This document shows positions 1 to 64,000 of a DNA stretch of 64,000 nt, piece by piece. The position numbers were made by a program, and so were the translations under genes. The notes below the pieces were generated by a model. The model worked only from the letters and a program-made list of their open reading frames with translations. It did no database searches and had not been told where the DNA came from. Position 1 is the first letter of the stretch. Each line of letters opens with the position of its first letter. The DNA comes from Halorussus limi (GTDB lineage Archaea; Halobacteriota; Halobacteria; Halobacteriales; Haladaptataceae). The stretch is taken from positions 558,001 to 622,000 of the forward strand of contig NZ_CP096659.1 in NCBI RefSeq assembly GCF_023238205.1, given 5' to 3'.

Positions 1-92
1 AGAATCGCGTGTGGGCGTGCAAATCGACTGCGTACACGCGGAAACGTAATAGCCGGTAGACCTTTGGCTTTCTGCCCCGAACAACGTGTCGT

Positions 93-1106
93 ATGGCCGA
101 TATTCGGGGGGCGCTCGCGGGCGGGAGCGTGGGGGAAAACGCCGTCTCGGGCGACCGACTCGTCGCCGACGGCGGCGTACCCGGCGACCGGATACTCGTT
201 CTCAATCCGGTCAGCGGAAACGGAGACCACCGCGAGCGCGTCCGGACGCTGGCCGACCGGGCCGGGTTCACGGTGATAGAATCCCGGGCGAGCGGCGAGG
301 CCGTCGAGTTCGGTCGACTCGCGGCCGAGGCCGGGGCCGACCTCGTGGCCGCGGCGGGCGGCGACGGGACGGTGAACGAGGTGGCCCGCGGTCTCGCCGC
401 CGCCGACGCCTTCGACGCGGTGACGTTCGGCGTCGTCCCGACCGGGACGGGCAACAACTTCGCGGGGAACCTCGGCATCGAGGGCGTCGAACACGCCTTC
501 GAGGTCCTCGCGAACGGCGAGCGTCGGCGCATCGACGTGGCGACCGCCGAGGAGGACGCGGCGGACCGGGAGGGCTCTGAACTCTTCTTGAACTCCTGCA
601 TCGCGGGCCTGACCGCGGAGGCCAGCGCCTCGACCTCGCCGGAGTTGAAGGACCGACTCGGGATGCTGGCCTACGTCGTCACCGGTCTCCGGACGGTCCG
701 GGAGTTCGACGCGCTCCCGCTGGCGGTCGAGGCGGCCTGCCCTGACGCCGAGCGGACGTGGTCGGGCGAAGCGGTGATGGTCCTCGTGGGCAACGCCCGC
801 CGGTTCCCCGCCGAGGGGCGCTCGCAGGCCAACTGCGAGGACGGTCTGCTCGAAGTGACCATCATCGAGCGCACGCCACCGTCGAACCTGCTTCAGGAGG
901 CCGCGGTCCACCGCCTGTTCGGCGACGAGACCGAACACGTCACGAACGTTCGCGCCTCGGAGTTGCGGGTGGACGTGCGCCGCGACGAACCGGTCGGGTT
1001 CAGTTTCGACGGCGAGACCGCCGAGTACGAGGCGCTGACGATGGAGACGGGAGAACGGTCGCTGGAGATTCCGGTCGGCGAGAGCTACGACCCCGACCCC
1101 GAGTGA
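93..1106 (+). CDS. Diacylglycerol/lipid kinase family protein (YegS/DagK-like)
   Basis: A 337-residue protein of the diacylglycerol-kinase catalytic fold, expected to phosphorylate a lipid or sphingoid-type substrate with ATP at the cytoplasmic membrane face. The nucleotide-binding signature GGDGTVNEV is at about residues 89-97 and the second glycine motif PTGTGNNFA at about 116-124. Both are intact, and the length fits the YegS/BmrU family. The first 30 residues precede the conserved fold (which begins near ILVLNPVSG), so the true start could be later. The substrate cannot be told from sequence; in archaea such proteins are candidates for archaeal ether-lipid metabolism. It is a single-gene unit with a convergent small gene downstream. 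Confidence 0.85.
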   Translation: MADIRGALAGGSVGENAVSGDRLVADGGVPGDRILVLNPVSGNGDHRERVRTLADRAGFTVIESRASGEAVEFGRLAAEAGADLVAAAGGDGTVNEVARGLAAADAFDAVTFGVVPTGTGNNFAGNLGIEGVEHAFEVLANGERRRIDVATAEEDAADREGSELFLNSCIAGLTAEASASTSPELKDRLGMLAYVVTGLRTVREFDALPLAVEAACPDAERTWSGEAVMVLVGNARRFPAEGRSQANCEDGLLEVTIIERTPPSNLLQEAAVHRLFGDETEHVTNVRASELRVDVRRDEPVGFSFDGETAEYEALTMETGERSLEIPVGESYDPDPE

Positions 1107-1135
1107 GTCAGGTCGGCCGAGCGGGCCGCTCGGAG

Positions 1136-1357
1136 TCAGGTTTCGAGTCGATACCGGTACGGCGACGACCGGATGACGGTCACGTCGCCGCGGCGGGCGC
1201 GCCGACCGAGGACGGTAGCGACGCGGTGGGCGCTCTCGAACGACTCGCCGCGGGCTTCGAGCAACCGGAGGATTTCGCGCGCGGTCAACGGCTGGTCGGC
1301 GTCAGCCTCGGCGAGGACGGTCCGAATGAGGTCGTACTCCCTCGCACGCTGGGCCAT
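1136..1357 (-). CDS. Small winged-helix-like conserved protein
   Basis: A 73-residue basic protein. Residues 20-60 read as a helix-turn-helix core (LTAREILRLLEARGESF followed by a helix starting SAHRVATVLGRRARRG) and the end (VTVIRSSPYRYRL) resembles a beta wing, so a small DNA-binding protein is likely. It is convergent with the lipid kinase, leaving about 30 nt between stops. Target and role are unknown. The call rests only on visible secondary-structure pattern and not on a recognised named family. Confidence 0.6.
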   Translation of the reverse strand: MAQRAREYDLIRTVLAEADADQPLTAREILRLLEARGESFESAHRVATVLGRRARRGDVTVIRSSPYRYRLET

Positions 1358-1498
1358 GTGTATGTTCTTTCGTGTGGGATGCTGTCACTTAACGCTCAGT
1401 CAGACGAGCGTCTGACGCTCTCCCGAAGTCGGCCCAAATCGCTCCGAGTCCTCCGAATCGGCCCAAAACCTATACCGCGGAGCCGGAATGAAACACAC

Positions 1499-1846
1499 AT
1501 GACACGTAAAGCGACGCTGCTCGCGGTGTCCGGGGCGGGGCTGACGGTCGCGGCACTCGTCGCGGTCGGCGGTGCGGGCGTCGCCGTCTTCCTCTTTTTC
1601 GCGGCAGGACTCCTGCTGGCCGCGCTGTTCGGGGAGGCCGGGACGAGTCCGGCCCCGGAAGGAGCAGGTCCGTCCCCGGAAGGCGACGGCGGCGACGGCA
1701 TGGGCGAGACGCTGGAGTACGCCGAGCAGGACGGCTCGCCGACCCAGCGCGGCCGCTCGGTCGATTGGGGGTCGGTCGCGCTGGCCTACGTCGCCGGTCT
1801 CTGTCTGTCGAGCGTCGGCGCACTGATAGCCATCGCGCTCTCCTGA
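1499..1846 (+). CDS. Small membrane protein of unknown function
   Basis: A 115-residue protein with one long hydrophobic segment at about residues 8-43 (probably two short helices, Gly/Ala/Val rich), a polar Pro/Gly/Glu/Asp linker at about 45-85, and a final transmembrane helix at about 91-113. The ATG was chosen because it directly precedes the first membrane segment; the reading frame stays open far upstream but without membrane-protein character. The sequence just before the start (AACCTATACCGC) has a weak TATA-like element. No family recognised; a haloarchaeal membrane protein with an acidic loop is all that can be said. Confidence 0.6.
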   Translation: MTRKATLLAVSGAGLTVAALVAVGGAGVAVFLFFAAGLLLAALFGEAGTSPAPEGAGPSPEGDGGDGMGETLEYAEQDGSPTQRGRSVDWGSVALAYVAGLCLSSVGALIAIALS

Positions 1847-1864
1847 GCTACTGCGAGAATAATC

Positions 1865-2398
1865 CTACACCGCTTGGTCGTGGGGCCCGGAGAAGTCCCG
1901 TTCGCGGCGGTACTGCTCGACGAACTCCTCGATGTCGAAATCGAGCATGTCGTCCTCGAACTGGGCCATCGCGTCGTCGTCCTCTGCGTGGCTGACGGCG
2001 TGTTCCATCAGTTCCACGAGGAGTTCGACCACGATTTCGTGGAGTTGCCGCGAGTCGAAGTCGGTCACCCAGACCAGTGCGTAGCCCACGTCTTGGTCCT
2101 CTTCGACGTTCTCGCTGGCGACTTCGTCGGGGAACTCCTCCAGCACGACGCCCATGATGTGGGCGGTGCCGAACTCGCCGAGGTCGTCGTCGGTGTCGAT
2201 GGTCGCCCGGAGGACGTTCACGAGGAACTCCGGGACGAACCGGGAGGGCGGATGCACGTCGGTCACGACGGCGTGGGTACTCCCGCAGTCGCACTCGTAC
2301 TCGCGCATGCCCATGTCGAGGTCGTGGACGTGGACCGACTCGCCGCACGGGAGGTCGATTTCGGCACCCCGACCGCCCGGAACGCGCGGTTCTGCCAT
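1865..2398 (-). CDS. Conserved haloarchaeal protein, DUF5815-like
   Basis: A 177-residue very acidic protein. The N-terminal part (residues 1-60) carries a compact Cys/His region, LPCGESV then YECDCGSTHAVV, suggesting a small metal-binding or beta domain. The rest is helical and rich in Asp/Glu. I believe it belongs to the haloarchaeal DUF5815 family, from memory of similar N-terminal sequences and unverified. The ATG at 2398 is preferred over an upstream in-frame ATG because the protein begins MAEPRVPGG, where homologues are expected to begin. Function unknown. It is convergent with the small membrane protein before it. Confidence 0.75.
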   Translation of the reverse strand: MAEPRVPGGRGAEIDLPCGESVHVHDLDMGMREYECDCGSTHAVVTDVHPPSRFVPEFLVNVLRATIDTDDDLGEFGTAHIMGVVLEEFPDEVASENVEEDQDVGYALVWVTDFDSRQLHEIVVELLVELMEHAVSHAEDDDAMAQFEDDMLDFDIEEFVEQYRRERDFSGPHDQAV

Positions 2399-2518
2399 GC
2401 GACTCGCTTGGAGTTTCGGGCGTTTAAAGACCGCGACTCGGTCGGAGAAGTCGAATCGAGTCACTCGGGACGGGACGCCGACCGGTCACCGGAGGTGGCG
2501 GTCGAGACGCGCCGGCGT

Positions 2519-2932
2519 TCAGGGCCAGTCGTCGCGCTGGTCTTCCTCGCTCGACTCGTCTTCCTCTTCGACTTCCTCGGCCAGTTGCCACTCGGCGGCC
2601 TCGGCGGCCTCGGTCACGTCGAGGAACTCCCACTCGTGGTCCTCGGCGAGGGTACGGTCGTCGTCGGTCGTGCCCACGAAGACGTGACGGTCGGTGTCGA
2701 ACTGCTCGCGGACGCTTTCGAGGCTCTCGCCTTTCCCCTTCGGGCCGGAGAAGAAGTCCTGTCGGATGCGGTTCTTCCGGGTGAAGTTGGTCACGACGTA
2801 GGTGGGCTTGTCCGAGACCACGCCGACGTACTTGCTCCACCTGCGAGCGTCGTCGAACACCGCGCCGGGTTCCGCCAACTCCTCCAGCGCCGAGAGTTCG
2901 AAGGCGAGGGTCATCTCGCCGCTTCCGTTCAT
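2519..2932 (-). CDS. Conserved haloarchaeal protein of unknown function
   Basis: A 137-residue soluble protein with a conserved-looking core (residues 10-110) and an acidic, disordered tail ending EEDQRDDWP. The core contains SKYVGVVSDKPTYVVTNFT and RHVFVGTTDDD, an alternating beta/alpha pattern without catalytic motifs I can name. I think it is one of the haloarchaeal DUF families (possibly DUF7124, unverified). The start is uncertain: a GGAGG lies only 1 nt before the ATG at 2932, too close to act as a normal ribosome site, and another in-frame ATG lies at 2914. The gene faces the same way as its two neighbours but with gaps over 100 nt. Confidence 0.7.
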   Translation of the reverse strand: MNGSGEMTLAFELSALEELAEPGAVFDDARRWSKYVGVVSDKPTYVVTNFTRKNRIRQDFFSGPKGKGESLESVREQFDTDRHVFVGTTDDDRTLAEDHEWEFLDVTEAAEAAEWQLAEEVEEEDESSEEDQRDDWP

Positions 2933-3058
2933 ACCTCCTTCTCGGCCCGTGGCGGGCAAAACGGCTTCGGTACGGAGTCACCCGTTGGGGAGACTCGGCG
3001 GGCGAGTCCGGGTCGACGCGTCGCTCCGTGGTAGTCGCACCCGGACCCGAGAAACCAA

Positions 3059-3301
3059 TCAGACGAGTTCGACCCGCAGATACTCCGAGAACACGACGGA
3101 CGGTTCGTCGGCTAACTCCGAAGCGACTTCGGGCGTGACCGCGACAGAACCGCCGTCGCGGTGGTCGGCGAGCAACTGCTGGACCTCCTCGGACAGTTCG
3201 TCGAAGTGACGAACCGGCGCGCTCGCCGGCAGAGTCGTCGCGGGGCGGACGCGGACGGTGCGTCCGTCGCTCTCGGTTCCGGAAATCGTGTTCGAGGCCA
3301 T
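3059..3301 (-). CDS. Small hypothetical protein
   Basis: An 80-residue protein, beginning MASNTISGTESDGR. Its central part (FDELSEEVQQLLADH, then VAVTPEVASELADEPSVVFSEYLRVEL) forms a helix-beta-helix-beta pattern typical of many small haloarchaeal proteins. An upstream in-frame ATG exists at 3319, but the sequence GGTATATGGTACCGTATAG just above the chosen ATG looks like promoter DNA, so I prefer 3301. No family recognised. Confidence 0.6.
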   Translation of the reverse strand: MASNTISGTESDGRTVRVRPATTLPASAPVRHFDELSEEVQQLLADHRDGGSVAVTPEVASELADEPSVVFSEYLRVELV

Positions 3302-3481
3302 TGTGCTATACGGTACCATATACCTTGGGGTATGTTAAACTTTCTGGTGGTCGGAACTTACAGGTCGGCGCGGTAGATATTCCGGGCGCGTAGCAGGTGG
3401 AAAAGGAAATCGGACGGAAACGGTGCGGCGGCGTCCGGCGGCGGTGGGACGTCGCGGCGGTTGGCGACTCGCGAACGGGGT

Positions 3482-3718
3482 TCAGAAGCGGTAGCCTTCG
3501 TCCTCGTCGCCGAGCGAGCGCTCGGTGGTCTCCATCATCTCGTCGGCGAACTCCATCTCGTCGCGGGTGTCGCTCTCCATCGTGGTCTGGTACTCCTTGA
3601 TACCGAGCGAGAGAATCTCTTCGAGGGCCTCTTGGCGGTCCACGAACTCCTCCTGAGTGACCAACTGGTCGATCTGCATGTCCACGTCGTCCGACAGGGA
3701 GATTTCGAGTTGGGGCAT
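3482..3718 (-). CDS. Ribbon-helix-helix-like protein, DUF7120-like
   Basis: A 78-residue protein starting MPQLEISLSDDVDMQID. The short beta strand followed by two helices (VDMQIDQLVTQ and DRQEALEEILSLGIKEYQ) is the layout of CopG/MetJ ribbon-helix-helix DNA-binding proteins, and the acidic C-terminal half is probably a dimer or partner region. I recall a haloarchaeal DUF7120 family of this type (unverified). The start is the first ATG that gives the characteristic strand at the N-terminus. No toxin partner lies next to it, so it is more likely a free-standing regulator than an antitoxin. Confidence 0.72.
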   Translation of the reverse strand: MPQLEISLSDDVDMQIDQLVTQEEFVDRQEALEEILSLGIKEYQTTMESDTRDEMEFADEMMETTERSLGDEDEGYRF

Positions 3719-3824
3719 GTACGTCGGGTAACGGTTCCACCTACAACAACGTTGGGGACTGTCCCGTCTCTTCCGATACCCAGCGGCGACCAATGCTTTG
3801 GGCGTCGAAACCGACACTCGGGAC

Positions 3825-4109
3825 ATGGCCAGCGTAGACACCCATCTCCGTGAACTCGCGGCGCTCGCCGACGAGAAACTCGACGAGAGAACCGGGTCCG
3901 CGCCGGAGGACCACGAGTACCGCGAGGCGTTCGAGGCGATGCGCGCTCTCGGCGGCGAGTCGGCGGTCGACCGACTCGCCGAGGATCTGAAACGGTCAGT
4001 TCGGAAGTCCGAGACCCTGCCCCAAGAACAGTCGGTGCGGTCGCTCGGCCGAGACATCTGCGACGAAAACGGAATCTCGATTCCGGCCGACTCGTGGTTC
4101 GCGCGGTGA
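3825..4109 (+). CDS. Small conserved haloarchaeal protein
   Basis: A 94-residue charged protein, predicted almost entirely helical (MASVDTHLRELAALADEKL, then a helix around residues 35-60 and another to 75). It ends with GRDICDENGISIPADSWFAR. The ATG at 3825 is taken in place of a TTG at 3798 that would add nine unconserved-looking residues. It is divergent from the ribbon-helix-helix gene, with about 106 nt between starts that can hold both promoters. No domain recognised; function unknown. Confidence 0.6.
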   Translation: MASVDTHLRELAALADEKLDERTGSAPEDHEYREAFEAMRALGGESAVDRLAEDLKRSVRKSETLPQEQSVRSLGRDICDENGISIPADSWFAR

Positions 4110-4152
4110 GCGCCCTCGCTCGGTAGCGGCGTTCGGACCCCGTCGGTCGGGG

Positions 4153-5394
4153 TTACTGTTCCTGCGCAATCGCCAGCTCTTCGGGGTCGAAGTCCTTCTC
4201 CAGCAGAATCTCCTTCTGGTCGGCGACTTCGGCCTCCTGCCGGATGAGGTCCTTGTAGCGGCCCTGCGGAGCGATGTCGCCGATGAGGACGCCGCCGATG
4301 AGTTTGCCGTCTTTGAAGGCGAGTCGCCGCCACTCGGTGTCGCTGTACTTGCGCTCGCACTCGTCGTCGCCCAGCGTCGGGAAGCCGAAGCTGAGGAACG
4401 GGAAGTCGAAGTGGGTGATGGAGTACGACGACACCCAGCGGAACGCCTCCTCCTCGCCGTCTGCGACCATGTTCTTCGCGGCGACTTGGCCCTGCTCTTT
4501 CGCGCTGCCCCACGACCCGTTCTGGGCGTACTCGTCGAGGATGGTGTCGTAGTACCGGGTGATGTCACCGGCCGCGTAGATGTCCTCGACGCTGGTCTGC
4601 ATGTACTCGTCCACGACGATGCCGCTGTCCTCCTCGATGCCCGCGCCCTGGAGGTACTCGGTGTTGAAGTTGAGGCCGATGGCGACGCCCACGAAGTCGC
4701 TGTCGTACTCCTCGCCGTTGGCGTCGATGGTCGAGACGACGTGACCGTCGTCGTCGGTCTCGAAGCCCTCGACGCCGCTTTCGAGGACCGGTTCGACGCC
4801 CTTCTCTTCAAGGGCGTCGTGGATGATCTCCGCGCCGTCGAGACTCAGGCCGTAGCGCCACCAGCGGTTGCCCCGCATGATGTACTTGGCGTCGACCTCT
4901 TGGGCGGCACAGACCGCCGCGAGGTCGATGCCCAGCAGGCCCGCGCCGACGACGACGCCGGTGTCGGCCTCGTCGGCGTGTTCCTGAATCTTCCGGGCGT
5001 CCTGGAACGTCCAGAAGTGGTGGATGCCCTCGGCGTCGCTGTTGTCCACCGGAAGCTGAGTCGGCGTCCCGCCCGTCGCGACCAGCAGTTTGTCGTACTC
5101 GAACGTGCCGCTGTCGTGGGTGTGGACCTCGTGAGCGTCGGGGTCCACGCTCGTCACGAACGTGTTGAGTTCGAGGTCGATGTCCCGCTCGGCGTACCAG
5201 TCCTCTTCGTGGATGGAGATGGGCGCTTCGGGGAGTTTTCCTTTGGCGAATTCTTTGATGAGGATGCGGTTGTACAGCGCCTCACCTTCGTCTGTGATGA
5301 CGGATACGTCGGCTTCCGGGTCCTCCTCGCGGATGGTCTCCGCAGCGGAACTACCCGCAATCCCGTCACCGATTATCACGTACGACTCGCTCAT
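4153..5394 (-). CDS. NAD(P)/FAD-dependent oxidoreductase
   Basis: A 413-residue pyridine-nucleotide-disulfide-type oxidoreductase without an active CxxC. The N-terminal FAD Rossmann motif reads YVIIGDGIAGSSAAETI (residues 5-21); a second Rossmann fold VVVGAGLLGIDLAAV near residue 146 binds NAD(P)H; DIYAAGD near 285 contacts the flavin. This layout matches rubredoxin reductase, NADH oxidase and the N-terminal half of nitrite reductase NirB. It therefore probably passes electrons from NAD(P)H to a small redox partner, which is not encoded nearby. The C-terminal 100 residues resemble the reductase dimer domain. It is divergent from the next gene with a 105-nt shared promoter region. Confidence 0.88.
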   Translation of the reverse strand: MSESYVIIGDGIAGSSAAETIREEDPEADVSVITDEGEALYNRILIKEFAKGKLPEAPISIHEEDWYAERDIDLELNTFVTSVDPDAHEVHTHDSGTFEYDKLLVATGGTPTQLPVDNSDAEGIHHFWTFQDARKIQEHADEADTGVVVGAGLLGIDLAAVCAAQEVDAKYIMRGNRWWRYGLSLDGAEIIHDALEEKGVEPVLESGVEGFETDDDGHVVSTIDANGEEYDSDFVGVAIGLNFNTEYLQGAGIEEDSGIVVDEYMQTSVEDIYAAGDITRYYDTILDEYAQNGSWGSAKEQGQVAAKNMVADGEEEAFRWVSSYSITHFDFPFLSFGFPTLGDDECERKYSDTEWRRLAFKDGKLIGGVLIGDIAPQGRYKDLIRQEAEVADQKEILLEKDFDPEELAIAQEQ

Positions 5395-5499
5395 GGCCGA
5401 ATCTTCATCTTCGGGGTTAAAGTGGGTTGCTATCTCCAAATCGTGCGAGAGGCTCACGAACAGACGAACTTTTGGGCGTCGCGTCCCAACCGCCGCACG

Positions 5500-6093
5500 A
5501 TGAAGATAAACCAGAACGTCCGCCACTTCGCTTCGCGGAAGGCGCTGGAACTCCCGGTCGTCTCCGACCTCGTGAAGTCGAAGCTCGTGGACCTCCACAC
5601 GCGCATCTTCCTCGAGAAGGCCGACGAGACCCACCGCGACGACCGCGAGGAGCGCCTCGACGCCTTCTTCGACGCGACGATGGACACCTACCTCGCGGCG
5701 CTCCAGCAGGGCGCGCCCGAGGCCGAGGCCCGCGAAATCACCCACATTCAGGCCAACTTCGACTTCTACAACCACGGCTGGACCGAGATGATGGAGTTCC
5801 CGAGCGACGAACTCGACGACCACTACGACCGCTACCGGGAGTTCTTCGAGCGCCACGGCATCGCCATCGAAGACCCGCTCGGAGAGTTCGCGCCGGCGGG
5901 CGGCATCCCGGACGCGCCCTCGACGCCCGAGAAGTTGGATGAACCCGAACACCCCTACGCCGAGGGCGGGTTCGCCGACGACGTGTACGTCGAAGACGAG
6001 GAGGGCAACGTCCACGTCGGCGGTCAGGACGAACCCGCGGACGTGAGCGTGACGGACGCGCCCGGCGTCAGTGACGAGGACGCCGAAGCGTAG
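5500..6093 (+). CDS. Conserved haloarchaeal protein, DUF6149-like
   Basis: A 197-residue acidic soluble protein. Residues 1-130 are helical (KINQNVRHFASRKALELPV, then a helix ending in HIQANFDFYNHGWTEM) and residues 135-197 are a low-complexity tail rich in Pro, Gly, Asp and Glu. I recognise it as similar to the haloarchaeal DUF6149 family (from memory). No catalytic motif is visible. The start is the ATG at 5500, which places the conserved segment at the N-terminus. It is divergently arranged with the FAD oxidoreductase, so the two could be co-regulated. Confidence 0.75.
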   Translation: MKINQNVRHFASRKALELPVVSDLVKSKLVDLHTRIFLEKADETHRDDREERLDAFFDATMDTYLAALQQGAPEAEAREITHIQANFDFYNHGWTEMMEFPSDELDDHYDRYREFFERHGIAIEDPLGEFAPAGGIPDAPSTPEKLDEPEHPYAEGGFADDVYVEDEEGNVHVGGQDEPADVSVTDAPGVSDEDAEA

Positions 6094-6195
6094 CGGTAGC
6101 TACTCGTTCCGCGACGTTCGGTGAATCCGGAAAAATCGGCTTCGCGTCGATTACGGCGACGGGACGGTCTCGTCTCGATTACCGCGAGCGGGTCG

Positions 6196-6960
6196 TCACT
6201 GCTCGCTCTCGTCGTCGCTCGACGCCTCGTCCACTTTGTCTTCGGCCTTCTCCTCGGCCTCCTCCGCGGTGTCGGCGGCCTCTTCGATTTCCTCGGAGGC
6301 CATCTCTCCGCCCTCTTGGACGCGGTCGGCCGCCATCTCCCCGCCTTCACGCACTCGGTCGGCGGCCTGGTCGGTGACCGCCTCGCCGGTCTCCTGAATC
6401 CGGTCGGCCGCCTCACCGGTGGCCGACTCGGTCCGCTGGGCGACTTCGCCCGAGCGCATCTCGGTCTCTTCGGCGACCTCTCGGGCGCGGTCGGTCGCTT
6501 TGTCGACGGCCTCGCCGACCGACCCGGAGCGCTTTCGCAGCACGTAGCCGAGTCCCACGACCGCGCCGACGAGGAACAGCTTCGTGAGGGCGCCGCGTCC
6601 GCTTCCGCCGCCTCCGCGACCCTCGGCGCGTCCGCTGCTCCCTCGACCGCTTTCGATGCGTCCGCTACTGCTGTCTCCGACGCCCTTCTTCATCGCGTCT
6701 TTCGTCGCCGATTTGAGCGTCTGCTCGGCGGCGCTCTCGACGGCGCTGGGCATCCCGCCGCGGCCCCTCCTCGCCCAATCGAAGACTGCGCGGAGGTCCA
6801 CGAGCAGGAACGGCCGAACGACGCCCTCGGACCCGGACGAGCCTCCGGACTCCGACTCCTCCATCATCACCTCGAACGCCTCCATCAACGAACTACTTCG
6901 GCGACTGTCGGTTCGTTTCGCTCCCCCTTCTTGGGTCTCCTGTGATAGAATGCGGCTCAT
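6196..6960 (-). CDS. Membrane-anchored protein with 11-residue amphipathic repeats
   Basis: A 254-residue protein. Residues 1-120 are Ser/Gly/Arg rich with short helical stretches. One predicted transmembrane helix follows (ALTKLFLVGAVVGLGYVLRK, about residues 124-143). The C-terminal part tiles almost perfectly into nine 11-residue units, for example VGEAVDKATDR, TGEAADRIQET, VREGGEMAADR and VQEGGEMASEE, then a short acidic end. Eleven-residue amphipathic helical repeats are known from group 3 LEA proteins, apolipoproteins and synuclein, so membrane-surface binding or a stress-protective role is inferred. No enzymatic domain. The ATG at 6960 gives the longest plausible protein; an internal Met at about residue 26 is an alternative. 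Confidence 0.7.
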   Translation of the reverse strand: MSRILSQETQEGGAKRTDSRRSSSLMEAFEVMMEESESGGSSGSEGVVRPFLLVDLRAVFDWARRGRGGMPSAVESAAEQTLKSATKDAMKKGVGDSSSGRIESGRGSSGRAEGRGGGGSGRGALTKLFLVGAVVGLGYVLRKRSGSVGEAVDKATDRAREVAEETEMRSGEVAQRTESATGEAADRIQETGEAVTDQAADRVREGGEMAADRVQEGGEMASEEIEEAADTAEEAEEKAEDKVDEASSDDESEQ

Positions 6961-7141
6961 TGTTCTCCCCGGGTAACGATACGTGAAAATCGCGGAAAAG
7001 TATTCTGGGCCATTCCGGCGGCGTGGCGGTTCTTCTCGGCCGATTCCGCTTGGAACGTTCGCGCCAGTCGCCGACCCCGCCGGCCCGCAGGACCGTTTAC
7101 CTCCGAACGACTCCGTCCGCCGGCGGGGCACCGGTCGGGAC

Positions 7142-8545
7142 CTACTCCGGACTGACGACCCGCTTTCGGCCCGCGATTCGGTCCGCGCACTCGTAGCCCG
7201 CGACGATGCCGCCGTTCAGACTTCGCTCGGGGTACTGGGCGCGACTCGCCATCCCGGCGTAGTAGAGTCCGTCCGCGACCTCTTCGGAGAGGTCGTAGGG
7301 AATCACCATGTCGAGGTAGCCCCGCTCGTAGATGGGTGCCGCGCGGGGGTTCTTCGCGAGTCGGAACTCCGTCACGTGCGAGCGGTCCCACTCGGGGAAC
7401 ATCTCCTCGACGTGGCCGAGCCAGAGGTCCCGAACCTCGTCTTCGTCCATCTGCCAGAGGTCCTCCTCGTAGTCCTGAATGTAGCTGGCGACGTACAGCA
7501 GGTGGTCGCCGCCGTAGTTCTCGGGCGGCATGTAGTTGGTGTGTTCTACGAGTGCGCCGAACGGCGCTTCGTCGCCGATGTTGAGCCAGTAGGTGTCGGT
7601 CAGTTGCTCGTCCATCGTCACGAGCGCGCAGACCGCGCCTTGGAAGTCGATATCGCATTCGTAGCCGCAGAGGTCTTCGAGGACGTTCGGCATCGCCGCG
7701 ACCACCACGTCGTCCACTTCGTGCGTCTCGGTAGCGGTGCCGGTCGCGGCCGTCTCGACGCCGCCGTCGGCTTCGGCGGCTTTGCCCTCCGCAGCGGCGG
7801 TTCCGGGGTCTTCGACGGCGACGGTCATCTCGCTGACCTCGCCGTCGTCGAGGTCGAGGTCGGTCACGCGGGCGTTCGTCGTGATGTTCTCCTCGCCGAC
7901 CGCTTCGACCAGCGCGTCGAGCAGGCGGCCGAACCCGCCTTCGAGGTACCCGAGCGGTTCGCCCTTCAGAATGTCGCGCTCGCCGCGGAACTTGATGCGG
8001 CCGAGCAGCCACGCCGCGCTCACGTCGTGCTTGCGGTCGCCGAACTTCCCATCGAGCAGCGGGTCGAAGAAGTTCTCGTAGACGTTCCGAGTCGTGTGGT
8101 CGACGGCGAACTCCTCGACCGACTGGTCGTCGAACTTCTCGAGGCTCTCGTACGTGTCGAACTTCGGGATGCCGCCGCGCACGTCCACGTCGAGCGTGAG
8201 CATCCCGAGTCGGAACTTGTCGTAGACGCTCAGGGGTGGGAACGCCAGAATCTCCCACGGCTTGTCCATGGGATACACCGTCCCGTCGGTGTAGTAGGCG
8301 TTCTTCCCGATGGGCCACTGCAGGTCGTCTTCCAACCCCAACTCCTCGATGAGGTCCACGATGGTCTCCTCGGTCGCCGAGAGGTGGTGGTAGAACTTCT
8401 CGATGGGGTCGCCCGCGGTCTCGTAGACCGCCGCGAGACCGCCGACCTGATCGCTGGCTTCGAATACCTGCACGTCGTGGCCGTGCTGCTGGAGGCGGTA
8501 GGCGGTCGCGAGCCCCGCGATTCCCCCTCCGACGACACCTTTCAT
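7142..8545 (-). CDS. FAD-dependent amine-oxidase-fold oxidoreductase
   Basis: A 467-residue flavoprotein of the protoporphyrinogen oxidase/phytoene desaturase/UDP-galactopyranose mutase superfamily. The N-terminus VVGGGIAGLATAYRLQQHG is the dinucleotide-binding motif, followed by the second flavin contact VGGLAAVYE. A GGFGRLLDALVEAVG segment follows, and the C-terminal flavin motif is GLYYAGMASRAQYPERSLNG then GGIVAGYECA. An Ala/Glu/Thr-rich low-complexity insert interrupts the middle near residues 240-262. The substrate is not apparent; hydrophobic polyisoprenoid or sugar-nucleotide substrates are typical. The start at 8545 puts the flavin motif at residue 4, as usual. Confidence 0.85.
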   Translation of the reverse strand: MKGVVGGGIAGLATAYRLQQHGHDVQVFEASDQVGGLAAVYETAGDPIEKFYHHLSATEETIVDLIEELGLEDDLQWPIGKNAYYTDGTVYPMDKPWEILAFPPLSVYDKFRLGMLTLDVDVRGGIPKFDTYESLEKFDDQSVEEFAVDHTTRNVYENFFDPLLDGKFGDRKHDVSAAWLLGRIKFRGERDILKGEPLGYLEGGFGRLLDALVEAVGEENITTNARVTDLDLDDGEVSEMTVAVEDPGTAAAEGKAAEADGGVETAATGTATETHEVDDVVVAAMPNVLEDLCGYECDIDFQGAVCALVTMDEQLTDTYWLNIGDEAPFGALVEHTNYMPPENYGGDHLLYVASYIQDYEEDLWQMDEDEVRDLWLGHVEEMFPEWDRSHVTEFRLAKNPRAAPIYERGYLDMVIPYDLSEEVADGLYYAGMASRAQYPERSLNGGIVAGYECADRIAGRKRVVSPE

Positions 8546-8761
8546 ACCACTCCTTTCGCCGCGACCCGGCAAAGGTCTTGTTGAAGCCGCCGGATTGTCG
8601 GTCGATGGACACGTCCCGCCCGTTTCGGAAACCACAACCGTTCCTCGGAGTCGGACTACTCCCACAGAAACCAACGCGGACGCGAACATCCGCTCCCGCC
8701 CGCAACTACCGCCCGGCCACGTTCAGGCACCCTTTTTCCGCCCCGTCTCGTACCCCGGCGT

Positions 8762-9229
8762 ATGACTCGATTCGACGCCGCGGCCGCCGAGGAGCGCCAG
8801 AAACTGTTCGCGGACGGCATTGTCGCCCACCGCGAGCGCGCGAGCCCGTTCGTCACGTTCGAGGCCGACGCCGACGCGTCCGGGGCGGACGACGAGGACG
8901 GAGCGACCGACAGCGCGGAAACCGGGAGCGACGACGCCGACCCCGAAACCGGCGACGACGCCGAACAGGCCCCGCCGTGGATTCAGTTCGGCGACGGAAC
9001 GCTCAACCTCGACTGCACCGACGACGAGTTGGACGACCTCAAGTCGCTGCTCGGGGAGTTCCCGGCGTTCAAGATAGACGACCTCACCCGCCCGGAGGAG
9101 GCCGAGGGCGTCAACGTCCGGGTGTCCGCGCTGGCCGACCCCAACCGGGTGGCTCAGTGCGTCGAGCGCGTCTTTCGCGAGGTGTACGACCGACCCGAAT
9201 CGTTCCGGGCGTGGGTCACTGCGGTGTAG
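8762..9229 (+). CDS. Conserved hypothetical protein with acidic insert
   Basis: A 155-residue protein. The N-terminal 33 residues (MTRFDAAAAEERQKLFADGI then VAHRERASPFV) and residues 70-155 look globular. Between them is a highly acidic, Ala/Asp/Glu/Thr-only insert (about residues 34-68), probably a disordered linker. The C-terminal part ends in a helix typical of small haloarchaeal proteins (VAQCVERVFREVYDRPESFR). The start ATG lies just after TCTCGTACCCCGGCGT with no clear ribosome site, consistent with leaderless translation. No family named with certainty. Confidence 0.65.
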   Translation: MTRFDAAAAEERQKLFADGIVAHRERASPFVTFEADADASGADDEDGATDSAETGSDDADPETGDDAEQAPPWIQFGDGTLNLDCTDDELDDLKSLLGEFPAFKIDDLTRPEEAEGVNVRVSALADPNRVAQCVERVFREVYDRPESFRAWVTAV

Positions 9230-9243
9230 GCCCCTCCAACAGC

Positions 9244-9252
9244 TTTATTTTT
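9244..9252 (+). promoter_or_regulatory. TATA-like box of the downstream small gene
   Basis: TTTATTTTT lies 27 nt (box centre) before the ATG at 9275. Archaeal transcription usually starts about 25 nt after the TATA box, so the transcript would begin at or next to the start codon, giving a leaderless mRNA. Confidence 0.55.
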
Positions 9253-9274
9253 CAAGGTCGGTCTTTAGTCACCA

Positions 9275-9676
9275 ATGAGTATCGCCGAGGACATGTGCGC
9301 GATTACGCTAAACCATGCGGGCGAGAGACTCCGATACTTCGCCCGCACGGACCCCGACGACGGTGACCGCGACGAGGTCGAAGTCCTCCACCTCCGCGAC
9401 GACCTCGACTGGACGGACCGCCGCCAGCGCGAGGTCGAGTCCGAACTCCTCGAACTCGTGGCCAGCGAGAGCTACGAGCAACTGATGGGTGCCGACAACG
9501 TCAACCAGATAATCAAGGTCGCCGACACGAAGATTCTGTTCACCGGGTTCGTGGACGACGAGGTGGTGGTCGCCGCCTTCAAGCGCGGCATCCTCCCCGT
9601 TCTGCCGACGGTCGTGGACGACTTCCGGGAGTACATGTCCGAGCGCGACGTGTCGTTCATCTCGCTCGACGCCTGA
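9275..9676 (+). CDS. Conserved haloarchaeal protein of unknown function
   Basis: A 133-residue acidic protein with an alpha/beta pattern. A segment near residue 15-45 reads GERLRYFARTDPDDGDRDEV then LHLRDDL, the middle is helical, and a beta region at 85-110 (TKILFTGFVDDEVVVAAF) leads to a C-terminal helix starting LPTVVDDFREYMSER. It resembles a widespread group of small haloarchaeal proteins with a strand pair containing LHLRDD (possibly related to the DUF7522 group, unverified). It sits 45 nt after the preceding gene but has its own TATA box. Confidence 0.68.
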   Translation: MSIAEDMCAITLNHAGERLRYFARTDPDDGDRDEVEVLHLRDDLDWTDRRQREVESELLELVASESYEQLMGADNVNQIIKVADTKILFTGFVDDEVVVAAFKRGILPVLPTVVDDFREYMSERDVSFISLDA

Positions 9677-9706
9677 GCGGTCGCTCGACGCGCCGGTCGA
9701 CGCTTC

Positions 9707-9937
9707 TCAGTCCATCTGGATGTACGTCCGGGTCGTCCCCACGCTCTCGACTTCGTGTATCCCCGCGGTGACTATCTTCTGCAAGTCCCGAACCGTCTCG
9801 GCCTCGATTTCGGCGATGACGTCGAAGTCCCCGGCGACGATGTGGGCCTCCGTGACGCCCGACAGGTCCCGAATTTCCCCGACCACGTCCTCCGACGCTC
9901 CCGTCCCCGTGATGATGGCGGTGTACGCGCGAACCAT
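9707..9937 (-). CDS. Stand-alone Lrp/AsnC ligand-binding (RAM) domain protein
   Basis: A 76-residue protein made only of the Lrp/AsnC C-terminal sensor domain. It has the ferredoxin-like beta-alpha-beta-beta-alpha-beta layout: AYTAIITGTGASEDVV, helix, VTEAHIVAGDFDVIAEIEA, helix, then VESVGTTRTYIQMD. There is no DNA-binding helix-turn-helix. Such domains form dimers and higher oligomers that bind amino acids or other small effectors and may pair with full-length Lrp regulators. The start is the ATG giving the family-typical N-terminus MVRAYTAI. It is divergent from the bacterioopsin-activator-type regulator, about 95 nt between starts. Confidence 0.85.
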   Translation of the reverse strand: MVRAYTAIITGTGASEDVVGEIRDLSGVTEAHIVAGDFDVIAEIEAETVRDLQKIVTAGIHEVESVGTTRTYIQMD

Positions 9938-10031
9938 ACCCCGGATACGACGACCGCCACGAAAGCGTTGGTGCCGGCGGCGAGGGGCGCCTGCCACACG
10001 AGGTTTCCGTCGGGAGGTGGAACTCGGACCC

Positions 10032-10682
10032 ATGAGTCTCGTCGCGGAGTTCTCGGTTCCGGCCGACGATTTCGCACTCGCAGACGCGCTCGCGGCGGTT
10101 CCGGAGATTCGAATCGAAGTCGAACGCCTCGCGACCCACAGCAGGGAGTGGGTGATGCCGTTCGTGTGGGCGTCGGGCGGCGACCTCGACGCGTTCGAGT
10201 CGGCGCTGGCCGACGACGAGACGGTCGCCGACGTGGCGACGCTCGACCGACTCGACGGGGGCGCGTTGTTCATGATAGAGTGGGCCGACCCCGTCCAGTC
10301 GCTGGTGGACTCGATGGTGGACCGCCACGCCATCGTTCAAGAGGCGGTCGCGGACCGCGAGTGGTTCCTCAAACTCCGGTTCTCCGACGAGCAACACCTC
10401 TCGTCGTTCCGCGACCACTTCGAGTCGAACTTCGAACTCCACCGGAAGTACCGGCCCGAGGAACCCAGACAGGGCGAGTTCGGCCTGACGCCCCACCAGC
10501 GCGAGACGCTGGTGGTGGCCTCGGAACTGGGGTACTTCTCCGTCCCGCGCGGGGCGACGGCCGAGGACATCGCCGACGAACTCGACATCTCGGCGAACTC
10601 GGTCTCCCAGCGACTCCGGCGCGCGCACGACGCGCTGGTCCGAAACACGCTGTTAATCGACGGCCGCGACCGGTCCCGCTAA
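10032..10682 (+). CDS. Bacterioopsin-activator-type HTH regulator (HTH_10), first copy
   Basis: A 216-residue transcriptional regulator. The N-terminal 150 residues form the haloarchaeal sensor-like domain that precedes this type of HTH (MSLVAEFSVPADDFAL through FELHRKY). The C-terminal HTH_10 spans about residues 160-205 (LTPHQRETLVVASELGYF, then IADELDISANSVSQRLRRA). Residues near ELDISANSVSQ are the recognition-helix region. Effector unknown; family members act as activators or repressors in haloarchaea. It is followed by a paralogue in the same direction, separated by a 137-nt gap holding a 16-bp palindrome. Confidence 0.87.
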   Translation: MSLVAEFSVPADDFALADALAAVPEIRIEVERLATHSREWVMPFVWASGGDLDAFESALADDETVADVATLDRLDGGALFMIEWADPVQSLVDSMVDRHAIVQEAVADREWFLKLRFSDEQHLSSFRDHFESNFELHRKYRPEEPRQGEFGLTPHQRETLVVASELGYFSVPRGATAEDIADELDISANSVSQRLRRAHDALVRNTLLIDGRDRSR

Positions 10683-10688
10683 TAGGTT

Positions 10689-10704
10689 GCATTAATATTA
10701 ATGC
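10689..10704. promoter_or_regulatory. Perfect 16-bp AT-rich palindrome, possible operator
   Basis: GCATTAATATTAATGC is its own reverse complement. It starts 7 nt after the stop codon of the first regulator and lies 116 nt before the start of the second. In this GC-rich DNA such an AT-rich perfect palindrome stands out. It could be an operator for one of the regulators, or a promoter element with a TATA-like core; nothing shows which. Confidence 0.45.
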
Positions 10705-10819
10705 CGTGCCCTTACACCGGCGTTCTGTCAACTACCGGGGCGATGAGAGCGCCGCCACAGGAACGACGCGTAGTTACGACGAGGGGTCGCCCGACACGGG
10801 TGGGTGTGTCTACGGAACG

Positions 10820-11476
10820 ATGGGGGTAGTCACCGCATTCGAAATCGAGGTTCCGGCGTCGACGCTCGCGCTGGCCGAGACCTTCGAGCGCGCGCCGGAC
10901 GCCACGGTCCAGTTGGAGCAGACGGTCGGCGGCCCCGACGGACGCGACACCGTGTCCGCGTGGATTTCGGGGGTCGAGGACGACCGTCCCGCCGACCTGC
11001 TCCGGGAGGACTCGACCGTCACGGAGGTCCACCGACTCGGCGGGGACGGCGACGCCGAACTCCTCGAACTCCGGTTCGAGGAGCCCATCTGCCGGTTCGC
11101 CGACACGATATTCGAGCGCGGCGGCACGATACTCCGCGCGACCGCCGAAGACGGCGTCTGGCGCATGCAGTTGCGGTTCGCGGACAGCGACGACGTGGCC
11201 GAGGCGTTCGACGACGAGTTCACCAGCGAGTTCGACGCGACGATTACGCGCCTGTACGGGTCGAACGACGCCCCGACGGTGGACACCGGATTGACCGACA
11301 AACAGCGACGGGCGCTCGACGCCGCGTTCGACATGGGCTACTACGAGATTCCGCGAGCGGTGGACCTCCGGCGCGTCGGCGAGCGCCTCGGCATCTCTCG
11401 GCAGGCGGTCTCCGAGCGACTCCGCCGGGGTCACGAACTGCTGGTCGCGGACCTGTTCGGCGAGCGGAGCGAGTGA
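10820..11476 (+). CDS. Bacterioopsin-activator-type HTH regulator (HTH_10), second copy
   Basis: A 218-residue paralogue of the preceding regulator with the same layout: a sensor-like domain (residues 1-155) and a C-terminal HTH_10 (LTDKQRRALDAAFDMGYYEI, then GERLGISRQAVSERLRRGHE). The two share the LT-x-x-QR and the GY/GIS or DIS framework, but the N-terminal halves have diverged. This suggests an old duplication with different effectors. The ATG at 10820 gives MGVVTAFEIEVPAST, aligning with the other copy's MSLVAEFSVPADD. No regulated gene is obvious apart from the neighbouring trk genes, which are convergent. Confidence 0.87.
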   Translation: MGVVTAFEIEVPASTLALAETFERAPDATVQLEQTVGGPDGRDTVSAWISGVEDDRPADLLREDSTVTEVHRLGGDGDAELLELRFEEPICRFADTIFERGGTILRATAEDGVWRMQLRFADSDDVAEAFDDEFTSEFDATITRLYGSNDAPTVDTGLTDKQRRALDAAFDMGYYEIPRAVDLRRVGERLGISRQAVSERLRRGHELLVADLFGERSE

Positions 11477-11564
11477 AACCCAGTCGAGCAAGACTGAGAC
11501 GAACGAAACGGAGTCGAGCGGCACCGAGACGTGCGGGCGATTCGAGGAGCGCCGACGCGGGGGT

Positions 11565-13094
11565 TCAGGACCGCCAGTACGCCGGGGTCAGCAGGACCAG
11601 CACCGGCAGGATTTCGAGTCGCCCGATCCACATCAGGAACACCATGAATAGCTTCGTCGTCGACGGGAACGGGATGTAGCTGTTCATCGGACCGACGATT
11701 CCGAACCCCGGTCCGACGTTGCCGAGGGTCGCCGCGACCGCGCTCATCGCGTCGAGCGCGACTAAGTCGAGTCCGACGCGGGCCGCGTCGAAGTAGACCA
11801 GCATCGTGGCGGCGAAGAAGATGAGCAGGTACAGCAGGGTGAACGCGTAGATGCCCCGGACCGCGCGCTCGTCAAGCGCCCGGCCGCCGAGTCGGACCGG
11901 CCGGACCGCCTCGGGGTGGACCGTGGTGAACAGTTCGCGCTTGACCGACCGGAGGATGACCAGCCAGCGCACGATTTTGACCGCCCCGCCGGTCGACCCC
12001 GCCGACCCGCCGACGAACAGGATGACGAACAGCACGTACTGGGCCGGACTTCCCCACGTGTTGAAGTCCATGCTGGCGTACCCCGTCGTGGTGACGAGCG
12101 AGACGACCTGAAACACCGCGTGGCGGACCGACTTCTCCAGATTGCCGGCGAGCGGGCCGATAGTCGGCGTCTCGGCCATCCCTTCGCCGGTGAACAGCAG
12201 AACTGCGACTATCGCGGAGAAGACCGCCAGCACGCCGACGTAGAACCGGAACTCGTTGTCCTCGCCGAACGCCTCGATTTCGCCGTTGAACGCGTGCCAG
12301 AACAGCGCGAAGTTGGTGCCCGCCGCGACCATGAACGGGATGATGAGCCACTGGACGGCCGCCGAGAAGTATTCGATGCTCCGGGCGGCCGGGGAGAACC
12401 CGCCGGTCGGCATCGTCGTCAGTCCGTGGGCGACCGCCTGGTACGGGGTCATGTTCGGTGCGACCCCCGAGAGGTGGAGACCGAACAGCAGGACGACTTC
12501 GAGCGCGGTGATGGCGATGTACAGCTTCCAGAGCGCCCGGGCGGTCTCGGCGATGCGGGGCGTGAGCTTCGTGATGCCCGGCCCGGGAGCCTCGGCGTCC
12601 ATCAGTTGCGCGCCGCCGACCGTGAGTTCCGGCAGGATGGCGACCGCCAGCACGACGATACCCATGCCGCCGAGCCACTGGGTCTGCTGGCGCCACATCA
12701 TTAGCGCCCGCGAGTGCTTCTCGAAGCCGATGTTCCCCATGACGGTCGCTCCCGTGGTCGTGAAGCCGCTCATCGACTCGAACAGGGCGTTGACCGGTTG
12801 GCCGACCGTTCCCTCGCCCGCGATGACGTAGGGCGCGGCCCCGATTATCGACACCGCGAGCCACGTCAGCGCGACCATCAGGAACCCCTCGCGGGCCCCG
12901 AGGTCGGGGTCGTCGTCCAACCGTTCGAGACCCCAACCGACCCCGACCGCCAGCGCCATCGACGCGGCGAACGTCGTCACGCCGTCGCCGTAGAAGACCG
13001 CCAGCGCGAACGGGAACGCCATCGCCACCGCCAGCCACTTGACGACGGTGCCGACGAGGCTGGTACTCGCCCGCCAATCGACGCGCAGGTTCAT
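11565..13094 (-). CDS. trkH: TrkH-type potassium uptake membrane subunit
   Basis: A 509-residue integral membrane protein of the TrkH/KtrB superfamily, the potassium-translocating subunit. All four pore-loop filter segments are visible: SGFTTTGATVMGN, TTMPTGGFSPAAR, VTTTGYASMDF and TLGNVGPGFGIVG, each with the filter glycine. About ten hydrophobic membrane segments fit the M1-P-M2 fourfold layout plus extra N-terminal helices. Potassium uptake is central to salt-in osmoadaptation. It lies downstream of trkA on the same strand with a 99-nt gap, so the two are probably co-transcribed and their products form one complex. Confidence 0.93.
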   Translation of the reverse strand: MNLRVDWRASTSLVGTVVKWLAVAMAFPFALAVFYGDGVTTFAASMALAVGVGWGLERLDDDPDLGAREGFLMVALTWLAVSIIGAAPYVIAGEGTVGQPVNALFESMSGFTTTGATVMGNIGFEKHSRALMMWRQQTQWLGGMGIVVLAVAILPELTVGGAQLMDAEAPGPGITKLTPRIAETARALWKLYIAITALEVVLLFGLHLSGVAPNMTPYQAVAHGLTTMPTGGFSPAARSIEYFSAAVQWLIIPFMVAAGTNFALFWHAFNGEIEAFGEDNEFRFYVGVLAVFSAIVAVLLFTGEGMAETPTIGPLAGNLEKSVRHAVFQVVSLVTTTGYASMDFNTWGSPAQYVLFVILFVGGSAGSTGGAVKIVRWLVILRSVKRELFTTVHPEAVRPVRLGGRALDERAVRGIYAFTLLYLLIFFAATMLVYFDAARVGLDLVALDAMSAVAATLGNVGPGFGIVGPMNSYIPFPSTTKLFMVFLMWIGRLEILPVLVLLTPAYWRS

Positions 13095-13193
13095 CGACGA
13101 CCCACCTGCCGTTCGACCCGTCGTGGCTCGATTCGGCGTCGCTCGACCCGTCGCCGACTCGCTCGTCGCGCCATGGCTACGCCCGCGCCCCCA

Positions 13194-14537
13194 TCATAGC
13201 CGTTCGGAGACTACTTCGAGCGCGTCTCGGCCGACGAACGCCACGACGTGGTCGCCCGGTTCGATGACGGTGTCGCCCCGCGGAACGACGAACTCCTCGT
13301 CGCGGGTGATGGCCCCGACGACGAACTCCTCGGGCAGGTCGGCGACCGCCTCGCTGATGGGTCGGCCGACCAGAATCGAGTCGGCGTCCACCTCGACTTC
13401 GAGGACCTCCGCCCTGTCGTTCTCGATGAGCGCGACGTTCTCGGTGTGGAGTTCGCGCGTGAACCGGGTTATCTCCTCGGCGGTGACCTCCCGGGGGTTG
13501 ACGCCCACGTCCACGCCGACCGTCTCGAAGACGTCCACGTACTCGCCGCTCTCGACCACCGCGACGGTCCGGCGCGCGCCGAGTTGCTTGGCCAGCACCG
13601 AGACCAGCAGGTTCCGCTCGTCGCTGTCGAGGGCCGCGACGACGGCGTCGGCCTCGTCGACGTGTTCGCGCGCGAGGAACTCGGCGTCGGTCGGGTCGTT
13701 CTCCATGACGACCGTGTCGGGCAACTCCTCGGCGAGGGTCCGAGCGCGCTCGGGGTCCTGCTCGACGAGTCGCGGGTGGAGACCCCGCTCTTCGAGGAGT
13801 CTGGCGGTGTGGTAGCCGATTTCGCTCCCGCCGATGATGACCAAGTCCTCGTTCCGGGAGGGCGTCTCGCCGGGCGCGATTTCGCGGGCGAACGCCTGCA
13901 CGCTCCCCGGACTCCCGATGACGACGACCTTGTCGTCGGCCCTGATGACCGTCTCGCCGCCCGGAATCTCCACGTCGCCGTTCCGGATGAGAGCGGCGAA
14001 CGTCAGCGAGTCGAACCGGTCGGCCTCTCGGACCGTCTGGTCGGCGAGCGGACTCTCCGTGCCGACCTCGAACTCCGCCATCTGGACCCGACCGCCCGCG
14101 AACGGGTCCACGTCGCGGGCCGCGGGGAGGCCGATGACGCGAACGATGTCCTCGGCGGTCAGCAGGTTCGTACAGACCATGAAGTCGACGCCGAACGCCT
14201 GCCGGTTCTCGGCGTGCTGCCACGTTTCGAGGTAGTCGACGTTCTTGACCCGCGCGATGGTGAACGGGTCGTCGACGGTCTTGGCCGTCCCGCAGGCGAC
14301 CAGATTCGTCTCGTCGTCGTTCGTGCTAGCGATTATCATGTCGGCCCGTTCGACGCCCGCCTCCCGAAGAGTGGCGAGCGAGGTGCCGTCGCCCTCGATG
14401 GCGAGAACGTCGAGCGAGTAGGTCAGCGCGTCCACTCGCTCGCCGTCTACGTCCACGACGACGACCTCGTGAGCGTCCGCCAGACTCGCCGCGATGGAGG
14501 AACCGACCTCACCCGCGCCGATGATGATGACGTGCAT
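13194..14537 (-). CDS. trkA: Trk potassium system NAD-binding regulatory protein TrkA
   Basis: A 447-residue cytosolic regulator with two RCK units. The first begins MHVIIIGAGEVGSSIAASL (GxGxxG at residues 7-12) and the second LVIIGGSEIGYHTARLLEER near residue 229. Each is followed by a TrkA_C ligand domain (VSDLPEE-type sequence around DADSILVGRPISEAVADLPE in the second). It gates TrkH in response to NAD(H) or nucleotides. It lies upstream of trkH on the same strand. A GGGAGG sits 6 nt before the ATG, a well-placed ribosome-binding site that supports this start. Confidence 0.93.
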   Translation of the reverse strand: MHVIIIGAGEVGSSIAASLADAHEVVVVDVDGERVDALTYSLDVLAIEGDGTSLATLREAGVERADMIIASTNDDETNLVACGTAKTVDDPFTIARVKNVDYLETWQHAENRQAFGVDFMVCTNLLTAEDIVRVIGLPAARDVDPFAGGRVQMAEFEVGTESPLADQTVREADRFDSLTFAALIRNGDVEIPGGETVIRADDKVVVIGSPGSVQAFAREIAPGETPSRNEDLVIIGGSEIGYHTARLLEERGLHPRLVEQDPERARTLAEELPDTVVMENDPTDAEFLAREHVDEADAVVAALDSDERNLLVSVLAKQLGARRTVAVVESGEYVDVFETVGVDVGVNPREVTAEEITRFTRELHTENVALIENDRAEVLEVEVDADSILVGRPISEAVADLPEEFVVGAITRDEEFVVPRGDTVIEPGDHVVAFVGRDALEVVSERL

Positions 14538-14543
14538 CAGTAG

Positions 14544-14549
14544 CCTCCC
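14544..14549 (-). promoter_or_regulatory. Shine-Dalgarno site of trkA
   Basis: Read on the minus strand, GGGAGG is followed by a 6-nt spacer and then the trkA ATG. Most genes here lack a visible ribosome site and look leaderless, so trkA appears to have a genuine 5' leader. Confidence 0.6.
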
Positions 14550-14795
14550 TCATTCTTGCCCGTTTTTACGAGGCCCACCGTATCACTATTTTCATTCGGA
14601 GACGTGTGCCGGCAGATTCCGGGCGAGTCGCACGGGCGGCGAGACAGCTACGGAAACATTTCGCGTATCTCTTTATCGGTATTAGAAACATGTAGTTGTG
14701 TATCGGCAATCGCCTGCGGTGTGGTCCGGTCGAGACGGTCCGGAGCGTCACCCGAGGGACCGACTGCGAGACCCCGCTCGCTCGCCTTGGCCCGT

Positions 14796-15578
14796 CTACG
14801 CGACCCGCTTGGCGACCGAGGTCGGAAGCCGAAGCGTCTCGCCGTTCACCACGAGATTGTCGTAGTACACGTCCAGCGTCGCCGGGTTCACGGCGTCGCC
14901 GTGGCCGACGCCGACTCGGACGAGGCGGGCGTCCGCGCCGAAGCGCGCGACCACGTCGCCGAAGTTCCGGCCGTCGTAGCCCGATTCGAGGTCGGTGTAC
15001 TCGAACCAGTTGCCGCCCGCGAGACGGGCGGCCACGTCGAAGGTCCGCCACGACTCGCTCGGCGGGTCGCTCCCGTCGTCGCTCGTCAGGTACATCCCGT
15101 GTCGCCCGTCGGCGTTCTCGACCACCAGAAACGTCTCGTCGGGCGCGAGGCCGCCGCTCGACTCGTCCGGGTTGACGTTGTTCGGACCCTCGTAGTAGTC
15201 GTAGCGGAGGCCGCTCAGACTCCCCAGCGTCGGTTCGGCGCTCGGCGCGACTATCGACGCCGCGTAATCGACCGTCGAGTTACCGCTCGACGTGACGTGA
15301 ATCGGGTTCGGATGAGAGTCGTCCCCCACGGCCGACCCGCTCTCGACCGTCGCGGTGTACGACCCGTCGCCGTTGAGGTCGAACAGCGTGACCCCCGGCG
15401 GAAGCTCCGTGTTCACCTGCTGGAGCGCCGCCTCGACCGCCGGAGTCGCGTCGTTCGCGCCTCGCGCGTTCGATTCGCTGCCCTCGGCCGCCCCGCTCTC
15501 GACGACCGCCCCGCTCCCGACCGCACCCACCGCCGCGGCGGCCGTCCATCGGAGGACCGCCCGTCGCTCCCGGTTCAT
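14796..15578 (-). CDS. Tat-exported protein of unknown function
   Basis: A 260-residue protein. The N-terminus MNRERRAVLRWTAAAAVGAV has a twin-arginine-like RRAVLRW followed by an Ala/Gly hydrophobic stretch, so Tat export is predicted. The mature part is rich in Asp, Asn, Gly and Ser with beta-strand character (YDYYEGPNNVNPDESSGG, then SWRTFDVAARLAGGNWFEY) and could be a jelly-roll or lectin-like fold. No catalytic motif recognised. The ATG at 15578 is chosen because it places the arginine pair at residues 5-6. Another Tat gene lies 87 nt upstream on the same strand. Confidence 0.65.
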   Translation of the reverse strand: MNRERRAVLRWTAAAAVGAVGSGAVVESGAAEGSESNARGANDATPAVEAALQQVNTELPPGVTLFDLNGDGSYTATVESGSAVGDDSHPNPIHVTSSGNSTVDYAASIVAPSAEPTLGSLSGLRYDYYEGPNNVNPDESSGGLAPDETFLVVENADGRHGMYLTSDDGSDPPSESWRTFDVAARLAGGNWFEYTDLESGYDGRNFGDVVARFGADARLVRVGVGHGDAVNPATLDVYYDNLVVNGETLRLPTSVAKRVA

Positions 15579-15665
15579 GACGACTGACACGACGCCCACC
15601 GGTTTATGTCTACTTCCCGATTCTCCCGTCGGTCCGGCGGCGAACAGCGACTCCGAGTCACGGTC

Positions 15666-16373
15666 TCAGTCACCGCCGAGGTGAAGCGTCACTTCGAGCG
15701 GCCCGTCGGCGCGGTCGAACGCGAGCGACCCCGAGTACCGGAAGTCGTCGCGCGCCTCGCCGCCGACCGCGCCCCGAACTGCGTTGCCGTCGATGTCGTC
15801 GCTCTCGTCCGCGAGGTCGCCCTTCTCGACGCGGCCGCTCACGCGGAACTTGTACTCGACCGTCTCGCCCCGCGCTCGAATCGTGACGGTGTTCGGCAGT
15901 TTCGGCTCGTCTCCCGTCGTGTCCTCGAAGAGTTCGCCGTCCACGAACACCTTCCCCGGCCCGTCGAGTTGCAGGTCGGTCGGGTCGCCGGTGAACAGCC
16001 AACTGTCGCACCGGCCGTCGCTCACCGCACCGCGACCGGTGTTCCCGTCCACGAGTTCGTCCCAGTCGTCGGTCTCGTAGGTCCCGCCGCGCTTCACTCG
16101 GCCGCTGACGCTGACCTCGTAGGAGAACGTCTCCTCGCCCGCCGCGCAGAAGGTGATTTCGCGCCACCCGGTCGCGCCCGCGATCCCGGCGACCCCGGCA
16201 CCCGCGAGGCCCGCGGCCGCCGTCCCCTTCAACAGCGTCCGACGGTCGAGGCTCCCGGCCGAGGCCGTCCGTCGGTCGCCGTCTCGCTCCGGCGTCGGTT
16301 GTCCGTCCCTCTCGGAGGTCGATTCTCCGCCCTGCTCGGGCGTCGGTTCTCCGCCGCTCGGTCGGTTGGTCAT
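15666..16373 (-). CDS. Tat-exported protein with two similar beta domains
   Basis: A 235-residue exported protein. A 40-residue Pro/Glu/Ser/Thr leader precedes the Tat motif LDRRTLLKGTAAAGLAGAG (about residues 41-59). The mature part holds two related segments, YEVSVSGRVKRGGTYETDDW and VEYKFRVSGRVEKGDLADES, each followed by a G-x-x-V-RGAV-like turn. It therefore looks like a duplicated beta domain of about 80 residues. Function unknown; surface-located and probably structural or binding. The long polar N-terminal extension before the arginine pair is unusual but the frame has no better start. Confidence 0.7.
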   Translation of the reverse strand: MTNRPSGGEPTPEQGGESTSERDGQPTPERDGDRRTASAGSLDRRTLLKGTAAAGLAGAGVAGIAGATGWREITFCAAGEETFSYEVSVSGRVKRGGTYETDDWDELVDGNTGRGAVSDGRCDSWLFTGDPTDLQLDGPGKVFVDGELFEDTTGDEPKLPNTVTIRARGETVEYKFRVSGRVEKGDLADESDDIDGNAVRGAVGGEARDDFRYSGSLAFDRADGPLEVTLHLGGD

Positions 16374-16807
16374 TGCTCGCACACCCCGGTCCAATCTCTG
16401 GAGCGCGACCGGTATCAACCCGGACGCTCCTCAAGTCGGATTCGGTCGCCTTGCGGGCGAGTTAACCCAGATTCACCGAAGTTCGCGCGAGAAACCCGCC
16501 GTTTCGGGAATCAAGTCGAGATGGTCCGCGCGACACGTTCAATTTCCGTCCCGGTCGGTCGATTTCCGTCGCTGTCGGGCGGCCCGGGGAGCGACGCTAA
16601 GTCAAGTCCGTGTCGAAGACGTTGGCGACGCACGTGTAGCCGCCGATTCGGGGGAAGCGGCGGCGAAAATACACAAAGACGGCTGACCGTTTCGGAGGTG
16701 AAGCCCGGTGCGACATCCGCTTTCCGGTGTCGTCTACCGACCGAATCCCGACGCTAGGCCAACAGGTTCGTTAGCACTCACGGGGTATCGACGTAAGAGA
16801 GCGACAC
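16374..16807. other. 434-nt intergenic region between divergent genes
   Basis: The only structured element I see is a pair of 20-bp direct repeats at 16542-16561 and 16562-16581 (both begin ATTTCCGTC, 17 of 20 identical). Weakly AT-rich spots (GAAAATACACAAAG near 16674) might be promoter elements for the permease gene. No convincing ORF and no RNA fold recognised. Confidence 0.5.
16542..16581. repeat. Tandem imperfect 20-bp direct repeat
   Basis: Two adjacent 20-bp units, each starting ATTTCCGTC and then differing at three positions. A 20-bp spacing is about two helical turns, which suits a protein binding twice on one face of the DNA. It lies between a Tat-exported protein gene and the permease gene. 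Confidence 0.4.
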
Positions 16808-19171
16808 ATGGCGGAGCACACTCGTACTTTGGGTTTCCGGGTCGCGTTCGCGCTGGGGTTGGGGACGATGATAGCCGCGGGCATCTTCTCGCTGTCCGGG
16901 ACCGCGGTCGCGGTGGTGGGGAGCAGTGCGGTCATCTCGTTCGTCCTCGCGGCGGTCATCGCGGGCATCACCGCCGCGTCGTACTCCGAGTTCGCGTCCA
17001 TCTACTCCGAGAACGGCGGGGGCTACCTCTTCTCGTCGCGGACGTTCGACGACGACCGGTTGCTGTTCGCGGTCGGCGCGTCGCTGTTCATGGGGTACTG
17101 CGCGACCACCGCGTTCTATCTGGCCACGATGGGCGAGTGGTTCCACCAGTTCATCATCCCGCACGGAATCCCGATTCCCCACGGGACCGTGGCCATCACG
17201 ACCGCCGTCCTGCTGGGCTACCTCAACGCGCAGGGGACCGAGGAGAGCGGGACGTTTCAGGTCCTCGTGACCGCCGCGAAGGTCGCGGTCCTGCTCGTGT
17301 TCATCGGCGGCGCGTTCGCCTTCGAGGGGCCGACGGCGGCGGTCGGCACCTTCGCCACCGAGTTCAAGACGAACGTCGGCGGCATCGTCTCCATCGCGGC
17401 GGTGGCGTTCATCACCTTCTTCGGCTTCTCGGCCATCGCGGCCAGCGCGGGCGAGATAATCGAACCCCGCCGGGTCGTCCCGAAGGCTATCGGGGCGAGC
17501 ATCCTCACCGTCACCGTCCTCTACATCTTCGTCATCGTGGCCATGGTCAACTCGCCGATTCCGGCGGAGGTCGTCGCCCGGCAGGGCGAGACCGCGATGG
17601 GGAAGGTCGCGGCCGCCTTCCTCGGGAGTTTCGGCAAGTGGCTCATCGTCGCCGGAGCCGTCTTCAGCATGGTGAGCGCGTCGAACGCCTCGATTCTGGC
17701 GGCCTCTGGCATCGGGTCGCTGATGGGCCGGCAGGGACAGGCGCCCCGGCGGTTCAACCGCATCCACCCCGAGTACGGCACGCCGTTCTGGAGCGTGACC
17801 GCGGTGACGGCCACCATCTCGCTGCTCGTCCTCGTGTTCATGTCGCTGTTCCCCGCGGAGGGCGGCGTCGGATTTCTCCACCTCGGACTCGACGCGCTGA
17901 CCGGGTTCGCCAACCTCAACCTTCTCGGCCCGCTCGCGGTCGTCAACGTCGCGCTCATCGTCTCTCGACGGCGGTTCCCCGACATGAACCGGCCGCTGGA
18001 GGTCCCGTTCTCGCCGTGGGTCCCGATTCTGGGCGTCGTCGCCAACCTCGCGCTCATCACGAATCTGCCGCCGCTGGGCATCGCCATCGGCGTCGCCGTC
18101 GAAGTCGTCCTCGTCGGCGCGTACCTCGCGTGGGGCGGCGCGCCGGACGTGGAGGAACTCACCAAGGAGGCCGTGGCGCGCCAACAGCCGGTCCGAACGA
18201 GCGGCGGCGAGGCGATGAACCGGCCGGGGGCACCGACGGGGGCGGAAGCGACGGACGAGGCGAGCGAGACCGGCGATGCATCGTCAGCGAGCGCATCGGC
18301 CGCCGACGCCGACGACCGCTTCCGGATTCTCGTCCCGGTCGCTCGCATCAACCGCGCACCCGTCCACGTGAAACTCGCGGCGACGCTCGCCAACGCCGCC
18401 GCCGAGAACCCGATTCTGCAAGTCGTCAACGTCACCCACATCCCGGACCAGACGCCCTACGAGATGGTCCAAGAGGACGCCGAGAAGCGCGCCGAACGAC
18501 TGGTCGAGCGCCTCGAAGACGTTGACGTGGACACCGAGTACACCGTCGAGGGCCACATCTCGCGGGACATCGGCTTCGACATCAACCAGACCGCGCGCAA
18601 CGACGACGCCGACCTCATCCTGATGGGTTACCCCGAGGACCACTACGAGGTCACCGAGACGGTCGAGTACGACGCGCCCTGCGACGTACTGTTCACGCAG
18701 GGATTCGAGGCCGAGGACCTCGACCGACTGGAGACCATCACCATCGGCGCGGGCGGCGGCCCGCACCACGATTCGATGGTCGCGCTGGTCGGCGCGTTCG
18801 GCGAAGCGGGGACCGCGATTCACGTCGTCAACGTGACCCCCGCGGGCGCCGGAGGCACGCCCGAGGACGCCCAGCGCACCCTCGACGCGTTCGCCGCAGA
18901 CCTGTCCATCGAGAGCCACGAGGTCGAAGCCGACACCGTGGCGGAGGGACTGGTCGACACGGCCGCCGAGAACGGCGGACCTCTCTTCATCGGCGCGTCG
19001 CGCACCCGCCTGCTCAAGCGGTGGGTCCTCGGTTCGACCCCGGACCGAGTCATCGAGCGCGCGAACGACCTCGGCGTTCCCGTGGTCGTCTACGCGAAAC
19101 CGACGGGCCTCAGGGACCGCCTCAGCGAGGCGCTGTTCCCCGTGAGCCGGTACGTTCGAAAGGTGTTCTGA
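16808..19171 (+). CDS. APC-family amino-acid permease fused to two universal-stress (UspA) domains
   Basis: A 787-residue protein. Residues 1-440 are a 12-helix APC transporter: the first helix carries GLGTMIAAGIFSLSG, the unwound G-x-G substrate region, and helix 6 is FITFFGFSAIAASAGEIIEP. A polar linker at 450-504 joins two UspA-type domains: domain 1 from RFRILVPVARINRAP at about 505, domain 2 from ITIGAGGGPHHDSM at about 645. Domain 2 contains the nucleotide-binding pattern GASRTRLLKRWVLGSTPDRV, whereas domain 1 lacks the typical G-x9-G motif. This architecture is typical of archaeal cationic or other amino-acid permeases, with the Usp part as the regulatory module. The next gene, a TrmB regulator, is convergent. 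Confidence 0.9.
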   Translation: MAEHTRTLGFRVAFALGLGTMIAAGIFSLSGTAVAVVGSSAVISFVLAAVIAGITAASYSEFASIYSENGGGYLFSSRTFDDDRLLFAVGASLFMGYCATTAFYLATMGEWFHQFIIPHGIPIPHGTVAITTAVLLGYLNAQGTEESGTFQVLVTAAKVAVLLVFIGGAFAFEGPTAAVGTFATEFKTNVGGIVSIAAVAFITFFGFSAIAASAGEIIEPRRVVPKAIGASILTVTVLYIFVIVAMVNSPIPAEVVARQGETAMGKVAAAFLGSFGKWLIVAGAVFSMVSASNASILAASGIGSLMGRQGQAPRRFNRIHPEYGTPFWSVTAVTATISLLVLVFMSLFPAEGGVGFLHLGLDALTGFANLNLLGPLAVVNVALIVSRRRFPDMNRPLEVPFSPWVPILGVVANLALITNLPPLGIAIGVAVEVVLVGAYLAWGGAPDVEELTKEAVARQQPVRTSGGEAMNRPGAPTGAEATDEASETGDASSASASAADADDRFRILVPVARINRAPVHVKLAATLANAAAENPILQVVNVTHIPDQTPYEMVQEDAEKRAERLVERLEDVDVDTEYTVEGHISRDIGFDINQTARNDDADLILMGYPEDHYEVTETVEYDAPCDVLFTQGFEAEDLDRLETITIGAGGGPHHDSMVALVGAFGEAGTAIHVVNVTPAGAGGTPEDAQRTLDAFAADLSIESHEVEADTVAEGLVDTAAENGGPLFIGASRTRLLKRWVLGSTPDRVIERANDLGVPVVVYAKPTGLRDRLSEALFPVSRYVRKVF

Positions 19172-19259
19172 GCGTCGGTTTCGGTGCCGAAGCCGTCACT
19201 GTCGTTCGCTATGGGAAAATCGTAAAGAACGAAGAGCGAGCCTCGCACCTCGCGAACAC

Positions 19260-20072
19260 TCAAGAACTTCCGAACGAGAGCGGTTCGGCGGCCTCCCATC
19301 GAGGAGCGAACGTCTCGCGGACGCCCGCCGCGAACTCGGGGTCCTTCATGTCTATCATGGCGAACGCCTCGCCCGGATTCAGGGGGTTGGCCACCTCGAT
19401 GCAGACCTCCACGTCGTCGATGAGGTTGAAGGTTCCCTGAAGCCCCTCCGCGGTCCGGACCTCGAACTTCGGGTGGTCCGAGAGAGTCTCGGTGTACCGC
19501 TGGCCCACGCTCGGCGGGAGCGTCTCCACGAGGTCGGGCGTCATGAGCAGCGAAATCTCGACGCCCCGGTCGAGCGCCGCTTCGAGGTGTTGAGACACGA
19601 GTTCGCCCACGTCGCCGATGTCGAACTGGGCCGACGAGTCGCCTGCGACCATCACAATCTGTTCGTCGGCGGCGTCGAGGCGTTCGACCAGCAGGTCGGT
19701 CGACTCCTCGGCCCCGACCGCGGCGGTCCAGAACCCTTCTTCGACCGGTTCGCCGGCGTCGAGTTCCTCGGTCAACTCGTCGACTATCTCCTCGTACTGG
19801 TTGGCCTGCTCTTCGAGTTCGGCGAGTTTGTCGTCCAGCAGTCGGTTCAGCGCGGTCTCAGGTTCGACCGCGACGTACTTCTTGGGGCGACTCGCGCTCT
19901 GAGAGCGCGCGAGGTTGTGGGTCTCCAGACTGCTCAGCACGTCGTAGATGCGACCCATCGGTACCTCGCTCGCGCGCGACAACTCTTTCGCGGTGGTCGG
20001 TCCGGCGTCCAACAGCGCCCGGTAGGCCCGCGCCTCGTACTCCGAGAGGCCGAGGTCTCGTAGACTCGCCAT
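19260..20072 (-). CDS. TrmB-family sugar-type transcriptional regulator
   Basis: A 270-residue regulator. The N-terminal winged helix is at residues 1-70 (LRDLGLSEYEARAYRALLDA, then KELSRASEVPMGRIYDVLSS), followed by a coiled-coil dimer helix at about 75-110 (LDDKLAELEEQANQYEEIVD). A C-terminal phospholipase-D-like ligand domain occupies 115-270. TrmB proteins sense sugars or sugar phosphates and control carbon metabolism. A TATA-like AGTTTATA lies 27 nt upstream, so the transcript is likely leaderless. No sugar transporter lies next to it; targets are probably elsewhere. Confidence 0.88.
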   Translation of the reverse strand: MASLRDLGLSEYEARAYRALLDAGPTTAKELSRASEVPMGRIYDVLSSLETHNLARSQSASRPKKYVAVEPETALNRLLDDKLAELEEQANQYEEIVDELTEELDAGEPVEEGFWTAAVGAEESTDLLVERLDAADEQIVMVAGDSSAQFDIGDVGELVSQHLEAALDRGVEISLLMTPDLVETLPPSVGQRYTETLSDHPKFEVRTAEGLQGTFNLIDDVEVCIEVANPLNPGEAFAMIDMKDPEFAAGVRETFAPRWEAAEPLSFGSS

Positions 20073-20095
20073 GTAGGGGCCAGACGCTCACCCCC

Positions 20096-20103
20096 TATAA
20101 ACT
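20096..20103 (-). promoter_or_regulatory. TATA-like box of the TrmB gene
   Basis: AGTTTATA on the minus strand, centred 27 nt before the ATG at 20072, the spacing expected for a leaderless haloarchaeal gene. Confidence 0.5.
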
Positions 20104-20181
20104 CTCGGACTGTTGCAAGTTGAAACAAGTCGAGCGCGAAAACTACTCTGTCGGCGGAACGTCAGCCGGTGGGCCAGCGCG

Positions 20182-20394
20182 TCACTCCGCGCCGTCACCG
20201 TTCAAATCCGGGTCGAACAGGTCTTCGATGCGGCAGTCGAAGTGGTCGGCCAACTTGAACGCGAGTTCGATGGAGGGGTCGTAACGCTCGCGCTCGATGG
20301 CGTTTATCGTCTGGCGCGTCACCCCGACCGCCGCCGCGAGGTCGGCCTGACTGATGCCTTCGGCGTCCCGACGGTCTCGAATCTCGTTCTTCAT
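20182..20394 (-). CDS. Small Cro/CI (Xre)-type repressor
   Basis: A 70-residue helix-turn-helix protein: EIRDRRDAEGISQADLAAA then VGVTRQTINAIERERYDPSI and a C-terminal FKLADHFDCRIEDLFDPD. This is the compact single-domain form related to bacterial YozG/YgzD-type proteins. Its start overlaps the stop of the upstream membrane-protein gene by 4 nt (ATGA), so translation is coupled and the two work together. Two palindromes in the operon promoter are the obvious candidate binding sites, giving negative autoregulation. Confidence 0.88.
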   Translation of the reverse strand: MKNEIRDRRDAEGISQADLAAAVGVTRQTINAIERERYDPSIELAFKLADHFDCRIEDLFDPDLNGDGAE

Positions 20395-20810
20395 GAGCGA
20401 TAGCGAAGGACGCCGTAGACGACCGCGAACAGCACGTAGACGCCGATGAAGCCGTAGAGAGCGGGCCATACCGCGTCCGGGAGGGCGTAGTCGCTGACCC
20501 GCGGGAGGAGTCGGCCCACCGACGCGGTAATCGCTAATACGGGTGCGAGTATCGTGAGCGTCCACCTGCTCGCCCGCTCTTCGAGCGCCCTGTCGCGCTC
20601 GTCGAACAGCGTCACCGAGGAACCGAACAGGACGGCGAAGAACCCGAGGACGGCGGCCCAGTAGACGACTTCGCTGACCAGCGGGTAGCCCAGTACCTCC
20701 CTCAGCAGGAACGCGACGGCGACGCCGCCGAAGAAGACGCCAAACATCAGTCGACGGTACTTGCGTTGCTTCGCGAGTGGATTCCGGTCTGGTGTACGAT
20801 TTTGTGTCAT
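20391..20810 (-). CDS. Four-helix membrane protein, DUF2178-like
   Basis: A 139-residue protein with a polar N-terminus (MTQNRTPDRNPLAKQRKYRR) and four predicted transmembrane helices at about 22-38, 47-65, 84-104 and 115-133. Between helices 2 and 3 is the conserved-looking FDERDRALEERASRWT, which in DUF2178-type proteins is the signature loop. It is the first gene of a two-gene operon with an Xre-type repressor; this pairing is common in archaea and Gram-positive bacteria, where the membrane protein is thought to tune the repressor. The start at 20810 is preferred over an upstream ATG at 20885 lying inside the promoter and operator region. Confidence 0.8.
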   Translation of the reverse strand: MTQNRTPDRNPLAKQRKYRRLMFGVFFGGVAVAFLLREVLGYPLVSEVVYWAAVLGFFAVLFGSSVTLFDERDRALEERASRWTLTILAPVLAITASVGRLLPRVSDYALPDAVWPALYGFIGVYVLFAVVYGVLRYRS

Positions 20811-20832
20811 GGGTTCTGAGTTCGTCTTCGGT

Positions 20833-20895
20833 GTAAATCTCGCCTGTCGTAAAGCACGCTTTACAGTAAAGGAGACTTTACACACGTACTTAAAT
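20833..20895 (-). promoter_or_regulatory. Promoter with two (perhaps three) GTAAAG-N4-CTTTAC operators
   Basis: Two operators occur back to back: GTAAAGCACGCTTTAC at 20849-20864 and GTAAAGGAGACTTTAC at 20866-20881, each two perfect 6-bp arms around a 4-bp centre. A lone GTAAAT at 20833-20838 may be a decayed third half-site 16 bp further on. On the minus strand a TATA-like TTTAAGTA at 20888-20895 precedes them, so the predicted start of transcription falls between or inside the palindromes. A protein bound here would block initiation. The obvious binder is the Xre-type product of the same operon. Confidence 0.7.
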
Positions 20896-20971
20896 CTATC
20901 TCTGGTCGGGAATCGGGTCGCTAACGGCCTTTACCGTCTGAGACCGAGAGAAAAGCCAGATTGGGGGACGG

Positions 20972-22732
20972 TTACTCGGTCAGTTCGGCCACGCGCTCGC
21001 TCAGTTCCTCGGGCGTCGTCACCGGGTCCGAGCGCTCGCCGTCCACGACGACTGTGGCGCTCCCGGCGTCTACCCCCTCGCGCTCCGCGCCGGGAATCAC
21101 GACCTTCTCGTGGTCGGCGATTCGCATCGCGGCGCGGTGGAGGTCCGACCCGGCGTCGTCGGCGACTTCGATGACGAGCGGGTCCCGGCAGAGTCGCGCC
21201 GCGGCGGTGGCGTAGGACGCGACCTGCACGCCGAAGCGGTCGGCCGCGTCGGCGAACGCCGAGACGGCGCCCTCGGCGGCCTCCCGGTAGCGGTCCTCGC
21301 CGGTGAGGAGCGCGAGGTCGGTCAGCGCGTCCGCGATTTCGGCGTTGTGGTCGAGCGGGCGCATCGACCGGTCGAGCAGGCCGGGCCCCTCGCGGGGACC
21401 GTCGACGAAGGCGGTGGACTCCTCGTCGCGCAACTCGTCCAGCGCGTAGTCGGCCACCTCGCGGGCAGCAGCGAGGTACCGCTCGTCGCCCGTGACCTGC
21501 CGGGCGGTCGTGAGCGCGCCCAGCAGGTGGGCGTGGTCGGCGAGCAGGCCGGACTCGCTCTCGTCGTCCGTCTCGCCGTCGTCGAAGTGTGCGATTTCGC
21601 CGTCCTCGACCAGTTCGGTCAGGACGTAGTCGAGGGCGCGTTCGGCGTAGTTCCGGGCGCGCTCGTCGTCCGTGTAGGCGTGGTAGGTCAGGAGCGCGTC
21701 GGCCGCCATCGCGTTCCAGTCGGCGAACGCGGTCGGGTCCACCGCGGGCGCGTCGGCCGCCTCGCGGTCGCTCGGCGCGAGGCCGTAGTAGTCGGGGTCG
21801 TCGGTCTCCGCGGAGTCCGCGTCGGTGGTGTCGGCGACCGCTTCGGGTTCGCCCTCTGTCTCGCCGACGCTCGGCGAGTCGCTCTCGGGCGCGTCCGGCG
21901 AGTCGCCTGGGGCCTGACTCCCGGCGAAAGCGTCCCCGTTCCACAGGGTCGTGGTCAGGTACTCGATAGCGCGCTCGGCGGGGTCGCGGTAGTCGTCGTC
22001 GCCGGTGTAGAGGTACGCGTTGGCGAACGCCCGGACCAGCGCGGCGTTGGTCGAGAGCAGTTTCTCGTGGTGGACCTCGGTCCAGTCGCGCCCCTCAGCG
22101 AACCGGAAGAAGCCGCCGTCGTAGTCGTCGCCGAGGTACTGGCTGACCGCTTGGAGCGTCCCGAGCGCCTGCTCGCGTTCGCGCTTGAGCGCGAACTCGA
22201 CGGTCCGGGGGAGCGGGAACTTCTCGCTGTCGCCCCACCCGCCGAACTGGTCGTCGAACTTGTCGCCCAACTGGCCCGCGACGAGGCGCTCGATTTCGGG
22301 CGAGAGTTCCCCGGCGGGCGGGTCATCCCGGAGACTCCGGGGGACGCGCGCGGCGTCTTCGCCCTTGTGACTCCAGAGGTCCCGGACGCGCTGGACCACC
22401 TGTCGCATCCCGTCGGTGCCGAGGTAGGTCGCGCCCGTGAGCAGGTCGCCGTCGGGCGTGCAGAAGACGGTCGAGGGGAACCCGCCCATGTTGTACCGCT
22501 CGCGAACCCGTGGCTGGCGGTCGATGTCCACGCGAACCGGTACGAACGAGTCGTTGACGTTCGCGGCGACCATCGGGTTGCTGTACGCCTCGCGGTCCAT
22601 CTCGTGACACCACGAACACCACGTGGCCGACAGCGAGAGCAGGACCGGCGTGTCGGTCTCTCGGGCCTCCTCGAAGGCGGCCTCGCCCCATTCGCGCCAC
22701 TCGACTTTGGTCTCCTCGGCGCTTTCGTTCAT
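20972..22732 (-). CDS. Thioredoxin-domain protein of the DUF255/YyaL family
   Basis: A 586-residue cytosolic protein. Residues 1-120 form a thioredoxin-like domain (VEWREWGEAAFEEARETDTP, then the active-site-like CSWC at 39-42 and cis-Pro motif NMGGFPSTVFCTPDGD). The rest is the alpha/alpha six-barrel related to N-acylglucosamine 2-epimerase (for example ADWNAMAADALLTYHAYTDD). An acidic low-complexity segment rich in Asp, Ser and Glu lies near residues 278-330. Relatives are usually near 650-750 residues, so this one is somewhat compact. The biochemical role of the family is not established. The ATG at 22732 starts right at the family-typical N-terminus. Confidence 0.82.
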   Translation of the reverse strand: MNESAEETKVEWREWGEAAFEEARETDTPVLLSLSATWCSWCHEMDREAYSNPMVAANVNDSFVPVRVDIDRQPRVRERYNMGGFPSTVFCTPDGDLLTGATYLGTDGMRQVVQRVRDLWSHKGEDAARVPRSLRDDPPAGELSPEIERLVAGQLGDKFDDQFGGWGDSEKFPLPRTVEFALKREREQALGTLQAVSQYLGDDYDGGFFRFAEGRDWTEVHHEKLLSTNAALVRAFANAYLYTGDDDYRDPAERAIEYLTTTLWNGDAFAGSQAPGDSPDAPESDSPSVGETEGEPEAVADTTDADSAETDDPDYYGLAPSDREAADAPAVDPTAFADWNAMAADALLTYHAYTDDERARNYAERALDYVLTELVEDGEIAHFDDGETDDESESGLLADHAHLLGALTTARQVTGDERYLAAAREVADYALDELRDEESTAFVDGPREGPGLLDRSMRPLDHNAEIADALTDLALLTGEDRYREAAEGAVSAFADAADRFGVQVASYATAAARLCRDPLVIEVADDAGSDLHRAAMRIADHEKVVIPGAEREGVDAGSATVVVDGERSDPVTTPEELSERVAELTE

Positions 22733-22929
22733 TATGCGTCGAAGTTGGGAACGGGTCGGGATGGGTCTTGCTATGTCGGCGTTGTGTGACGATTGTTCCC
22801 GGCCGCTCGGCGTCCGTTTGGCGCCGCTCACCGCTCCTCGCTCGCCGCTCGCCCGCCGAGGAAACCGACGAGACCGGGAGCAGGCCGCGAACCGGAACCC
22901 CGCGATTCGAGACGAGCGAGACGCTTACA

Positions 22930-23508
22930 ATGCCGGGTCACGAAGAAGGACGCGTGCAGCAAGACCGGCTCCTGTTCGGGTTGGCGGCGGTCCTCGCGGG
23001 CATCGCCGCGCTCGAATTTGTGCTGGCGTTCGTCTACACGCCCGCGCTGCTCGCCGTCGCCGTGCCGTTCGCGGCGTCCGCCTACCTCGTGTGGTACCAC
23101 GCCAGCGGTCGGCTTCGGGACCGGGTCGAGACCGGTCGGGCCGGGAGCTATCGGCGCGTGGAGTCCGAGACCGGCGGGTTCGGTGCCGGGCCGCGCGACT
23201 CCTTCTCCGGCCGCCGCGGCTTCGACGGCGGGGTCGGCGCCCGGGAGTCCCGCGGACGACGCGCTCGCAGGGAGGCGACCGGGCGCGGCGCACGCGGCGG
23301 ACGGCGCGCCCAGACGGTCGGCAACGCCGGACCCACCCCGGCGGAGGCCTATCGCGTTCTCGGCCTCGACGCGGACGCCGACGCCGACGAGGTCAAACGG
23401 GCCTACCGCCAGAAGGTCAAGTCGGTTCACCCGGACCGCGAGTCCGGTGACGAAGACGAGTTCAAGCGCGTGAAGGAGGCCTACGAAGTGCTGAACGACC
23501 GGAACTGA
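22930..23508 (+). CDS. Membrane protein with C-terminal DnaJ domain
   Basis: A 192-residue protein. Two transmembrane helices at about 15-32 and 37-55 (LLFGLAAVLAGIAALEFVLA and PALLAVAVPFAASAYLVW) are followed by an Arg/Gly-rich linker. The J-domain occupies about 135-192: AEAYRVLGLDADADADEVKR, then YRQKVKSVHPDRESGDEDEF with the HPD triad intact. J-domains stimulate Hsp70 (DnaK), so this is a membrane-tethered cochaperone. The ATG at 22930 was chosen because it is the first in-frame start before the membrane segment; more upstream sequence has no conserved character. Confidence 0.85.
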   Translation: MPGHEEGRVQQDRLLFGLAAVLAGIAALEFVLAFVYTPALLAVAVPFAASAYLVWYHASGRLRDRVETGRAGSYRRVESETGGFGAGPRDSFSGRRGFDGGVGARESRGRRARREATGRGARGGRRAQTVGNAGPTPAEAYRVLGLDADADADEVKRAYRQKVKSVHPDRESGDEDEFKRVKEAYEVLNDRN

Positions 23509-23642
23509 ACCGCGTCCGTCAGGAAGAACGCCCGAGAAAACGAGCGCGAGAGAGACCGAAACCCCGCGACGGCGAGCCGCGACTCTCACCAATCGGATTT
23601 ATTACGGATGGGTCATAACACGTCGCTAACTTTCGCTCCGCC

Positions 23643-25100
23643 ATGTCAGCGAACCCCCCGCAGTATCGCGTGGTCGCCCTCGTCGCGGTCCTGCTCGCCG
23701 CCAGCGTCGCCCCGGCCCTCGGACCGAGCGCGGTCGGTACGGCCGCCGCGTCGAGCGCCTCGTTCTCACCGAGCGTCGTCCACGAGGAGCGCGGCGACGT
23801 GGCGAAGATTACGGTCAAAACCAACGGGGGCGGAATCGTCAACGTCGGGTCGCCGTCGAACGCGTTCTGGCTGAAGATTCGGGTCGGCGGCGGAACCAAC
23901 ACCATCGAGTTGAACACGTACGCGGCCGGAGTGGCCGAGACGCCCGCAGAGATGCGGGCCGCCGTCTCGGGCGGGAAAGTGGTGGACCTCGGACTGTCTG
24001 ATCTGGACAAGGCGCTCGCCGCCAGCACGTACACGCTGAACGTCACCAAGGACGGCAACGAGGTCGGCGTCGGTGCGCTGGTCCTCGAGAAGCGCGGGAG
24101 TTACGGCGTCACCACCCGCATCGCTCCGGGGGCAGTCGCCGAGAAGCAGTTCCAGTCGAAAGACGGCATTCGGAAGCACTTCGTCCCGCCGCGGGGAACC
24201 GTCGCCCACGACGACTGGGTGCTCGTCCGCGTCAACGCCACCGGCGTCAAGGGCGCACTCGCCGCGGCCCCCTCGAACACCGGACTCATGCGAGTCGAGT
24301 TCACGCAACTGAACCCGCCGCTAAACGAGGACAGAAACGAGTTCACCCTCTCGGCGAAAGACGCCATCACCTTCGAGAACGAGGAAGGGTTCTCCCTCGC
24401 GGTGGACACCGGCGACCACGGTATCGAACCGGGCCAGCGGTATCGGGTCGATTTCGTCGTCCCGAAAGAGAGTCCGCTCACCGGGACGCACCAGAACGTC
24501 TCGACCGAAATCGCGGTCGTCGAGCGGCGATTCGAACTGCAGCGCAACGGCCCGGGGAAAACGGTCGTGGTGGAGGGGAAGACGACGCTTCGCGGGACCA
24601 CGACCCTGACGCCCGGCGCGACCATCAACCTCTCGGCGCGCGACACCGACATCCCGCCGTTCAACATGTTCGAGACGCTGACCGTCTCGAAGAAGCGGAC
24701 GTTCTCGACGACGTTCGACTTCTCTGACATCGAACCCGGCCGGGACTTCCAGATTCGACTGGAGGACAAACAGATTCCCGGGCAGGTCGCCATCGCGGTG
24801 ACGACGACTACCACGGAGACGCCGGACACCACGACCACCGTCACGACCGAGACGACCACCGCACCGCCGACCACTACGACCGAGACGACCACCACGACCG
24901 AGACGACCGCGGCGGGCCTGACGCAGGTCCCCGTCGACGGCACCCCGAAACCGCTGACTCAACGGGCGAGCAAGAACGGAAGCGACGACGGTGACGGGAC
25001 CGACGGAGGCGGCGGTCTCGTCCCGGTCCCCGGATTCGGCCCGGTCGCCGGACTCGTCGCACTGTTGGCGGGCGGCGCGGTGGCCGCCCGTCGGAGGTAG
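23643..25100 (+). CDS. PGF-CTERM surface glycoprotein (BGTF-type)
   Basis: A 485-residue secreted protein. It has a signal peptide (residues 1-40, hydrophobic VVALVAVLLAASVAPALGPS) and an N-terminal surface domain typical of haloarchaeal BGTF proteins (SFSPSVVHEERGDVAKITVK). About 250 residues of beta-rich sequence with N-glycosylation sequons (NVT, NAT, NVS) follow, then a Thr-only stalk near residues 382-420 (TTTTVTTETTTAPPTTTTE). The C-terminus is PVPGFGPVAGLVALLAGGAV then AARRR. The PGF motif plus a transmembrane helix and basic end marks a substrate of archaeosortase A, which cleaves it and attaches it to an archaeal lipid. It stands alone here. Confidence 0.88.
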   Translation: MSANPPQYRVVALVAVLLAASVAPALGPSAVGTAAASSASFSPSVVHEERGDVAKITVKTNGGGIVNVGSPSNAFWLKIRVGGGTNTIELNTYAAGVAETPAEMRAAVSGGKVVDLGLSDLDKALAASTYTLNVTKDGNEVGVGALVLEKRGSYGVTTRIAPGAVAEKQFQSKDGIRKHFVPPRGTVAHDDWVLVRVNATGVKGALAAAPSNTGLMRVEFTQLNPPLNEDRNEFTLSAKDAITFENEEGFSLAVDTGDHGIEPGQRYRVDFVVPKESPLTGTHQNVSTEIAVVERRFELQRNGPGKTVVVEGKTTLRGTTTLTPGATINLSARDTDIPPFNMFETLTVSKKRTFSTTFDFSDIEPGRDFQIRLEDKQIPGQVAIAVTTTTTETPDTTTTVTTETTTAPPTTTTETTTTTETTAAGLTQVPVDGTPKPLTQRASKNGSDDGDGTDGGGGLVPVPGFGPVAGLVALLAGGAVAARRR

Positions 25101-25108
25101 GTGCGATG

Positions 25109-25117
25109 TTTTTTATA
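25109..25117 (+). promoter_or_regulatory. T-run terminator overlapping TATA box
   Basis: Six T residues at 25109-25114 lie just after the surface-protein stop codon, and TTTATA at 25112-25117 overlaps them. The T-run can end transcription of the surface-protein gene, while TTTATA may serve as the TATA box of the next gene, whose transcript would start near 25140. Confidence 0.4.
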
Positions 25118-25165
25118 CGGGGGCTGAGGATATGAGGTCGAACACGGTTCCCCCGCGGTGAAAAC

Positions 25166-26185
25166 ATGTTGCAGGGAATGGACCAGTCGGAGTTCGGGCA
25201 GTTCGTTGCGGCCCTCTGGGAGCGCCAAGGCTGGCAGACGCAGGTCAAGAACGACGACGGCAGGACCTTCGTCGCGGTACAACGACCGAACGGCGGCGAG
25301 GAGGGCCTGCTGTGGGCCATCCCCGACGGCGAAATCGGCGGCCAGCAGGTACAGCAGTTCGCCACGCTCTGCCAGCAGTACGAGGTCTCGGAGTCGGCCA
25401 TCGTCACCGCGGGAACCATCTCGGACCACGCCGAGAAGGTCTCGCAGGGGTCGGGCGTCGAACTCCTCGACGGCGAAGGCGTCGCCCGAATCCTCAAGCA
25501 GAAGGAGTGGACCGACCTCGCCGAGGAGTACGGCGACGGCGGTTCGAGCGCCGACGCCGCGAGCGACGACGGCGGCGACTCCCCGCTGGACCAGTTGCGA
25601 GCGGTCGGCGACCGAGCGGGGTCGAAACTCTCGGGCGCGTTCGGCGGCGCGTCGGTCCCGGTGAAACCCGCGATACTGGTCGTGGTCGTGGTCGCCCTAT
25701 TGGCCGTGGGCGTCCTGTCGGGCGTCTCGATTCCGTTCCTCGGCGGCGGCGGACCGGTCTCCGCCGAGTCGGTCTCGCCTGCGAACAGTACGACGACGCT
25801 GAGCGTCACGTGGAACGCCCGCGTCACCGACACCATCGACCCCGACGAGGGCGACGGCAAGGTCTACCCCGCGCCGCAGGGCAAGCAGTTCGTCCTCGTC
25901 TCCATGCAGTTCGAGAACACCGGACAGGGCACGGTGAACCTGACGAAGAAGTCGTTTAAGTTCCGGACTAACGGGGAGACTTACAGCCACCAACCGCTCG
26001 CCGAGCACGACGGACTCATGGGCCTCGAGATGTCGCCCGGCAACTACTACACCGGTTGGATGGTGTTCACCGTGCCGGAGGGGTCCTCGGGGACGCTAAT
26101 CTACGACCAGAACGCGACCGAGGGCACCGTCGCCGTCGAATTCACGCGCGATTCGAAGCTGGCGGTGAACGTCAGCCAGCGATAG
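25166..26185 (+). CDS. Membrane protein: degenerate Mrr-like endonuclease domain + helix + DUF4352-like domain
   Basis: A 339-residue three-part protein. Residues 1-125 resemble the Mrr-type restriction-endonuclease fold (FGQFVAALWERQGWQTQVKN, then GGQQVQQFATLCQQYEVS and a helix ending DGEGVARIL). However, the catalytic Q/E-x-K strand appears as LLWAIPDG without the lysine, so nuclease activity is doubtful. A Gly/Ser/Asp linker and one transmembrane helix (AILVVVVVALLAVGVLSGVS, about 171-190) follow. Residues 215-339 look like a DUF4352 immunoglobulin-like domain (PQGKQFVLVSMQFENTGQGT) outside the cell. GGTGA 4 nt before the ATG supports this start; an ATG 12 nt downstream is an alternative. 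Confidence 0.7.
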   Translation: MLQGMDQSEFGQFVAALWERQGWQTQVKNDDGRTFVAVQRPNGGEEGLLWAIPDGEIGGQQVQQFATLCQQYEVSESAIVTAGTISDHAEKVSQGSGVELLDGEGVARILKQKEWTDLAEEYGDGGSSADAASDDGGDSPLDQLRAVGDRAGSKLSGAFGGASVPVKPAILVVVVVALLAVGVLSGVSIPFLGGGGPVSAESVSPANSTTTLSVTWNARVTDTIDPDEGDGKVYPAPQGKQFVLVSMQFENTGQGTVNLTKKSFKFRTNGETYSHQPLAEHDGLMGLEMSPGNYYTGWMVFTVPEGSSGTLIYDQNATEGTVAVEFTRDSKLAVNVSQR

Positions 26186-26309
26186 ATACTTTTCACCCGT
26201 TCCGGAAAACGAACCAATCCTGAGGCCGGTAAATTCGGCCGATAACGTGAGAAACGTAGCCGTACGAACCCGGGCAAGGCTTTTGATGATTCCGCCCTAA
26301 TCCGGGTGT

Positions 26310-27950
26310 ATGTGCCCTAACCGGGCCGCGTTGCAACGGGCCCTCGACCGCGGCGAACAGGAGGGCGGCAGCGTCGAGTTCAAAGAGCGACTGACCAGAG
26401 AACTGCACCTCGCCGACGGCCGGATGGAGAGTCTGGCGGCCCAACTCCGCCACCGGGTCCTCTCGGGCGACGGCGAAGCGACGTACGTCGTGGGCGTGAC
26501 CGACGACGGCGGCATCGCGGGAATCGACCACGACGACTTCTCGGAGTCGATGGACGTACTGAGCCTACTTGCCGAGGAGGCCGGTGCGCACATCGAGGAC
26601 GTACAGACGTGGGGCATCACCGACGGCACCGTCACCACGGAGGGAGAGGCCGAGGGTCTCGTCGGCGTCGCCACGATTCGAGAGGGCGCGATGCTCGACA
26701 CCGACAGCGAACACATCGTGGTCGGGACCGCCGGCCACGTCGACCACGGCAAGTCCACGCTGGTCGGGTCGCTCGTCACCGGACAATCCGACGACGGCGA
26801 GGGCGGTACGCGGGGCTTCCTCGACGTGCAACCCCACGAGGTCGAGCGGGGCCTCTCCGCGGACCTCTCGTACGCCGTCTACGGCTTCGACGGCGAGGGG
26901 CCGGTCCGGATGGACAACCCCCACCGCAAGACCGACCGGGCGCGAGTGGTCGAGGAGTCGGACAAACTCGTCTCGTTCGTGGACACCGTGGGCCACGAAC
27001 CGTGGCTCCGGACCACGATTCGGGGGCTGGTGGGCCAGAAACTCGACTACGGCCTGCTGACCGTGGCCGCCGACGACGGCCCTACGAAGACGACCCGCGA
27101 GCATCTGGGCGTCCTGCTGGCGACCGAACTCCCGACCGTCGTCGCCATCACGAAGACCGACGCCGTGACCGAGGAGCGCGTCGCCGAAGTCGAACGCGAG
27201 GTCGAGCGCCTGCTCCGCGACGTGGACAAGACGCCCCTGCTGGTGGACCGCCACGGGGTCGACGCCGCGGTCGAGGAGATAAGCGAGAACGTCGTCCCGG
27301 TCCTGACGACCAGCGCGGTCACGATGGACGGTCTCGACGACCTCGACGAACTGTTCGAGCGACTCCCGAAGACGACCGCGCAGGCCGGGCCCTTCCGCAT
27401 GTACATCGACCGGACGTACTCGGTGACGGGGGTCGGCGCGGTCGCCTCGGGCACCATCATGTCCGGCGAAGTCGAGGCCGGCGACGAACTCCTGCTCGGA
27501 CCGATGGCCGACGGGGCGTTCCGCGAGGTCGAAGTCCGGTCCATCGAGATGCACTACCACCGGGTGGACGAGGCCAAGGCGGGCCGCATCGTCGGCATCG
27601 CGCTGAAGGGCGTCCGCGAGGAGGACATCGAGCGCGGGATGGTCCTGCTCCCGGCCGACGCCGACCCCGAACCGGTCAGGGAGTTCGAGGCGGAGGTGGT
27701 CGTCCTCAACCACCCGACCCGCATCGACGACGGCTACGAACCGGTCGTCCACCTCGAAACCGTGAGCGAGGCCGCGACGTTCCACCCGGAGGGCGGCCAA
27801 CTCCTGCCGGGCGACTCGGGGTCGACCCGGATTCGGTTCAAGTTCCGGCCCTACCTCGTGGAGGAGGGCCAGCGGTTCGTCTTCCGCGAGGGTCAGAGCA
27901 AGGGCGTCGGCACCGTCACCGACGTGAACCCCGGCGAGGGCGACGAGTAG
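26310..27950 (+). CDS. GTPBP1-like translational GTPase
   Basis: A 546-residue GTPase. An N-terminal domain of about 110 residues (VEFKERLTRELHLADGRMES, then ATYVVGVTDDGGIAGIDHDD) matches the N-terminal region of the eukaryote/archaea GTPBP1 family. The G domain follows: G1 GHVDHGKST at about 142-150, G3 VDTVGHEPW near 230, G4 ITKTDA near 280. An EF-Tu-like domain 2 follows (YSVTGVGAVASGTIMSGEVE), then domain 3. GTPBP1 binds aminoacyl-tRNA and has been linked to mRNA turnover in animals; the archaeal role is unclear. The following small membrane gene begins 1 nt after its stop codon. Confidence 0.88.
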   Translation: MCPNRAALQRALDRGEQEGGSVEFKERLTRELHLADGRMESLAAQLRHRVLSGDGEATYVVGVTDDGGIAGIDHDDFSESMDVLSLLAEEAGAHIEDVQTWGITDGTVTTEGEAEGLVGVATIREGAMLDTDSEHIVVGTAGHVDHGKSTLVGSLVTGQSDDGEGGTRGFLDVQPHEVERGLSADLSYAVYGFDGEGPVRMDNPHRKTDRARVVEESDKLVSFVDTVGHEPWLRTTIRGLVGQKLDYGLLTVAADDGPTKTTREHLGVLLATELPTVVAITKTDAVTEERVAEVEREVERLLRDVDKTPLLVDRHGVDAAVEEISENVVPVLTTSAVTMDGLDDLDELFERLPKTTAQAGPFRMYIDRTYSVTGVGAVASGTIMSGEVEAGDELLLGPMADGAFREVEVRSIEMHYHRVDEAKAGRIVGIALKGVREEDIERGMVLLPADADPEPVREFEAEVVVLNHPTRIDDGYEPVVHLETVSEAATFHPEGGQLLPGDSGSTRIRFKFRPYLVEEGQRFVFREGQSKGVGTVTDVNPGEGDE

Positions 27951-27951
27951 G

Positions 27952-28272
27952 GTGGACCGAGACCGACTCGTCGACCTCGCCACGAAGGCGTTCGTGGCCG
28001 CGCTGTTCGTCCTCAGCTCCCTCGGACTCGTCGTCGCGGTCCGGACCGGCGGGGGCGTCGTCTCGGCGGCGTTCGCGGTCTACCTGACCGCGCTCCTGTT
28101 CGGTGGCGTCTTCCGGGACGCGATGGACGCCCGGGGCTGGCAGGTGGCGTTCTTCGGCGGCGTCGCGCTCTGGGGCGGTTACGAGTACGCCACCACTGGC
28201 GACCTGTTCTCGCTACTGCTCGCGGTGTTGGGCGTCGTGATGGTAGCCGCGAATCTGCTGGACCTCAGATGA
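27952..28272 (+). CDS. Small three-helix membrane protein (copy A)
   Basis: A 106-residue integral membrane protein starting with GTG, directly after the stop of the GTPase gene (1-nt gap), so it is probably co-transcribed and translationally coupled. Three or four hydrophobic helices are visible (LATKAFVAALFVLSSLGLVV, then AAFAVYLTALLFGGVF, then WQVAFFGGVALWGGYEY). A downstream gene in the same direction has the same pattern, including a short conserved W-Q-x-A-FFGG followed by G-x-EYA, so the two are tandem paralogues. Function unknown. Confidence 0.75.
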   Translation: MDRDRLVDLATKAFVAALFVLSSLGLVVAVRTGGGVVSAAFAVYLTALLFGGVFRDAMDARGWQVAFFGGVALWGGYEYATTGDLFSLLLAVLGVVMVAANLLDLR

Positions 28273-28315
28273 CGAGCTACTAACTCTTTTCCGACTGGCC
28301 TTCGCAGGACTCTCT

Positions 28316-28666
28316 GTGACCCGACCCTCGCCCTCCCGAACGCGATTCGACGTGACGCTCGTCGCGAGAATTTTCGTCAGCCTGCTCTTTCTGGTCTCGC
28401 TGGCGGCCGCGGTGGGAACCGTGTGGTCCGGCGACTCCGACTCGTTGACGACGGTCGCGGGCAGTCTCTACGTCACCGGGGCGCTCGCGGTCGGCGTCTT
28501 CCTCGACGTGACCGACACGCCGCGCTGGCAGGCGGCGTTCTTCGGCGGGATGGTCGTCTTCGGGTTAGCAGAGTACGCGGCCTCGCCCGACTGGTTCGAC
28601 CTGCTGTTGGTCGCGGCGGGCGCGGCGATGCTCGTCGCCCTCGCGCTCGACGCTCGGTCGGGGTAA
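28316..28666 (+). CDS. Small three-helix membrane protein (copy B)
   Basis: A 116-residue paralogue of the preceding gene, also starting with GTG, 43 nt after it. The aligned signature is WQAAFFGGMVVFGLAEYA in helix three and a shared F-x-D-x-x-D-x-x-x-WQ loop before it. The N-terminal 15 residues (TRPSPSRTRFDVTLVA) differ from copy A. The TTTT run at 28285-28288 between the two genes may end transcription of copy A. Function unknown; both copies could form a heteromer. Confidence 0.75.
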   Translation: MTRPSPSRTRFDVTLVARIFVSLLFLVSLAAAVGTVWSGDSDSLTTVAGSLYVTGALAVGVFLDVTDTPRWQAAFFGGMVVFGLAEYAASPDWFDLLLVAAGAAMLVALALDARSG

Positions 28667-29374
28667 TCACCGCCGCCACGGCAACGCTCCGGTGTCCGCG
28701 AGCGAGTCCAGCGACGACAGCGAGTGGTGGGGTTCCGGGTCCGGGTCCGCGGTCCCCTCGCCCTCTGCGGGCACCCAGACCGACCGCAGGCCCGCGGCGT
28801 GGGCACCCGCCACGTCCGACGACAGGGAGTTGCCGACGTGGACCGCGCGGCCGCTCTCGACGCCCAACTCCGCCAGCGCGACCTCGAACGGTTCGGGGTC
28901 GGGTTTGGCCGCCGCGTCGTGGCCCGCGAAGACGACCGCCTCGAAGTGTCCGGCGAGACCGGCCGACTCCAGTTTCGCGGTCTGCATCTCCGGCGGACCG
29001 TTCGTCACGACGCCGAGGGCGTGGTCGGCCGCGAGCGCGTCCAGCGCCTCGGTCGCGCCGGGGAGGAGTTCGACTCTGGAGTGGTCCCGCTCCGAGCGGA
29101 AGGCCTCGGCGACCCTCCGGCCGCGCTCGGGTTCGTAACCCCGGTCCGCGGCGATTTCGGCGAAGCAGTTCGACCGGCCCTCCGCGATGGAGACGCCGGG
29201 CGCGAGGTGGTCGTCGAACCGGTCGAAGTACTCGCCGACCTCGAAGAACGAGTCGACGCCCGCCGACTCGAAGGCGACGTCGAGCAGTCGGCCGGGCGAG
29301 CGTTCGTACTCCACGAGCGTCCCGTCGAGGTCGAACAGGACGGCGTCCGCGTCTGCGAGCGCACTGTCGGGCAT
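28667..29374 (-). CDS. HAD-superfamily phosphatase
   Basis: A 235-residue HAD hydrolase of subfamily I. Motif I FDLDGTLVEY is at about residues 14-23 (nucleophile Asp), motif II VVTNGPPEM near 119, motif III KPDPEPF near 157, and motif IV GNSLSSDVAGA near 177. In the canonical order Asp-Thr/Ser-Lys-Asp all four are present. The substrate is unknown; in this subclass phosphoglycolate, sugar phosphates or nucleotides are typical. Its stop codon directly abuts the stop of the convergent membrane-protein gene (no intergenic nucleotides). Confidence 0.87.
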   Translation of the reverse strand: MPDSALADADAVLFDLDGTLVEYERSPGRLLDVAFESAGVDSFFEVGEYFDRFDDHLAPGVSIAEGRSNCFAEIAADRGYEPERGRRVAEAFRSERDHSRVELLPGATEALDALAADHALGVVTNGPPEMQTAKLESAGLAGHFEAVVFAGHDAAAKPDPEPFEVALAELGVESGRAVHVGNSLSSDVAGAHAAGLRSVWVPAEGEGTADPDPEPHHSLSSLDSLADTGALPWRR

Positions 29375-29566
29375 TTCTCGATAGCGCCGTGAACCGCGGA
29401 GGGAAAAATTGTGTCGGTCGCGCGAGGGTCGCGTCGAGACGAAACGGACCGCGCGCCGGGGTCGCGTCGATTCGACCGATTGCGACCCGTCCCGGGGTGT
29501 CAGCGGCGGAACGTTTGTCGTGCGGGAGGCCAAGCATTAAGTTGAGGCTGTGAGAATTCCGACCGA

Positions 29567-30472
29567 ATGGCAGGCGAAGATGTCGGCGAGCCGTCGGGAG
29601 CGGACGACTCGCTGGAGGGGTGGCTCGACGCGAAGGCCGAGGAGTTGGGCGTGGGCCGCGACGAGTTGCTCGCACGCCTCCGGAGCGGCGACGCCCCCGA
29701 GGGCGCGGCCGACGCCGAGGCGTTCGAGGCGCTCCGCCGGGAGTTCGGCGAGCGCCTGTCGGCGACCCGCGAGGAGTTCGAGACCCAACTCGCCGAGGTC
29801 GAGACCGACCTCGCCGACGCCGAGGACGACTTCGACGAGAAGATTCAGGACGTGCGCGACCGGGTGGTGCAGGTCAAGCGCGAGGCCGACGGGAAAGCGC
29901 CCGCCGACCACGACCACCCGGACCTGCGCGAGCGAACCGAGGGCGTGGCCGACCGCGCCGACAGACTCGCCGACGAACTCGACGCGCTCTCCGAGAGCGT
30001 GTCGGAACTCGACGACCGGGTCGAGACCGGGTTCGAGAACTACGAGGACGTGCTGGAGTACCTGACGGACGCGACCGACGACATTCAGGACAGACTCGCC
30101 ACGCTCGCGGAGATCACCGTGGAGTTGCGCGACCAGACCCGAACGCTGACCGCGCGCCACGCCGCCCGCGCGGCGGCCGACGAACTCGCACACCTCGCCA
30201 ACCGCCGGGGCGTCGAGAGCGCGAACTGCGGCCACTGCCGCGAGACGGTCCACGTCGGACTGCTCGCCGAACCCAAGTGTCCCCACTGCGCGAGCACCTT
30301 CAACGACGTCGAACCAAAGCAGGGACTGTTCGGGTCGGCCAAACTCGTCGTCGGCGACCCGCCCGCGCTGGAGGGCGAGCGCGCCGACTGGGACCTCGGG
30401 AGCGTGACGGACGCCGACGAACCGGACGTCGGCGCGGCGTTGGACGACATCCTCTCGGAGGACGACGGATGA
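29567..30472 (+). CDS. Coiled-coil protein with C-terminal zinc ribbon
   Basis: A 301-residue acidic protein. Residues 15-200 are almost continuous helix with heptad character (EEFETQLAEVETDLADAEDD, then RADRLADELDALSESVSELD), so a long coiled coil is predicted. A zinc ribbon follows at about 223-245 with C-G-H-C then C-P-H-C (two CxxC pairs 17 residues apart). The end is acidic and disordered. The gene overlaps the next one by 4 nt (ATGA), indicating coupled translation. No nucleic-acid enzyme motif is visible; bridging or scaffold roles are possible. The family is widespread in haloarchaea but I know no assigned function. Confidence 0.75.
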   Translation: MAGEDVGEPSGADDSLEGWLDAKAEELGVGRDELLARLRSGDAPEGAADAEAFEALRREFGERLSATREEFETQLAEVETDLADAEDDFDEKIQDVRDRVVQVKREADGKAPADHDHPDLRERTEGVADRADRLADELDALSESVSELDDRVETGFENYEDVLEYLTDATDDIQDRLATLAEITVELRDQTRTLTARHAARAAADELAHLANRRGVESANCGHCRETVHVGLLAEPKCPHCASTFNDVEPKQGLFGSAKLVVGDPPALEGERADWDLGSVTDADEPDVGAALDDILSEDDG

Positions 30473-31173
30473 GCGACGACCGCGACGGGCGCGACGGAGA
30501 CCGCAACGGCCGACCAAAGGACGACCGGGAGCGCGGCGACCGCCCCGCGGCCGGTCCAGAGGACGGGGCCGACGCCGACCGACGCGACCGGGACGAACCG
30601 CTCGGGGACCTCGCCGCGGAGGTCCGCGGCCGGACCGGCGAGCGCGCGACCCGAGTGCCGGACGACGAACGCGCAGACCGCGCGGACCGCTCGGAGCGGG
30701 AGGGTCCGCTGGCCGACGTGGCCGCGGCGGTGGACGAGCGACGGAACCGGTCGCGCGACGACGCCGACGCCTTCGAATCGGTCGAGGTGGGCGACCTCGA
30801 CGGCGAGCGACTCTGGGAGCAGTTGGCCGCCGACGAGGACGGGACGACGGTCGCGGTCCCGTCCGAGCAGGCCGCCGACGCGGGGGCCTCGACCGACCGC
30901 GACGTGCGGACGATTCCGAAGGCGACCTGCCACGGGTGTCCGCACGTCGGCGACCCGCCGGAACTGACCTGCACACGCGACGGCACCGAGATTCTGGCGA
31001 TGCCCGACACCGACCACTTCCGGGTCGCTGGCTGTCCGATGGTGGTGGACGGCGAGGAGGACATCGGCAGTATCGCCGTCGGAGGCGGCGACGCTCCCGA
31101 CGGCGACGGCACCGCAGGGGGCGGCGACGCCCCGGACGACCGCGACGGGGAACCGCACGCCGCCGACTCCTAG
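30469..31173 (+). CDS. Cys-rich conserved protein, partner of the coiled-coil/zinc-ribbon protein
   Basis: A 234-residue protein. Residues 1-50 and 200-234 are very polar and disordered (Arg/Asp/Gly rich). Two short related sections, EPLGDLAAEV near 43 and GPLADVAAAVDERRNRSRDD near 84, may be helices that repeat. A compact Cys cluster is near residues 155-195: TCHGCPHVGDPPELTC then GCPMV. It could bind one metal ion. Start codon ATG overlaps the previous stop by 4 nt, so both proteins are made together and may form a complex. Function unknown. Confidence 0.68.
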   Translation: MSDDRDGRDGDRNGRPKDDRERGDRPAAGPEDGADADRRDRDEPLGDLAAEVRGRTGERATRVPDDERADRADRSEREGPLADVAAAVDERRNRSRDDADAFESVEVGDLDGERLWEQLAADEDGTTVAVPSEQAADAGASTDRDVRTIPKATCHGCPHVGDPPELTCTRDGTEILAMPDTDHFRVAGCPMVVDGEEDIGSIAVGGGDAPDGDGTAGGGDAPDDRDGEPHAADS

Positions 31174-31210
31174 CCGACCGAACTATCCAATCGGAGCGCC
31201 AACTACGACC

Positions 31211-31726
31211 GTGTTCCAGAACCTCGGCGAGACGGCGCTCCGAGTAGTCGAGCAGTACGGCTACTTCGCGGTCGCGTTGTTCACGTTTCTGGAGGCGTCG
31301 CTGCTGTTCCCGCTCCTGCCGAGCGAGGTGGTCGTGCCGGGCGCGGCGGCCCTGCTCGTCGGCGGTCCCGCGACGTTCGCGCTGTTCGTCGCGTCGGTGG
31401 TCGTCGGCACGACCGCCGGGAGCCTGTTCGCGTACCACGTCTTCGGCGAGCGAGGGCGCTCGGCGCTCGCCGCCCGCGGAGGATGGCTCCGCGTCTCGGA
31501 GGATCGACTGGAGCGCACCACCGGGTGGTTCCGCCGGTGGGGCGAGAGTTCGGTCCTCTGGGGCCGCCTGCTCCCGGTCCTCCGGTCGGTGGTCTCGGTC
31601 CCCGCCGGTCTCGCGGGGATGGGTCGCCGGAAGTTCACGCTCTACTCGGCGGCGGGCGCGCTCGCCTTCGCCGTGGTCGTGGCCGCGGCCGTCGAGACCG
31701 GAGTCCACCTGACCGGTGTCGCCTAG
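31211..31726 (+). CDS. DedA/VTT-family membrane protein
   Basis: A 171-residue DedA-like membrane protein. It starts with GTG. The family features visible are the early YGYFAVALFTFLEASLLFPL-type segment with glutamate and the P-L-L-P-S-E re-entrant region, the central G-x-x-x-A-YHVFGERGR-type loop, and RLLPVLRSVVSVPAGLAGM, the conserved R-x-x-P-x-x-R region. VTT proteins are thought to act as lipid scramblases or flippases (in bacteria, undecaprenyl-phosphate or phosphatidylethanolamine translocation). In archaea the lipid is presumably dolichyl phosphate or an ether lipid. It may be co-transcribed with the genes before it (gap 37 nt). Confidence 0.87.
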   Translation: MFQNLGETALRVVEQYGYFAVALFTFLEASLLFPLLPSEVVVPGAAALLVGGPATFALFVASVVVGTTAGSLFAYHVFGERGRSALAARGGWLRVSEDRLERTTGWFRRWGESSVLWGRLLPVLRSVVSVPAGLAGMGRRKFTLYSAAGALAFAVVVAAAVETGVHLTGVA

Positions 31727-31820
31727 GAGAAGCGCCGGACCGCTCGGACTCGATTCGCCGTTCGCCGTCTCTCACGCGGCGAGCGTGGCGCTTATCAGTA
31801 CCCGTCAGTTACCTCCGAGC

Positions 31821-32150
31821 ATGCAATTCTGCGACGAATGCGGCTCCATGATGAAGTCGATGGGGTCGAAGATGGTCTGTACGAACGACGAGTGTCAGGA
31901 TACGACCGAGAAGGACGAGGAGGTGGCCGCCGAGTTCGTCTCGACCGAGGAGCAGAGCGGCGACGAGGTCATCGAGACCACCGAGGACGCCAACTTCGAG
32001 GGGAAACCGACCGCCGACGACGTGATTTGTGACGAGTGCGGCCACGACGAGGCGTGGTACACCATCAAGCAGACCGGTTCGGCCGACGAACCGCCGACGC
32101 GCTTCTTCAAGTGTCAGGAGTGCGGCCACCGCTGGCGCGAGTACAGCTAA
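31821..32150 (+). CDS. Transcription factor S (TFIIS-like)
   Basis: A 109-residue archaeal transcript-cleavage factor, related to the RNA polymerase Rpa12/Rpb9 subunits and TFIIS. The N-terminal zinc ribbon is FCDECGSMM with a second CxxxxC pair (CTNDEC). The C-terminal ribbon is CDECGHDEAWY with CQECGHRW. Between them the catalytic acidic pair of TFIIS is visible in SADEPPTRFFKC. The protein reaches the polymerase active site to rescue stalled complexes. The start ATG follows a short run of promoter-like sequence; no SD is visible. It is convergent with a DCC-family gene. Confidence 0.93.
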   Translation: MQFCDECGSMMKSMGSKMVCTNDECQDTTEKDEEVAAEFVSTEEQSGDEVIETTEDANFEGKPTADDVICDECGHDEAWYTIKQTGSADEPPTRFFKCQECGHRWREYS

Positions 32151-32169
32151 CGGACTCGTTTCGGCCCTA

Positions 32170-32553
32170 CTACTCCCTCTGGTCGCGCCGCGCGGGCGGC
32201 GTCTTCGAGAGGATTTGGCCCAACTCGCCCCGGCGGTCGGCGACCTCCCGGTAGGCGGTCTCGCGGAACGCCTCGTAGTCCTCGAAGTTCCCGAGGAACC
32301 GGACCAGCGGGCGGAGGTCCTCGCCGACGTTCGACCGGACGAGCGCCTGCTCCAGCGACTCGCCGCAGGAGTAGACCTCGCCGTCGGCCAGCAGGTGCGA
32401 ACACTCCTCGTGGTCGTCGGGCAGGCGCTCGCGCTGGTCGTCGGTGAGTTCCGAGAAGCCGACGATTTCGAAGTCCGACCGCTTCTCGAAGAAGTCGGCC
32501 CACCACGTGCAGAACCCGCAGTCGTCGTCGAAGACGAGAGTAGCGTCGCTCAT
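32170..32553 (-). CDS. DCC-family thiol-disulfide protein (DUF393)
   Basis: A 127-residue soluble protein of the DCC (DUF393) family. The name-giving motif is intact: VFDDDCGFCTWWADFFEKRS, Cys at 12 and 15. These proteins are thioredoxin-like and likely carry out thiol-disulfide exchange. It has the usual second region (ECSHLLADGEVYSCGESLEQ) and a helical end. Partners unknown; the gene is alone and convergent with transcription factor S. Confidence 0.85.
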   Translation of the reverse strand: MSDATLVFDDDCGFCTWWADFFEKRSDFEIVGFSELTDDQRERLPDDHEECSHLLADGEVYSCGESLEQALVRSNVGEDLRPLVRFLGNFEDYEAFRETAYREVADRRGELGQILSKTPPARRDQRE

Positions 32554-32790
32554 ATTCGGACGAACGGGGGTCGGAAACTAATTCCTACTGGAATCGGTCG
32601 TCCGGCGCGTCGGCGGTCGGGGGTTCGCGTCGGCGGTCGCTGTTCACATCGGCAGTCGCGGTCCGGGTCGCGAGCGCGTGTCCCCGATTATCCGGGTCCG
32701 GCGCCGAGGTGGATAATTGTTTACTCGGGTTCGAGTGGCAAGTTTCACTCCTTCCCGACGTTTTAGCCCCCGTAGCGCGTAGGATGTGGT

Positions 32791-35484
32791 ATGCAACTCC
32801 ACGCCAGGGACGTGCGCCGGGACGTGCGAGAACTCGGCGCGCTCCTCGGAGACGTACTCGAAGCCCAGACCTCCGCGGAGGCGTTCGAGGTGGTCGAATC
32901 CGTCCGAACCGAGGCCATCGACTATCGGCGGGGCGACGCCGACACGCGAGACGACCTGCGCGCCGACCTCGCCGACCTGCCCCCAGAGCGCGCCGGCGTC
33001 GTGGCCCGCGCGTTCGCGACCTACTTCGAACTCATCAACCTCGCCGAGGAGCGCGAACGCGTCCGGGCCGTCCGCGAGGGGTCCCAAGACGGCCCGCTCG
33101 CCGACAGCGTGGCCGAGGCCGCCGAGCGGTTGGCCGCCGAGGACGCCGACGCCGAGGAGGTCCAGCGGGTTCTGGACGACGTGCTGGTCGAACCGACGTT
33201 CACCGCCCACCCGACCGAGGCCCGCCGGAAGACGGTGAAGGCGAAACTCCGGGCGGTCGCCGAGGACATCGAGACGCTGGACGAGCGCAGACTGACCGAC
33301 CGCGAGCAGGAGGCCGTCGAGCGCGACCTCGAAGCCGAAGTGACCAGCCTCTGGCAGACCCCGCAGGTCCGCGAGCGCAGGCCCGAAGTCACCGACGAGG
33401 CGCTCAACGTCCAGTGGTACCTCGAGAACACGCTGTTCGACGTGGTCGGCGAGGCCTACGACGAACTGGAGCGCGCGCTCGGCGAGGAGTTCGACGGTCT
33501 CGACGTGCCGAAACTCTTCGAGTTCCGGTCGTGGGCCGGGAGCGACCGGGACGGCAACCCCTACGTCACGCCCGACGTGACCGCCGAGACGCTCGAACGC
33601 CAGCGCGAGGTCGTGGTCTCGCGCTACCGCGAGGAGTGCAAGCGCCTCTCGGGCGTTCTGAGCCAAGACGACCGGAGCGTCGCGGTCGGCGACGACCTGC
33701 GCGAGCGCCTCGAAGCCGACCTCGAGCGCCTGCCCGGCGTCGCCGAGGAGGCCCGAGAGCGCTACCCCGACGAACCCTACCGCCAGAAGCTGAAGCTGAT
33801 GCGCGAGCGCCTCGACCGAGTCGGCGACGTGCGGCCCGGCGGCTACGACGACGCCGACGAACTGCTGGCCGACGTGGACGCCATCGCAGCGAGCCTGCGC
33901 GCCAACGGCGCGGAGGTCATCGCCGAGGACAAGGTCGACCCGTTCCGGCGGCGGGTCGCCACCTTCGGCCTCTCGCTGGCGAGTCTCGACCTGCGCGACC
34001 ACCAGCAGAACCACACCGCGGCGGTCGCGGAGGCGCTGGCCCGTGAGGGTATCGACTACGAGGAGATGGACGAGGACGAACGCGTGGAGACGCTGACCGA
34101 GGCCATCCTTCAGGACGACCCCGTCGTGGACCTCGAAGCGACCGACGACCTCTCGGACACCACCGAGCGCGTCCTCACGCTCTTCGACCGGACCGCCGAC
34201 TGGCAGGACGAGTACGGCGTCGAGGCCATCGACACCTACTGCATCAGCATGACCGACGAACCGAGCCACGTCCTCGAAGTCCTCTTCCTCGCCGACCAGG
34301 CCGGAATCGTGGACCTGCCGGGCTACTCGGGCCTCGACGTGGTTCCCCTGCTCGAAACCGAGTCGGCGCTCTCGGGCGCTCGGCGCATCATGGGCACGCT
34401 GTTCGAGAACGAGGCCTACTCGGCCGCCGTGGAGGCACGCGACGGAACCCAGGAAATCATGCTCGGTTACTCCGACTCCAACAAGGAGAACGGCTTCCTC
34501 GCGGCCAACTGGAGCCTCTACCGCAACCAGAAGCGCCTCGCGGAAATCTGCGACGACTACGACGTGCGACTCCGCCTGTTCCACGGCCGGGGCGGGTCCA
34601 TCTCGCGGGGCGGCGGTCCGATGAACGACGCCCTGCTCGCGCTTCCCAACGAGACGGTGACGGGCGAGGTCAAGTTCACCGAGCAGGGCGAGGCCATCGC
34701 CGAGAAGTACGCCAACCCCAAAATCGCCGAGCGAAACCTCGAACAGATGCTCAACGCCCAGATTCGGGCGCGCCACGAGGCCGTCCGGGAACCGGTCGAG
34801 GACGTGCCCGACGAGTGGGCCGAGGCGATGGAGACCGCCGCCGACGCCGCCCGCGAGGCGTACCGGGACCTGCTCGAGACCGAGGGGTTCGTCTCCTACT
34901 TCGAGGACGCGACCCCCATCGAGGTCATCGAGGAACTCAACCTCGGGTCGCGCCCCGCCTCGCGGTCGGGCGAGCGCACGGTCGAGGACCTGCGGGCGAT
35001 TCCGTGGGTGTTCTCGTGGACGCAGGCCCGGTGTATCCTGCCGGGGTGGTACTCGCTGGCGTCCGGGTTGGACGCCTACCTCGACGCGGGCGGCGACCCC
35101 GAGACCCTCCGCGAGATGTACGCCGAGTGGCCGTTCTTCCGGACGATGGTGGACAACGCCGCGCTGGCGCTGGCCCGGACCGACCTCGACATCGCGGCCG
35201 AGTACGCCCAACTCGCGCCCGCCGACCGCCGCGAGCAGTTCTTCCCGCGCATCGAATCCGAGTACGAGCGCGCGGTCGAACTCGTGACCCGAATCGCCGA
35301 CCGCGACGGCCTGCTGACCCGCGAGTGGTTAGAGGAGAGTCTTGAGCGACGGAACCCCTACGTGGACCCGCTGAACCTGCTCCAGACGAAACTGCTCGCC
35401 CAGTCGCACCTGACCCCCGAGGAAGAGCGCACGCTCCGACTGACGGTCAAGGGCATCGCTGCGGGGATGAAGAACACGGGATAG
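32791..35484 (+). CDS. ppc: Phosphoenolpyruvate carboxylase
   Basis: An 897-residue bacterial-type PEP carboxylase, forming oxaloacetate from PEP and bicarbonate. Landmarks: catalytic His in FTAHPTEARRKT (His140), GYSDSNKENG near 559-568, and the phosphate-binding loop FHGRGGSISRGGGP at 597-610. The length is typical of the full-size enzyme and the C-terminal end IAAGMKNTG is canonical. In a haloarchaeon it serves anaplerosis. The first 80 residues are acidic and less conserved, as often in halophilic enzymes. It is a single gene with 236 nt of upstream intergenic DNA and no clear neighbour in the pathway. Confidence 0.96.
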   Translation: MQLHARDVRRDVRELGALLGDVLEAQTSAEAFEVVESVRTEAIDYRRGDADTRDDLRADLADLPPERAGVVARAFATYFELINLAEERERVRAVREGSQDGPLADSVAEAAERLAAEDADAEEVQRVLDDVLVEPTFTAHPTEARRKTVKAKLRAVAEDIETLDERRLTDREQEAVERDLEAEVTSLWQTPQVRERRPEVTDEALNVQWYLENTLFDVVGEAYDELERALGEEFDGLDVPKLFEFRSWAGSDRDGNPYVTPDVTAETLERQREVVVSRYREECKRLSGVLSQDDRSVAVGDDLRERLEADLERLPGVAEEARERYPDEPYRQKLKLMRERLDRVGDVRPGGYDDADELLADVDAIAASLRANGAEVIAEDKVDPFRRRVATFGLSLASLDLRDHQQNHTAAVAEALAREGIDYEEMDEDERVETLTEAILQDDPVVDLEATDDLSDTTERVLTLFDRTADWQDEYGVEAIDTYCISMTDEPSHVLEVLFLADQAGIVDLPGYSGLDVVPLLETESALSGARRIMGTLFENEAYSAAVEARDGTQEIMLGYSDSNKENGFLAANWSLYRNQKRLAEICDDYDVRLRLFHGRGGSISRGGGPMNDALLALPNETVTGEVKFTEQGEAIAEKYANPKIAERNLEQMLNAQIRARHEAVREPVEDVPDEWAEAMETAADAAREAYRDLLETEGFVSYFEDATPIEVIEELNLGSRPASRSGERTVEDLRAIPWVFSWTQARCILPGWYSLASGLDAYLDAGGDPETLREMYAEWPFFRTMVDNAALALARTDLDIAAEYAQLAPADRREQFFPRIESEYERAVELVTRIADRDGLLTREWLEESLERRNPYVDPLNLLQTKLLAQSHLTPEEERTLRLTVKGIAAGMKNTG

Positions 35485-35602
35485 CGGTCTCGGACTCCGA
35501 CCGCGGCCGCCGGGCGACGAGTTCGACTCGAACAGAAGTCGAGTCGAGCGGCGGCAACAACCGTTACGGATGTCGGTGACTTTCTCCCAAGGGGATGGGG
35601 AA

Positions 35603-36235
35603 ATGACTGACGAGAAAGAACTCGACCTCGACAGACGCAGTTTTCTGAAGAAGAGCGCGGTCGGCGCGTTCGGCATCGGCCACCTGACGGCCGGCGACGT
35701 GGCCGGCCGAGCGACGGCCCGAGACGGCGGCGGTCTAGGCCAAGGTGACGGCCAAGACGGCGGCGAGGGCGAAGACCGACCGCTCTACGGCCGACGCATG
35801 GTATTCCCGTACCCGGAGCGACTCGGCGGGAATATACGCCAGAAGATAATCATCATGACCGACCGAAAAGACACGCGCCCCGACCAGTTGAAGGGCGTCG
35901 ACCAGAGCGATATCGACGAGTGCAATTTCGCCGAGAACTGGCCGCCCGAGAACATCAACGTCTGGGAGGGAATCATCGTCGACTGGCGGAACGCCGGTCG
36001 GATGGTCGGTTTCTACGGTCAGAACCCGACCGTGCGGGCGACCCAACTGGTCGAGCGCAACACCATCTTCGTCGAGGGGCAACCGACGGAGGTACCGCTG
36101 GGGACGCCGTACATAGTCTCGCGGGTCCACCAGTGTCCCGACGACCTCTTGGGCGTCGAGGCCGTCAAGGTCCCCGGAATCGAGGTCAAGACCGGACCCG
36201 GCGTGAGCACCGGCGAGAGCACGGAGAGCAACTGA
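35603..36235 (+). CDS. Tat-exported protein of unknown function
   Basis: A 210-residue protein. The N-terminus MTDEKELDLDRRSFLKKSAV carries the classic RRSFLKK Tat motif. A hydrophobic stretch and a Gly/Asp-rich segment follow. The globular part (residues 55-200) has alternating strands (QKIIIMTDRKDTRPDQLKGV, then NVWEGIIVDWRNAGRMVGFY) without known catalytic signatures. A 33-nt upstream extension (GTG/ATG region) is possible but would bury the Tat motif. It does not carry a lipobox. Function unknown; exported folded protein is the only safe statement. Confidence 0.7.
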   Translation: MTDEKELDLDRRSFLKKSAVGAFGIGHLTAGDVAGRATARDGGGLGQGDGQDGGEGEDRPLYGRRMVFPYPERLGGNIRQKIIIMTDRKDTRPDQLKGVDQSDIDECNFAENWPPENINVWEGIIVDWRNAGRMVGFYGQNPTVRATQLVERNTIFVEGQPTEVPLGTPYIVSRVHQCPDDLLGVEAVKVPGIEVKTGPGVSTGESTESN

Positions 36236-36347
36236 TTCCGGCGACCGACGGGCGGTCCGAGGGTCGATTCTGACCGCGATAACGATTCTCAATCGGGGGT
36301 TGGCCCGACCGAAATTCACGATACGCCGAGCGAACGACCGCCCGAAC

Positions 36348-36806
36348 TCACTCCAGTTCCGCCCCGGATTCTATCTCGTTGTGGACCACGTAGAACCCGA
36401 ACAGGAGGACCGCGAGTAGCAGGACGTAGACGCCCGCGATGGTGATGGCCTCGGTGGGGTTGTAGTCGTCGGGTTTGAATATAATCACCTGCCGGACGAC
36501 GGCGATGAGGCCGGCGTGTATCACCGCGATGACGACGCTGTCGGTCTCGACGTACGCCACCACGGTCTTGTAGAGTTCCACGACGACGAACAGGTAGAGG
36601 ACGACGTCGATGGCCGACCTGATGAGCGAGACCACGTCGGTCGGGTCGGTCGCACCGAACGTCGTCACCGACGCGACGATGGTGATGGCGAGATTGACCA
36701 CGCCGAGCAGGAGCAGGACGACAAGGAACCCAGCGATGACGGTTTGGAGGAGCGTGACCGACCCCTCCAGCCAACTCGTGATGCGAGTAGCATCTATCCG
36801 GTCCAT
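36348..36806 (-). CDS. PsiE-like membrane protein
   Basis: A 152-residue protein with four transmembrane helices (about residues 17-45, 65-82, 95-115 and 122-142) and the PsiE core signature around VVVELYKTVVAYVETDSVVI and ARVxxR-like basic loop KPDDYNP. PsiE is a phosphate-starvation-inducible membrane protein in Enterobacteria; the family is common in haloarchaea but its role is not known. A regulatory link to phosphate is only an inference from the name. It is alone, with a long intergenic stretch upstream. Confidence 0.82.
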   Translation of the reverse strand: MDRIDATRITSWLEGSVTLLQTVIAGFLVVLLLLGVVNLAITIVASVTTFGATDPTDVVSLIRSAIDVVLYLFVVVELYKTVVAYVETDSVVIAVIHAGLIAVVRQVIIFKPDDYNPTEAITIAGVYVLLLAVLLFGFYVVHNEIESGAELE

Positions 36807-37265
36807 CAGTGTCCGTATCTCGGCGGCCCGGCGGAAGTGCGTTCTGCCCCCGAAGCACGGCCGCTCGCTCCGCCGACCGCCGTCGGTGTCGAACCTTCGG
36901 GCGAGTCAGGCCAGTCCGGAATCGCGATTCTTGGCATTCTAGAGGAAGGGTTAAGGATTCTACGTATTGTCTAGAAATGGCTCTGCGTTTAGATAATCGG
37001 TATAAATGTTTTCAAGACGCAAAGAGCGGCGTCGCCGACGCTGAGATTCAAGTACGAAGGCGGGACCAATCCCGCCCGGACGCTTCGCGCGGTCGTCCGG
37101 AGTCGGGCCGGGGACCGCCAGTCCGACTAACCCGAGAGGGCCGAGCGAATACGACGCCAGAACGAGGGGTTCCTGCGGCCGAATCCGACGGGCGCACGCC
37201 GACAGCGGTAGCCGCGGCGTCGCGCGGAGTCAAGTCGGCGGTCTGTGGCCGCTCGACCCGTCCAG
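36807..37265. other. 459-nt intergenic region with AT-rich core
   Basis: No convincing ORF. The centre (36930-37020) is AT-rich for this genome and holds a strong TATA-like TATAAAT at 37001-37007, followed by a chain of short hairpins (see the candidate RNA feature). Two TCTAGA sites at 36939-36944 and 36970-36975 flank a short A/T-rich piece. Inverted-repeat ends of an insertion sequence were not found. Confidence 0.5.
37020..37125 (+). ncRNA. Candidate structured small RNA
   Basis: Prediction by eye. The TATA-like TATAAAT at 37001-37007 predicts a start near 37028-37032. Downstream are three adjacent stems: GCGTC/GACGC at 37029-37041, GGCGGGA/TCCCGCC with a 4-nt loop at 37059-37076, and CCGGACG/CGTCCGG at 37076-37100. 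A fourth, GTCGG/CCGAC, can form around 37103-37128. Chance stems are common in GC-rich DNA, so the promoter-like element and the run of stems together are the evidence. No known RNA family is recognised, and the 3' end is not defined. Confidence 0.3.
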
Positions 37266-37583
37266 TCAGGACGGGAGCGGGCAGAGACTGGCGGTCAGCA
37301 CCGCCCGCTCGTCGGTCTCGTTGCGCGCGCCGTGGACCGTCCCACGCTCGTGGAGGACCACGCCGGGGGCTTCGACGGCTTCCTCGTCGTCACCCTGAAC
37401 GACGGTCACCGTGCCTTCGAGGACGTGGAAGACGTTGGTCGCGTCGGGGTGGTCGTGAGGCGATAGCTCCGCGCCGGGGCCGAGCGCGAACGCCTTCACC
37501 AGCACGTCGTCGGTCACGGCCAACTCCGCGTCGACGACTTGCCCCTCGTCCGGGTCGAGGTCGGAATAGCGGTCGAGTCCCAT
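37266..37583 (-). CDS. Cupin-domain protein
   Basis: A 105-residue single-domain cupin. Metal-binding motif 1 is GAELSPHDHPDATNVFHVLEG (histidines in H-x-H form plus a downstream residue), and motif 2 with PGVVLHERGTVHGARNET carries the last His. The small size matches monofunctional cupins of unknown substrate. The ATG at 37583 has a minus-strand TATA-like CTTTTAAG 25-32 nt upstream (37608-37615), consistent with a leaderless gene. Enzymatic versus binding role cannot be decided. Confidence 0.83.
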   Translation of the reverse strand: MGLDRYSDLDPDEGQVVDAELAVTDDVLVKAFALGPGAELSPHDHPDATNVFHVLEGTVTVVQGDDEEAVEAPGVVLHERGTVHGARNETDERAVLTASLCPLPS

Positions 37584-38158
37584 GCCACGGAGGACGGCGG
37601 GACGGGTCTTAAAAGTCGGTCCGGACTGTCCGTCGGAACGGTCGGAAAAGCGGGGCGGGCGGCCGAGTCCGGTGGCGCAGTCGTGCTGGATGTGGCCGAA
37701 TGCCGGTGTGACCGGGTGGAGGGCGAAACCGGAAGGGTGCGGCGGTCGATGGGTGCGGACGTGTGCCTCTGAGCGTCGCGAACGACGAGCAGGCGGCGGA
37801 ACGGTCGGCTGTCGCGCTGGCGGAAACCGGGCCGCTGGACGGGGCGGCCCGGCCGGGTGTGTTCGTCGCCGCTCGTCGTGCCGGGATGTGCGGTTGCGGT
37901 CGTCAACGCACTGTCGGGAGCGGGACGACAGTACGCCGGTCGCAATGACCGCATCGATTCCTACGGGTCGGTCCCACTTCAACCGGGAGGACCGTCCACG
38001 TGGTTCAGGCCCGTTCACCGCCGTAGTGAACGGTTTTGAACAGTTCAACGCCAGCGCAGGGCACTCGAACGACGGTCAGAACGGCGATGTGACTCGCGGG
38101 TCGAGGAGAGTGAGACCGGGCCCGCCGAGAAAGTGGCGACGCCGTCGGAGCGGCGCGA
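37584..38158. other. 575-nt non-coding stretch with symmetric GTTCA array
   Basis: Contains the cupin promoter at its left end and an ordered array of GTTCA/TGAAC half-sites at 38003-38047. Short open frames here (for example 37763-37948) have low-complexity Arg/Gly/Ala composition and no similarity to known proteins, so I call no gene. The possibility of a decayed gene is open. Confidence 0.5.
38003..38048. promoter_or_regulatory. Symmetric operator-like array of GTTCA half-sites
   Basis: GTTCA occurs at 38003 and 38013, TGAAC at 38027 and 38037, and GTTCA again at 38043. The first four are arranged GTTCA-N5-GTTCA-N9-TGAAC-N5-TGAAC, symmetric about position 38022, with 10-bp phasing on each arm. 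The inner pair sits in a perfect 8-bp stem, CCGTTCAC/GTGAACGG (38011-38018 and 38026-38033). The outer TGAAC also forms the 13-nt palindrome TTGAACAGTTCAA at 38036-38048. That is a pattern expected for a regulator binding as two cooperative dimers on one face of the helix. The nearest starts are the cupin (430 nt away) and the small membrane protein end. Confidence 0.45.
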
Positions 38159-38377
38159 CTACGTGCGATGCTCGCCGACGAATCCGGTCGAGAACGCGAT
38201 CCACGCCAGCACGCTCACGAACAGGATGGGCGGGAGGATGGCGAATCCCCAGAGCGGGTCGACGCCCCACGCGAGCAGCAGGACGACGTCGAGCAGTCCG
38301 AGCGTCAGGAACGGCAGGACGGCCAGCGCCGCCCGTTTGCGGTCCATCGACCCGGACGACGGGAAGCGGTTCTCCAT
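38159..38377 (-). CDS. Small two-helix membrane protein
   Basis: A 72-residue protein with two transmembrane helices (ALAVLPFLTLGLLDVVLLLA, about 16-35, and PLWGFAILPPILFVSVLAWI, about 40-59) and a polar N-terminus starting MENRFPSSGSMDRKR. The ATG at 38377 gives a short soluble head before the first helix. It is divergent from the following metallo-hydrolase gene with about 136 nt between starts. Such small membrane proteins are frequent in haloarchaea; no function known. Confidence 0.65.
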   Translation of the reverse strand: MENRFPSSGSMDRKRAALAVLPFLTLGLLDVVLLLAWGVDPLWGFAILPPILFVSVLAWIAFSTGFVGEHRT

Positions 38378-38513
38378 GTCGGAACGAGGAACCCGCACGG
38401 ACAAAAAGCGTCCGTTCGCCGACGCGGTCGAACCGCGGAGGCGAGACCGGAGTCGACCCGACGGAGAGTCCGGCGGGGACAATGCTTTGGGGTACGGTAT
38501 CGTACCGCTCGAT

Positions 38514-39209
38514 ATGGCGACTGCGACCCAACTCGAAGCCGAACCCGGCACCGAAGCGGGCGTCTGGTGGCTCGACCTCGGGGGCGTCAACGCTTACCTC
38601 GCCGACGACGACGGCGACCTCGTGCTGGTCGACGCCGGAACGCCGCGCGACGCCGCCGACATCCGCGACGGCATCCACGAGGCCGGCTATCGGGTCTCGG
38701 ACGTGGCCCGCGTCCTCGTGACCCACTACGACGTGGACCACGTCGGCGCGCTCTCGAAACTCGGCCTCGACGCGCCGGTGTACGTCGGCCGGGCCGACGC
38801 CGAGATACTGGCGGGCCAGCGCAAGCCGAGCGTGCGCAACCACAAGGGCCTGCTCCAGCGCGTGACGAACCCCCTCGTCTCGGTGCCGGACCTGTCGATT
38901 CGCCCGGTGGTGGAGGGCGACCGAATCGGAAGTTTCACCGCTTACCACACGCCGGGGCACTCGCCGGGCCACATGGTCTACGTCGCGGAGTCGCCGAGCG
39001 TGGCGTTTCTCGGCGATCTCGTGCGCGAGACCGACGGGAAGCTAGTAGCGTCGCCGTGGGCGATGAGTTACGACACCGACGAGGTCGCACAGAGCGTTCG
39101 GCGGTTGGCCCGCGACGTGCCCGACTTCGAGATGGCCGCGATGGGCCACGGGACGCCCATCATGCGCCGCGGGAGCGAGCGACTGCGGGAGTTGGCGGAC
39201 CGAACGTAG
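38514..39209 (+). CDS. Metallo-beta-lactamase-fold hydrolase
   Basis: A 231-residue MBL-fold enzyme. The metal motif reads THYDVDHVG (residues 70-78), so it is H-x-D-x-D-H and not the usual H-x-H-x-D-H; the second His is replaced by Asp. Other landmarks are intact: VDAGTP near 40, TPGHSPGHMVY near 146, FLGDLV near 166 and MGHGTPI near 212. The altered ligand set is known in some haloarchaeal MBL proteins and may change metal preference. The substrate is unknown; many relatives are glyoxalase II-like thioesterases. The gene is followed by the disrupted histidine kinase. Confidence 0.85.
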   Translation: MATATQLEAEPGTEAGVWWLDLGGVNAYLADDDGDLVLVDAGTPRDAADIRDGIHEAGYRVSDVARVLVTHYDVDHVGALSKLGLDAPVYVGRADAEILAGQRKPSVRNHKGLLQRVTNPLVSVPDLSIRPVVEGDRIGSFTAYHTPGHSPGHMVYVAESPSVAFLGDLVRETDGKLVASPWAMSYDTDEVAQSVRRLARDVPDFEMAAMGHGTPIMRRGSERLRELADRT

Positions 39210-39257
39210 GAGCGGACTCCGAATGCTATAACTCGCCACCCGACCTCCGGAAACGTG

Positions 39258-40383
39258 ATGGTGAACCGGCCCTACTTCCGCGGCGGACCGAACTGGGGGC
39301 GCGTGATATCGGCGCTCGGACTGCTGTACGTCGCCGTTTCGGTCGGCCGGTTCGCCGCGGTCGTGGGTGCCGGCGACTCACTTACTGAGGCGCTTCTCAA
39401 CTTCGTTCAGGTCGGCGGTCCGGGAATCGTCCTCCTCTACGGCGGGATTCGTCTCCCGGACACCGAACTCCGCCCGGAGGCGTATCCCCGCGTCGTCGCG
39501 TGGTGTCTCGGCGGGGCCGCGGTGTTGCTCGGGGTGGTGGGACTGCTCTTGCTCGACCCCGACGTGAACGTCAACCACCTGCTTTGGTCGACCGTCCTCG
39601 CCGCGGCCGTCGGCAATCTCGGCGGTCTCGCCATCGGAGCGAACGAGGCGAGAGCCATCTCTCGCGCCCGCGAGGCCGAGGACCACGAGCGCGAGCTACA
39701 GCGTCAGAACGACCGACTCGAATCGTTCGCCAGCATGCTCGCCCACGAACTCCGAAATCCGCTGAACGTCGCCCAGATATACCTCCCGCGGGCCGCGGCG
39801 GGCGGCGAGGACGCCGCTGCGGAGGTCGAGGCCGCCCACGACCGCATCGAAGAGATGATAAATATTATGCTCGTCACGGCTCGGAACACCGATTCGTGCG
39901 TCGAGCGTGAACGCGTCTCGCTCGGGGATATCGCCGCGGAGGCGTGGGCGGACTTACCCGCCCGACGGGCGAACCTCGTCGTTGAGACCGACCGGAGCGT
40001 CCGCGCGGACCCGGTTCACCTCCGACACCTGCTCGAAAACCTGTTCGGGAACGCGGTCGAACACGGCGACGAGAGCGTGACCGTTCGGGAACGCGGTCGA
40101 ACACGGCGACGAGAGCGTGACCGTTCGGGTCGGCGACCTCCCATCGGGTTTCTACGTCGAGGACGACGGGCCCGGCATTCCGGCCGACGAGCGCGGGACC
40201 GTCTTCGACGCCGGGTACACCACGGACGCGGACGGCATCGGTCTCGGTCTCACCTTCGTGGCGCGACTGGCCGAGACCTACGGCTGGGACTGCACGGTCA
40301 CGGAGAGCGAGAGCGGCGGTGCGCGCTTCGAGTTCGAGAACGTCGAGGCGGAGACCGCAGAACGGGAGTCGAACCGCGCATAG
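39258..40383 (+). pseudogene. Four-helix histidine kinase gene broken by a 40-bp tandem duplication
   Basis: The intact parts spell a haloarchaeal sensor kinase: four N-terminal membrane helices, then HisKA with phospho-acceptor His163 in SMLAHELRNPLN, then the N-box ENLFGNAVEHG. A 40-bp tandem duplication (40043-40082 and 40083-40122) shifts the frame by one after about residue 275. The G1 and G2 boxes (VEDDGPGIP, DGIGLGL) are therefore read only in another frame up to 40383, and the shifted frame runs to a stop at 40478. Deleting one copy gives 1086 nt, an exact 361-residue kinase. Start: ATG at 39258, between two GTG codons in the same frame. Either a pseudogene or a reversible off state. 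Confidence 0.9.
40043..40122. repeat. Perfect 40-bp tandem duplication inside the kinase gene
   Basis: Unit 1 at 40043-40082 and unit 2 at 40083-40122 are identical over 40 bp. The 7-mer GTTCGGG begins each unit and occurs a third time at 40123-40129, immediately after unit 2. This is the layout produced by replication slippage between short direct repeats in a single-copy ancestor. Forty is not a multiple of three, so one copy disrupts the reading frame and loss of one copy restores it. Confidence 0.95.
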
Positions 40384-40474
40384 CCGGATCGCTCGCCAGT
40401 CGGAGCCGAGAAGTTTGGTACGCCGAGCCACACGCCCCCGAAACTTACGTTCGCCGAACGAGTCCATCGACGCG

Positions 40475-41098
40475 ATGAGCGACAGAGACGCAGTCCGTCG
40501 CGCCTACGACGAGATGGCCGAAACCTACGCCGCCGAGCGGTCCCAAGGGGGTCGCGGAGTCGAGATACTCGCGGGATTTCTGGACACCCTCCCGGAGCGG
40601 CCTCGCGTCCTCGACGCCGGATGCGGGCAGGGAACGCCGGTGCTCCGGCGACTCGCCGACGCCGGCGACCCGGTCGGTCTCGACTTCTCGGGCGAGCAGT
40701 TGCGACTGGCGAGCGAGAACGTTCCCGACGCACCGCTCGTCCGAGGCGACATGACGAAACTCCCGTTTCGGGACGACGCGTTCGACGCCGCGACCGGTTT
40801 CCACTCGCTGATTCACGTACCGCTCGACGACCACGCGACGGTCGTCGAGGAGTTCGCGCGCGTCCTCCGGCCCGGCGGGCGCGTCCTCCTGACGGAAGGA
40901 GTCGAGGAGTGGTCCGGGGAGAATCCCGATTGGCTCGACAGCGGGGTCGAGATGCGGTGGGATATCGCCGGGGCCGAGGCGACGAAAGACCAGTTAGACC
41001 GCGCCGGGTTCGCCGTCGAAGACGAGTGGCTGGTGGTCGACGAACTGGCCGACGACGAGGTGCAGAAACCGTTTATCGAGGCGCGATTAGAAGACTGA
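40475..41098 (+). CDS. Class I SAM-dependent methyltransferase
   Basis: A 207-residue methyltransferase of the UbiE/Methyltransf_11 type. Motif I VLDAGCGQGTPVLRRLAD is at about residues 44-61, the acidic SAM-ribose loop VGLDFSGEQL near 66, motif II ATGFHSLIHVPLDDHATVVE near 104 and motif III GGRVLLTEG near 134. The start is the ATG at 40475. The substrate is unknown; the family includes quinone and small-molecule methylation. The gene follows the kinase remnant but has no visible operon partner and is convergent with the DUF7126-like gene. Confidence 0.86.
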   Translation: MSDRDAVRRAYDEMAETYAAERSQGGRGVEILAGFLDTLPERPRVLDAGCGQGTPVLRRLADAGDPVGLDFSGEQLRLASENVPDAPLVRGDMTKLPFRDDAFDAATGFHSLIHVPLDDHATVVEEFARVLRPGGRVLLTEGVEEWSGENPDWLDSGVEMRWDIAGAEATKDQLDRAGFAVEDEWLVVDELADDEVQKPFIEARLED

Positions 41099-41108
41099 GC
41101 AACCGCTC

Positions 41109-41429
41109 TCAGGCCGCCAGTTCCTCGGCCACCGCCTCGGCCGAGAGCAGTTGCGGGTCCACGATGAGGTCGGCCTGTCCGCGGGCGAAGTCCGGCAGGT
41201 CGTCCTCGGTGTAGACGACCACGTGCAGGTCGTCGTTGAGGTCCTTCGCGACCGGGATGACGGTCGCGCCCTCCGTCTCGGTCAGCACGAGAGTGTCGGC
41301 GTCGGTGATGCCGGCCTCTTCGAGCGCGGGCCGGTTGGCCACCGCGTCGATGCGCGTCAGTTCGACGCCCTCGGCTTCGAGGGCGTCGCCCAGTCCGTCT
41401 CGGTCGGGGCCGACGAGGATTGCCTTCAT
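41109..41429 (-). CDS. DUF7126-like protein of the nucleotide operon
   Basis: A 106-residue protein with a Rossmann-like pattern: MKAILVGPDRDGLGDALEAE, then VTELTRIDAVANRPALEEAG and TEGATVIPVAKDLNDDLHVV. It resembles the N-terminal half of a TrkA-N type domain but has no GxGxxG. I recall it as the haloarchaeal DUF7126 family found next to guaAB (unverified). It lies 1 nt after guaAB on the same strand, so it is the third gene of the pyrG-guaAB operon. Role unknown; a ligand sensor or accessory factor for GMP synthesis is an inference. Confidence 0.72.
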   Translation of the reverse strand: MKAILVGPDRDGLGDALEAEGVELTRIDAVANRPALEEAGITDADTLVLTETEGATVIPVAKDLNDDLHVVVYTEDDLPDFARGQADLIVDPQLLSAEAVAEELAA

Positions 41430-41430
41430 C

Positions 41431-42348
41431 TCACTCGTACTCGATAGTCGCGGGCGGCTTGTGGGTCACGTCGTACACTACCCGCGAGACGTTGTCGTTC
41501 TGTCCCGTGATGCGGCTCTGGATGCGCTGGAGCGTCTCCCAGTCGATTTCTTGGGCGCGGGCGGTCATCCCGTCGCGGCTTTCCACGGAGCGCACCGAGA
41601 CCACGTAGCCGTGGACCCGGTTGTCGCCCTTGACGCCGGTCGCCTTGCCGAGGACCGCGGCGAACGCCTGCCACGGGTCGTACTCCGCCAGTTCCTCCTC
41701 GACGACGTGGGTCGCCTCGCGGGCGACCTCCAGTTTCTCGTCGGTGACTTCCCCGAGGATGCGGACCGCGAGGCCCGGACCGGGGAACGGCATGCGCTCG
41801 GAGATTATCTCTTCGAGGTCGAGTGCGCGGGCGACCTCCCGAACTTCGTCCTTGTAGAGGTCGCGCATCGGTTCTACGATACCCTCGAAGTCCACCACGT
41901 CGGGCAGGCCGCCGACGTTGTGGTGGGATTTGATGGTGCCCTCGCTCTCGATGCGGTCGGGGTAGATGGTCCCCTGCACCAGATAGTCGGCGTCGGTCTC
42001 CTCGGCGACCGTCTCGAACTCCCGGATGAACTGCTCGCCGATGACGTGGCGCTTCTCCTCGGGGTCGGTGACGCTCGCCAGCGCGTCGAGGAACCGCTCT
42101 TTCGCGTCCACGATGCGGAGACTGTCCATGTAGTCGAACGTCTCGCGAATCTCGTCGGTCTCGCCCTTCCGCATCAGGCCGGTGTCGACGTAGACGGGGG
42201 TGAGTTGGTCGCCGACGGCCTCGTAGGCCAGCGCGGCGGCCGTCGAGGAGTCCACGCCGCCAGACAGCGCGATGACGGCGTTGGCGTCCCCGACTTCTTC
42301 GCGAATCTCTGCGACCTTCTCGTCGATGAACTCGTCGGTGTTGACCAT
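41431..42348 (-). CDS. guaAB: GMP synthase PP-ATPase subunit B
   Basis: A 305-residue ATP-pyrophosphatase subunit of archaeal GMP synthase. It adenylates XMP and, with ammonia from the separate glutaminase subunit, gives GMP. The PP-loop SGGVDS is at residues 29-34 ([17 protein letters not shown]), and the conserved interior [15 protein letters not shown] and C-terminal dimer region ending [12 protein letters not shown] are present. The glutamine-amidotransferase subunit is not in this window. The gene overlaps pyrG by 1 nt (TGATG), so the two are translationally coupled. Confidence 0.95.
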
Positions 42349-44036
42349 CAGACTTCGACCTCCTCGGGGTCGTTCGCGTCGGTTTCGGAGTCCGTTTCGT
42401 CGTCAGTGCGCCCGTCGCGCCGGTCGAGGACCGCGTCCAGCAGTCCGACGAACGGCGGACTCGCGCGGGTCGGCCGCGACCGGAACTCGGGGTGGAACTG
42501 GGTGCCGAAGAAGTACGGGTGGCCCTCCAGTTCGAGTATCTCCATCCGATTGCCCGACTCGCCCGAGAACACGAGGTCCGAGTCCTCGAATTCGTCGAAG
42601 TATTCGGGGTTGACCTCGTAGCGGTGGCGGTGGCGCTCGGTGCAGGAGGTGCCGCCGTAGACCTGCTCGGCCAGCGTTCCCGCTTCGATGTCGGTCTCGT
42701 GAGCGCCGAGTCGCATCGTCCCGCCGAGGTCTTCGAGGTCGTACTGCTCGGGCAGGAGGTCGATGACCGGGTGGGGCGTGTCTTCCTCGATTTCCGCGGA
42801 GTGAGCGCCCTCCAGTCCGAGGACGTTCCGGGCGTACTCCACGACCGCGAGTTGGAATCCGAGACAGAGACCGAGGTAGGGCACGCCGTTCTCGCGGGCG
42901 TACCGGATGGCCTCGATTTTACCCTCGGTGCCGCGGGAACCGAATCCGCCGGGCACGACGATGCCGTCGGCGCCGTGGAGGCGCTCCTCGTGGTCGTCGG
43001 CCATCTTCTCGGAGTCGACCCACCGGACGTTCACGTCCACGCTCTTCTCCAGTCCGGCGTGCTTGAGCGCCTCGTTGACCGACATGTAGGCGTCTTCGAG
43101 GTCGTACTTCCCGACCAGCGCGATTTCCACTTCGCCGTGGGTGTCCTGCGTGACGAGGTCGCGCCACGTGTTGTCGCGCTCCGCGGGCGGAAGCGCGTCG
43201 TCGGTGAGGTCGAATCGGTCCATCACGTACTCGTCGAGGCCTTCCTCCTCGACCATCAGCGGGACGTGGTAGATGTCCTCCACGTCCGGGTTCGAGAAGA
43301 CGGCGTCGGTCGGCACGTCGCAGAACAGCGCAATCTTCTCCTTGGTCGAGGGGGCGAGTTCGTCCTCACACCGCCCGACGAGGATGTCGGGTTGGAGGCC
43401 GATAGACCGGAGTTCCTTCACGGAGTGCTGGGTCGGCTTGGTCTTCTGTTCGCCGTTCTTCGAGTAGGGGACGAGGGTGACGTGAGTCAGCAGGAAGTCT
43501 TCCTCGTCCTCCTCGTGGGCGAACTGCCGGAGGGCTTCGAGGAACGGCATGCCCTCGATGTCGCCCACCGTGCCACCGACCTCCACGATGCAGACGTCGT
43601 GGCCCTCGGCGGCCTCCCGAATCCGGCGCTTGATGTCGTCGGTGACGTGCGGGATGATTTGGACGGTCTTGCCCAAGTAGTCGCCCGCGCGCTCCTTCTC
43701 GATGACGTGCTGGTAGGTCTTGCCCGTGGTGACGTTGTGGTCGAACGTCATGTCGATGTCGAGGAACCGCTCGTAGTTCCCCAAATCGAGGTCCACCTCG
43801 CCCCCGTCCTTGAGGACGTACACCTCGCCGTGCTGGAAGGGGTTCATCGTCCCCGCGTCGACGTTGAGGTAAGGGTCGATTTTGACCGCGGTCACGTCGA
43901 ACCCGGCGTTGGCCAGCAGACGGCCGGTGCTGGCGGCCGTGATGCCCTTGCCGAGTCCCGACATGACGCCCCCGGTGACGAAAATGAACTTGTTCCCGAG
44001 AGAGGGGTCGTAATCAGTTTCCGGTTCTGTCGGCAT
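42348..44036 (-). CDS. pyrG: CTP synthase
   Basis: A 562-residue CTP synthase converting UTP, ATP and glutamine to CTP. The amidoligase part begins [20 protein letters not shown] (nucleotide loop at about 21-31). The glutamine-amidotransferase domain carries the active-site Cys in GLCLGFQ and the His/Glu in [10 protein letters not shown]. The C-terminus has an acidic Asp/Glu/Thr tail absent in most bacterial enzymes. First gene of the pyrG-guaAB-DUF7126 operon. The ATG at 44036 is preferred over an upstream in-frame ATG that would add 22 non-conserved residues. Confidence 0.96.
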
Positions 44037-44289
44037 ACTGGGTGTCGGCGGCCGCTGTTCAAAACGATTTCGGAGCGAGAAAGCAGCGTCAGGAGGTGGC
44101 ACGATTGGCGGCGCTCGACCGGCCGCGCGCCGCGGTCGGCCCGGCGGAATCCGCGGTTTCGGGAATCACGGCGGGCGCCGGTCTCCGGGGTCGTCTGGCC
44201 CACCGTTACTGGGCGTCCGGACGCCGGTTCCCGGCGCCGCCTCGGACGCCATCCCAACCTTCTTTATCGGATAGTGGGAGGCCAAACTG

Positions 44290-45405
44290 ATGGAACCGAC
44301 TCGCAGGCGCGTCCTCGGCACGCTCGCGGCCGCGGCGACGGCCGGTGTCGCGGGGTGTTCGAGCGACTCGTCGCCGACAGCGAACAGCGCCGACGCCGGA
44401 GAACGAGCGACGACAGAGAGACCAGCGGACAGACCCGCACGAGACGCGTCGGAGACGACCGTCGCCGACGCCGACAGCGTCTACACCCGCGTCTACCGCC
44501 AGACCTCCGACTCGGTCGCGCTGATTCGCACGCCCCGAGGGTCCCAGGGGTCGGGGTTCCTCTACGACGACCGCCACTTCGTGACCAACTACCACGTCGT
44601 CGGGTCGGCCGACCGCGTCAGCGTCCAGTTCGACGACACCCTCTCGCGAGTCGGCCGGGTCGTCGGTCGCGACCCCCGGAGCGACCTCGCGGTAATCGAG
44701 GTGGAAGTTCCCGACGGCGTCGCACCGCTCGAACTCATCGACTCCGAACCGTCCATCGGCACTCGCGTCGCTGTCGTCGGGAGTCCGTACGGTCTCCGCG
44801 GGTCGCTGACCTCCGGCATCGTCAGCGGCGTGGACCGACAGGTGCCGAGTCCGGTGGGCGACTACCTGATTCCCAACGCCATCCAGACCGACGCGCCGGT
44901 CAACCCCGGCAACTCCGGCGGTCCGCTCGTGAACCTCTCGGGGAAGGTCCTCGGCGTCGTCAACTCCGGGGGCGGCGACAACATCGCGTTCGCCATCTCG
45001 GCCTCGCTGGTCCGACGGGTCGTCCCGGCGCTGGTCGCGGACGGCGAGTACGACCACCCCTACCTCGGCGCGAAGACGACGACCGTCACGGAACTGGTCG
45101 CGCGAGCGAACGAGTTCCCGACCGCCGAGGGCGTCCTCGTCGTGGACGTTCCGTCCGGGGTCCCGGCGAAGGGGCAACTCCGACCGTGTACGCGGACGCG
45201 GCTTGTCGAGGGGTTCCGCGTGCCGGTCGGCGGCGACGCCATCCTCGCCGTCGACGGGACGCAGATTCAGACCGACAAGGACCTCCACGCGCATCTCGCG
45301 CTCGAAGCGAGTCCCGGCGACACGCTGTCGGTCCGGATTCGCCGCGACGGTGAAGTCAGAACCGCCCCCGTCAAAGTCGGCGAGCGGCCCGCGCTGGTCG
45401 CGTGA
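44290..45405 (+). CDS. HtrA/DegP-like serine protease, Tat lipoprotein
   Basis: A 371-residue trypsin-fold protease of the S1C family with one PDZ-like domain. The N-terminus MEPTRRRVLGTLAAAATAGV with lipobox AGC (Cys23) indicates Tat export and lipid anchoring on the outside. The catalytic triad is His102 (NYHVV), Asp132 (SDLAVIE) and Ser209 (GNSGGPL). A PDZ-like region covers about 260-365 (DVPSGVPAKGQLRPC, then GDAILAVDGTQIQT). It is likely to remove damaged extracellular proteins. GGGAGG lies 8 nt before the ATG, a moderately spaced ribosome site. A 31-codon ORF overlaps its end by 4 nt. Confidence 0.88.
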   Translation: MEPTRRRVLGTLAAAATAGVAGCSSDSSPTANSADAGERATTERPADRPARDASETTVADADSVYTRVYRQTSDSVALIRTPRGSQGSGFLYDDRHFVTNYHVVGSADRVSVQFDDTLSRVGRVVGRDPRSDLAVIEVEVPDGVAPLELIDSEPSIGTRVAVVGSPYGLRGSLTSGIVSGVDRQVPSPVGDYLIPNAIQTDAPVNPGNSGGPLVNLSGKVLGVVNSGGGDNIAFAISASLVRRVVPALVADGEYDHPYLGAKTTTVTELVARANEFPTAEGVLVVDVPSGVPAKGQLRPCTRTRLVEGFRVPVGGDAILAVDGTQIQTDKDLHAHLALEASPGDTLSVRIRRDGEVRTAPVKVGERPALVA

Positions 45406-45497
45406 GGCGCGTTCGCTCGACTACGTCCTGCCCGGACTGCGTGTCGCCGAACCGCCCCGACGCCGACTCCTGCAGTCGGTGCGGGGCGTCGCTCTGA
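45402..45497 (+). CDS. 31-residue zinc-ribbon micro-protein
   Basis: A GTG start at 45402 overlaps the TGA stop of the protease by 4 nt (GTGA). The product has two Cys pairs, C10-P-D-C13 and C24-S-R-C27, ten residues apart, and ends GASL. This is the treble-clef-free zinc-ribbon knuckle pair seen in small haloarchaeal CPxCG micro-proteins. The overlap means its translation depends on the protease gene. Other features are not visible because it is so short; function unknown. Confidence 0.55.
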   Translation: MRRVRSTTSCPDCVSPNRPDADSCSRCGASL

Positions 45498-45521
45498 ATC
45501 TCGCCCGGCGCGGCGTGCGTG

Positions 45522-46136
45522 CTACGCCTCGCCGAGGTGTTCGCCCAGAAACCCGCCCACAGCGTCGGCGACCTTCTCGTGCTGACCTACGAAGAAGTGG
45601 TCGGCGCTCAGTTCCACGACCTCACAACCCAGCTCTCGCGCTCGCTCGACAACTGGTTCCCACTCGACGGTGTCGTCGCGCGCCCCGTAGACGACCTGTA
45701 CCGGCCCCTCGATGTCGTCGAGCGCGGCCACGGTGTCCAAATCCTCGGCCAGACGCGCGGTGGGCGCGAGCAGCGAGACGGCGTCGGGTTGCGGTTCGAC
45801 GGTCGAGGCCGCCAGCGCGGCGACGGCGGTCCCGAAACTGAACCCGAAGATACCGACGCGGTCGTACCGGTCGCGCGCCCACCGGAGAGCGTTGCGGGCG
45901 TCCTCGCGTTCGCCGTACCCCGCGTCCCACTCCCCGTAGTCGAATCGCAGGCAGGCGATTCCGGCGTCGGTGAGCGCCTCGCTGACGGCGGTCAGGCGCT
46001 TGTCGCCGCGGTGGCCCCGGTGTTGGGGATGGGGCGGACAGGCGACCGCTATCGCGTCGGCGTCGGCGGCGTCGGGCGCGTCGAGGGTCGCGCGCACGTC
46101 GCGGCCGCCGGGAATCGGCAGGTCCTCGGAGTTCAT
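45522..46136 (-). CDS. Alpha/beta hydrolase (dienelactone-hydrolase-like)
   Basis: A 204-residue alpha/beta hydrolase. The core strand motif is AVACPPHPQHRGHRGDKRLT, the nucleophile elbow is GFSFGTAVAAL (Ser in G-x-S-x-G), and the C-terminal acid and His regions are YGARDDTVEW and SADHFFVG. The acid and His thus complete the triad. The small size without a lid domain resembles dienelactone hydrolase/YghX-type esterases. Substrate unknown. It is convergent with the protease and micro-protein pair, 24 nt from the micro-protein stop. Confidence 0.82.
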   Translation of the reverse strand: MNSEDLPIPGGRDVRATLDAPDAADADAIAVACPPHPQHRGHRGDKRLTAVSEALTDAGIACLRFDYGEWDAGYGEREDARNALRWARDRYDRVGIFGFSFGTAVAALAASTVEPQPDAVSLLAPTARLAEDLDTVAALDDIEGPVQVVYGARDDTVEWEPVVERARELGCEVVELSADHFFVGQHEKVADAVGGFLGEHLGEA

Positions 46137-46287
46137 GGGCGTCTCTTGTCCGAGGATTCAGATAAGGGTTGCAACTAGCGTTCGAGTCGAGCGAGAGCGG
46201 TTTCCGAAAGCCACCGGCCGGCCAGCGCTCGGCCAGCGGAAGCCCAAACGGCGTGCGTCCGTCTGACGACTGTTGGGGAGGTGAGGA

Positions 46288-46294
46288 TTTTAAG
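46288..46294 (+). promoter_or_regulatory. TATA-like box of the PspA gene
   Basis: TTTTAAG centred 28 nt before the ATG at 46319, the spacing expected for leaderless or nearly leaderless transcription. Confidence 0.5.
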
Positions 46295-46318
46295 GGTCAG
46301 GTCACGAAAGAGGGTGGT

Positions 46319-47143
46319 ATGGGAGTGCTTTCACGCCTGTCGTACGTCGTCCGGTCGAAGATAAACGCCGCGCTGAATCGGGCCGAAGACCCCTCCGAGA
46401 CTCTCGATTACTCCTACGAGCAGATGCGCGACGAGTTGCAGGAGGTCAAGCAGGGCATCGCGGACCTGACGACCCAGAAGAAGCGACTCGAGATGCAGAA
46501 GCGCCGCCTCGAGGAGAACGTCGAGAAACACAACGAACAGGCCCGCGAGGCCGTGAATCAGGACCGCGAGGACCTCGCCCGGCGCGCGCTGGAGAAGAAA
46601 AAGCAGAAGATGAACCAGATAGAGGACCTCGAAGGCCAAATCGCCAGCCTCCAGAACACGCAGGACAACCTCGTCGAGAAGAAAGACCAACTCCAGAACC
46701 GCATCGAGGAGTTCCGCACGAAGAAAGAGAGCATGAAGGCCCGCTACGAGGCCGCCGAGGCCCAGACTCGCGTCTCGGAGGCCATGACGGGCGCGGGCGA
46801 CGAGATGGAGGACGTGGGCCGCGCCATCGAACGCGCCGAGGAGCGCACCGAGGACATGGAGGCCCGCTCTGAGGCGATGGACGAGTTGCAGGACTCGGGC
46901 GTCTTCGAGGACGCGCTCTCGGACAAGGACAGCCTCGACCGCGAACTCGAAGAGGTCCGGACCTCCGGCGAGGTCGACGCCGAACTCGAAACCCTCAAAA
47001 CCGAGATGGGCAAGGGGTCGAGCGACGCCGGCGAGTCGGACGCCGAACCCGCGGACCTCGAAACCGAGGTCGAGACCGAGTCCGCCGACGAGGACATCGA
47101 GGCCGAGTTAGAGGAACTCAAAGACGACGACGAGAGCAGTTAA
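46319..47143 (+). CDS. PspA/IM30-family membrane-stress protein
   Basis: A 274-residue, mostly helical, coiled-coil protein of the PspA/Vipp1 family. The family start MGVLSRLSYVVRSKINAALN, with an amphipathic helix that binds membrane, is followed by long helices (KQGIADLTTQKKRLEMQKRR, then NQIEDLEGQIASLQNTQDNL). The last 60 residues are acidic and disordered, typical of haloarchaeal members. Such proteins form rings or rods that patch damaged membranes; halophile homologues are salt-stress responsive. Its stop overlaps the stop of the convergent surface-protease gene by 4 nt. Confidence 0.9.
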   Translation: MGVLSRLSYVVRSKINAALNRAEDPSETLDYSYEQMRDELQEVKQGIADLTTQKKRLEMQKRRLEENVEKHNEQAREAVNQDREDLARRALEKKKQKMNQIEDLEGQIASLQNTQDNLVEKKDQLQNRIEEFRTKKESMKARYEAAEAQTRVSEAMTGAGDEMEDVGRAIERAEERTEDMEARSEAMDELQDSGVFEDALSDKDSLDRELEEVRTSGEVDAELETLKTEMGKGSSDAGESDAEPADLETEVETESADEDIEAELEELKDDDESS

Positions 47144-48546
47144 CCGTCGGTTTCGTTCGACTCCGTCTCCGAACTGTTTGCCGGGTCGTCCGCAGATTCG
47201 CCCGCCGCGTCGGCGAGACTCTCGGCGGTGTCGGCCACCTCGGCCGCCGTGATGCGGACCGTCGCGCCGTCTCGCTCGACGACGTAGTGCACGCCCGGCG
47301 CGTGGTCGCTGGCCGGGACGAACAGCGTGTCGCTGTTATCGGTCTCGCTGCTCGCACGCGCGCCGTTCGCGTCGAGCATCTCGCGCCACGCGGCCGCGAA
47401 CTCGCGGGCCTCGCGTTCCGATTCCCACGTCGTCACCCAGTGAGTCGCCGGTCCCGTCGCGCCCGCGGCGGCGTAGTAGTACATGCGGTCGTTGGCCCAT
47501 CCGTCCGCGACGTCGGCCGCGCGGGCGAACGACAGGCCGTTCATCCGGAGCGCGTGGCGGACGACCAACTCGCCCACTCTGTCCGCGTGGTAGCGCGTCA
47601 GATTCCGGTCGTCGGGAATCTCTGGGTCGGGCGGAAGCGGGACGCGCTCGACCGTTTCGCCGGGGTGGAGGAGTTCGGCGGTCGAGTTCGGCGGTCGCTC
47701 GATGGCGGCCGACCGGTCCGCGGGCGAACTCCCGGCCGACTCGTAGTACTCGTAGCCGTAGTAGTAGGGCGTCCCCGCGACGCTGTGGGGCCACGCGGCC
47801 CGCGCCAGCGTCCGGTTGTACTCGCTGACCGAGTAGTCGCTGTCGTCGTACTTTTCGAAGTACTGTTCGGTCACCCACATCGCGTCGCCCTCCACGATAG
47901 CGGTGGTGACGAGGCGCGAGTCGGTGGTCCACCGGTCGAACTCCGACCGGAACTCCCGACGCGAGGGCGTCAACAGGTCGTGCTGGAACTGGAGGGCGTG
48001 GACGAACTCGTGGGCCAGCACCGCCTCCTGCGAGACGCCGTGTTCGGCCAAGTCGGACTCGTTCAGCAGATAGATGTGGACCGCGGCTTGGCGCTCGACC
48101 GTGTACCCCAGCGGTTGCCTGTGCTCGGTCGAGGCGTTCGAGTACAACTGGAGCGCCTGCGCGCCGACGGGCCGGATGGCTCCGAACGTGTCGCGAACGT
48201 CGTAGGGCGGCCCCTCGTCGGCGTCGTACTCGTGGAGCGTGATGCCCTGCGTGGCCGAGAGGTCGCGGAGTTCCTCGACTCGACTCAACACCGTCGACGG
48301 GTCGTAGTCGGGGTCGAACCCCTCGGTCTCGATTTCGACCGTCTCGTCGGTCGCCGTCCGGTTCGCCCCCGGCGCGTCGCTCGTCCCCGCCACCCCGTGT
48401 GTCTCAGGCACTCCGTCCAGTCCCGCCACCTCGTCCGGTTCCCGCACCTCGCTCGCTCTCGGAGTCCGGTCGCCCGCTGCTGGGGCCGCGCCCGCGAGGA
48501 CGAGCACGACCGCCAGCGCGACGGCGAACCGGGTCGGCTGTGGCAT
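47140..48546 (-). CDS. Surface zinc metalloprotease, Hvo_1808-like
   Basis: A 468-residue secreted protein. A signal peptide (residues 1-24, FAVALAVVLVLAGAAPAAG) is followed by an Ala/Thr/Glu-rich region and then a metalloprotease-like domain containing HEFVHALQFQHD (HExxH at 179-183). A Glu several residues downstream (VVEGDAMWVTEQYF) could be a third ligand. The C-terminal third (residues 330-468) ends in an acidic Ser/Thr/Asn-rich tail. The architecture matches what NCBI calls the Hvo_1808 family of surface proteins. No C-terminal anchor is visible. It is convergent with pspA; their stop codons overlap within TTAA. Confidence 0.8.
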   Translation of the reverse strand: MPQPTRFAVALAVVLVLAGAAPAAGDRTPRASEVREPDEVAGLDGVPETHGVAGTSDAPGANRTATDETVEIETEGFDPDYDPSTVLSRVEELRDLSATQGITLHEYDADEGPPYDVRDTFGAIRPVGAQALQLYSNASTEHRQPLGYTVERQAAVHIYLLNESDLAEHGVSQEAVLAHEFVHALQFQHDLLTPSRREFRSEFDRWTTDSRLVTTAIVEGDAMWVTEQYFEKYDDSDYSVSEYNRTLARAAWPHSVAGTPYYYGYEYYESAGSSPADRSAAIERPPNSTAELLHPGETVERVPLPPDPEIPDDRNLTRYHADRVGELVVRHALRMNGLSFARAADVADGWANDRMYYYAAAGATGPATHWVTTWESEREAREFAAAWREMLDANGARASSETDNSDTLFVPASDHAPGVHYVVERDGATVRITAAEVADTAESLADAAGESADDPANSSETESNETDG

Positions 48547-48617
48547 ACCGCCACACACGGCGCGGAACGCCAAAAGGCCCCCGGGTGTTTTCCGTAACGG
48601 GCGCGTAGGCGACGGAC

Positions 48618-49727
48618 ATGTCGGAGAGCGGAGCGTCGGGAGGCGACGGCGGGTCGAACGCCGACGGACCGAGTGGCGGCAGGCCGATGGGAGACGGCGG
48701 CGATTCCCAACCCCGCGACACGATGCGCGAACGGGCCGACGAGAGCAGTTGGAAGCTCTGGGTGCTGATGGAGGCCAACCGGTGGGCTGTCACCGGCGCG
48801 TTGCTCGTCGGGGTGTTCGCCGCGTTGGTCGTCGTGGGCGTCCTCGACCCCTCGCCGCTCCAGCGGTCGGTCGCTCAGTCCGACCCCACCGAGACGCTGT
48901 TTCAGGCGTTCGTGACCGCCATCATCACGGGCGTCACGCTGGTCGTGACGCTGAACCAGTTGGTCCTCTCGCAGGAACTCGGGCCGGTCGGCGACCAACG
49001 CGACCGGATGGAGGGCGCGATGGCGTTCCGCGAGGACGTCGAGCAGACCCTCGACAGTCCGGTCAGTCCGCCCGAACCGTCCGCCTTCCTGCAGGCGCTC
49101 ATCGACGAGACCTGCTCGCGGGCCAACGACCTCGCCGACGCGGTGAGTGACAGCGACGACCCGGAGTTCCGGGCGGCGGTCGAGAACTACGTGGACGCCC
49201 TCGAAGAGAACGCCAACGAGGTCAGCGACGAACTGGACGAGGCGGAGTTCGGGAGCTACGACCTGCTGTCGGCGGTGCTCGACTTCAACTACTCGTGGAA
49301 GATTTTCGTCGCGCGCCGCCTCCACAACGAGCACGGAGACGCGCTGACCGACGACGCCGCGGCCGCGTTCGACGACTTGGAGGAGGTTCTGGGGTTCTTC
49401 GGTCCGGCCCGCGAACACTTCAAGACGCTCTACTTCCAGTGGGAACTGGTGGACCTCTCGCGGGCGATGCTCTACTCGGCGGTCCCGGCGCTGGTCGTGG
49501 CCGCCTCGATGATAGTCTACTACGACGCGAAGGCGCTTCCCGGCGCGACCCTCGGTATCAGCAACGACATACTAATCACGAGTTTTGCCGCGACAGTCGC
49601 CGTCGTGCCGTTCATGCTCCTGTTGTCGTTCATTCTCCGCATCGCGACGGTCGCCAAGCGCACCCTCTCCATCGGCCCGTTCGTCCTCCGGAACGTCGAC
49701 CGGAGCGACGAACTCGACTTCGAGTAG
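48618..49727 (+). CDS. Four-helix membrane protein of unknown function
   Basis: A 369-residue protein. Residues 1-45 are a disordered Gly/Ser/Asp N-terminus, residues 55-75 and 90-112 are transmembrane helices (WAVTGALLVGVFAALVVVGV, then FQAFVTAIITGVTLVVTLNQ). Then a large soluble loop of about 150 residues rich in Asp/Glu with helix pairs is followed by two more helices near 280-297 and 310-335. This arrangement (two helices, large intracellular loop, two helices) suggests a sensor or transporter-like element, but no known domain is evident. Confidence 0.68.
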   Translation: MSESGASGGDGGSNADGPSGGRPMGDGGDSQPRDTMRERADESSWKLWVLMEANRWAVTGALLVGVFAALVVVGVLDPSPLQRSVAQSDPTETLFQAFVTAIITGVTLVVTLNQLVLSQELGPVGDQRDRMEGAMAFREDVEQTLDSPVSPPEPSAFLQALIDETCSRANDLADAVSDSDDPEFRAAVENYVDALEENANEVSDELDEAEFGSYDLLSAVLDFNYSWKIFVARRLHNEHGDALTDDAAAAFDDLEEVLGFFGPAREHFKTLYFQWELVDLSRAMLYSAVPALVVAASMIVYYDAKALPGATLGISNDILITSFAATVAVVPFMLLLSFILRIATVAKRTLSIGPFVLRNVDRSDELDFE

Positions 49728-49817
49728 CGAACCGGGCGGTCCAGTCGCGGGTTCGCCGAGTCGGTCCGACGGAATCGAAACCAGCACTTTTCCCCGGAGA
49801 GCGCCAATTCGAGACCA

Positions 49818-50270
49818 GTGCCGACGCTCCGCATCCCCGAATCGGTCCGCGAGGAAATCCTCGCTCGCGCGCGAGAGGGCGCGCCCGAGGAAGTCTGCGG
49901 TATCCTCGCGGGCACTCGCGAATCCTCTCCCCGCGACACTGACGACGACCACGCGGACCACCGCGTCGAGAGCCACTATCCGGCCGCAAACGTCGCCGAG
50001 ACGCCGCGAACGAGGTACGAAATCGACCCGCGCGAGCAACTCGACCTGATGGAGTGCATCGAGGAGACCGGCCGCGACGTCGTCGGGTTCTACCACTCCC
50101 ATCCCCGCGGGCCGGCCGAACCGAGCGCGACCGACGCCGAACTGGCGACGTGGCCCGGCCGGTCGTACCTCGTCGTCTCGCTCGGCGCCGACCCACCGGA
50201 AGTGACCTCGTGGCGGTGGTCCGGCGACGAGTTCGCGCGGGAGGACCTACGCGTCGTCGGCGAGGAGTGA
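49818..50270 (+). CDS. JAMM-family metalloprotease (desampylase-like)
   Basis: A 150-residue JAB1/MPN domain protein starting with GTG. The JAMM metal site is complete: Glu25 in PEEVCGILAG, and the zinc motif HSHP (His93, His95) followed by Ser103 and Asp106 in PRGPAEPSATDAEL. The H-x-H-x7-S-x2-D spacing is as required. In Haloferax volcanii a similar protein (HvJAMM1) removes the ubiquitin-like SAMP modifiers; the same role is inferred here. The following gene, a zinc dehydrogenase, is in the same direction. Confidence 0.88.
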   Translation: MPTLRIPESVREEILARAREGAPEEVCGILAGTRESSPRDTDDDHADHRVESHYPAANVAETPRTRYEIDPREQLDLMECIEETGRDVVGFYHSHPRGPAEPSATDAELATWPGRSYLVVSLGADPPEVTSWRWSGDEFAREDLRVVGEE

Positions 50271-50328
50271 GGCCGGTCGTCGGCCGCGTTGAGGTACAGT
50301 TTTACCCCGCGAAGCCGTCACGTCGAGT

Positions 50329-51375
50329 ATGAAGGCCGTCCAGTTCAGCGACCACGGGGACCGGAGCGTCATCGACTACGGCGACTTCCCGGACCCGACG
50401 CCGGACCGCGACGAGGTACTGGTGGACGTGAAAGCAGGCGCGCTCAATCACCTCGACGTGTGGACTCGGAGGGGACTGCCCGGAATCGACCTCGACATGC
50501 CACACGTCCCCGGGAGCGACGCGGCGGGTGTCGTCCTCGAAGTCGGCGAGGACGTGACCCGGTTCGAACCGGGCGACCGCGTGGCGGTCTCGGCCGGCGT
50601 CTACTGCGGGAAGTGCGAGTACTGCCGCGACGGCGAGTACTCGATGTGCGTCAACTACCACATCATCGGCGAACACGTCCGGGGCGTCCACGGCGAACGC
50701 GCGGCGGTGCCCGAGGACAACCTCGTCGAAGTCCCCTCGGGCGTCGAGTGGGAGACGGCGGCGGCCGCGCCGCTGGTCTTCCAGACCGCGTGGCGGATGC
50801 TGCTCAACCGCGGCGACCTGACGGCGGGCGAGTCGGTGCTGGTCCTCGGCGCGTCGGGCGGCGTCGGCCACGCCGCGGTCCAGATAGCCGACTACGCGGG
50901 CGCCGAGGTGTACGCCACCGCGTCCTCCGAGGAGAAGTTGGAGTACGCGGCCGAAGTCGGCGCCGACCACACCATCAACTACGAGGACGAGGACTTCGCC
51001 GCCGAGATTCGGGAGTTGACCGGCAAGCGCGGGGTCGACATGGTGGTCGACCACGTCGGCGAGGCGACCTACCCCGACTCTATCAAGAGTCTCGCCAAGG
51101 GCGGCCGGGTCGTCACCTGCGGCGCGACCACCGGCCCGAACCCCGGTGCGGGCCTCAACCGCATCTTCTGGAATCAACTCTCGGTCATCGGTTCGACCAT
51201 GGCGAACCCCGGCGAGGTGGACGACGTGCTGGAACTCGTCTGGGACGGCACCTTCGAACCCCGCGTCCGAGAGGTCTTCCCGATGAGCGAGACGGCCCGC
51301 GCCCACGAGATGCTCGAAGAGCGCGAGGGCTTCGGTAAGGTCGTCGTCGTGCCAGACAGCGAGTACGACGAATGA
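50329..51375 (+). CDS. Zinc-binding medium-chain dehydrogenase
   Basis: A 348-residue medium-chain dehydrogenase/reductase. The structural zinc lobe is intact: four Cys in C-G-K-C-E-Y-C then C seven residues on, near residues 99-114. The nucleotide fold has GASGGVGHAAVQIADYAGAE near 182-201. The catalytic zinc Cys-His pattern is not obvious (GALNHLDVWTRRGLPGIDLD at 37-56 has His but no Cys), so it may be a quinone-oxidoreductase-like NADPH-dependent enzyme. The substrate is unknown. The next gene overlaps its stop by 4 nt (ATGA). Confidence 0.86.
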   Translation: MKAVQFSDHGDRSVIDYGDFPDPTPDRDEVLVDVKAGALNHLDVWTRRGLPGIDLDMPHVPGSDAAGVVLEVGEDVTRFEPGDRVAVSAGVYCGKCEYCRDGEYSMCVNYHIIGEHVRGVHGERAAVPEDNLVEVPSGVEWETAAAAPLVFQTAWRMLLNRGDLTAGESVLVLGASGGVGHAAVQIADYAGAEVYATASSEEKLEYAAEVGADHTINYEDEDFAAEIRELTGKRGVDMVVDHVGEATYPDSIKSLAKGGRVVTCGATTGPNPGAGLNRIFWNQLSVIGSTMANPGEVDDVLELVWDGTFEPRVREVFPMSETARAHEMLEEREGFGKVVVVPDSEYDE

Positions 51376-51695
51376 CCGAGGACACCTACACCCACCGACC
51401 CGGGAGCGTCGAGGACGGAAGCCAGCGCGGTGACCGCGACGACGACCCCGACGGGCGCTACGGCGAGGAGTCCGACGCCCACCCCGCCGCGCCGGTCGAA
51501 CGCGGGCGCGAGGAGTGGGACTGGCGCGGGTGGGTGCTGGTCGGCGTCGTCGTCCTCTGCTTCGTCGTCGTGCCGGCGACGATTCTCTATCTGCCGCCGG
51601 TCCGACCGTTCAGGTTCGCCTACCTCGTCCTCCCGATGATTCCGGCGCTCCTGCTCGGTGCGACCGCGGTCTGGTCGGCCCAGCGGTCGGAGTAA
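51372..51695 (+). CDS. Small membrane protein, coupled to the dehydrogenase
   Basis: A 107-residue protein with a polar, Asp/Arg-rich N-terminal half and two transmembrane helices (WVLVGVVVLCFVVVPATILY, about 53-72, and FAYLVLPMIPALLLGATAVW, about 82-101). Start codon overlaps the dehydrogenase stop by 4 nt (ATGA), so the two are cotranslated. Function unknown; such helper membrane proteins often anchor soluble partners but nothing shows it here. Confidence 0.7.
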   Translation: MTEDTYTHRPGSVEDGSQRGDRDDDPDGRYGEESDAHPAAPVERGREEWDWRGWVLVGVVVLCFVVVPATILYLPPVRPFRFAYLVLPMIPALLLGATAVWSAQRSE

Positions 51696-51862
51696 GTCTC
51701 TTTCTGGCTCCCGAGAGCCTTCTACACATTTCTTAGACACGGATAAATAGTTCTCTCGTCGGCTCTCGGACTCGCCGAGGTTGCGAGTGTCTGCGCGGCG
51801 ACGGCGGCGCGGACGCGACCGGAACACGGGAACGTCTTCTGACACGAACTGCGCCGTCGGCG

Positions 51863-51871
51863 TTTATTTAA
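51863..51871 (+). promoter_or_regulatory. TATA-like box of the MoaB gene
   Basis: TTTATTTAA centred 30 nt before the ATG at 51897, a strong haloarchaeal TATA box that implies leaderless transcription. Confidence 0.6.
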
Positions 51872-51896
51872 GTCCCCGTCTGCCAAATAATCACAC

Positions 51897-52535
51897 ATGG
51901 TCGATTTCCAGTCACGCGACACGCGGCGACACGACGAGGACGAGGAGTCGGTCGAGACAGAACCCGGTCGAGAGAGCGAGGACTCGACGCCGACCGACGA
52001 GACCGGTCGCGACGACGACCACCGCACCACTGACGAGGACCACCACGCCCACGACGTGGACACCCTCGGGGCGGCGGTGGTGACCGTCTCCTCCTCGCGG
52101 AGTCTCTCGGACGACCCGTCGGGCGACGCTATCGTCGCGGGACTCGAAGACGCGGGCCACAAGGTCGTGAGCCGCGACCTCATCGACGACGACTACGACG
52201 GCGTGCAGGGGTCGGTGAACGCGCTGGTCGGCCGCGACGACGTGGACGCGGTGGTGACGACCGGCGGGACCGGCGTGACGCCCGACGACGTGACCATCGA
52301 GGCGGTCGAACAGCTCTTCGACAAGGAACTGCCGGGCTTCGGCGAGTTGTTCCGCCTGCTCTCGCACGACGAAATCGGGACGAAGGTCGTGGGCACACGC
52401 GCGACGGCGGGCGTCGTGGACGGCGTAGTCGTGTTCTGTCTGCCCGGGAGCGAGAACGCCGCGCGACTCGGCGTCGAGCAGATAATCGTGGAGGAAGCGG
52501 ACCATCTGGCCGGACTGGCGAGTCGCGAGGAGTAG
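51897..52535 (+). CDS. moaB: MoaB/MogA-family molybdenum-cofactor protein
   Basis: A 212-residue protein. About 55 residues of acidic/His-rich tail (DDDHRTTDEDHHAHD region) precede the MoCF-binding domain: GAAVVTVSSSRSLSDDPSGD (about 58-77), VVTTGGTGVTPDDVTIEAVE near 120 with the molybdopterin-binding GGTG, and KVVGTRATAGVVDGVVVFCL near 163. The enzyme adenylates molybdopterin for molybdenum insertion. The extended N-terminal region is unlike bacterial MoaB (about 170 residues) and may be disordered. It has its own promoter. Confidence 0.88.
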   Translation: MVDFQSRDTRRHDEDEESVETEPGRESEDSTPTDETGRDDDHRTTDEDHHAHDVDTLGAAVVTVSSSRSLSDDPSGDAIVAGLEDAGHKVVSRDLIDDDYDGVQGSVNALVGRDDVDAVVTTGGTGVTPDDVTIEAVEQLFDKELPGFGELFRLLSHDEIGTKVVGTRATAGVVDGVVVFCLPGSENAARLGVEQIIVEEADHLAGLASREE

Positions 52536-52569
52536 GTCGGGCGAGCGACGAGAGCGGCGGTTTCTGCGG

Positions 52570-52950
52570 TCAGTGGACGATTCCCTGAAACTCGATTCGG
52601 TCCGAATAGACTCGAACGTGGACGCCCCTGTCGTCGCGGTGTTCGCCGCCCCACTCGTACGCCCCGCTCGGCCCGCCCTCGACCCGAGCGCGAATCTCGT
52701 AGGACGTGTCGTTCGCCAGCGGGTTCGCGAAACGCCGACTCTCGTCGGCGTCGAGCGTCACTGTCTCTCGGAACGCGCTCTCGGAGTCCGTCCGCGCTTC
52801 TACCGTGACGGTACTCCGTGAACTCGTCTCGTTCGACACGGACACGTCGTCGACGCTGAAGTCGTTCCGGCCGGGTCGCGTACAGCCAGCGACCGTACCG
52901 ACGAACGCGAGAGCAGTACCGCGGAGGAGAGTTCGCCTGCGGAGACCCAT
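52570..52950 (-). CDS. Small Tat-exported lipoprotein
   Basis: A 126-residue protein. MGLRRRTLLRGTALAFVGTV has the twin-arginine RRTLLR, and the lipobox AGC (about residue 22) indicates lipid attachment outside the cell. The mature part (residues 25-126) is a beta-rich domain with alternating polar residues (SVDDVSVSNETSSRSTVTVE, then VRVYSDRIEFQGIVH). The previous codon in frame is a GTG; ATG at 52950 is used here. Function unknown; probably surface or envelope related. Confidence 0.72.
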   Translation of the reverse strand: MGLRRRTLLRGTALAFVGTVAGCTRPGRNDFSVDDVSVSNETSSRSTVTVEARTDSESAFRETVTLDADESRRFANPLANDTSYEIRARVEGGPSGAYEWGGEHRDDRGVHVRVYSDRIEFQGIVH

Positions 52951-53035
52951 CACGGAACGACTCTTACCGAGAGAGAAAGTGCCTTGTGGTCGGACGCTCG
53001 GTCGGAACGTCTCGGAGTCCCGATGCGGTGCGCGG

Positions 53036-53623
53036 CTACTCGAAGTCCCGCCGCATCGCGATTTCGAACCACGGGCAGAGTCGCAACTGCCGGTACCACT
53101 CGGGATGCTCGTGGAGGCGCTCGTAGGGCACCCACATCAGGCCCGCGACCTCCTCCTCGTCGGGGTCGAGCGAGAGGTCGTCCAGCGTGACCTTCAGTAC
53201 GGCACAGACCTCGTGCTCGACGCCCGCGTTCTCGAAGTAGCGCTTGTACTCGAAGCGGTCGGTCACGCGCAGGTCGTCGTACTGGTCGGGCGTGATGCCC
53301 AGTTCCTCTTCGAGGCGCTGGCGGGTCGCCTCCTTCTGGGTCTGACCCTGCACCGGATGGGAGGCCACGGTGCCGTCCCACCACGTCCCCCAGAGGCGCT
53401 TGTCGGGCGCGCGCTGGGCCAGCAGGATGTTGCCGTCGCCGTCGAACACCAGCGAAGTGAACGCTCGGTGGCGAATCCCGTCGCCCGTGTGGGCGTCGAG
53501 TCGGTTGACGGTTTCCTGCTCCTCGTCGTCGGCGTCTACCGCGACGACGTGCTGGCGTGCGTTCTCGTGGCGGTCCTCGGGAGTCGACGTAGTGGCGTCG
53601 GCCGCCGTGTCGTCGGCGCTCAT
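53036..53623 (-). CDS. NUDIX-fold IPP-isomerase-like protein lacking the catalytic Cys
   Basis: A 195-residue type I isopentenyl-diphosphate isomerase-like NUDIX protein. The NUDIX helix is E-A-T-R-Q-R-L-E-E-E-L-G-I (about 98-110) and the later acid region is DEEEVAGLMWVP. In E. coli Idi the catalytic Cys67 sits in a V-C-G-H-P segment; here the aligned segment is WDGTVASHP with Ala in that place. Because C67A abolishes the E. coli enzyme, isomerase activity is uncertain. It may be a NUDIX hydrolase acting on another diphosphate, or use a different mechanism. The N-terminal 25 residues are disordered. Confidence 0.78.
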   Translation of the reverse strand: MSADDTAADATTSTPEDRHENARQHVVAVDADDEEQETVNRLDAHTGDGIRHRAFTSLVFDGDGNILLAQRAPDKRLWGTWWDGTVASHPVQGQTQKEATRQRLEEELGITPDQYDDLRVTDRFEYKRYFENAGVEHEVCAVLKVTLDDLSLDPDEEEVAGLMWVPYERLHEHPEWYRQLRLCPWFEIAMRRDFE

Positions 53624-54019
53624 TGGCCTCTGCTTGTCGGGGATAGCTAAAACCGTCTTCGATAGTTCGCCGCGCCGATAGTGTGGTAATTATGTCATTG
53701 GCGCGGTCGCTCCAACCAACGATTCGTCTCACCGGTCGTTCGCTGAGGTTGGTTCGCCGATAGGTCCGGTAGTCGGAATCGCCGAGCGTTCCGACTGTCG
53801 AAGTTGACGAGCGTTCCGGTGGCCGAAGCCGCCGACCGCATCCGCGACCGGAAATTCCTCCGAGCGCGCGGCCAGTGGCCCGGTCTGAAGCGCGCCAGCG
53901 CCCCGGGAGGCCGGAATCCGAATCCCCGACGCGGGGAATACGAATTTCGAAATCGAATTCCGAGACTCGTAATTCATCGTCGGATTTATTACGATGAGCG
54001 AACTTTCCACTACCAACGA
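53624..54019. other. 396-nt intergenic region between divergent genes
   Basis: Holds the promoters for the IPP-isomerase-like gene (TATA-like on the minus strand near 53646-53656) and carB. Between them is an inverted pair AACCAAC (53714-53720) and GTTGGTT (53748-53754) and the carB upstream palindrome. No ORF or RNA gene is apparent. Confidence 0.5.
53944..53991 (+). promoter_or_regulatory. carB promoter region with palindrome and TATA box
   Basis: The palindrome ATTTCGAAAT at 53944-53953 lies about 35 bp before TTTATTA at 53985-53991, the likely TATA box, which is 29-35 nt before the carB ATG. The palindrome is in a typical activator or operator position. Confidence 0.4.
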
Positions 54020-57000
54020 ATGACCGACGACACCGCAGGCGACGGACGGACGATTCTGCTCATCGGTAGCGGACCGATTCAGATCGGACAGGCCGCAGAG
54101 TTCGACTACTCCGGCGCGCAGGCCTGCCGGGCGCTGCAGGAGGAGGGTGCGCGAGTCGTGCTGGTCAACTCCAACCCCGCGACCATCATGACCGACCCGG
54201 AGATGGCCGACGAGGTGTACATCGAACCCATCACGACCGAGGCCATCGCCGAAATCATCCGGAAGGAGAACCCCGACGGCGTCATCGCGGGCCTCGGAGG
54301 CCAGACCGGCCTGAACGTCACCGCCGAACTCTCCGAGGAGGGCGTCCTGGAGGAGTACGACGTGGACATCATGGGCACGCCGCTGGACACCATCTACGCG
54401 ACCGAGGACCGCGACCTCTTCCGCCAGCGCATGCGCGACCTCGGCCAACCGGTCGCGCGCTCGACCACCATCACGCTGGACAACGACGAAGAAGTCTCGG
54501 CCATCACCGAGGAGGACCTCGAAGAGCGCGTCGAGGCCGCCGTCGAGGAAGTCGGCGGTCTCCCCGTCATCGCCCGCACCACGTACACCCTCGGCGGGTC
54601 GGGGTCCGGCGTGGTCGAAGACATGGACGAACTCCTCGTCCGCGTCCGGAAGGGTCTGCGCCTCTCGCGCAACGGCGAAGTCCTCATCACCGAATCCATC
54701 TCCGGGTGGGTCGAACTGGAGTACGAAGTGATGCGCGACGCCGGCGACTCGTGTATCATCATCTGCAACATGGAGAACATCGACCCGATGGGCATCCACA
54801 CCGGCGAATCGACGGTCGTGACGCCCTCGCAGGTCATCCCCGACGACGGTCACCAGGAGATGCGCGACGCCGCGCTCGAAGTCATCCGCGACTTGGGGAT
54901 TCAGGGTGGCTGTAACATCCAGTTCGCGTGGCGCGACGACGGCACCCCCGGCGGCGAGTACCGCGTCGTGGAGGTCAACCCGCGCGTCTCCCGGTCCTCC
55001 GCGCTCGCCTCCAAGGCGACGGGCTACCCCATCGCCCGCGTGACCGCGAAGGTCGCACTCGGCAAGCGCCTCCACGAGATAGAGAACGAGATTACGGGCC
55101 AGACCACCGCGGCCTTCGAACCGGCCATCGACTACGTGGTCACGAAGGTCCCGCGCTGGCCCAAGGACAAGTTCGGCGACGTGGACTTCGAGTTGGGCAC
55201 CGCGATGAAATCGACCGGCGAGGCGATGGCAATCGGCCGGACGTTCGAGGAGTCGCTGCTGAAAGCCCTGCGCTCCTCGGAGTACGACCCCGACGTGGAC
55301 TGGGCCGCGGTGGACGACGAGACGCTCGAAACCGACTACCTCCAGACCCCGTCGCCAGACCGTCCCTACGCGATGTTCGAGGCGTTCGACCGCGGCTACA
55401 CCGTCGAGGAAGTCGTCGAACTGACCGATATAAAGGAGTGGTACGTCGAGCGGTTCCAGAACGTCGCCGACGCCGCCGTCGCCGCCCAAGCGGGCGACTT
55501 CGAGGCCGCCGCCGAGCGCGGTTTCACCGACCACGAAATCACCTCCATCGCGGGCGGGGAGTTCGACGACACCCACGCCTCGTGGCTCCCGGCCGAGGGC
55601 GAGGTCGGAGACGCCGGGAAGGAAAAATCGACCGACGGCGGAGGCGTCGCGGTCGAGGACGTGGAGGCGAGCGCCCCCGACCGCGACTTCAAGCAGGTGG
55701 ACACCTGCGCGGGCGAGTTCGCGGCTTCGACGCCGTACTACTACTCGTCGCGCAGACCCGGCGCGGGACTGGGACGTAACGAGGTGCAGGTCGATAGGGA
55801 CGTAGAGAGCGTCGTCGTGGTCGGCGGCGGCCCCATCCGCATCGGGCAGGGCGTCGAGTTCGACTACTGTTCGGTCCACGCGGTCCGTGCGCTCCGCGAG
55901 CAGGGCATCGAGGCCCACGTCGTGAACAACAACCCCGAGACCGTCTCGACCGACTACGACACCTCCGACGGCCTGTTCTTCGAACCGATTACCGCCGAGG
56001 AGGTCGCCGACGTCATCGAGACCACCAACGCCGACGGCGTGATGGTCCAGTTCGGCGGCCAGACCTCGGTGGACATCGGCGAACCGCTCGAAGCCGAAAT
56101 CGAGCGCCGCGGACTCGACTGCGAGATTCTGGGCACCGCGGTCGAGGCGATGGACCTCGCGGAGGACCGCGACCGGTTCAACCGCCTGATGGACGAGATG
56201 GGCATCAGCCAACCCGAGGGCGGTTCCGCGACCAGCGAGGCGGAGGCGCTCGAACTCGCCCACGACATCGGCTACCCGGTCCTCGTCCGGCCCTCCTACG
56301 TCCTCGGGGGCCGCGCGATGGACGTGGTGTACGACGACGACGAGTTGAAGGAGTACATCGAGGAGGCGGTCCGGGTCTCGCCCGACAAGCCAATCCTCGT
56401 GGACGAGTTCCTCGCGGACGCGGTAGAGTTGGACGTGGACGCCGTGGCCGACGGCGAGGACGTTCTCATCGGCGGCATCATGGAACACGTCGAATCGGCC
56501 GGAGTCCACTCGGGCGACTCGGCCTGCATGATTCCCACCCGCGCTCTCGACGACGAGACGCTCGGCCGGGTCCGCGAAGTCGTCGAGGACATCGCGGTGG
56601 GACTGGACACGGTCGGCCTGCTGAACGTCCAACTCGCGGTGCAGGACGGCGAGGTACACGTGCTGGAGGCCAACCCGCGCTCGTCGCGGACCGTCCCCTT
56701 CGTCTCGAAGGCGACGGGGGTCCCCATCGCCAAACTCGCCGCGAAGGTGATGGCCGGCGAGTCGCTGGCCGAGTTGGACGCCGACGAGCAGGTGCCCGAA
56801 CAGGTCAGCGTCAAGGAAGTCGTCCTGCCCTTCGACCGCCTGCCGGGGAGCGACCCGCGCCTCGGCCCGGAGATGAAATCGACGGGCGAGGTCATGGGCA
56901 CCGCCGACACCTTCGGCAAGGCCTACGACAAGGCGCAGGACTCGACCGGGAAACCGATTCCCGAGGACGGCACCGCCTTGGTCGACCTCACGGACGACTT

Positions 57001-57304
57001 CGGGGAGTACTTCAGCACCGCGGAGTTCGGCAAGTACTTCGAGGTCGTCACGCCCGAGGAGTTCGAGGACGACGCCGACGAGTGGACCGACCGCGCCGAG
57101 CGGGCGGTCCTCGACGGCGACATCGACCTCATCGTCTCGCGGAACCGCGACCTGCTGGAGACCGCCGTCGAGGAGGAGATAACCTACTTCTCGACCGAGG
57201 CGAGCGCCGCGGCCGCGCTGGAGGCCCTCGACGCGAGGGACGAACCCCTCGACGTGGAACCGGTCGGCGACCGGCCCAAGCGGACCCGCGAGTGGGGCAA
57301 GTGA
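54020..57304 (+). CDS. carB: Carbamoyl-phosphate synthase large subunit
   Basis: A 1094-residue CPSase large chain that makes carbamoyl phosphate from bicarbonate, ammonia and two ATP, feeding arginine and pyrimidine synthesis. Two homologous ATP-grasp halves are clear: half 1 begins LLIGSGPIQIGQAAEFDYSG (about 13-32) and half 2 VVVVGGGPIRIGQGVEFDY (about 600-618). An acidic Asp/Glu/Gly-rich linker of about 30 residues sits between the halves (near 535-555). The C-terminal end includes the allosteric region and an unusual Arg/Glu-rich end. carA (small subunit) is not in the window; it may lie elsewhere. Confidence 0.96.
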   Translation: MTDDTAGDGRTILLIGSGPIQIGQAAEFDYSGAQACRALQEEGARVVLVNSNPATIMTDPEMADEVYIEPITTEAIAEIIRKENPDGVIAGLGGQTGLNVTAELSEEGVLEEYDVDIMGTPLDTIYATEDRDLFRQRMRDLGQPVARSTTITLDNDEEVSAITEEDLEERVEAAVEEVGGLPVIARTTYTLGGSGSGVVEDMDELLVRVRKGLRLSRNGEVLITESISGWVELEYEVMRDAGDSCIIICNMENIDPMGIHTGESTVVTPSQVIPDDGHQEMRDAALEVIRDLGIQGGCNIQFAWRDDGTPGGEYRVVEVNPRVSRSSALASKATGYPIARVTAKVALGKRLHEIENEITGQTTAAFEPAIDYVVTKVPRWPKDKFGDVDFELGTAMKSTGEAMAIGRTFEESLLKALRSSEYDPDVDWAAVDDETLETDYLQTPSPDRPYAMFEAFDRGYTVEEVVELTDIKEWYVERFQNVADAAVAAQAGDFEAAAERGFTDHEITSIAGGEFDDTHASWLPAEGEVGDAGKEKSTDGGGVAVEDVEASAPDRDFKQVDTCAGEFAASTPYYYSSRRPGAGLGRNEVQVDRDVESVVVVGGGPIRIGQGVEFDYCSVHAVRALREQGIEAHVVNNNPETVSTDYDTSDGLFFEPITAEEVADVIETTNADGVMVQFGGQTSVDIGEPLEAEIERRGLDCEILGTAVEAMDLAEDRDRFNRLMDEMGISQPEGGSATSEAEALELAHDIGYPVLVRPSYVLGGRAMDVVYDDDELKEYIEEAVRVSPDKPILVDEFLADAVELDVDAVADGEDVLIGGIMEHVESAGVHSGDSACMIPTRALDDETLGRVREVVEDIAVGLDTVGLLNVQLAVQDGEVHVLEANPRSSRTVPFVSKATGVPIAKLAAKVMAGESLAELDADEQVPEQVSVKEVVLPFDRLPGSDPRLGPEMKSTGEVMGTADTFGKAYDKAQDSTGKPIPEDGTALVDLTDDFGEYFSTAEFGKYFEVVTPEEFEDDADEWTDRAERAVLDGDIDLIVSRNRDLLETAVEEEITYFSTEASAAAALEALDARDEPLDVEPVGDRPKRTREWGK

Positions 57305-57332
57305 CCGAGGCTGGTCCCGACGCGGTCGACGG

Positions 57333-57608
57333 CTAGAGAACCGCGAGACCGGCCGCCCCGCCCGCGAGCAGGGCCGCCAGCGCGTACCACGGTTCGCGCC
57401 GGACGGTCCGCTGGGCGGCCGGTATCTCGCCGGTGTACTTTAGTCCGAGCGCCACCGCGACGAACGTGGCAGTGACGCCGACCGCCACCGTCGTCCGGCC
57501 GATTCCGTGGGCGTAACCGGCGAGAACACCGATTATCGCGCCGAGGATGGCGGCGTGGAGTTCCGTGTACGTGAATGAGTTACCGCTCTGGAGGACAGCG
57601 TTTCCCAT
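57333..57608 (-). CDS. Small membrane protein
   Basis: A 91-residue protein with three predicted transmembrane helices (ELHAAILGAIIGVLAGYAHG, about 16-35; TTVAVGVTATFVAVALGLKY, about 39-58; and WYALAALLAGGAAGLAVL at the end). The ATG at 57608 opens an MGNAVLQSGNSFTYTE leader. It is convergent with carB. No family recognised. Confidence 0.65.
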   Translation of the reverse strand: MGNAVLQSGNSFTYTELHAAILGAIIGVLAGYAHGIGRTTVAVGVTATFVAVALGLKYTGEIPAAQRTVRREPWYALAALLAGGAAGLAVL

Positions 57609-57664
57609 GGCCGGAGTTAGGAACCGCCGAGGTTAAATTTGTTTTCTCGGGTTCGAAAATAGGT

Positions 57665-58021
57665 TCACGTTCCCACGTTGGGAAGCTCCGCCTGATACCG
57701 GAGCAGTTGGTCGGCGCGCTCGGCCTTCGCCAGCAACACCTCTTTGAGCGTCGGCGGATTCCGGATGTCGGTGTCGTCGAGGAGGTCCTCGGGGAGCGCC
57801 AGCGTTCCCTCCGGGACCCCGTCCTCTCCGGAGACGGCGACGTGCTGATTGTCGACTTTCATCACGAGCGGACTGTCGAGGCGCTCGATGCCCTCGCCGG
57901 AGGCGTACAGTTGCTCGTTTATCTGTTCGTGCTGGTCGCGGCGGATGGCCGCGCGGTCGCCCTCGAACGGTTCGACGTAGAGCCGCCCGAGGTAGTAGCC
58001 GCTGGAGAACTCTGCGAACAT
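57665..58021 (-). CDS. Conserved haloarchaeal protein, DUF5802-like
   Basis: A 118-residue soluble protein. It begins MFAEFSSGYYLGRLYVEPFE and contains RDQHEQINEQLYASGEGIER, then the C-terminal NPPTLKEVLLAKAERADQLL helix. I recognise this as like the haloarchaeal DUF5802 family (from memory). TATA-like sites lie 20 nt (ATATCGT region) and 50 nt (TATATAG) upstream. Function unknown; its size and high conservation among haloarchaea suggest a housekeeping role. Confidence 0.78.
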   Translation of the reverse strand: MFAEFSSGYYLGRLYVEPFEGDRAAIRRDQHEQINEQLYASGEGIERLDSPLVMKVDNQHVAVSGEDGVPEGTLALPEDLLDDTDIRNPPTLKEVLLAKAERADQLLRYQAELPNVGT

Positions 58022-58241
58022 GTGACAAGCTATCGTATATCGTTGCCACGGATGAACCTTTCGGGTAGAACTATATAGTAGCGCAAAACCAGTTTTAATA
58101 CCCTTCGACTTCGACCGGTCGCTGTCGGTCGAGTGTCACTCACGCCCGTCGGCGGGCGCACCGTCGCCGAGCGGATTCGTCGCGCGTCCGCCCTCGACAG
58201 TTCTGAGAAGACCTATGACGCTGGCGTTCCGGACTGTCAGT

Positions 58242-58889
58242 ATGAGAAGTTTCGAGCGTGTCGCGCGGCGATTTCTCGAAGACGGCCCGAACCTCGCGTG
58301 GCTTCTCGCGGTCAACGTGTTGGCGATGCTCGTCGGCGTGCGCTTCTACGTCGAGACGATGCCCGAGGTGCCGACCTACCTCTGGCCGTTCTACGCCGAC
58401 TCGCCCGCCGCGCTGTTCCTCGTCACGCTCTCGCTGGCCACGCTCCTGCCGAATCTGGGCCGGCGCGCCGCCGACGCTCCCCGGAACCGCGCGCTCGCGT
58501 ACCTCCACACGCTGGCGTTCGCGTGGTTGGTCAAGTACGGTCTCTGGACGTTCGTCTCGCTGAACCTCGGTTTCTCGGCGTACTTCGGGCCGCCGTGGAA
58601 CAGCGACGCCTTCTGGGCCTACTGGTTCATCATCGCGACCCACCTCGGATTCGTGGCCGAGGCCGCCCTGTTGCCCTACTACGGCGCGACGACGCGGGGC
58701 GCGCTGGCGACCGCGCTCGCGGCCCTGCTGGCGAACGACGCCCTCGACTACCTGCTCGGTCTCCACCCGCCGCTCCGATACGACCCTGACCTGCTGTTGC
58801 CCGCGGCGACCGTCGCGCTCTCGATACTGGCGGTCGCGGCGGCGGCCCGCGCGTTCGACCGTCTATCGGAGAGTTCCCGTCCTACGTAG
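58242..58889 (+). CDS. DUF1405 membrane protein
   Basis: A 215-residue integral membrane protein with about six transmembrane helices (LAWLLAVNVLAMLVGVRFYV; PAALFLVTLSLATLLPNLGR; a third near YLHTLAFAWLVKYGLWTFVS; another near FWAYWFIIATHLGFVAEAAL; and two near the C-terminus). This is the DUF1405 layout. Start at 58242 (MRSFERVARRF) puts a short charged helix before the first membrane helix; an in-frame ATG at 58215 would add nine residues. Family function unknown. The stop codon lies inside a short hairpin (see terminator). Confidence 0.75.
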   Translation: MRSFERVARRFLEDGPNLAWLLAVNVLAMLVGVRFYVETMPEVPTYLWPFYADSPAALFLVTLSLATLLPNLGRRAADAPRNRALAYLHTLAFAWLVKYGLWTFVSLNLGFSAYFGPPWNSDAFWAYWFIIATHLGFVAEAALLPYYGATTRGALATALAALLANDALDYLLGLHPPLRYDPDLLLPAATVALSILAVAAAARAFDRLSESSRPT

Positions 58890-58901
58890 AGAGTTTCTAC
58901 G
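58885..58901 (+). terminator. Possible intrinsic terminator
   Basis: CGTAGA-GAGTT-TCTACG forms a 6-bp stem with a 5-nt loop that covers the DUF1405 stop codon, followed by CCGATTTTAAAC with a short T-run. A weak candidate only. Confidence 0.3.
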
Positions 58902-58973
58902 CCGATTTTAAACTCTAAGGATGTTTTTGAGGGGCCGAAAGCGAGCCGTGAACGGAACGAACGAATGTCTGCC

Positions 58974-58980
58974 TTTTTAA
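58974..58980 (+). promoter_or_regulatory. TATA-like box of the Gly-Asn-rich protein gene
   Basis: TTTTTAA centred 28 nt before the ATG at 59005, fitting a leaderless transcript. Confidence 0.55.
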
Positions 58981-59004
58981 GCTGGGGACCTAAAAGTCGA
59001 ACCG

Positions 59005-60075
59005 ATGAGCCCCTACCGAGCCGTCCTGCTGGCGCTGTTCGTCGTCGGAGGCGCGCTGTCGGCCGCTCCCGTCGGTGCGACGGTCCACGACGGCGGAGAG
59101 GCGACCCCCGAAATCGCCGCTCCGACCGGCGACAGAGTCGGACTCGCAGACGCGCGACCGATACCCGCCGTGAGTGACGCGTCAACCGCGAACAACAGCA
59201 CCGACAACTCGTCGCTGGGTACGGACATCTCGTCGTTCATGCAGTCGAGCGCCGCCGAAGTCGACGGTGCGGTCGAGACCGGCATGTGGTCCGCGGCGTT
59301 CAACAGCACCGAAAACAGGTCGGTCCGCGTCGAACTGGTCGAGAAGCGGACCGCCGAACTCCGTAAGCGACTGGCTCAACTCCGCGAGCGCCGGCGAGAA
59401 CTCGTCGCTCAGCGCGAGGCGGGCAACCTCAGCGAGACCGCGTACAAGGCGAAGGTGAGCCGCCTGCTCGGGGAGATTAACTCGCTGCAGTCCGCCATCG
59501 ACACGACGACGAAGCGCGCGGCGGAAGCGAACGCGAACGTCGAGGCGCTCGGCGGCCTCCGAACGCAAGCGAAGAACCTGACCGGACCCGAAATCGCGGC
59601 GGTCGCGCAGAACGTGACCGGCGTCGGCGACGGACGGCGAGGACCGCCGAACGGCGTCGGAGCGAGCGCCGGTAACGGAAACGGCGTCGGAGCGGGCAAC
59701 GGAAGCGCCGCGGCCAACGGTACGACGCCGGGCAACGGCAACCCGGGAAATGGGAACGGCGCGGCCGGTGACGGAAACGGCGTCGGTAACGGCATCGCAG
59801 ACGCCGGCAACGAAACCGGCGCCGACAACGGGACCGGTGTGGGCAACGGAAACGGTCTCGGATCGGGCACCGGGAACGGCACCGGAGCGGGCAACGGAAA
59901 CGGCACGGCCGTCGGCAACGCCACGACGAACGGCACCCGCGGCCCGCCGAGCGACGCCAGCGGTGCGGCGATAACTCGGGGGTCACAGGGCGACCCGGCC
60001 ACCGCCTCCAGCGGCATCGTCGGACGAGTCTCCACCGCGTTCGTCCCGGGAGTCGGGGCCTTCGGAGCGGTCTGA
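59005..60075 (+). CDS. Exported protein with coiled coil and Gly-Asn repeat tail (DUF7096-like)
   Basis: A 356-residue exported protein. A signal peptide (residues 1-26, VLLALFVVGGALSAAPVGA) precedes an N-terminal domain with sequons and a coiled coil at about 110-175 (VEKRTAELRKRLAQLRERRR, then LLGEINSLQSAIDTTTKRAA). Residues 215-325 are Gly-Asn repeats (GNGNGVGAGNGSAAANGTTP and similar) with several NGT or NAT sequons. The rest is disordered. I think it resembles the haloarchaeal DUF7096 group, usually next to an HTH gene, as here (unverified). A repeat-mediated surface role is inferred, but no binding domain is seen. Confidence 0.7.
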   Translation: MSPYRAVLLALFVVGGALSAAPVGATVHDGGEATPEIAAPTGDRVGLADARPIPAVSDASTANNSTDNSSLGTDISSFMQSSAAEVDGAVETGMWSAAFNSTENRSVRVELVEKRTAELRKRLAQLRERRRELVAQREAGNLSETAYKAKVSRLLGEINSLQSAIDTTTKRAAEANANVEALGGLRTQAKNLTGPEIAAVAQNVTGVGDGRRGPPNGVGASAGNGNGVGAGNGSAAANGTTPGNGNPGNGNGAAGDGNGVGNGIADAGNETGADNGTGVGNGNGLGSGTGNGTGAGNGNGTAVGNATTNGTRGPPSDASGAAITRGSQGDPATASSGIVGRVSTAFVPGVGAFGAV

Positions 60076-60191
60076 GCGGGTCAGAGCCCACAGTATCGTC
60101 TCTCACTGACGCTTTGGGACTGTTCTCCCGACGGTTGGGTTCCGGACGAAAGACACGCTTTTGAGCGCGCGACGCGTAGCCCCGACACCGA

Positions 60192-60986
60192 ATGGACTCC
60201 GCCGAGCTGCTCGACATACTGGGGAACGAGAACCGCAGACGCATCCTCCGCCTGCTCTCGCGCAAGCCCTGCTACGTCACCGAAATCAGCGAGTATCTCG
60301 GCGTCAGTCCGAAGGCCGTCATCGACCACCTCCGGAAACTCGAGGACGCCGGACTCGTCGAGAGTCGGACCGACGACCAGCGCCGCAAGTACTTCAGCAT
60401 CTCGCGCAACCTCCGACTGGAGGTCAGCGTCTCGCCCTACGAGTTCGGGATGAAGAGCGCCTACCCCGCGAGCACGAACCTCGACGCGAGCAGGTGGCGC
60501 TACGTCTCGCTCAACGTCCAACTCGCCGCGACCGAGGAGGAGGAGGCGCTCGACGACGAGGACGAGGCGAACGGTGAGGAGGAGACGGACACCGAAGCGA
60601 CCGACGGCGACGACCCGACCGACGAAACCGAGGAGTCGGGCGCGGACTCCGACGCGGGGGACGAGACGGTCGGGCGCGCCACCGACCTCGCGGCCGAACT
60701 CGACGAACTCCAGCAGCTCCAGCGCGAACTCTCGCTGGCCCAGCGGTGGGTCCACGGCCGACTCGCCGACGTGCAGGACCGCCTCGGCGACGCGCTCGAC
60801 GGCGACGGCGAGAGCCGACTCCTCGCCGAAGTGTTGGCGGCCGTGGCCGGCGGTGCGACCACCGTCGGCGACGTGAGCAGAGCGGTCGAGGCGCCGGAAC
60901 GCGTCGTGGCAGAGTCGCTGAACGAACTGGCCGAGCGCGGGTTCGTGCGGCGCGACGAGAGCGAGGAGTGGGAACTGGCGGAGTAG
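60192..60986 (+). CDS. ArsR-type transcriptional regulator with C-terminal extension
   Basis: A 264-residue regulator. Residues 1-75 are an ArsR-like winged helix: SAELLDILGNENRRRILRLL, then YVTEISEYLGVSPKAVIDHL and the wing around SRTDDQRRKYFSISRN. An Asp/Glu/Thr-rich linker (about 118-160) leads to a second helical domain, including a helix pair (AAELDELQQLQRELSLAQRW) and a possible second winged helix at the end (VAGGATTVGDVSRAVEAPER). It follows the Gly-Asn-rich protein gene with 116 nt between, so it could control that gene. Effector unknown. Confidence 0.8.
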   Translation: MDSAELLDILGNENRRRILRLLSRKPCYVTEISEYLGVSPKAVIDHLRKLEDAGLVESRTDDQRRKYFSISRNLRLEVSVSPYEFGMKSAYPASTNLDASRWRYVSLNVQLAATEEEEALDDEDEANGEEETDTEATDGDDPTDETEESGADSDAGDETVGRATDLAAELDELQQLQRELSLAQRWVHGRLADVQDRLGDALDGDGESRLLAEVLAAVAGGATTVGDVSRAVEAPERVVAESLNELAERGFVRRDESEEWELAE

Positions 60987-61094
60987 GTTGGAGACAGAAC
61001 CGGCGGAGTAGGACGGGAGCGAGAGTAGCAGGAACGGACGGAGCAGACCGGGGAGCGGAAACCGGCGATGTAGAACTCGGTCGCGCGTTTCGGT

Positions 61095-61586
61095 TCAGAT
61101 GTCGGCGGTCAGACCGTCGCGCAGGTCGCCGCCGAAGTAGGCGCCGAGCGTGCCCGCCAGCAGGCCGGTCCCCGCGCCGAAGACCGCGAGCGGGAGTCCC
61201 GCGTCGCCGAACGCGGTCAGCGCGAGATTGCCGAGCAGCGCGGTGAGTCCGGCCGCGACCGTCCCCGCGGCGGCCGATTCGAGAATCGTCGAGCGTTCGA
61301 CCGCGAGTCCGAGGACGAAGGCGCCCGCGAACACGCCGAGGAGTCCCGCGAGGTTGTCGAGAATCGGGAGCGGGATGAAGGCGTTCCCGGCGAACATCCC
61401 GCCGCCGAGGAGGGCGAGCGCGACGAGGAAGATTCGAGGCGAGAAGATGCTACCGGCGCGGCGTTTGGCGCGCTGTACGAACGACGACGAGGACTGTGGC
61501 TCCTGCTCGCTGGCGTCGTCTCGGAGGGTCTCGGAGAGGTCGTCCGCGAACGAGTCACGGGTGCGCTGGTCGGAGCGCTGGGGCAT
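61095..61586 (-). CDS. Small membrane protein
   Basis: A 163-residue protein with a polar N-terminus of about 45 residues (Arg, Ser, Asp, Gln rich) and four hydrophobic helices (IFLVALALLGGGMFAGNAFI, then LLGVFAGAFVLGLAVERSTI, then AAAGTVAAGLTALLGNLALT, then PLAVFGAGTGLLAGTLGAYF). The Gly/Ala composition in the helices fits a small four-helix bundle. No conserved family signature I can name. The gene is convergent with the ArsR-type regulator and divergent from gatD. Confidence 0.65.
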   Translation of the reverse strand: MPQRSDQRTRDSFADDLSETLRDDASEQEPQSSSSFVQRAKRRAGSIFSPRIFLVALALLGGGMFAGNAFIPLPILDNLAGLLGVFAGAFVLGLAVERSTILESAAAGTVAAGLTALLGNLALTAFGDAGLPLAVFGAGTGLLAGTLGAYFGGDLRDGLTADI

Positions 61587-61799
61587 ACGGGTATGTGAGA
61601 TGGCCGAGGTAATGGGTCTTTCCGTACTGCGAGTAGTCTCGGGTAAAATTCGACTCGGACGGGACGGAACGCCGCGTCGGAAGTCGGACGTTCCGCTCGA
61701 AACCCCTGCCCGTAGACCCGACTCGTCGCCGCGCCGTCGCCGAACTGTCCCACGCGCCGAAAAGATGGTTTCAAGTCCGGCGCGCCGGTACTCCGGAGT

Positions 61800-63047
61800 A
61801 TGAATCCCGGCGACCGCGTCCGCGTCCAGCGGGCCGACCAGACCTACGAGGGCGTACTGCTCCCTTCCTCGACGAGCCAGAACCTCGTCGTCAAGTTGGA
61901 GGGCGGCTACAACGTCGGTATCGACAGAGCCGACGCCGACGTGGACGTACTCGAGAGCGACGTGTACGACATCGAGACCGGCGAGACCGACGAGGAGTCG
62001 GCGGTCGAGTTCGACCCCGACCTCCCGACCGTCTCGCTCATCTCCACGGGGGGTACTATCGCCTCGACGGTGGACTACCGGACCGGCGCGGTGACCGCGC
62101 AGTTCGACGCCGAGGACGTGCTCCGGGCGGTCCCGGACCTCGCGGGCCGAGCGAACTACCGCGGGCGCGTCGTCGCCAACATCCTCAGCGAGAACATGAC
62201 CCCCGACGTGTGGCGGGACCTCGCGGAGGCCGTCTACGAGGAGATAGAGGCGGGCGCGGACGGCGTGGTCGTGATGCACGGCACCGACACGATGCAGTTC
62301 ACCGCGTCGGCGCTGTCGTTCATGCTCGATACGCCCGTTCCGGTCGTCTTCACGGGAAGCCAGCGGTCCGCGGACCGACCCTCCTCGGACAACGTGATGA
62401 ACGCGGTCTGCGCCGTCGAGGCCGCCAAGGCCGACGCCGCGGAGGTCATGGTCTGCATGCACGCGACCGAGAGCGACGACGCGTGCGCGCTCCACCGCGG
62501 GACCCGCGTCCGGAAGAACCACACCTCGCGCCGGGACGCCTTCGAGACGGTCGGCGCGAAACCCCTCGGAGAAGTCGCGTACGGCGGTGACGAGCCAGAG
62601 GTCACGTTCCGGCGCGACCACGCCGAACGCGGCGAGGCGGACCTCGACATCGCGCCCGAACTGGAGTCCGACGTGGAACTGCTGAAGTTCACCCCCGGCA
62701 TGGACGAGTCGGCGCTCGACGTGGCCGAGGGCAAGGCGGGCCTCGTCCTCGAAGGCACCGGTCTGGGCCACGTCCACTCCGACTGGACCGACCGCATCGC
62801 GGAGTTGGTCGACTCGGGCACTACGGTCGTCATGACCAGCCAGTGCATCGAGGGCCGGGTCTGCGACCGGGTGTACGACACCGGACGGGACCTGCTCGAC
62901 GCGGGCGTCGTGGAGGGCGAGGACATGCTCCCCGGCACCGCGAAGGTCAAACTGATGTGGTCGCTGGCCAACGGCGACGACCCCGAGGCGACCGTCAGAG
63001 ACCCCATCGCGGGCGAAATCACCGAGCGGTCGGTCCCGTGGGAGTGA
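61800..63047 (+). CDS. gatD: Glu-tRNA(Gln) amidotransferase subunit D
   Basis: A 415-residue archaeal amidotransferase subunit with asparaginase fold. An N-terminal domain (residues 1-75) precedes the asparaginase core: STGGTIAS at about 82-89, HGTDTMQFTASAL at 160-172 with catalytic Thr/Asp, and the lysine region LKFTPGMDES near 299. GatD releases ammonia from glutamine for the GatE subunit, converting Glu-tRNA(Gln) to Gln-tRNA(Gln). GatE is not in this window. The next gene starts 1 nt after the stop, so they may share a transcript. Confidence 0.95.
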   Translation: MNPGDRVRVQRADQTYEGVLLPSSTSQNLVVKLEGGYNVGIDRADADVDVLESDVYDIETGETDEESAVEFDPDLPTVSLISTGGTIASTVDYRTGAVTAQFDAEDVLRAVPDLAGRANYRGRVVANILSENMTPDVWRDLAEAVYEEIEAGADGVVVMHGTDTMQFTASALSFMLDTPVPVVFTGSQRSADRPSSDNVMNAVCAVEAAKADAAEVMVCMHATESDDACALHRGTRVRKNHTSRRDAFETVGAKPLGEVAYGGDEPEVTFRRDHAERGEADLDIAPELESDVELLKFTPGMDESALDVAEGKAGLVLEGTGLGHVHSDWTDRIAELVDSGTTVVMTSQCIEGRVCDRVYDTGRDLLDAGVVEGEDMLPGTAKVKLMWSLANGDDPEATVRDPIAGEITERSVPWE

Positions 63048-63048
63048 G

Positions 63049-63975
63049 ATGACGGGCGCGACGATTCAACTGCGTGAGGCCCGCCACGAGGACTACGAAC
63101 AGATAGCGGCGTTCACGCGGAACACGTGGCCCGCCCGCGAGGGCGGCGACTACATCCCGGACGTCTACCACGACTGGATAGACGGCGACGACCGCCGGAC
63201 CGTGGTCGCCGACGCGGGCGACGACATCGCCGGCATCGTCCAATGCGTCCTGCTCTCGGACTGGGAATCGTGGGGACAGGGGATGCGGGTCAACCCCGAG
63301 TTCCGCGGACGCGGCGTCGCCAACCGCATGACCGAAGACCTGTTCTCGTGGGCGCGCGAGCAGGGCGCGACCGTGATGCGCAACATGGTGTTCTCGTGGA
63401 ACGTGGCTGGACTCGGCCAGTCGCGCGCGACCGGCTACGACCCCGTCACGGAGTTCCGGTGGGCACACCCCGACCCCGACGCGGACGCCGACCCGGACGC
63501 CGAGGTCACCGCCGAACCCGCGGCGGCGTGGCGGTTCTGGACCGACAGCGAGGCCCGCGACCGCCTCCGGGGACTCGCGCTCGACGACGAGGAGACGTGG
63601 GCGCTCTCGGAACTGACCCGCGGCCACCTCCGGTCCGCGGCCGACGACGACGGCCTGTTCGTCGTGCAGGACGACGGGACCCGGGGCTTCGCCCACCGCG
63701 TCCGGGAGTACGAGCGTCCGGCCGCCGACGCCGACGACGGGGAGGCGACGCCCGAGTCGGAGCAGTGGGCCGAGTACGGCGTCGGCGCGTGGGCCGACGC
63801 CGAGAGCGCGGGCGCGCTGTTCGACGCGATAGCGCGCGACGCCGCCGACCGCGGGGCCGACCGGACTCGGGTGCTGATTCCCGAGACGCCCCGGTTCGTC
63901 AGCGACGCCGCGTTCTGTCGGGTCGAAGTCTCCGACGAACCGGACTTCGTTCTCGGTGCCGACCTGACGGCCTGA
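63049..63975 (+). CDS. GNAT-family acetyltransferase with second C-terminal domain
   Basis: A 308-residue protein. Residues 1-150 form a GNAT domain: IQLREARHEDYEQIAAFTRN, then the acetyl-CoA motif VNPEFRGRGVANRMTEDLFS (R-G-R-G-V at about 86-90). A second, more divergent half (residues 160-308) also has strand-helix patterns, ending DAAFCRVEVSDEPDFVLG. Substrate unknown. It begins 1 nt after gatD on the same strand, suggesting co-transcription; whether there is a functional tie to tRNA amidation is an inference only. Confidence 0.82.
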   Translation: MTGATIQLREARHEDYEQIAAFTRNTWPAREGGDYIPDVYHDWIDGDDRRTVVADAGDDIAGIVQCVLLSDWESWGQGMRVNPEFRGRGVANRMTEDLFSWAREQGATVMRNMVFSWNVAGLGQSRATGYDPVTEFRWAHPDPDADADPDAEVTAEPAAAWRFWTDSEARDRLRGLALDDEETWALSELTRGHLRSAADDDGLFVVQDDGTRGFAHRVREYERPAADADDGEATPESEQWAEYGVGAWADAESAGALFDAIARDAADRGADRTRVLIPETPRFVSDAAFCRVEVSDEPDFVLGADLTA

Positions 63976-64000
63976 GGCGCCGTTTCAGTCGTCGGCCGCG

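Follow-up and report, generated by a model that had tools for sequence, protein, structure and literature searches.

A pair of back-to-back GTAAAG-N4-CTTTAC palindromes lies just behind the TATA-like box of a two-gene operon in Halorussus limi that encodes a small membrane protein and an Xre-type regulator. The same tandem element keeps its place relative to the TATA box in relatives, is accompanied by an Xre gene in nearly every haloarchaeal genome that carries it, and recurs in front of ABC transporter and hydrolase genes. In our judgement, the palindromes are probably the binding sites of the operon's own Xre protein, a CylR2-like repressor that would regulate its operon negatively and would control the exporter and hydrolase genes of relatives through the same element.

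Tandem palindromes in the promoter of a membrane protein/Xre operon

The window (the whole 64-kb stretch of DNA that was analysed) was scanned with the palindrome pattern GTAAAGNNNNCTTTAC, allowing up to two mismatches. Two matches were returned, both of them perfect, at positions 20849-20864 (GTAAAGCACGCTTTAC) and 20866-20881 (GTAAAGGAGACTTTAC). Shuffled windows contained 0.20 such matches on average, and 2 of 100 shuffles reached two matches. The genome-wide search that had been proposed as a check revealed that these two sites are the only exact copies of GTAAAG-N4-CTTTAC in the genome (4,624,940 bases in 5 contigs); the one further palindrome with a single mismatch lies in an open reading frame of contig C5.

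Read along the minus strand, the promoter consists of the TATA-like box TTTAAGTA (20894-20887), a short gap, site 1 (20881-20866), a single T, site 2 (20864-20849) and, abutting site 2, a degenerate site 3 of the form GACAGG-N4-ATTTAC (GACAGGCGAGATTTAC, 20848-20833), with the ATG following at position 20810. In haloarchaea, the distance from the centre of the TATA box to the start site is usually 25-27 nt, and transcription is therefore predicted to start on the minus strand between the two palindromes, at 20862-20868. The original prediction had described two perfect-arm palindromes spaced 17 bp from start to start that overlap the predicted transcription start behind a TATA box, and the scan confirmed the coordinates, the arms and the spacing. 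It had also mentioned a possible degenerate third half-site; a degenerate site is indeed present there, but the term half-site says too little, as a full degenerate palindrome adjoins site 2.

Both genes of the operon are encoded on the minus strand. The first (20391-20810) specifies a membrane protein of 139 amino acids that is distantly related to DUF2178 proteins and has four predicted helices, while the second (20182-20394) specifies an Xre (HTH_3) regulator of 70 amino acids, and the two genes share 4 nt (20391-20394). The same overlap of exactly 4 nt was found in 80 of 134 operons of relatives. The expected coupling of a 70-residue Xre protein to a four-helix membrane protein fits the gene overlap and the four helices of a low-confidence structural model. 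Directly downstream of the Xre gene lies a gene for a TrmB-type regulator with a DUF7436 domain (19260-20072, minus strand; TrmB 74.9 bits, DUF7436 177.9 bits), and upstream of the operon lies a gene for a 619-amino-acid thioredoxin-domain protein (20972-22831, minus strand) that combines a Thioredox_DsbH/DUF255 part with a sugar-enzyme-like C-terminal part.

The two proteins of the operon

The HTH_3 domain of the window Xre scored 63.4 bits against a curated cut-off of 23 (E 2e-17). The protein comprises the HTH only, and its length falls inside the CylR2-like class of approximately 65-70 residues. Among proteins of solved structure, the closest in sequence are DR_2454 from Deinococcus radiodurans (PDB 9k3w, PbsX family; E 9.3e-15) and, from Enterococcus faecalis, CylR2 (E 1.8e-13, aligned over residues 3-61), and a fold search with the Xre model (pLDDT 82) again placed these two on top, with values of 0.83 for TMq and 0.7 for rmsd in the comparison with CylR2 (1utx). 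Sets of 143 membrane proteins and 134 Xre proteins were collected from those of the 164 pattern-chosen promoters described below at which an Xre match begins 381-539 bp behind the operator, as far as the reading frames could be picked by script, and the rest were dropped. Residues R27, Q28, T29, I30, N31, E34, R37 and Y38 are invariant in the 134 operon Xre proteins, and R27-Q28-T29-I30-N31, E34 and R37 constitute the putative recognition helix. Because these invariant residues are matched by an operator with nearly constant arms, we counted them in favour of Xre as the reader of the operator.

The assignment of the membrane protein to DUF2178 (Pfam PF09946, predicted membrane proteins) had to be weakened: the window protein itself is below the curated cut-off (17.2 vs. 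22.8 bits), but a weak match was obtained for each of 7 aligned sequences, namely the window protein and its relatives (best E 1.8e-4, with values of up to 0.1 accepted). The best-conserved stretch of the protein is the loop LFDERDRALE, which is invariant in all 7 of these sequences, and the motif DER[DEA] was found in 131 of the 143 operon membrane proteins. Four helices are visible in the model, which is of poor quality (pLDDT 57), and a profile search of the PDB with the membrane protein alignment returned a chance-level match only.

Distribution of the tandem operator and its target genes

With up to three mismatches, the tandem was detected in 160 of 391 haloarchaeal genomes, whereas its reversed control was detected in none; relatives of the membrane protein are present in 169 of the 391. 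When up to two mismatches were allowed, none of 218 genomes of the phylum from outside the class contained the tandem, compared with 17 of the 47 genomes that this draw included from the class. The 164 promoters and the 204 tandem sites described below were chosen by pattern (up to three mismatches), which biases their arm conservation upward, and loci chosen by protein served as the check. Among 42 loci found by the membrane protein alone, 41 have an Xre gene, and in 37 of these 41 a tandem with no more than two mismatches lies within 1 kb upstream of it, while the reversed control gave 9-13 mismatches. The original prediction had staked itself on the presence of the motif at orthologous promoters, and there it was found. 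In two of the other four loci (L017 and L018), an upstream version with 6 mismatches is kept, and in two (L041 and L044) the tandem lies behind the Xre gene, in front of another transcription unit.

Site 1 is nearly invariant in the 164 pattern-chosen promoters, both palindromes recur in the protein-chosen loci, and in 127 of the 164 there are 13 bp from the start of the TATA hexamer to site 1. Forty-one promoters have the right half-site of a third palindrome at an offset of 33 from where site 1 begins (44 when neighbouring offsets are included), compared with 0 of 164 at control offsets. A CACCGACAG-like stretch at about 20897-20904 of the window (-23 to -16 before site 1) is partly conserved in the 164 promoters and could be a BRE or the site of another regulator. 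In addition, Xre proteins of a sister group (ERGRYDPS type; L291, L292 and L293) have a single variant palindrome, GGAAAG-N4-CTTTAC, upstream, which hints at a related operator code.

We sorted 204 distinct tandem sites by the gene downstream in the direction defined by the TATA box; this set includes family-draw sites from outside the 391-genome draw and excludes six named loci (L020-L025) that are duplicates or separate records. The membrane protein and Xre pair follows 160 sites; a serine hydrolase is also in range at 5 of these, and an ABC ATPase at 3. The remaining sites face an ABC ATPase (17), a DUF3887/alpha-beta hydrolase (6), a beta-lactamase-fold serine hydrolase (6), a DERD-type membrane protein with no detected Xre (6), an Xre alone (2) or no assigned gene (7), where the Pfam names of the target genes are based on one to three examples each. 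The ABC target appears to be an exporter, judging from the ATPase and a membrane-protein-like partner; this multi-helix protein behind the ATPase had no Pfam match. The compact autoregulated membrane protein/Xre circuit that had been proposed fits in so far as the tandem precedes orthologous operons, but autoregulation alone was rejected, since approximately one-fifth of the 204 sites face other genes.

In many clusters, the ABC operon is located about 3 kb from the membrane protein/Xre pair. Thirty-two of the 204 sites were at first classed as orphans, with no Xre within 2.5 kb, and several of them have an Xre gene approximately 3-8 kb away in the same cluster, so that orphan status does not amount to regulation from afar. 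Clearer distant targets were observed in three members of the window's genus (L171, L257 and L258), in which a gene outside the Xre locus, for a DUF3887 alpha/beta hydrolase that resembles a lipoprotein, is preceded by a perfect tandem. For the genome of the window itself, the pattern scan revealed the autoregulatory site and no second strong target.

These target genes bear on the possibility that the operon is a toxin-antitoxin-like module, in which a toxic membrane protein would be paired with an Xre antitoxin that autoregulates through the tandem palindromes. A small operon of two overlapping genes with palindromes in its promoter and a regulator of the Cro/C1 type would fit such a module, and the Xre protein weakly matched an NCBIfam antitoxin model (Y4mF, 37.2 bits against a cut-off of 71.65), a match that is below the cut-off, as is that to HigA (24.2 vs. 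47.7 bits). However, a simple addiction module does not explain why the same operator is found before ABC exporters and exported hydrolases. Moreover, the membrane protein had no PADLOC match and no clear toxin family was found for it, and no exact tandem was seen in one scan of viral contigs. We consider this reading improbable.

Co-occurrence of the operator and Xre

At E<=1e-15, Xre was found in 211 of the 391 haloarchaeal genomes. Both the tandem and Xre are present in 159 genomes, the tandem only in 1, Xre only in 52 and neither in 179, so that Xre accompanies the tandem in 159 of 160 genomes as against 52 of 231 others (Fisher p ~5e-62, with relatedness ignored). Within one genus, the presence or absence of the operator and of Xre agreed in 46 of 46 genomes, 25 having both and 21 neither (hand count). 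Several of the 52 Xre genomes with no tandem have single or differently spaced palindromes, and some Xre operons have only one palindrome, which is sometimes imperfect. Weaker Xre relatives may use another operator.

The palindromes could be read by a DNA-binding protein other than the operon's Xre, given that further Xre proteins are encoded in the same genomes and that binding by the operon's Xre is deduced from conservation and co-occurrence. Against this stands the cross-table itself: only 1 of the 180 genomes that lack Xre has the tandem, and the site in this genome (G225) has three mismatches. Even single palindromes precede Xre operons, and 22 of the 23 genomes that have a single exact palindrome and no tandem carry Xre. 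Another reader is thus quite unlikely, and we infer that the operon's Xre binds the operator.

Mode of action of the palindromes

A related question is whether Xre might be an activator, or both activator and repressor, at its own promoter. In favour of this, the partly conserved sequence ahead of the TATA box (about -23 to -16) might serve as a BRE or as an activator element. The palindromes themselves, however, follow the TATA box and span the predicted start, and in archaea binding at this place normally blocks initiation. We give activation little credence, and repression of the operon by Xre is the reading that this position suggests.

The unit that Xre would recognise could in principle be the inner dyad CTTTAC-T-GTAAAG, with the outer half-sites as accessory elements, and the base between the palindromes is a T in 99% of the 164 promoters. 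This very unlikely arrangement was rejected on the basis of three observations. First, 12 Xre-operon promoters without the tandem still have a single N4 palindrome (1-2 mismatches), mostly at the same place behind a TATA-like box, whereas the inner form is 2-5 mismatches away in them. Second, the spacing between the sites is 18 bp instead of 17 bp in one locus (L093). Third, the half-sites of the inner dyad would stand just 7 bp apart. Since the tandem-less Xre promoters retain one N4 palindrome, this palindrome is taken as the unit.

That the palindromes act as RNA hairpins in the leader is hardly credible and was rejected: sites 2 and 3 are inside the predicted leader and could fold, but site 1 is mostly upstream of the predicted start, and across 12 arm pairs in the 164 promoters only 7 cells were compensatory against 89 that were broken, both counts being limited by the pattern-based choice of the set. 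As changes in the arms break pairing more often than they restore it, recognition by a protein is favoured.

Relation to known systems

The nearest functionally studied relative of the pair is CylR1/CylR2 of E. faecalis. CylR2 is a single-domain HTH repressor of 66 amino acids that regulates cytolysin, and CylR1 is a small membrane protein that is encoded beside it and required for induction, with no phosphorelay known; how membrane proteins of the CylR1 type act on repressors of the CylR2 type is, according to a review (PMC3709268), not understood. In both systems, a gene for a small membrane protein stands beside the repressor gene. On the other hand, CylR1 has three predicted helices, as opposed to four in the window protein, and the CylR pair is transcribed divergently from the toxin operon that it controls, according to the same review, whereas here the operator covers the pair's own promoter, and relatives have ABC exporters and hydrolases as targets. 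No lantibiotic-type toxin operon was seen beside the pair in the window, where its neighbours are the TrmB-type regulator and the thioredoxin-domain protein. Because this toxin operon is lacking and the membrane protein is a putative counterpart of CylR1, we do not class the pair as a member of the CylR1/CylR2 system.

The closest solved structure, DR_2454, shares 56% identity with the window Xre over 59 columns in the fold comparison, and no operator or function was found for it; its entry code (9K3W) is absent from the literature searched, as is DUF2178. Phage repressors of the Cro/C1 type and the controller proteins of restriction-modification systems are HTH dimers that bind adjacent palindromes over their own promoters. 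Members of these groups (C.AhdI, P22 c2 and 434 Cro) were among the fold matches of Xre. The present system differs from them in its membrane-protein partner and its archaeal (TATA/TBP) promoter, and neither phage genes nor methyltransferase genes were seen next to the operon. The type of regulator is a known one; no description of the operator, of its conservation across haloarchaea or of its regulon was found in the literature searched, which included few subscription papers; a query with both half-site strings and the word archaea gave no title on this operator among the matches listed.

Proposed mechanism and significance

We propose that each 16-bp palindrome would take one Xre dimer, given that the half-site centres are 10 bp, or one helical turn, apart, the usual spacing for HTH_3 dimers. 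Two dimers, or three if the weaker third site is present, would line up next to each other, beginning just behind the TATA box and extending across the predicted start, where they would block the assembly or departure of RNA polymerase and keep the membrane protein/Xre operon off. In relatives, an ABC exporter and exported hydrolases with a beta-lactamase fold or of the alpha/beta type would be controlled through the same element, whether their genes lie nearby or far away. The membrane protein may respond to a condition in the membrane or outside the cell and release Xre, perhaps through the invariant DERD loop and with no phosphorelay. By analogy with CylR1 and its requirement for induction, the membrane protein would probably relieve repression; its release of Xre from the DNA is the least certain step of the scheme, and we regard the arguments for and against this step as evenly balanced. 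The translation of the membrane protein ahead of Xre, together with the 4-nt coupling, would suit a fixed ratio of sensor to repressor.

Our guess is that the target genes serve a response to membrane-active or envelope-disturbing compounds. More tentatively, and with more doubt than confidence, we suggest that haloarchaea share a one-step transmembrane switch in which a DUF2178-like sensor frees a CylR2-like repressor from tandem operators and so induces itself, an ABC exporter and exported hydrolases. Such a switch would correspond, in archaea, to the peptide-sensing immunity circuits of bacteria, and would perhaps respond to halocins or other membrane-active compounds.

Through these results, a regulator/membrane protein pair carried by over one-third of the searched haloarchaeal genomes is assigned an operator, together with a promoter architecture and a candidate regulon. 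The recurrence of the element before exporter and hydrolase genes would mark a membrane-linked switch that is directly testable, and a conserved archaeal system with so sharply defined an operator would make the type of action that CylR1 exerts on CylR2 accessible to a simple reporter.

Follow-up and report, generated by a model that had tools for sequence, protein, structure and literature searches.

Within the window, which is the whole 64-kb stretch of DNA analysed here, a 40-bp tandem duplication breaks the reading frame of a sensor histidine kinase gene. With a probability of roughly 0.7, we infer that an accessory 4TM sensor kinase of a Halorussus species has recently been turned into a null allele by slippage. 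The duplicated sequence, the loss of frame, the microhomology at the repeat edges, the lack of further decay and the sporadic presence of the gene at this locus are observed directly. The features of the locus are:

38133 to 39209, + strand: upstream neighbour, metallo-beta-lactamase-fold hydrolase (name assigned from the sequence), synteny kept
39258 to 40082, + strand: intact N-terminal part of the kinase with HisKA_4TM, HisKA and N-box (from translation, Pfam and 79% identity to the orthologue of relative G010)
40043 to 40082, + strand: first 40-bp unit, GTTCGGGAACGCGGTCGAACACGGCGACGAGAGCGTGACC (from TRF and base-by-base comparison)
40083 to 40122, + strand: second 40-bp unit, identical to the first; the additional 40 nt are not a multiple of 3 and shift the frame
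40123 to 40129, + strand: third GTTCGGG, which represents the conserved V-R-V codons of VTVRVG and is the 7-bp microhomology closing the duplication
40080 to 40478, + strand: shifted tail that follows the duplication, roughly 130 aa, pI 12.0, arginine-rich, with a stop that overlaps the start of the next gene
40117 to 40383, + strand: rest of HATPase_c with the G-boxes DDGPGIP and GIGLG, in a frame that differs from that of the HisKA part and without a lesion of its own (PF02518, 6.3e-12)
40475 to 41098, + strand: downstream neighbour, class-I methyltransferase-like protein (name assigned from the sequence), synteny kept

Structure of the interrupted kinase gene

When analysed with TRF, positions 40043-40129 appeared as the top-scoring tandem array of the 64-kb window (period 40, 2.2 copies, 100% match, score 174). 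No base differs between the two 40-mers, and the identity extends rightward by exactly 7 bases (GTTCGGG) and leftward by 0, which amounts to 47 bp of perfect homology at period 40. TRF and direct comparison thus confirm the identical tandem units and the third GTTCGGG that had been described in the original prediction. The pair is the sole exact tandem duplication in the window with a unit of at least 15 bp. The background rate was taken from a 400-kb sample of the same chromosome, which contains two exact duplications with a unit of at least 24 bp (24 bp and 48 bp), a 17-bp array excepted, corresponding to about 0.5 exact tandem duplications per 100 kb. The exact 40-bp repeat is not due to chance. 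The window's own chromosome also harbours, at about position 3434254 (G000:C1, L141:14254-14407), some three exact tandem copies of a 48-bp unit.

The gene encodes a kinase of the HisKA_4TM type. Its membrane-embedded sensor region spans residues 16-140 (PF16926, 3.5e-11) and is followed by a HisKA domain (PF00512, 2.8e-7), in which the phospho-acceptor H163 (codon 39744-39746) lies within MLAHELRNPL, and by the N-box ENLFGNAVEHG with N265 (codon 40050-40052). In the Pfam scan, the reading 39258-40475 (406 aa) matched HisKA_4TM and HisKA and yielded no HATPase_c match. The latter domain was matched, at 6e-12, only from 40117-40380 in the other frame. The N-box and the G-boxes of HATPase_c do not share one reading frame; in relatives the frame is single, which bears out the proposed parting of HisKA and N-box from the G-boxes.

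The kinase head has a pI of 5.0 and the shifted tail a pI of 12.0, and in a halophile such a tail would be unlikely to yield a folded product. The Pfam scan gave no match for the tail. A conserved alternative protein read from the shifted frame, which the original prediction had named as a finding that would speak against it, was ruled out, based on the arginine-rich tail of pI 12 without a Pfam match and on the use of the other frame by relatives. A short product from the GTG at 40117, or ribosomal bypass, is possible.

Origin and predicted effect of the duplication

The duplication probably arose by replication slippage, or by unequal recombination, between two copies of the direct repeat GTTCGGG (7 bp) that lie 40 bp apart. 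The left repeat would derive from N-box codons (L-F-G), the right one from codons of the beta-strand that follows (V-R-V). At the homologous places, the G010 orthologue reads CTGTTCAAG (left repeat) and GTTCGTGTC (right repeat), and the two repeats have separate origins. When 7-mer direct repeats with spacings of 20-100 were counted in the kinase ORF with one duplication copy, GTTCGGG at spacing 40 was the only one out of frame, the remaining 11 being in frame. This geometry fits slippage between short repeats, and the GTTCGGG at both edges supports the original prediction also on this point.

The lesion combines an exact unit, short flanking direct repeats and a length that is not a multiple of three. 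It shares with the slippage tandem duplications known as a mutation class in bacteria and archaea the exact copy, the short end repeats, the lost frame and the potential to revert, and it differs from them in nothing fundamental; its site is a loop that holds in-frame modules in relatives. DNA folding of the duplicated region was no better than that of shuffled sequences (z-score -0.05), which leaves a hairpin-driven duplication in the window unsupported.

As 40 is not divisible by three, translation is expected to depart from the kinase frame straight after the N-box. The product would retain the membrane part, H163 and the N-box and would lose the G-boxes. Without these boxes it is predicted to lack ATP binding or autophosphorylation, making the allele a putative null. 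Reversion is mechanically feasible, through a deletion between the identical stretches of 47 bp, and to this extent the reversible structure proposed earlier is upheld by the perfect homology.

Comparison with related strains

The syntenic orthologue in G010 is an uninterrupted single frame. The proteins are 79-83% identical, and five neighbours are common to both loci (hydrolase, methyltransferase, small protein, GMP synthase subunit and CTP synthase). A kinase in a single frame was also found at the same locus in G012. In G004, G005, G008 and G014, the hydrolase directly adjoins the methyltransferase and the kinase is absent. Because these four close relatives with the same neighbours lack the kinase, it is regarded as an accessory gene whose loss is unremarkable. 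A search of the genome contigs for related kinases returned only distant ones. The ancestral single-unit state of the window lineage was deduced from G012 and from the sequence itself, since G010 carries two modules at this place.

Comparison with G010 yielded dN/dS values of 0.26 before the lesion, 0.28 after it and 0.21 for the neighbouring methyltransferase gene. The values on either side of the lesion indicate that the downstream half is undecayed and that the duplication event is probably recent. This constraint on both sides is in line with the earlier claim of a recent event in otherwise intact sequence.

Palindromic coding modules in the post-N-box loop

In the alignment, the G010 protein reads NAVEHG-STSSRPSADDAVEHG-STTSRPADDDAVEHA-DESVTV at the duplication site, which represents two modules. 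Kinases across the genus carry arrays of such units directly after the N-box; the original prediction missed this loop as a recurrent site of nearly always in-frame modules. The pattern HGS(T/P/A)...VEHG occurs in 162 of 381 genomes and in 49 of the 85 genera of the order, with a nearly empty reversed-pattern control; gene context was read for part of these matches, a minority of matches lies in other genes, and by the strict pattern no more than about 40% of the genomes have modules in kinases. At the kinase loci with context read, the units are 45, 48 or 51 nt in length and in frame, with two exceptions. In-frame modules of 45-54 nt were seen across Halobacteriales kinases (L060, L091, L112, L143-L164). 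Kinases broken within a module were observed at G014:C1:46019-46079 (L118/L146, 44-nt unit) and at G121:C1:2752751-2752801 (L148, 46-nt unit); both frame breaks are apparently due to a short loss or gain.

The kinase modules of relatives have a palindromic core with compensatory changes and keep the host frame. For the 48-nt type (52 sequences), 91.7% of cells were paired compared to 68.0% in shuffles, and the covariation score was 0.606 compared to 0.198, with 77 two-sided changes. The corresponding values for the 45-nt type (42 sequences) were 94.6% compared to 73.6% and 0.532 compared to 0.151, with 50 two-sided changes; for both types, the structures were read from the same sequences, and the search pattern itself determined the flanks. 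Slid versions of both palindromes reached a pairing of at most 57%. The low number of G-U cells (5 and 8) suggests that the palindrome is kept as DNA, or that one arm is copied from the other.

A third module type (VHQTESDAAHQNAQRSEDAVEHG and variants) was found mixed with the other two in the same loop (L099, L101, L103, L110-L112). Module-bearing loci gave no match in Rfam. Antisense matches in a parallel-beta-helix-like protein (L092, L097, L107, L114) were excluded as likely chance or unclear. In the AlphaFold model of the G010 kinase, the module loop has a pLDDT of 55-57 and lies between the well-modelled N-box helix and the next strand. Based on this low-confidence loop, additional in-frame length is probably tolerated there.

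Modules differ in presence and number between relatives. A plasmid-encoded 7TM kinase of Haloferax lucentense and H. alexandrinus contains two modules (L183, L184). The orthologue found in H. gibbonsii lies beside the same aminotransferase, and its site is empty and in frame (L185, L186). Modules with empty sites in relatives also occur in a gene unrelated to kinases, as a HAD-like hydrolase features none in the window's genome (G000), one in G004 and four in tandem in G014 (L187, L188, L191). The insert in the G004 hydrolase has GAGGACGC repeated at both ends. The G014 hydrolase gene also looks frame-shifted further downstream. One module was found in an acyl-CoA synthetase-like protein of G005, and exact in-frame duplications of whole modules were found in G112, G279 and G284.

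The module patterns found no match in the window, and the window's unit is probably not directly a module itself. It has neither a palindromic core nor a length (40 nt) that keeps the host frame. Among the exact N-box doublets of 392 genomes, only that of the window has a spacer taken from downstream kinase sequence. As the post-N-box loop repeatedly holds in-frame modules, the site tolerates length change; the window's event was out of frame. The duplication may have arisen independently, by slippage in a tolerant loop, and its common ground with the modules may perhaps be only the length tolerance of the loop or the proneness of the site to length change. A broader reading, which we consider rather unlikely and put forward tentatively, holds that the loop is a standing site at which palindromic modules (45-54 nt, as a rule in frame, with changing letters but preserved pairing) are gained, expanded and lost, and that the 40-bp lesion is a revertible, frame-breaking product of the same local instability.

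Alternative explanations

Under a stricter link to the modules, a dedicated process would insert, expand and remove palindromic coding modules after the N-box of haloarchaeal kinases, and the lesion would be one of its by-products, out of frame in this case. Position and outcome (VEHG ... VEHG) match those of the modules, which are present in 162 of 381 genomes and covary as palindromes; two other kinases are frame-broken inside modules, and the G010 orthologue has two modules at exactly the duplication site. However, the window's unit is free of a palindrome (fold z-score -0.05) and of module sequence, the 7-bp repeat that defines its ends bears no relation to the ends of modules, and no other exact N-box doublet in the 392 genomes has a spacer of this kind. 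We consider this process an improbable source of the lesion. A slightly lower probability is assigned to an assembly or library artefact, in which case the cells would carry one unit. In favour of an artefact, the duplication is exact and known from a single genome. An unmerged contig overlap, however, predicts a run equal to the period; the observed run of 47 bp at period 40 speaks against it, and the extra 7 bases are conserved codons on the downstream side. Moreover, a 47-bp repeat is below common read length, so that collapse would be likelier than creation, and the 3.58-Mb window contig belongs to a 4.62-Mb genome assembled in 5 contigs with a completeness of 99.99%.

It is also conceivable, and in our view very improbable, that the two-unit allele is the OFF state of a slippage-controlled kinase and that cells pass from one unit to two and back at a frequency that matters. 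The 47 bp of perfect direct homology permit deletion, the unit number sets the reading frame, the remaining kinase sequence is undecayed, and kinase loops at the post-N-box site do alter their unit number during evolution. In these respects the locus resembles slipped-strand phase-variable (contingency) loci, in which repeat copy number sets the frame of one gene. It differs from them in having just two 40-bp units, with neither a hypermutable multi-copy tract nor observed variation, and no repeat tract preceded the event. Post-N-box module arrays are nearly always in frame, and length change there thus seldom switches the frame. In addition, four close relatives lack the kinase at this locus, so the plain loss of a dispensable gene fits. 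Nothing directly addressing phase variation of haloarchaeal kinases was found in the open literature. The phase-variation switch suggested in the original prediction is unsupported, given two copies in one genome and the absence of the kinase in four relatives, and the original interpretation is upheld in part. We retain the slippage-made null allele as the preferred reading.

Relation to known elements and significance

Rickettsia palindromic elements (RPE) are about 150 bp long and occur in unrelated Rickettsia genes (as summarised in PMC10969869, PMC3733652). The modules of the relatives resemble them in being palindromic and in frame within protein genes (PMC10969869, PMC3733652), but are 45-54 bp long, arranged in tandem and almost always found at a single site within a single protein family of Halobacteriales. 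Unlike RPE, the window's unit has no palindrome and does not keep the frame. Palindromic amphipathic repeat coding elements (PARCEL) consist of 25-residue units, many of them in membrane-targeted proteins, and the paper on them (PMC2996958) reports none in Archaea. Both PARCELs and the modules are in-frame coding repeats arranged in tandem whose DNA shows dyad symmetry (PMC2996958), but the modules are units of 15-18 residues inside the ATPase domain of kinases and show compensatory stem changes. No paper describing haloarchaeal palindromic coding modules was found in the open literature, subscription papers being outside the scope of the search.

Taken alone, the window lesion is an ordinary and well-explained loss-of-function mutation caught early. 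Its main importance is that it points to the post-N-box loop with its covarying in-frame palindromic modules. This raises the questions of what preserves a DNA palindrome within a protein-coding loop, and how copies of the modules arrive at the same position in many kinases as well as in a few other genes.
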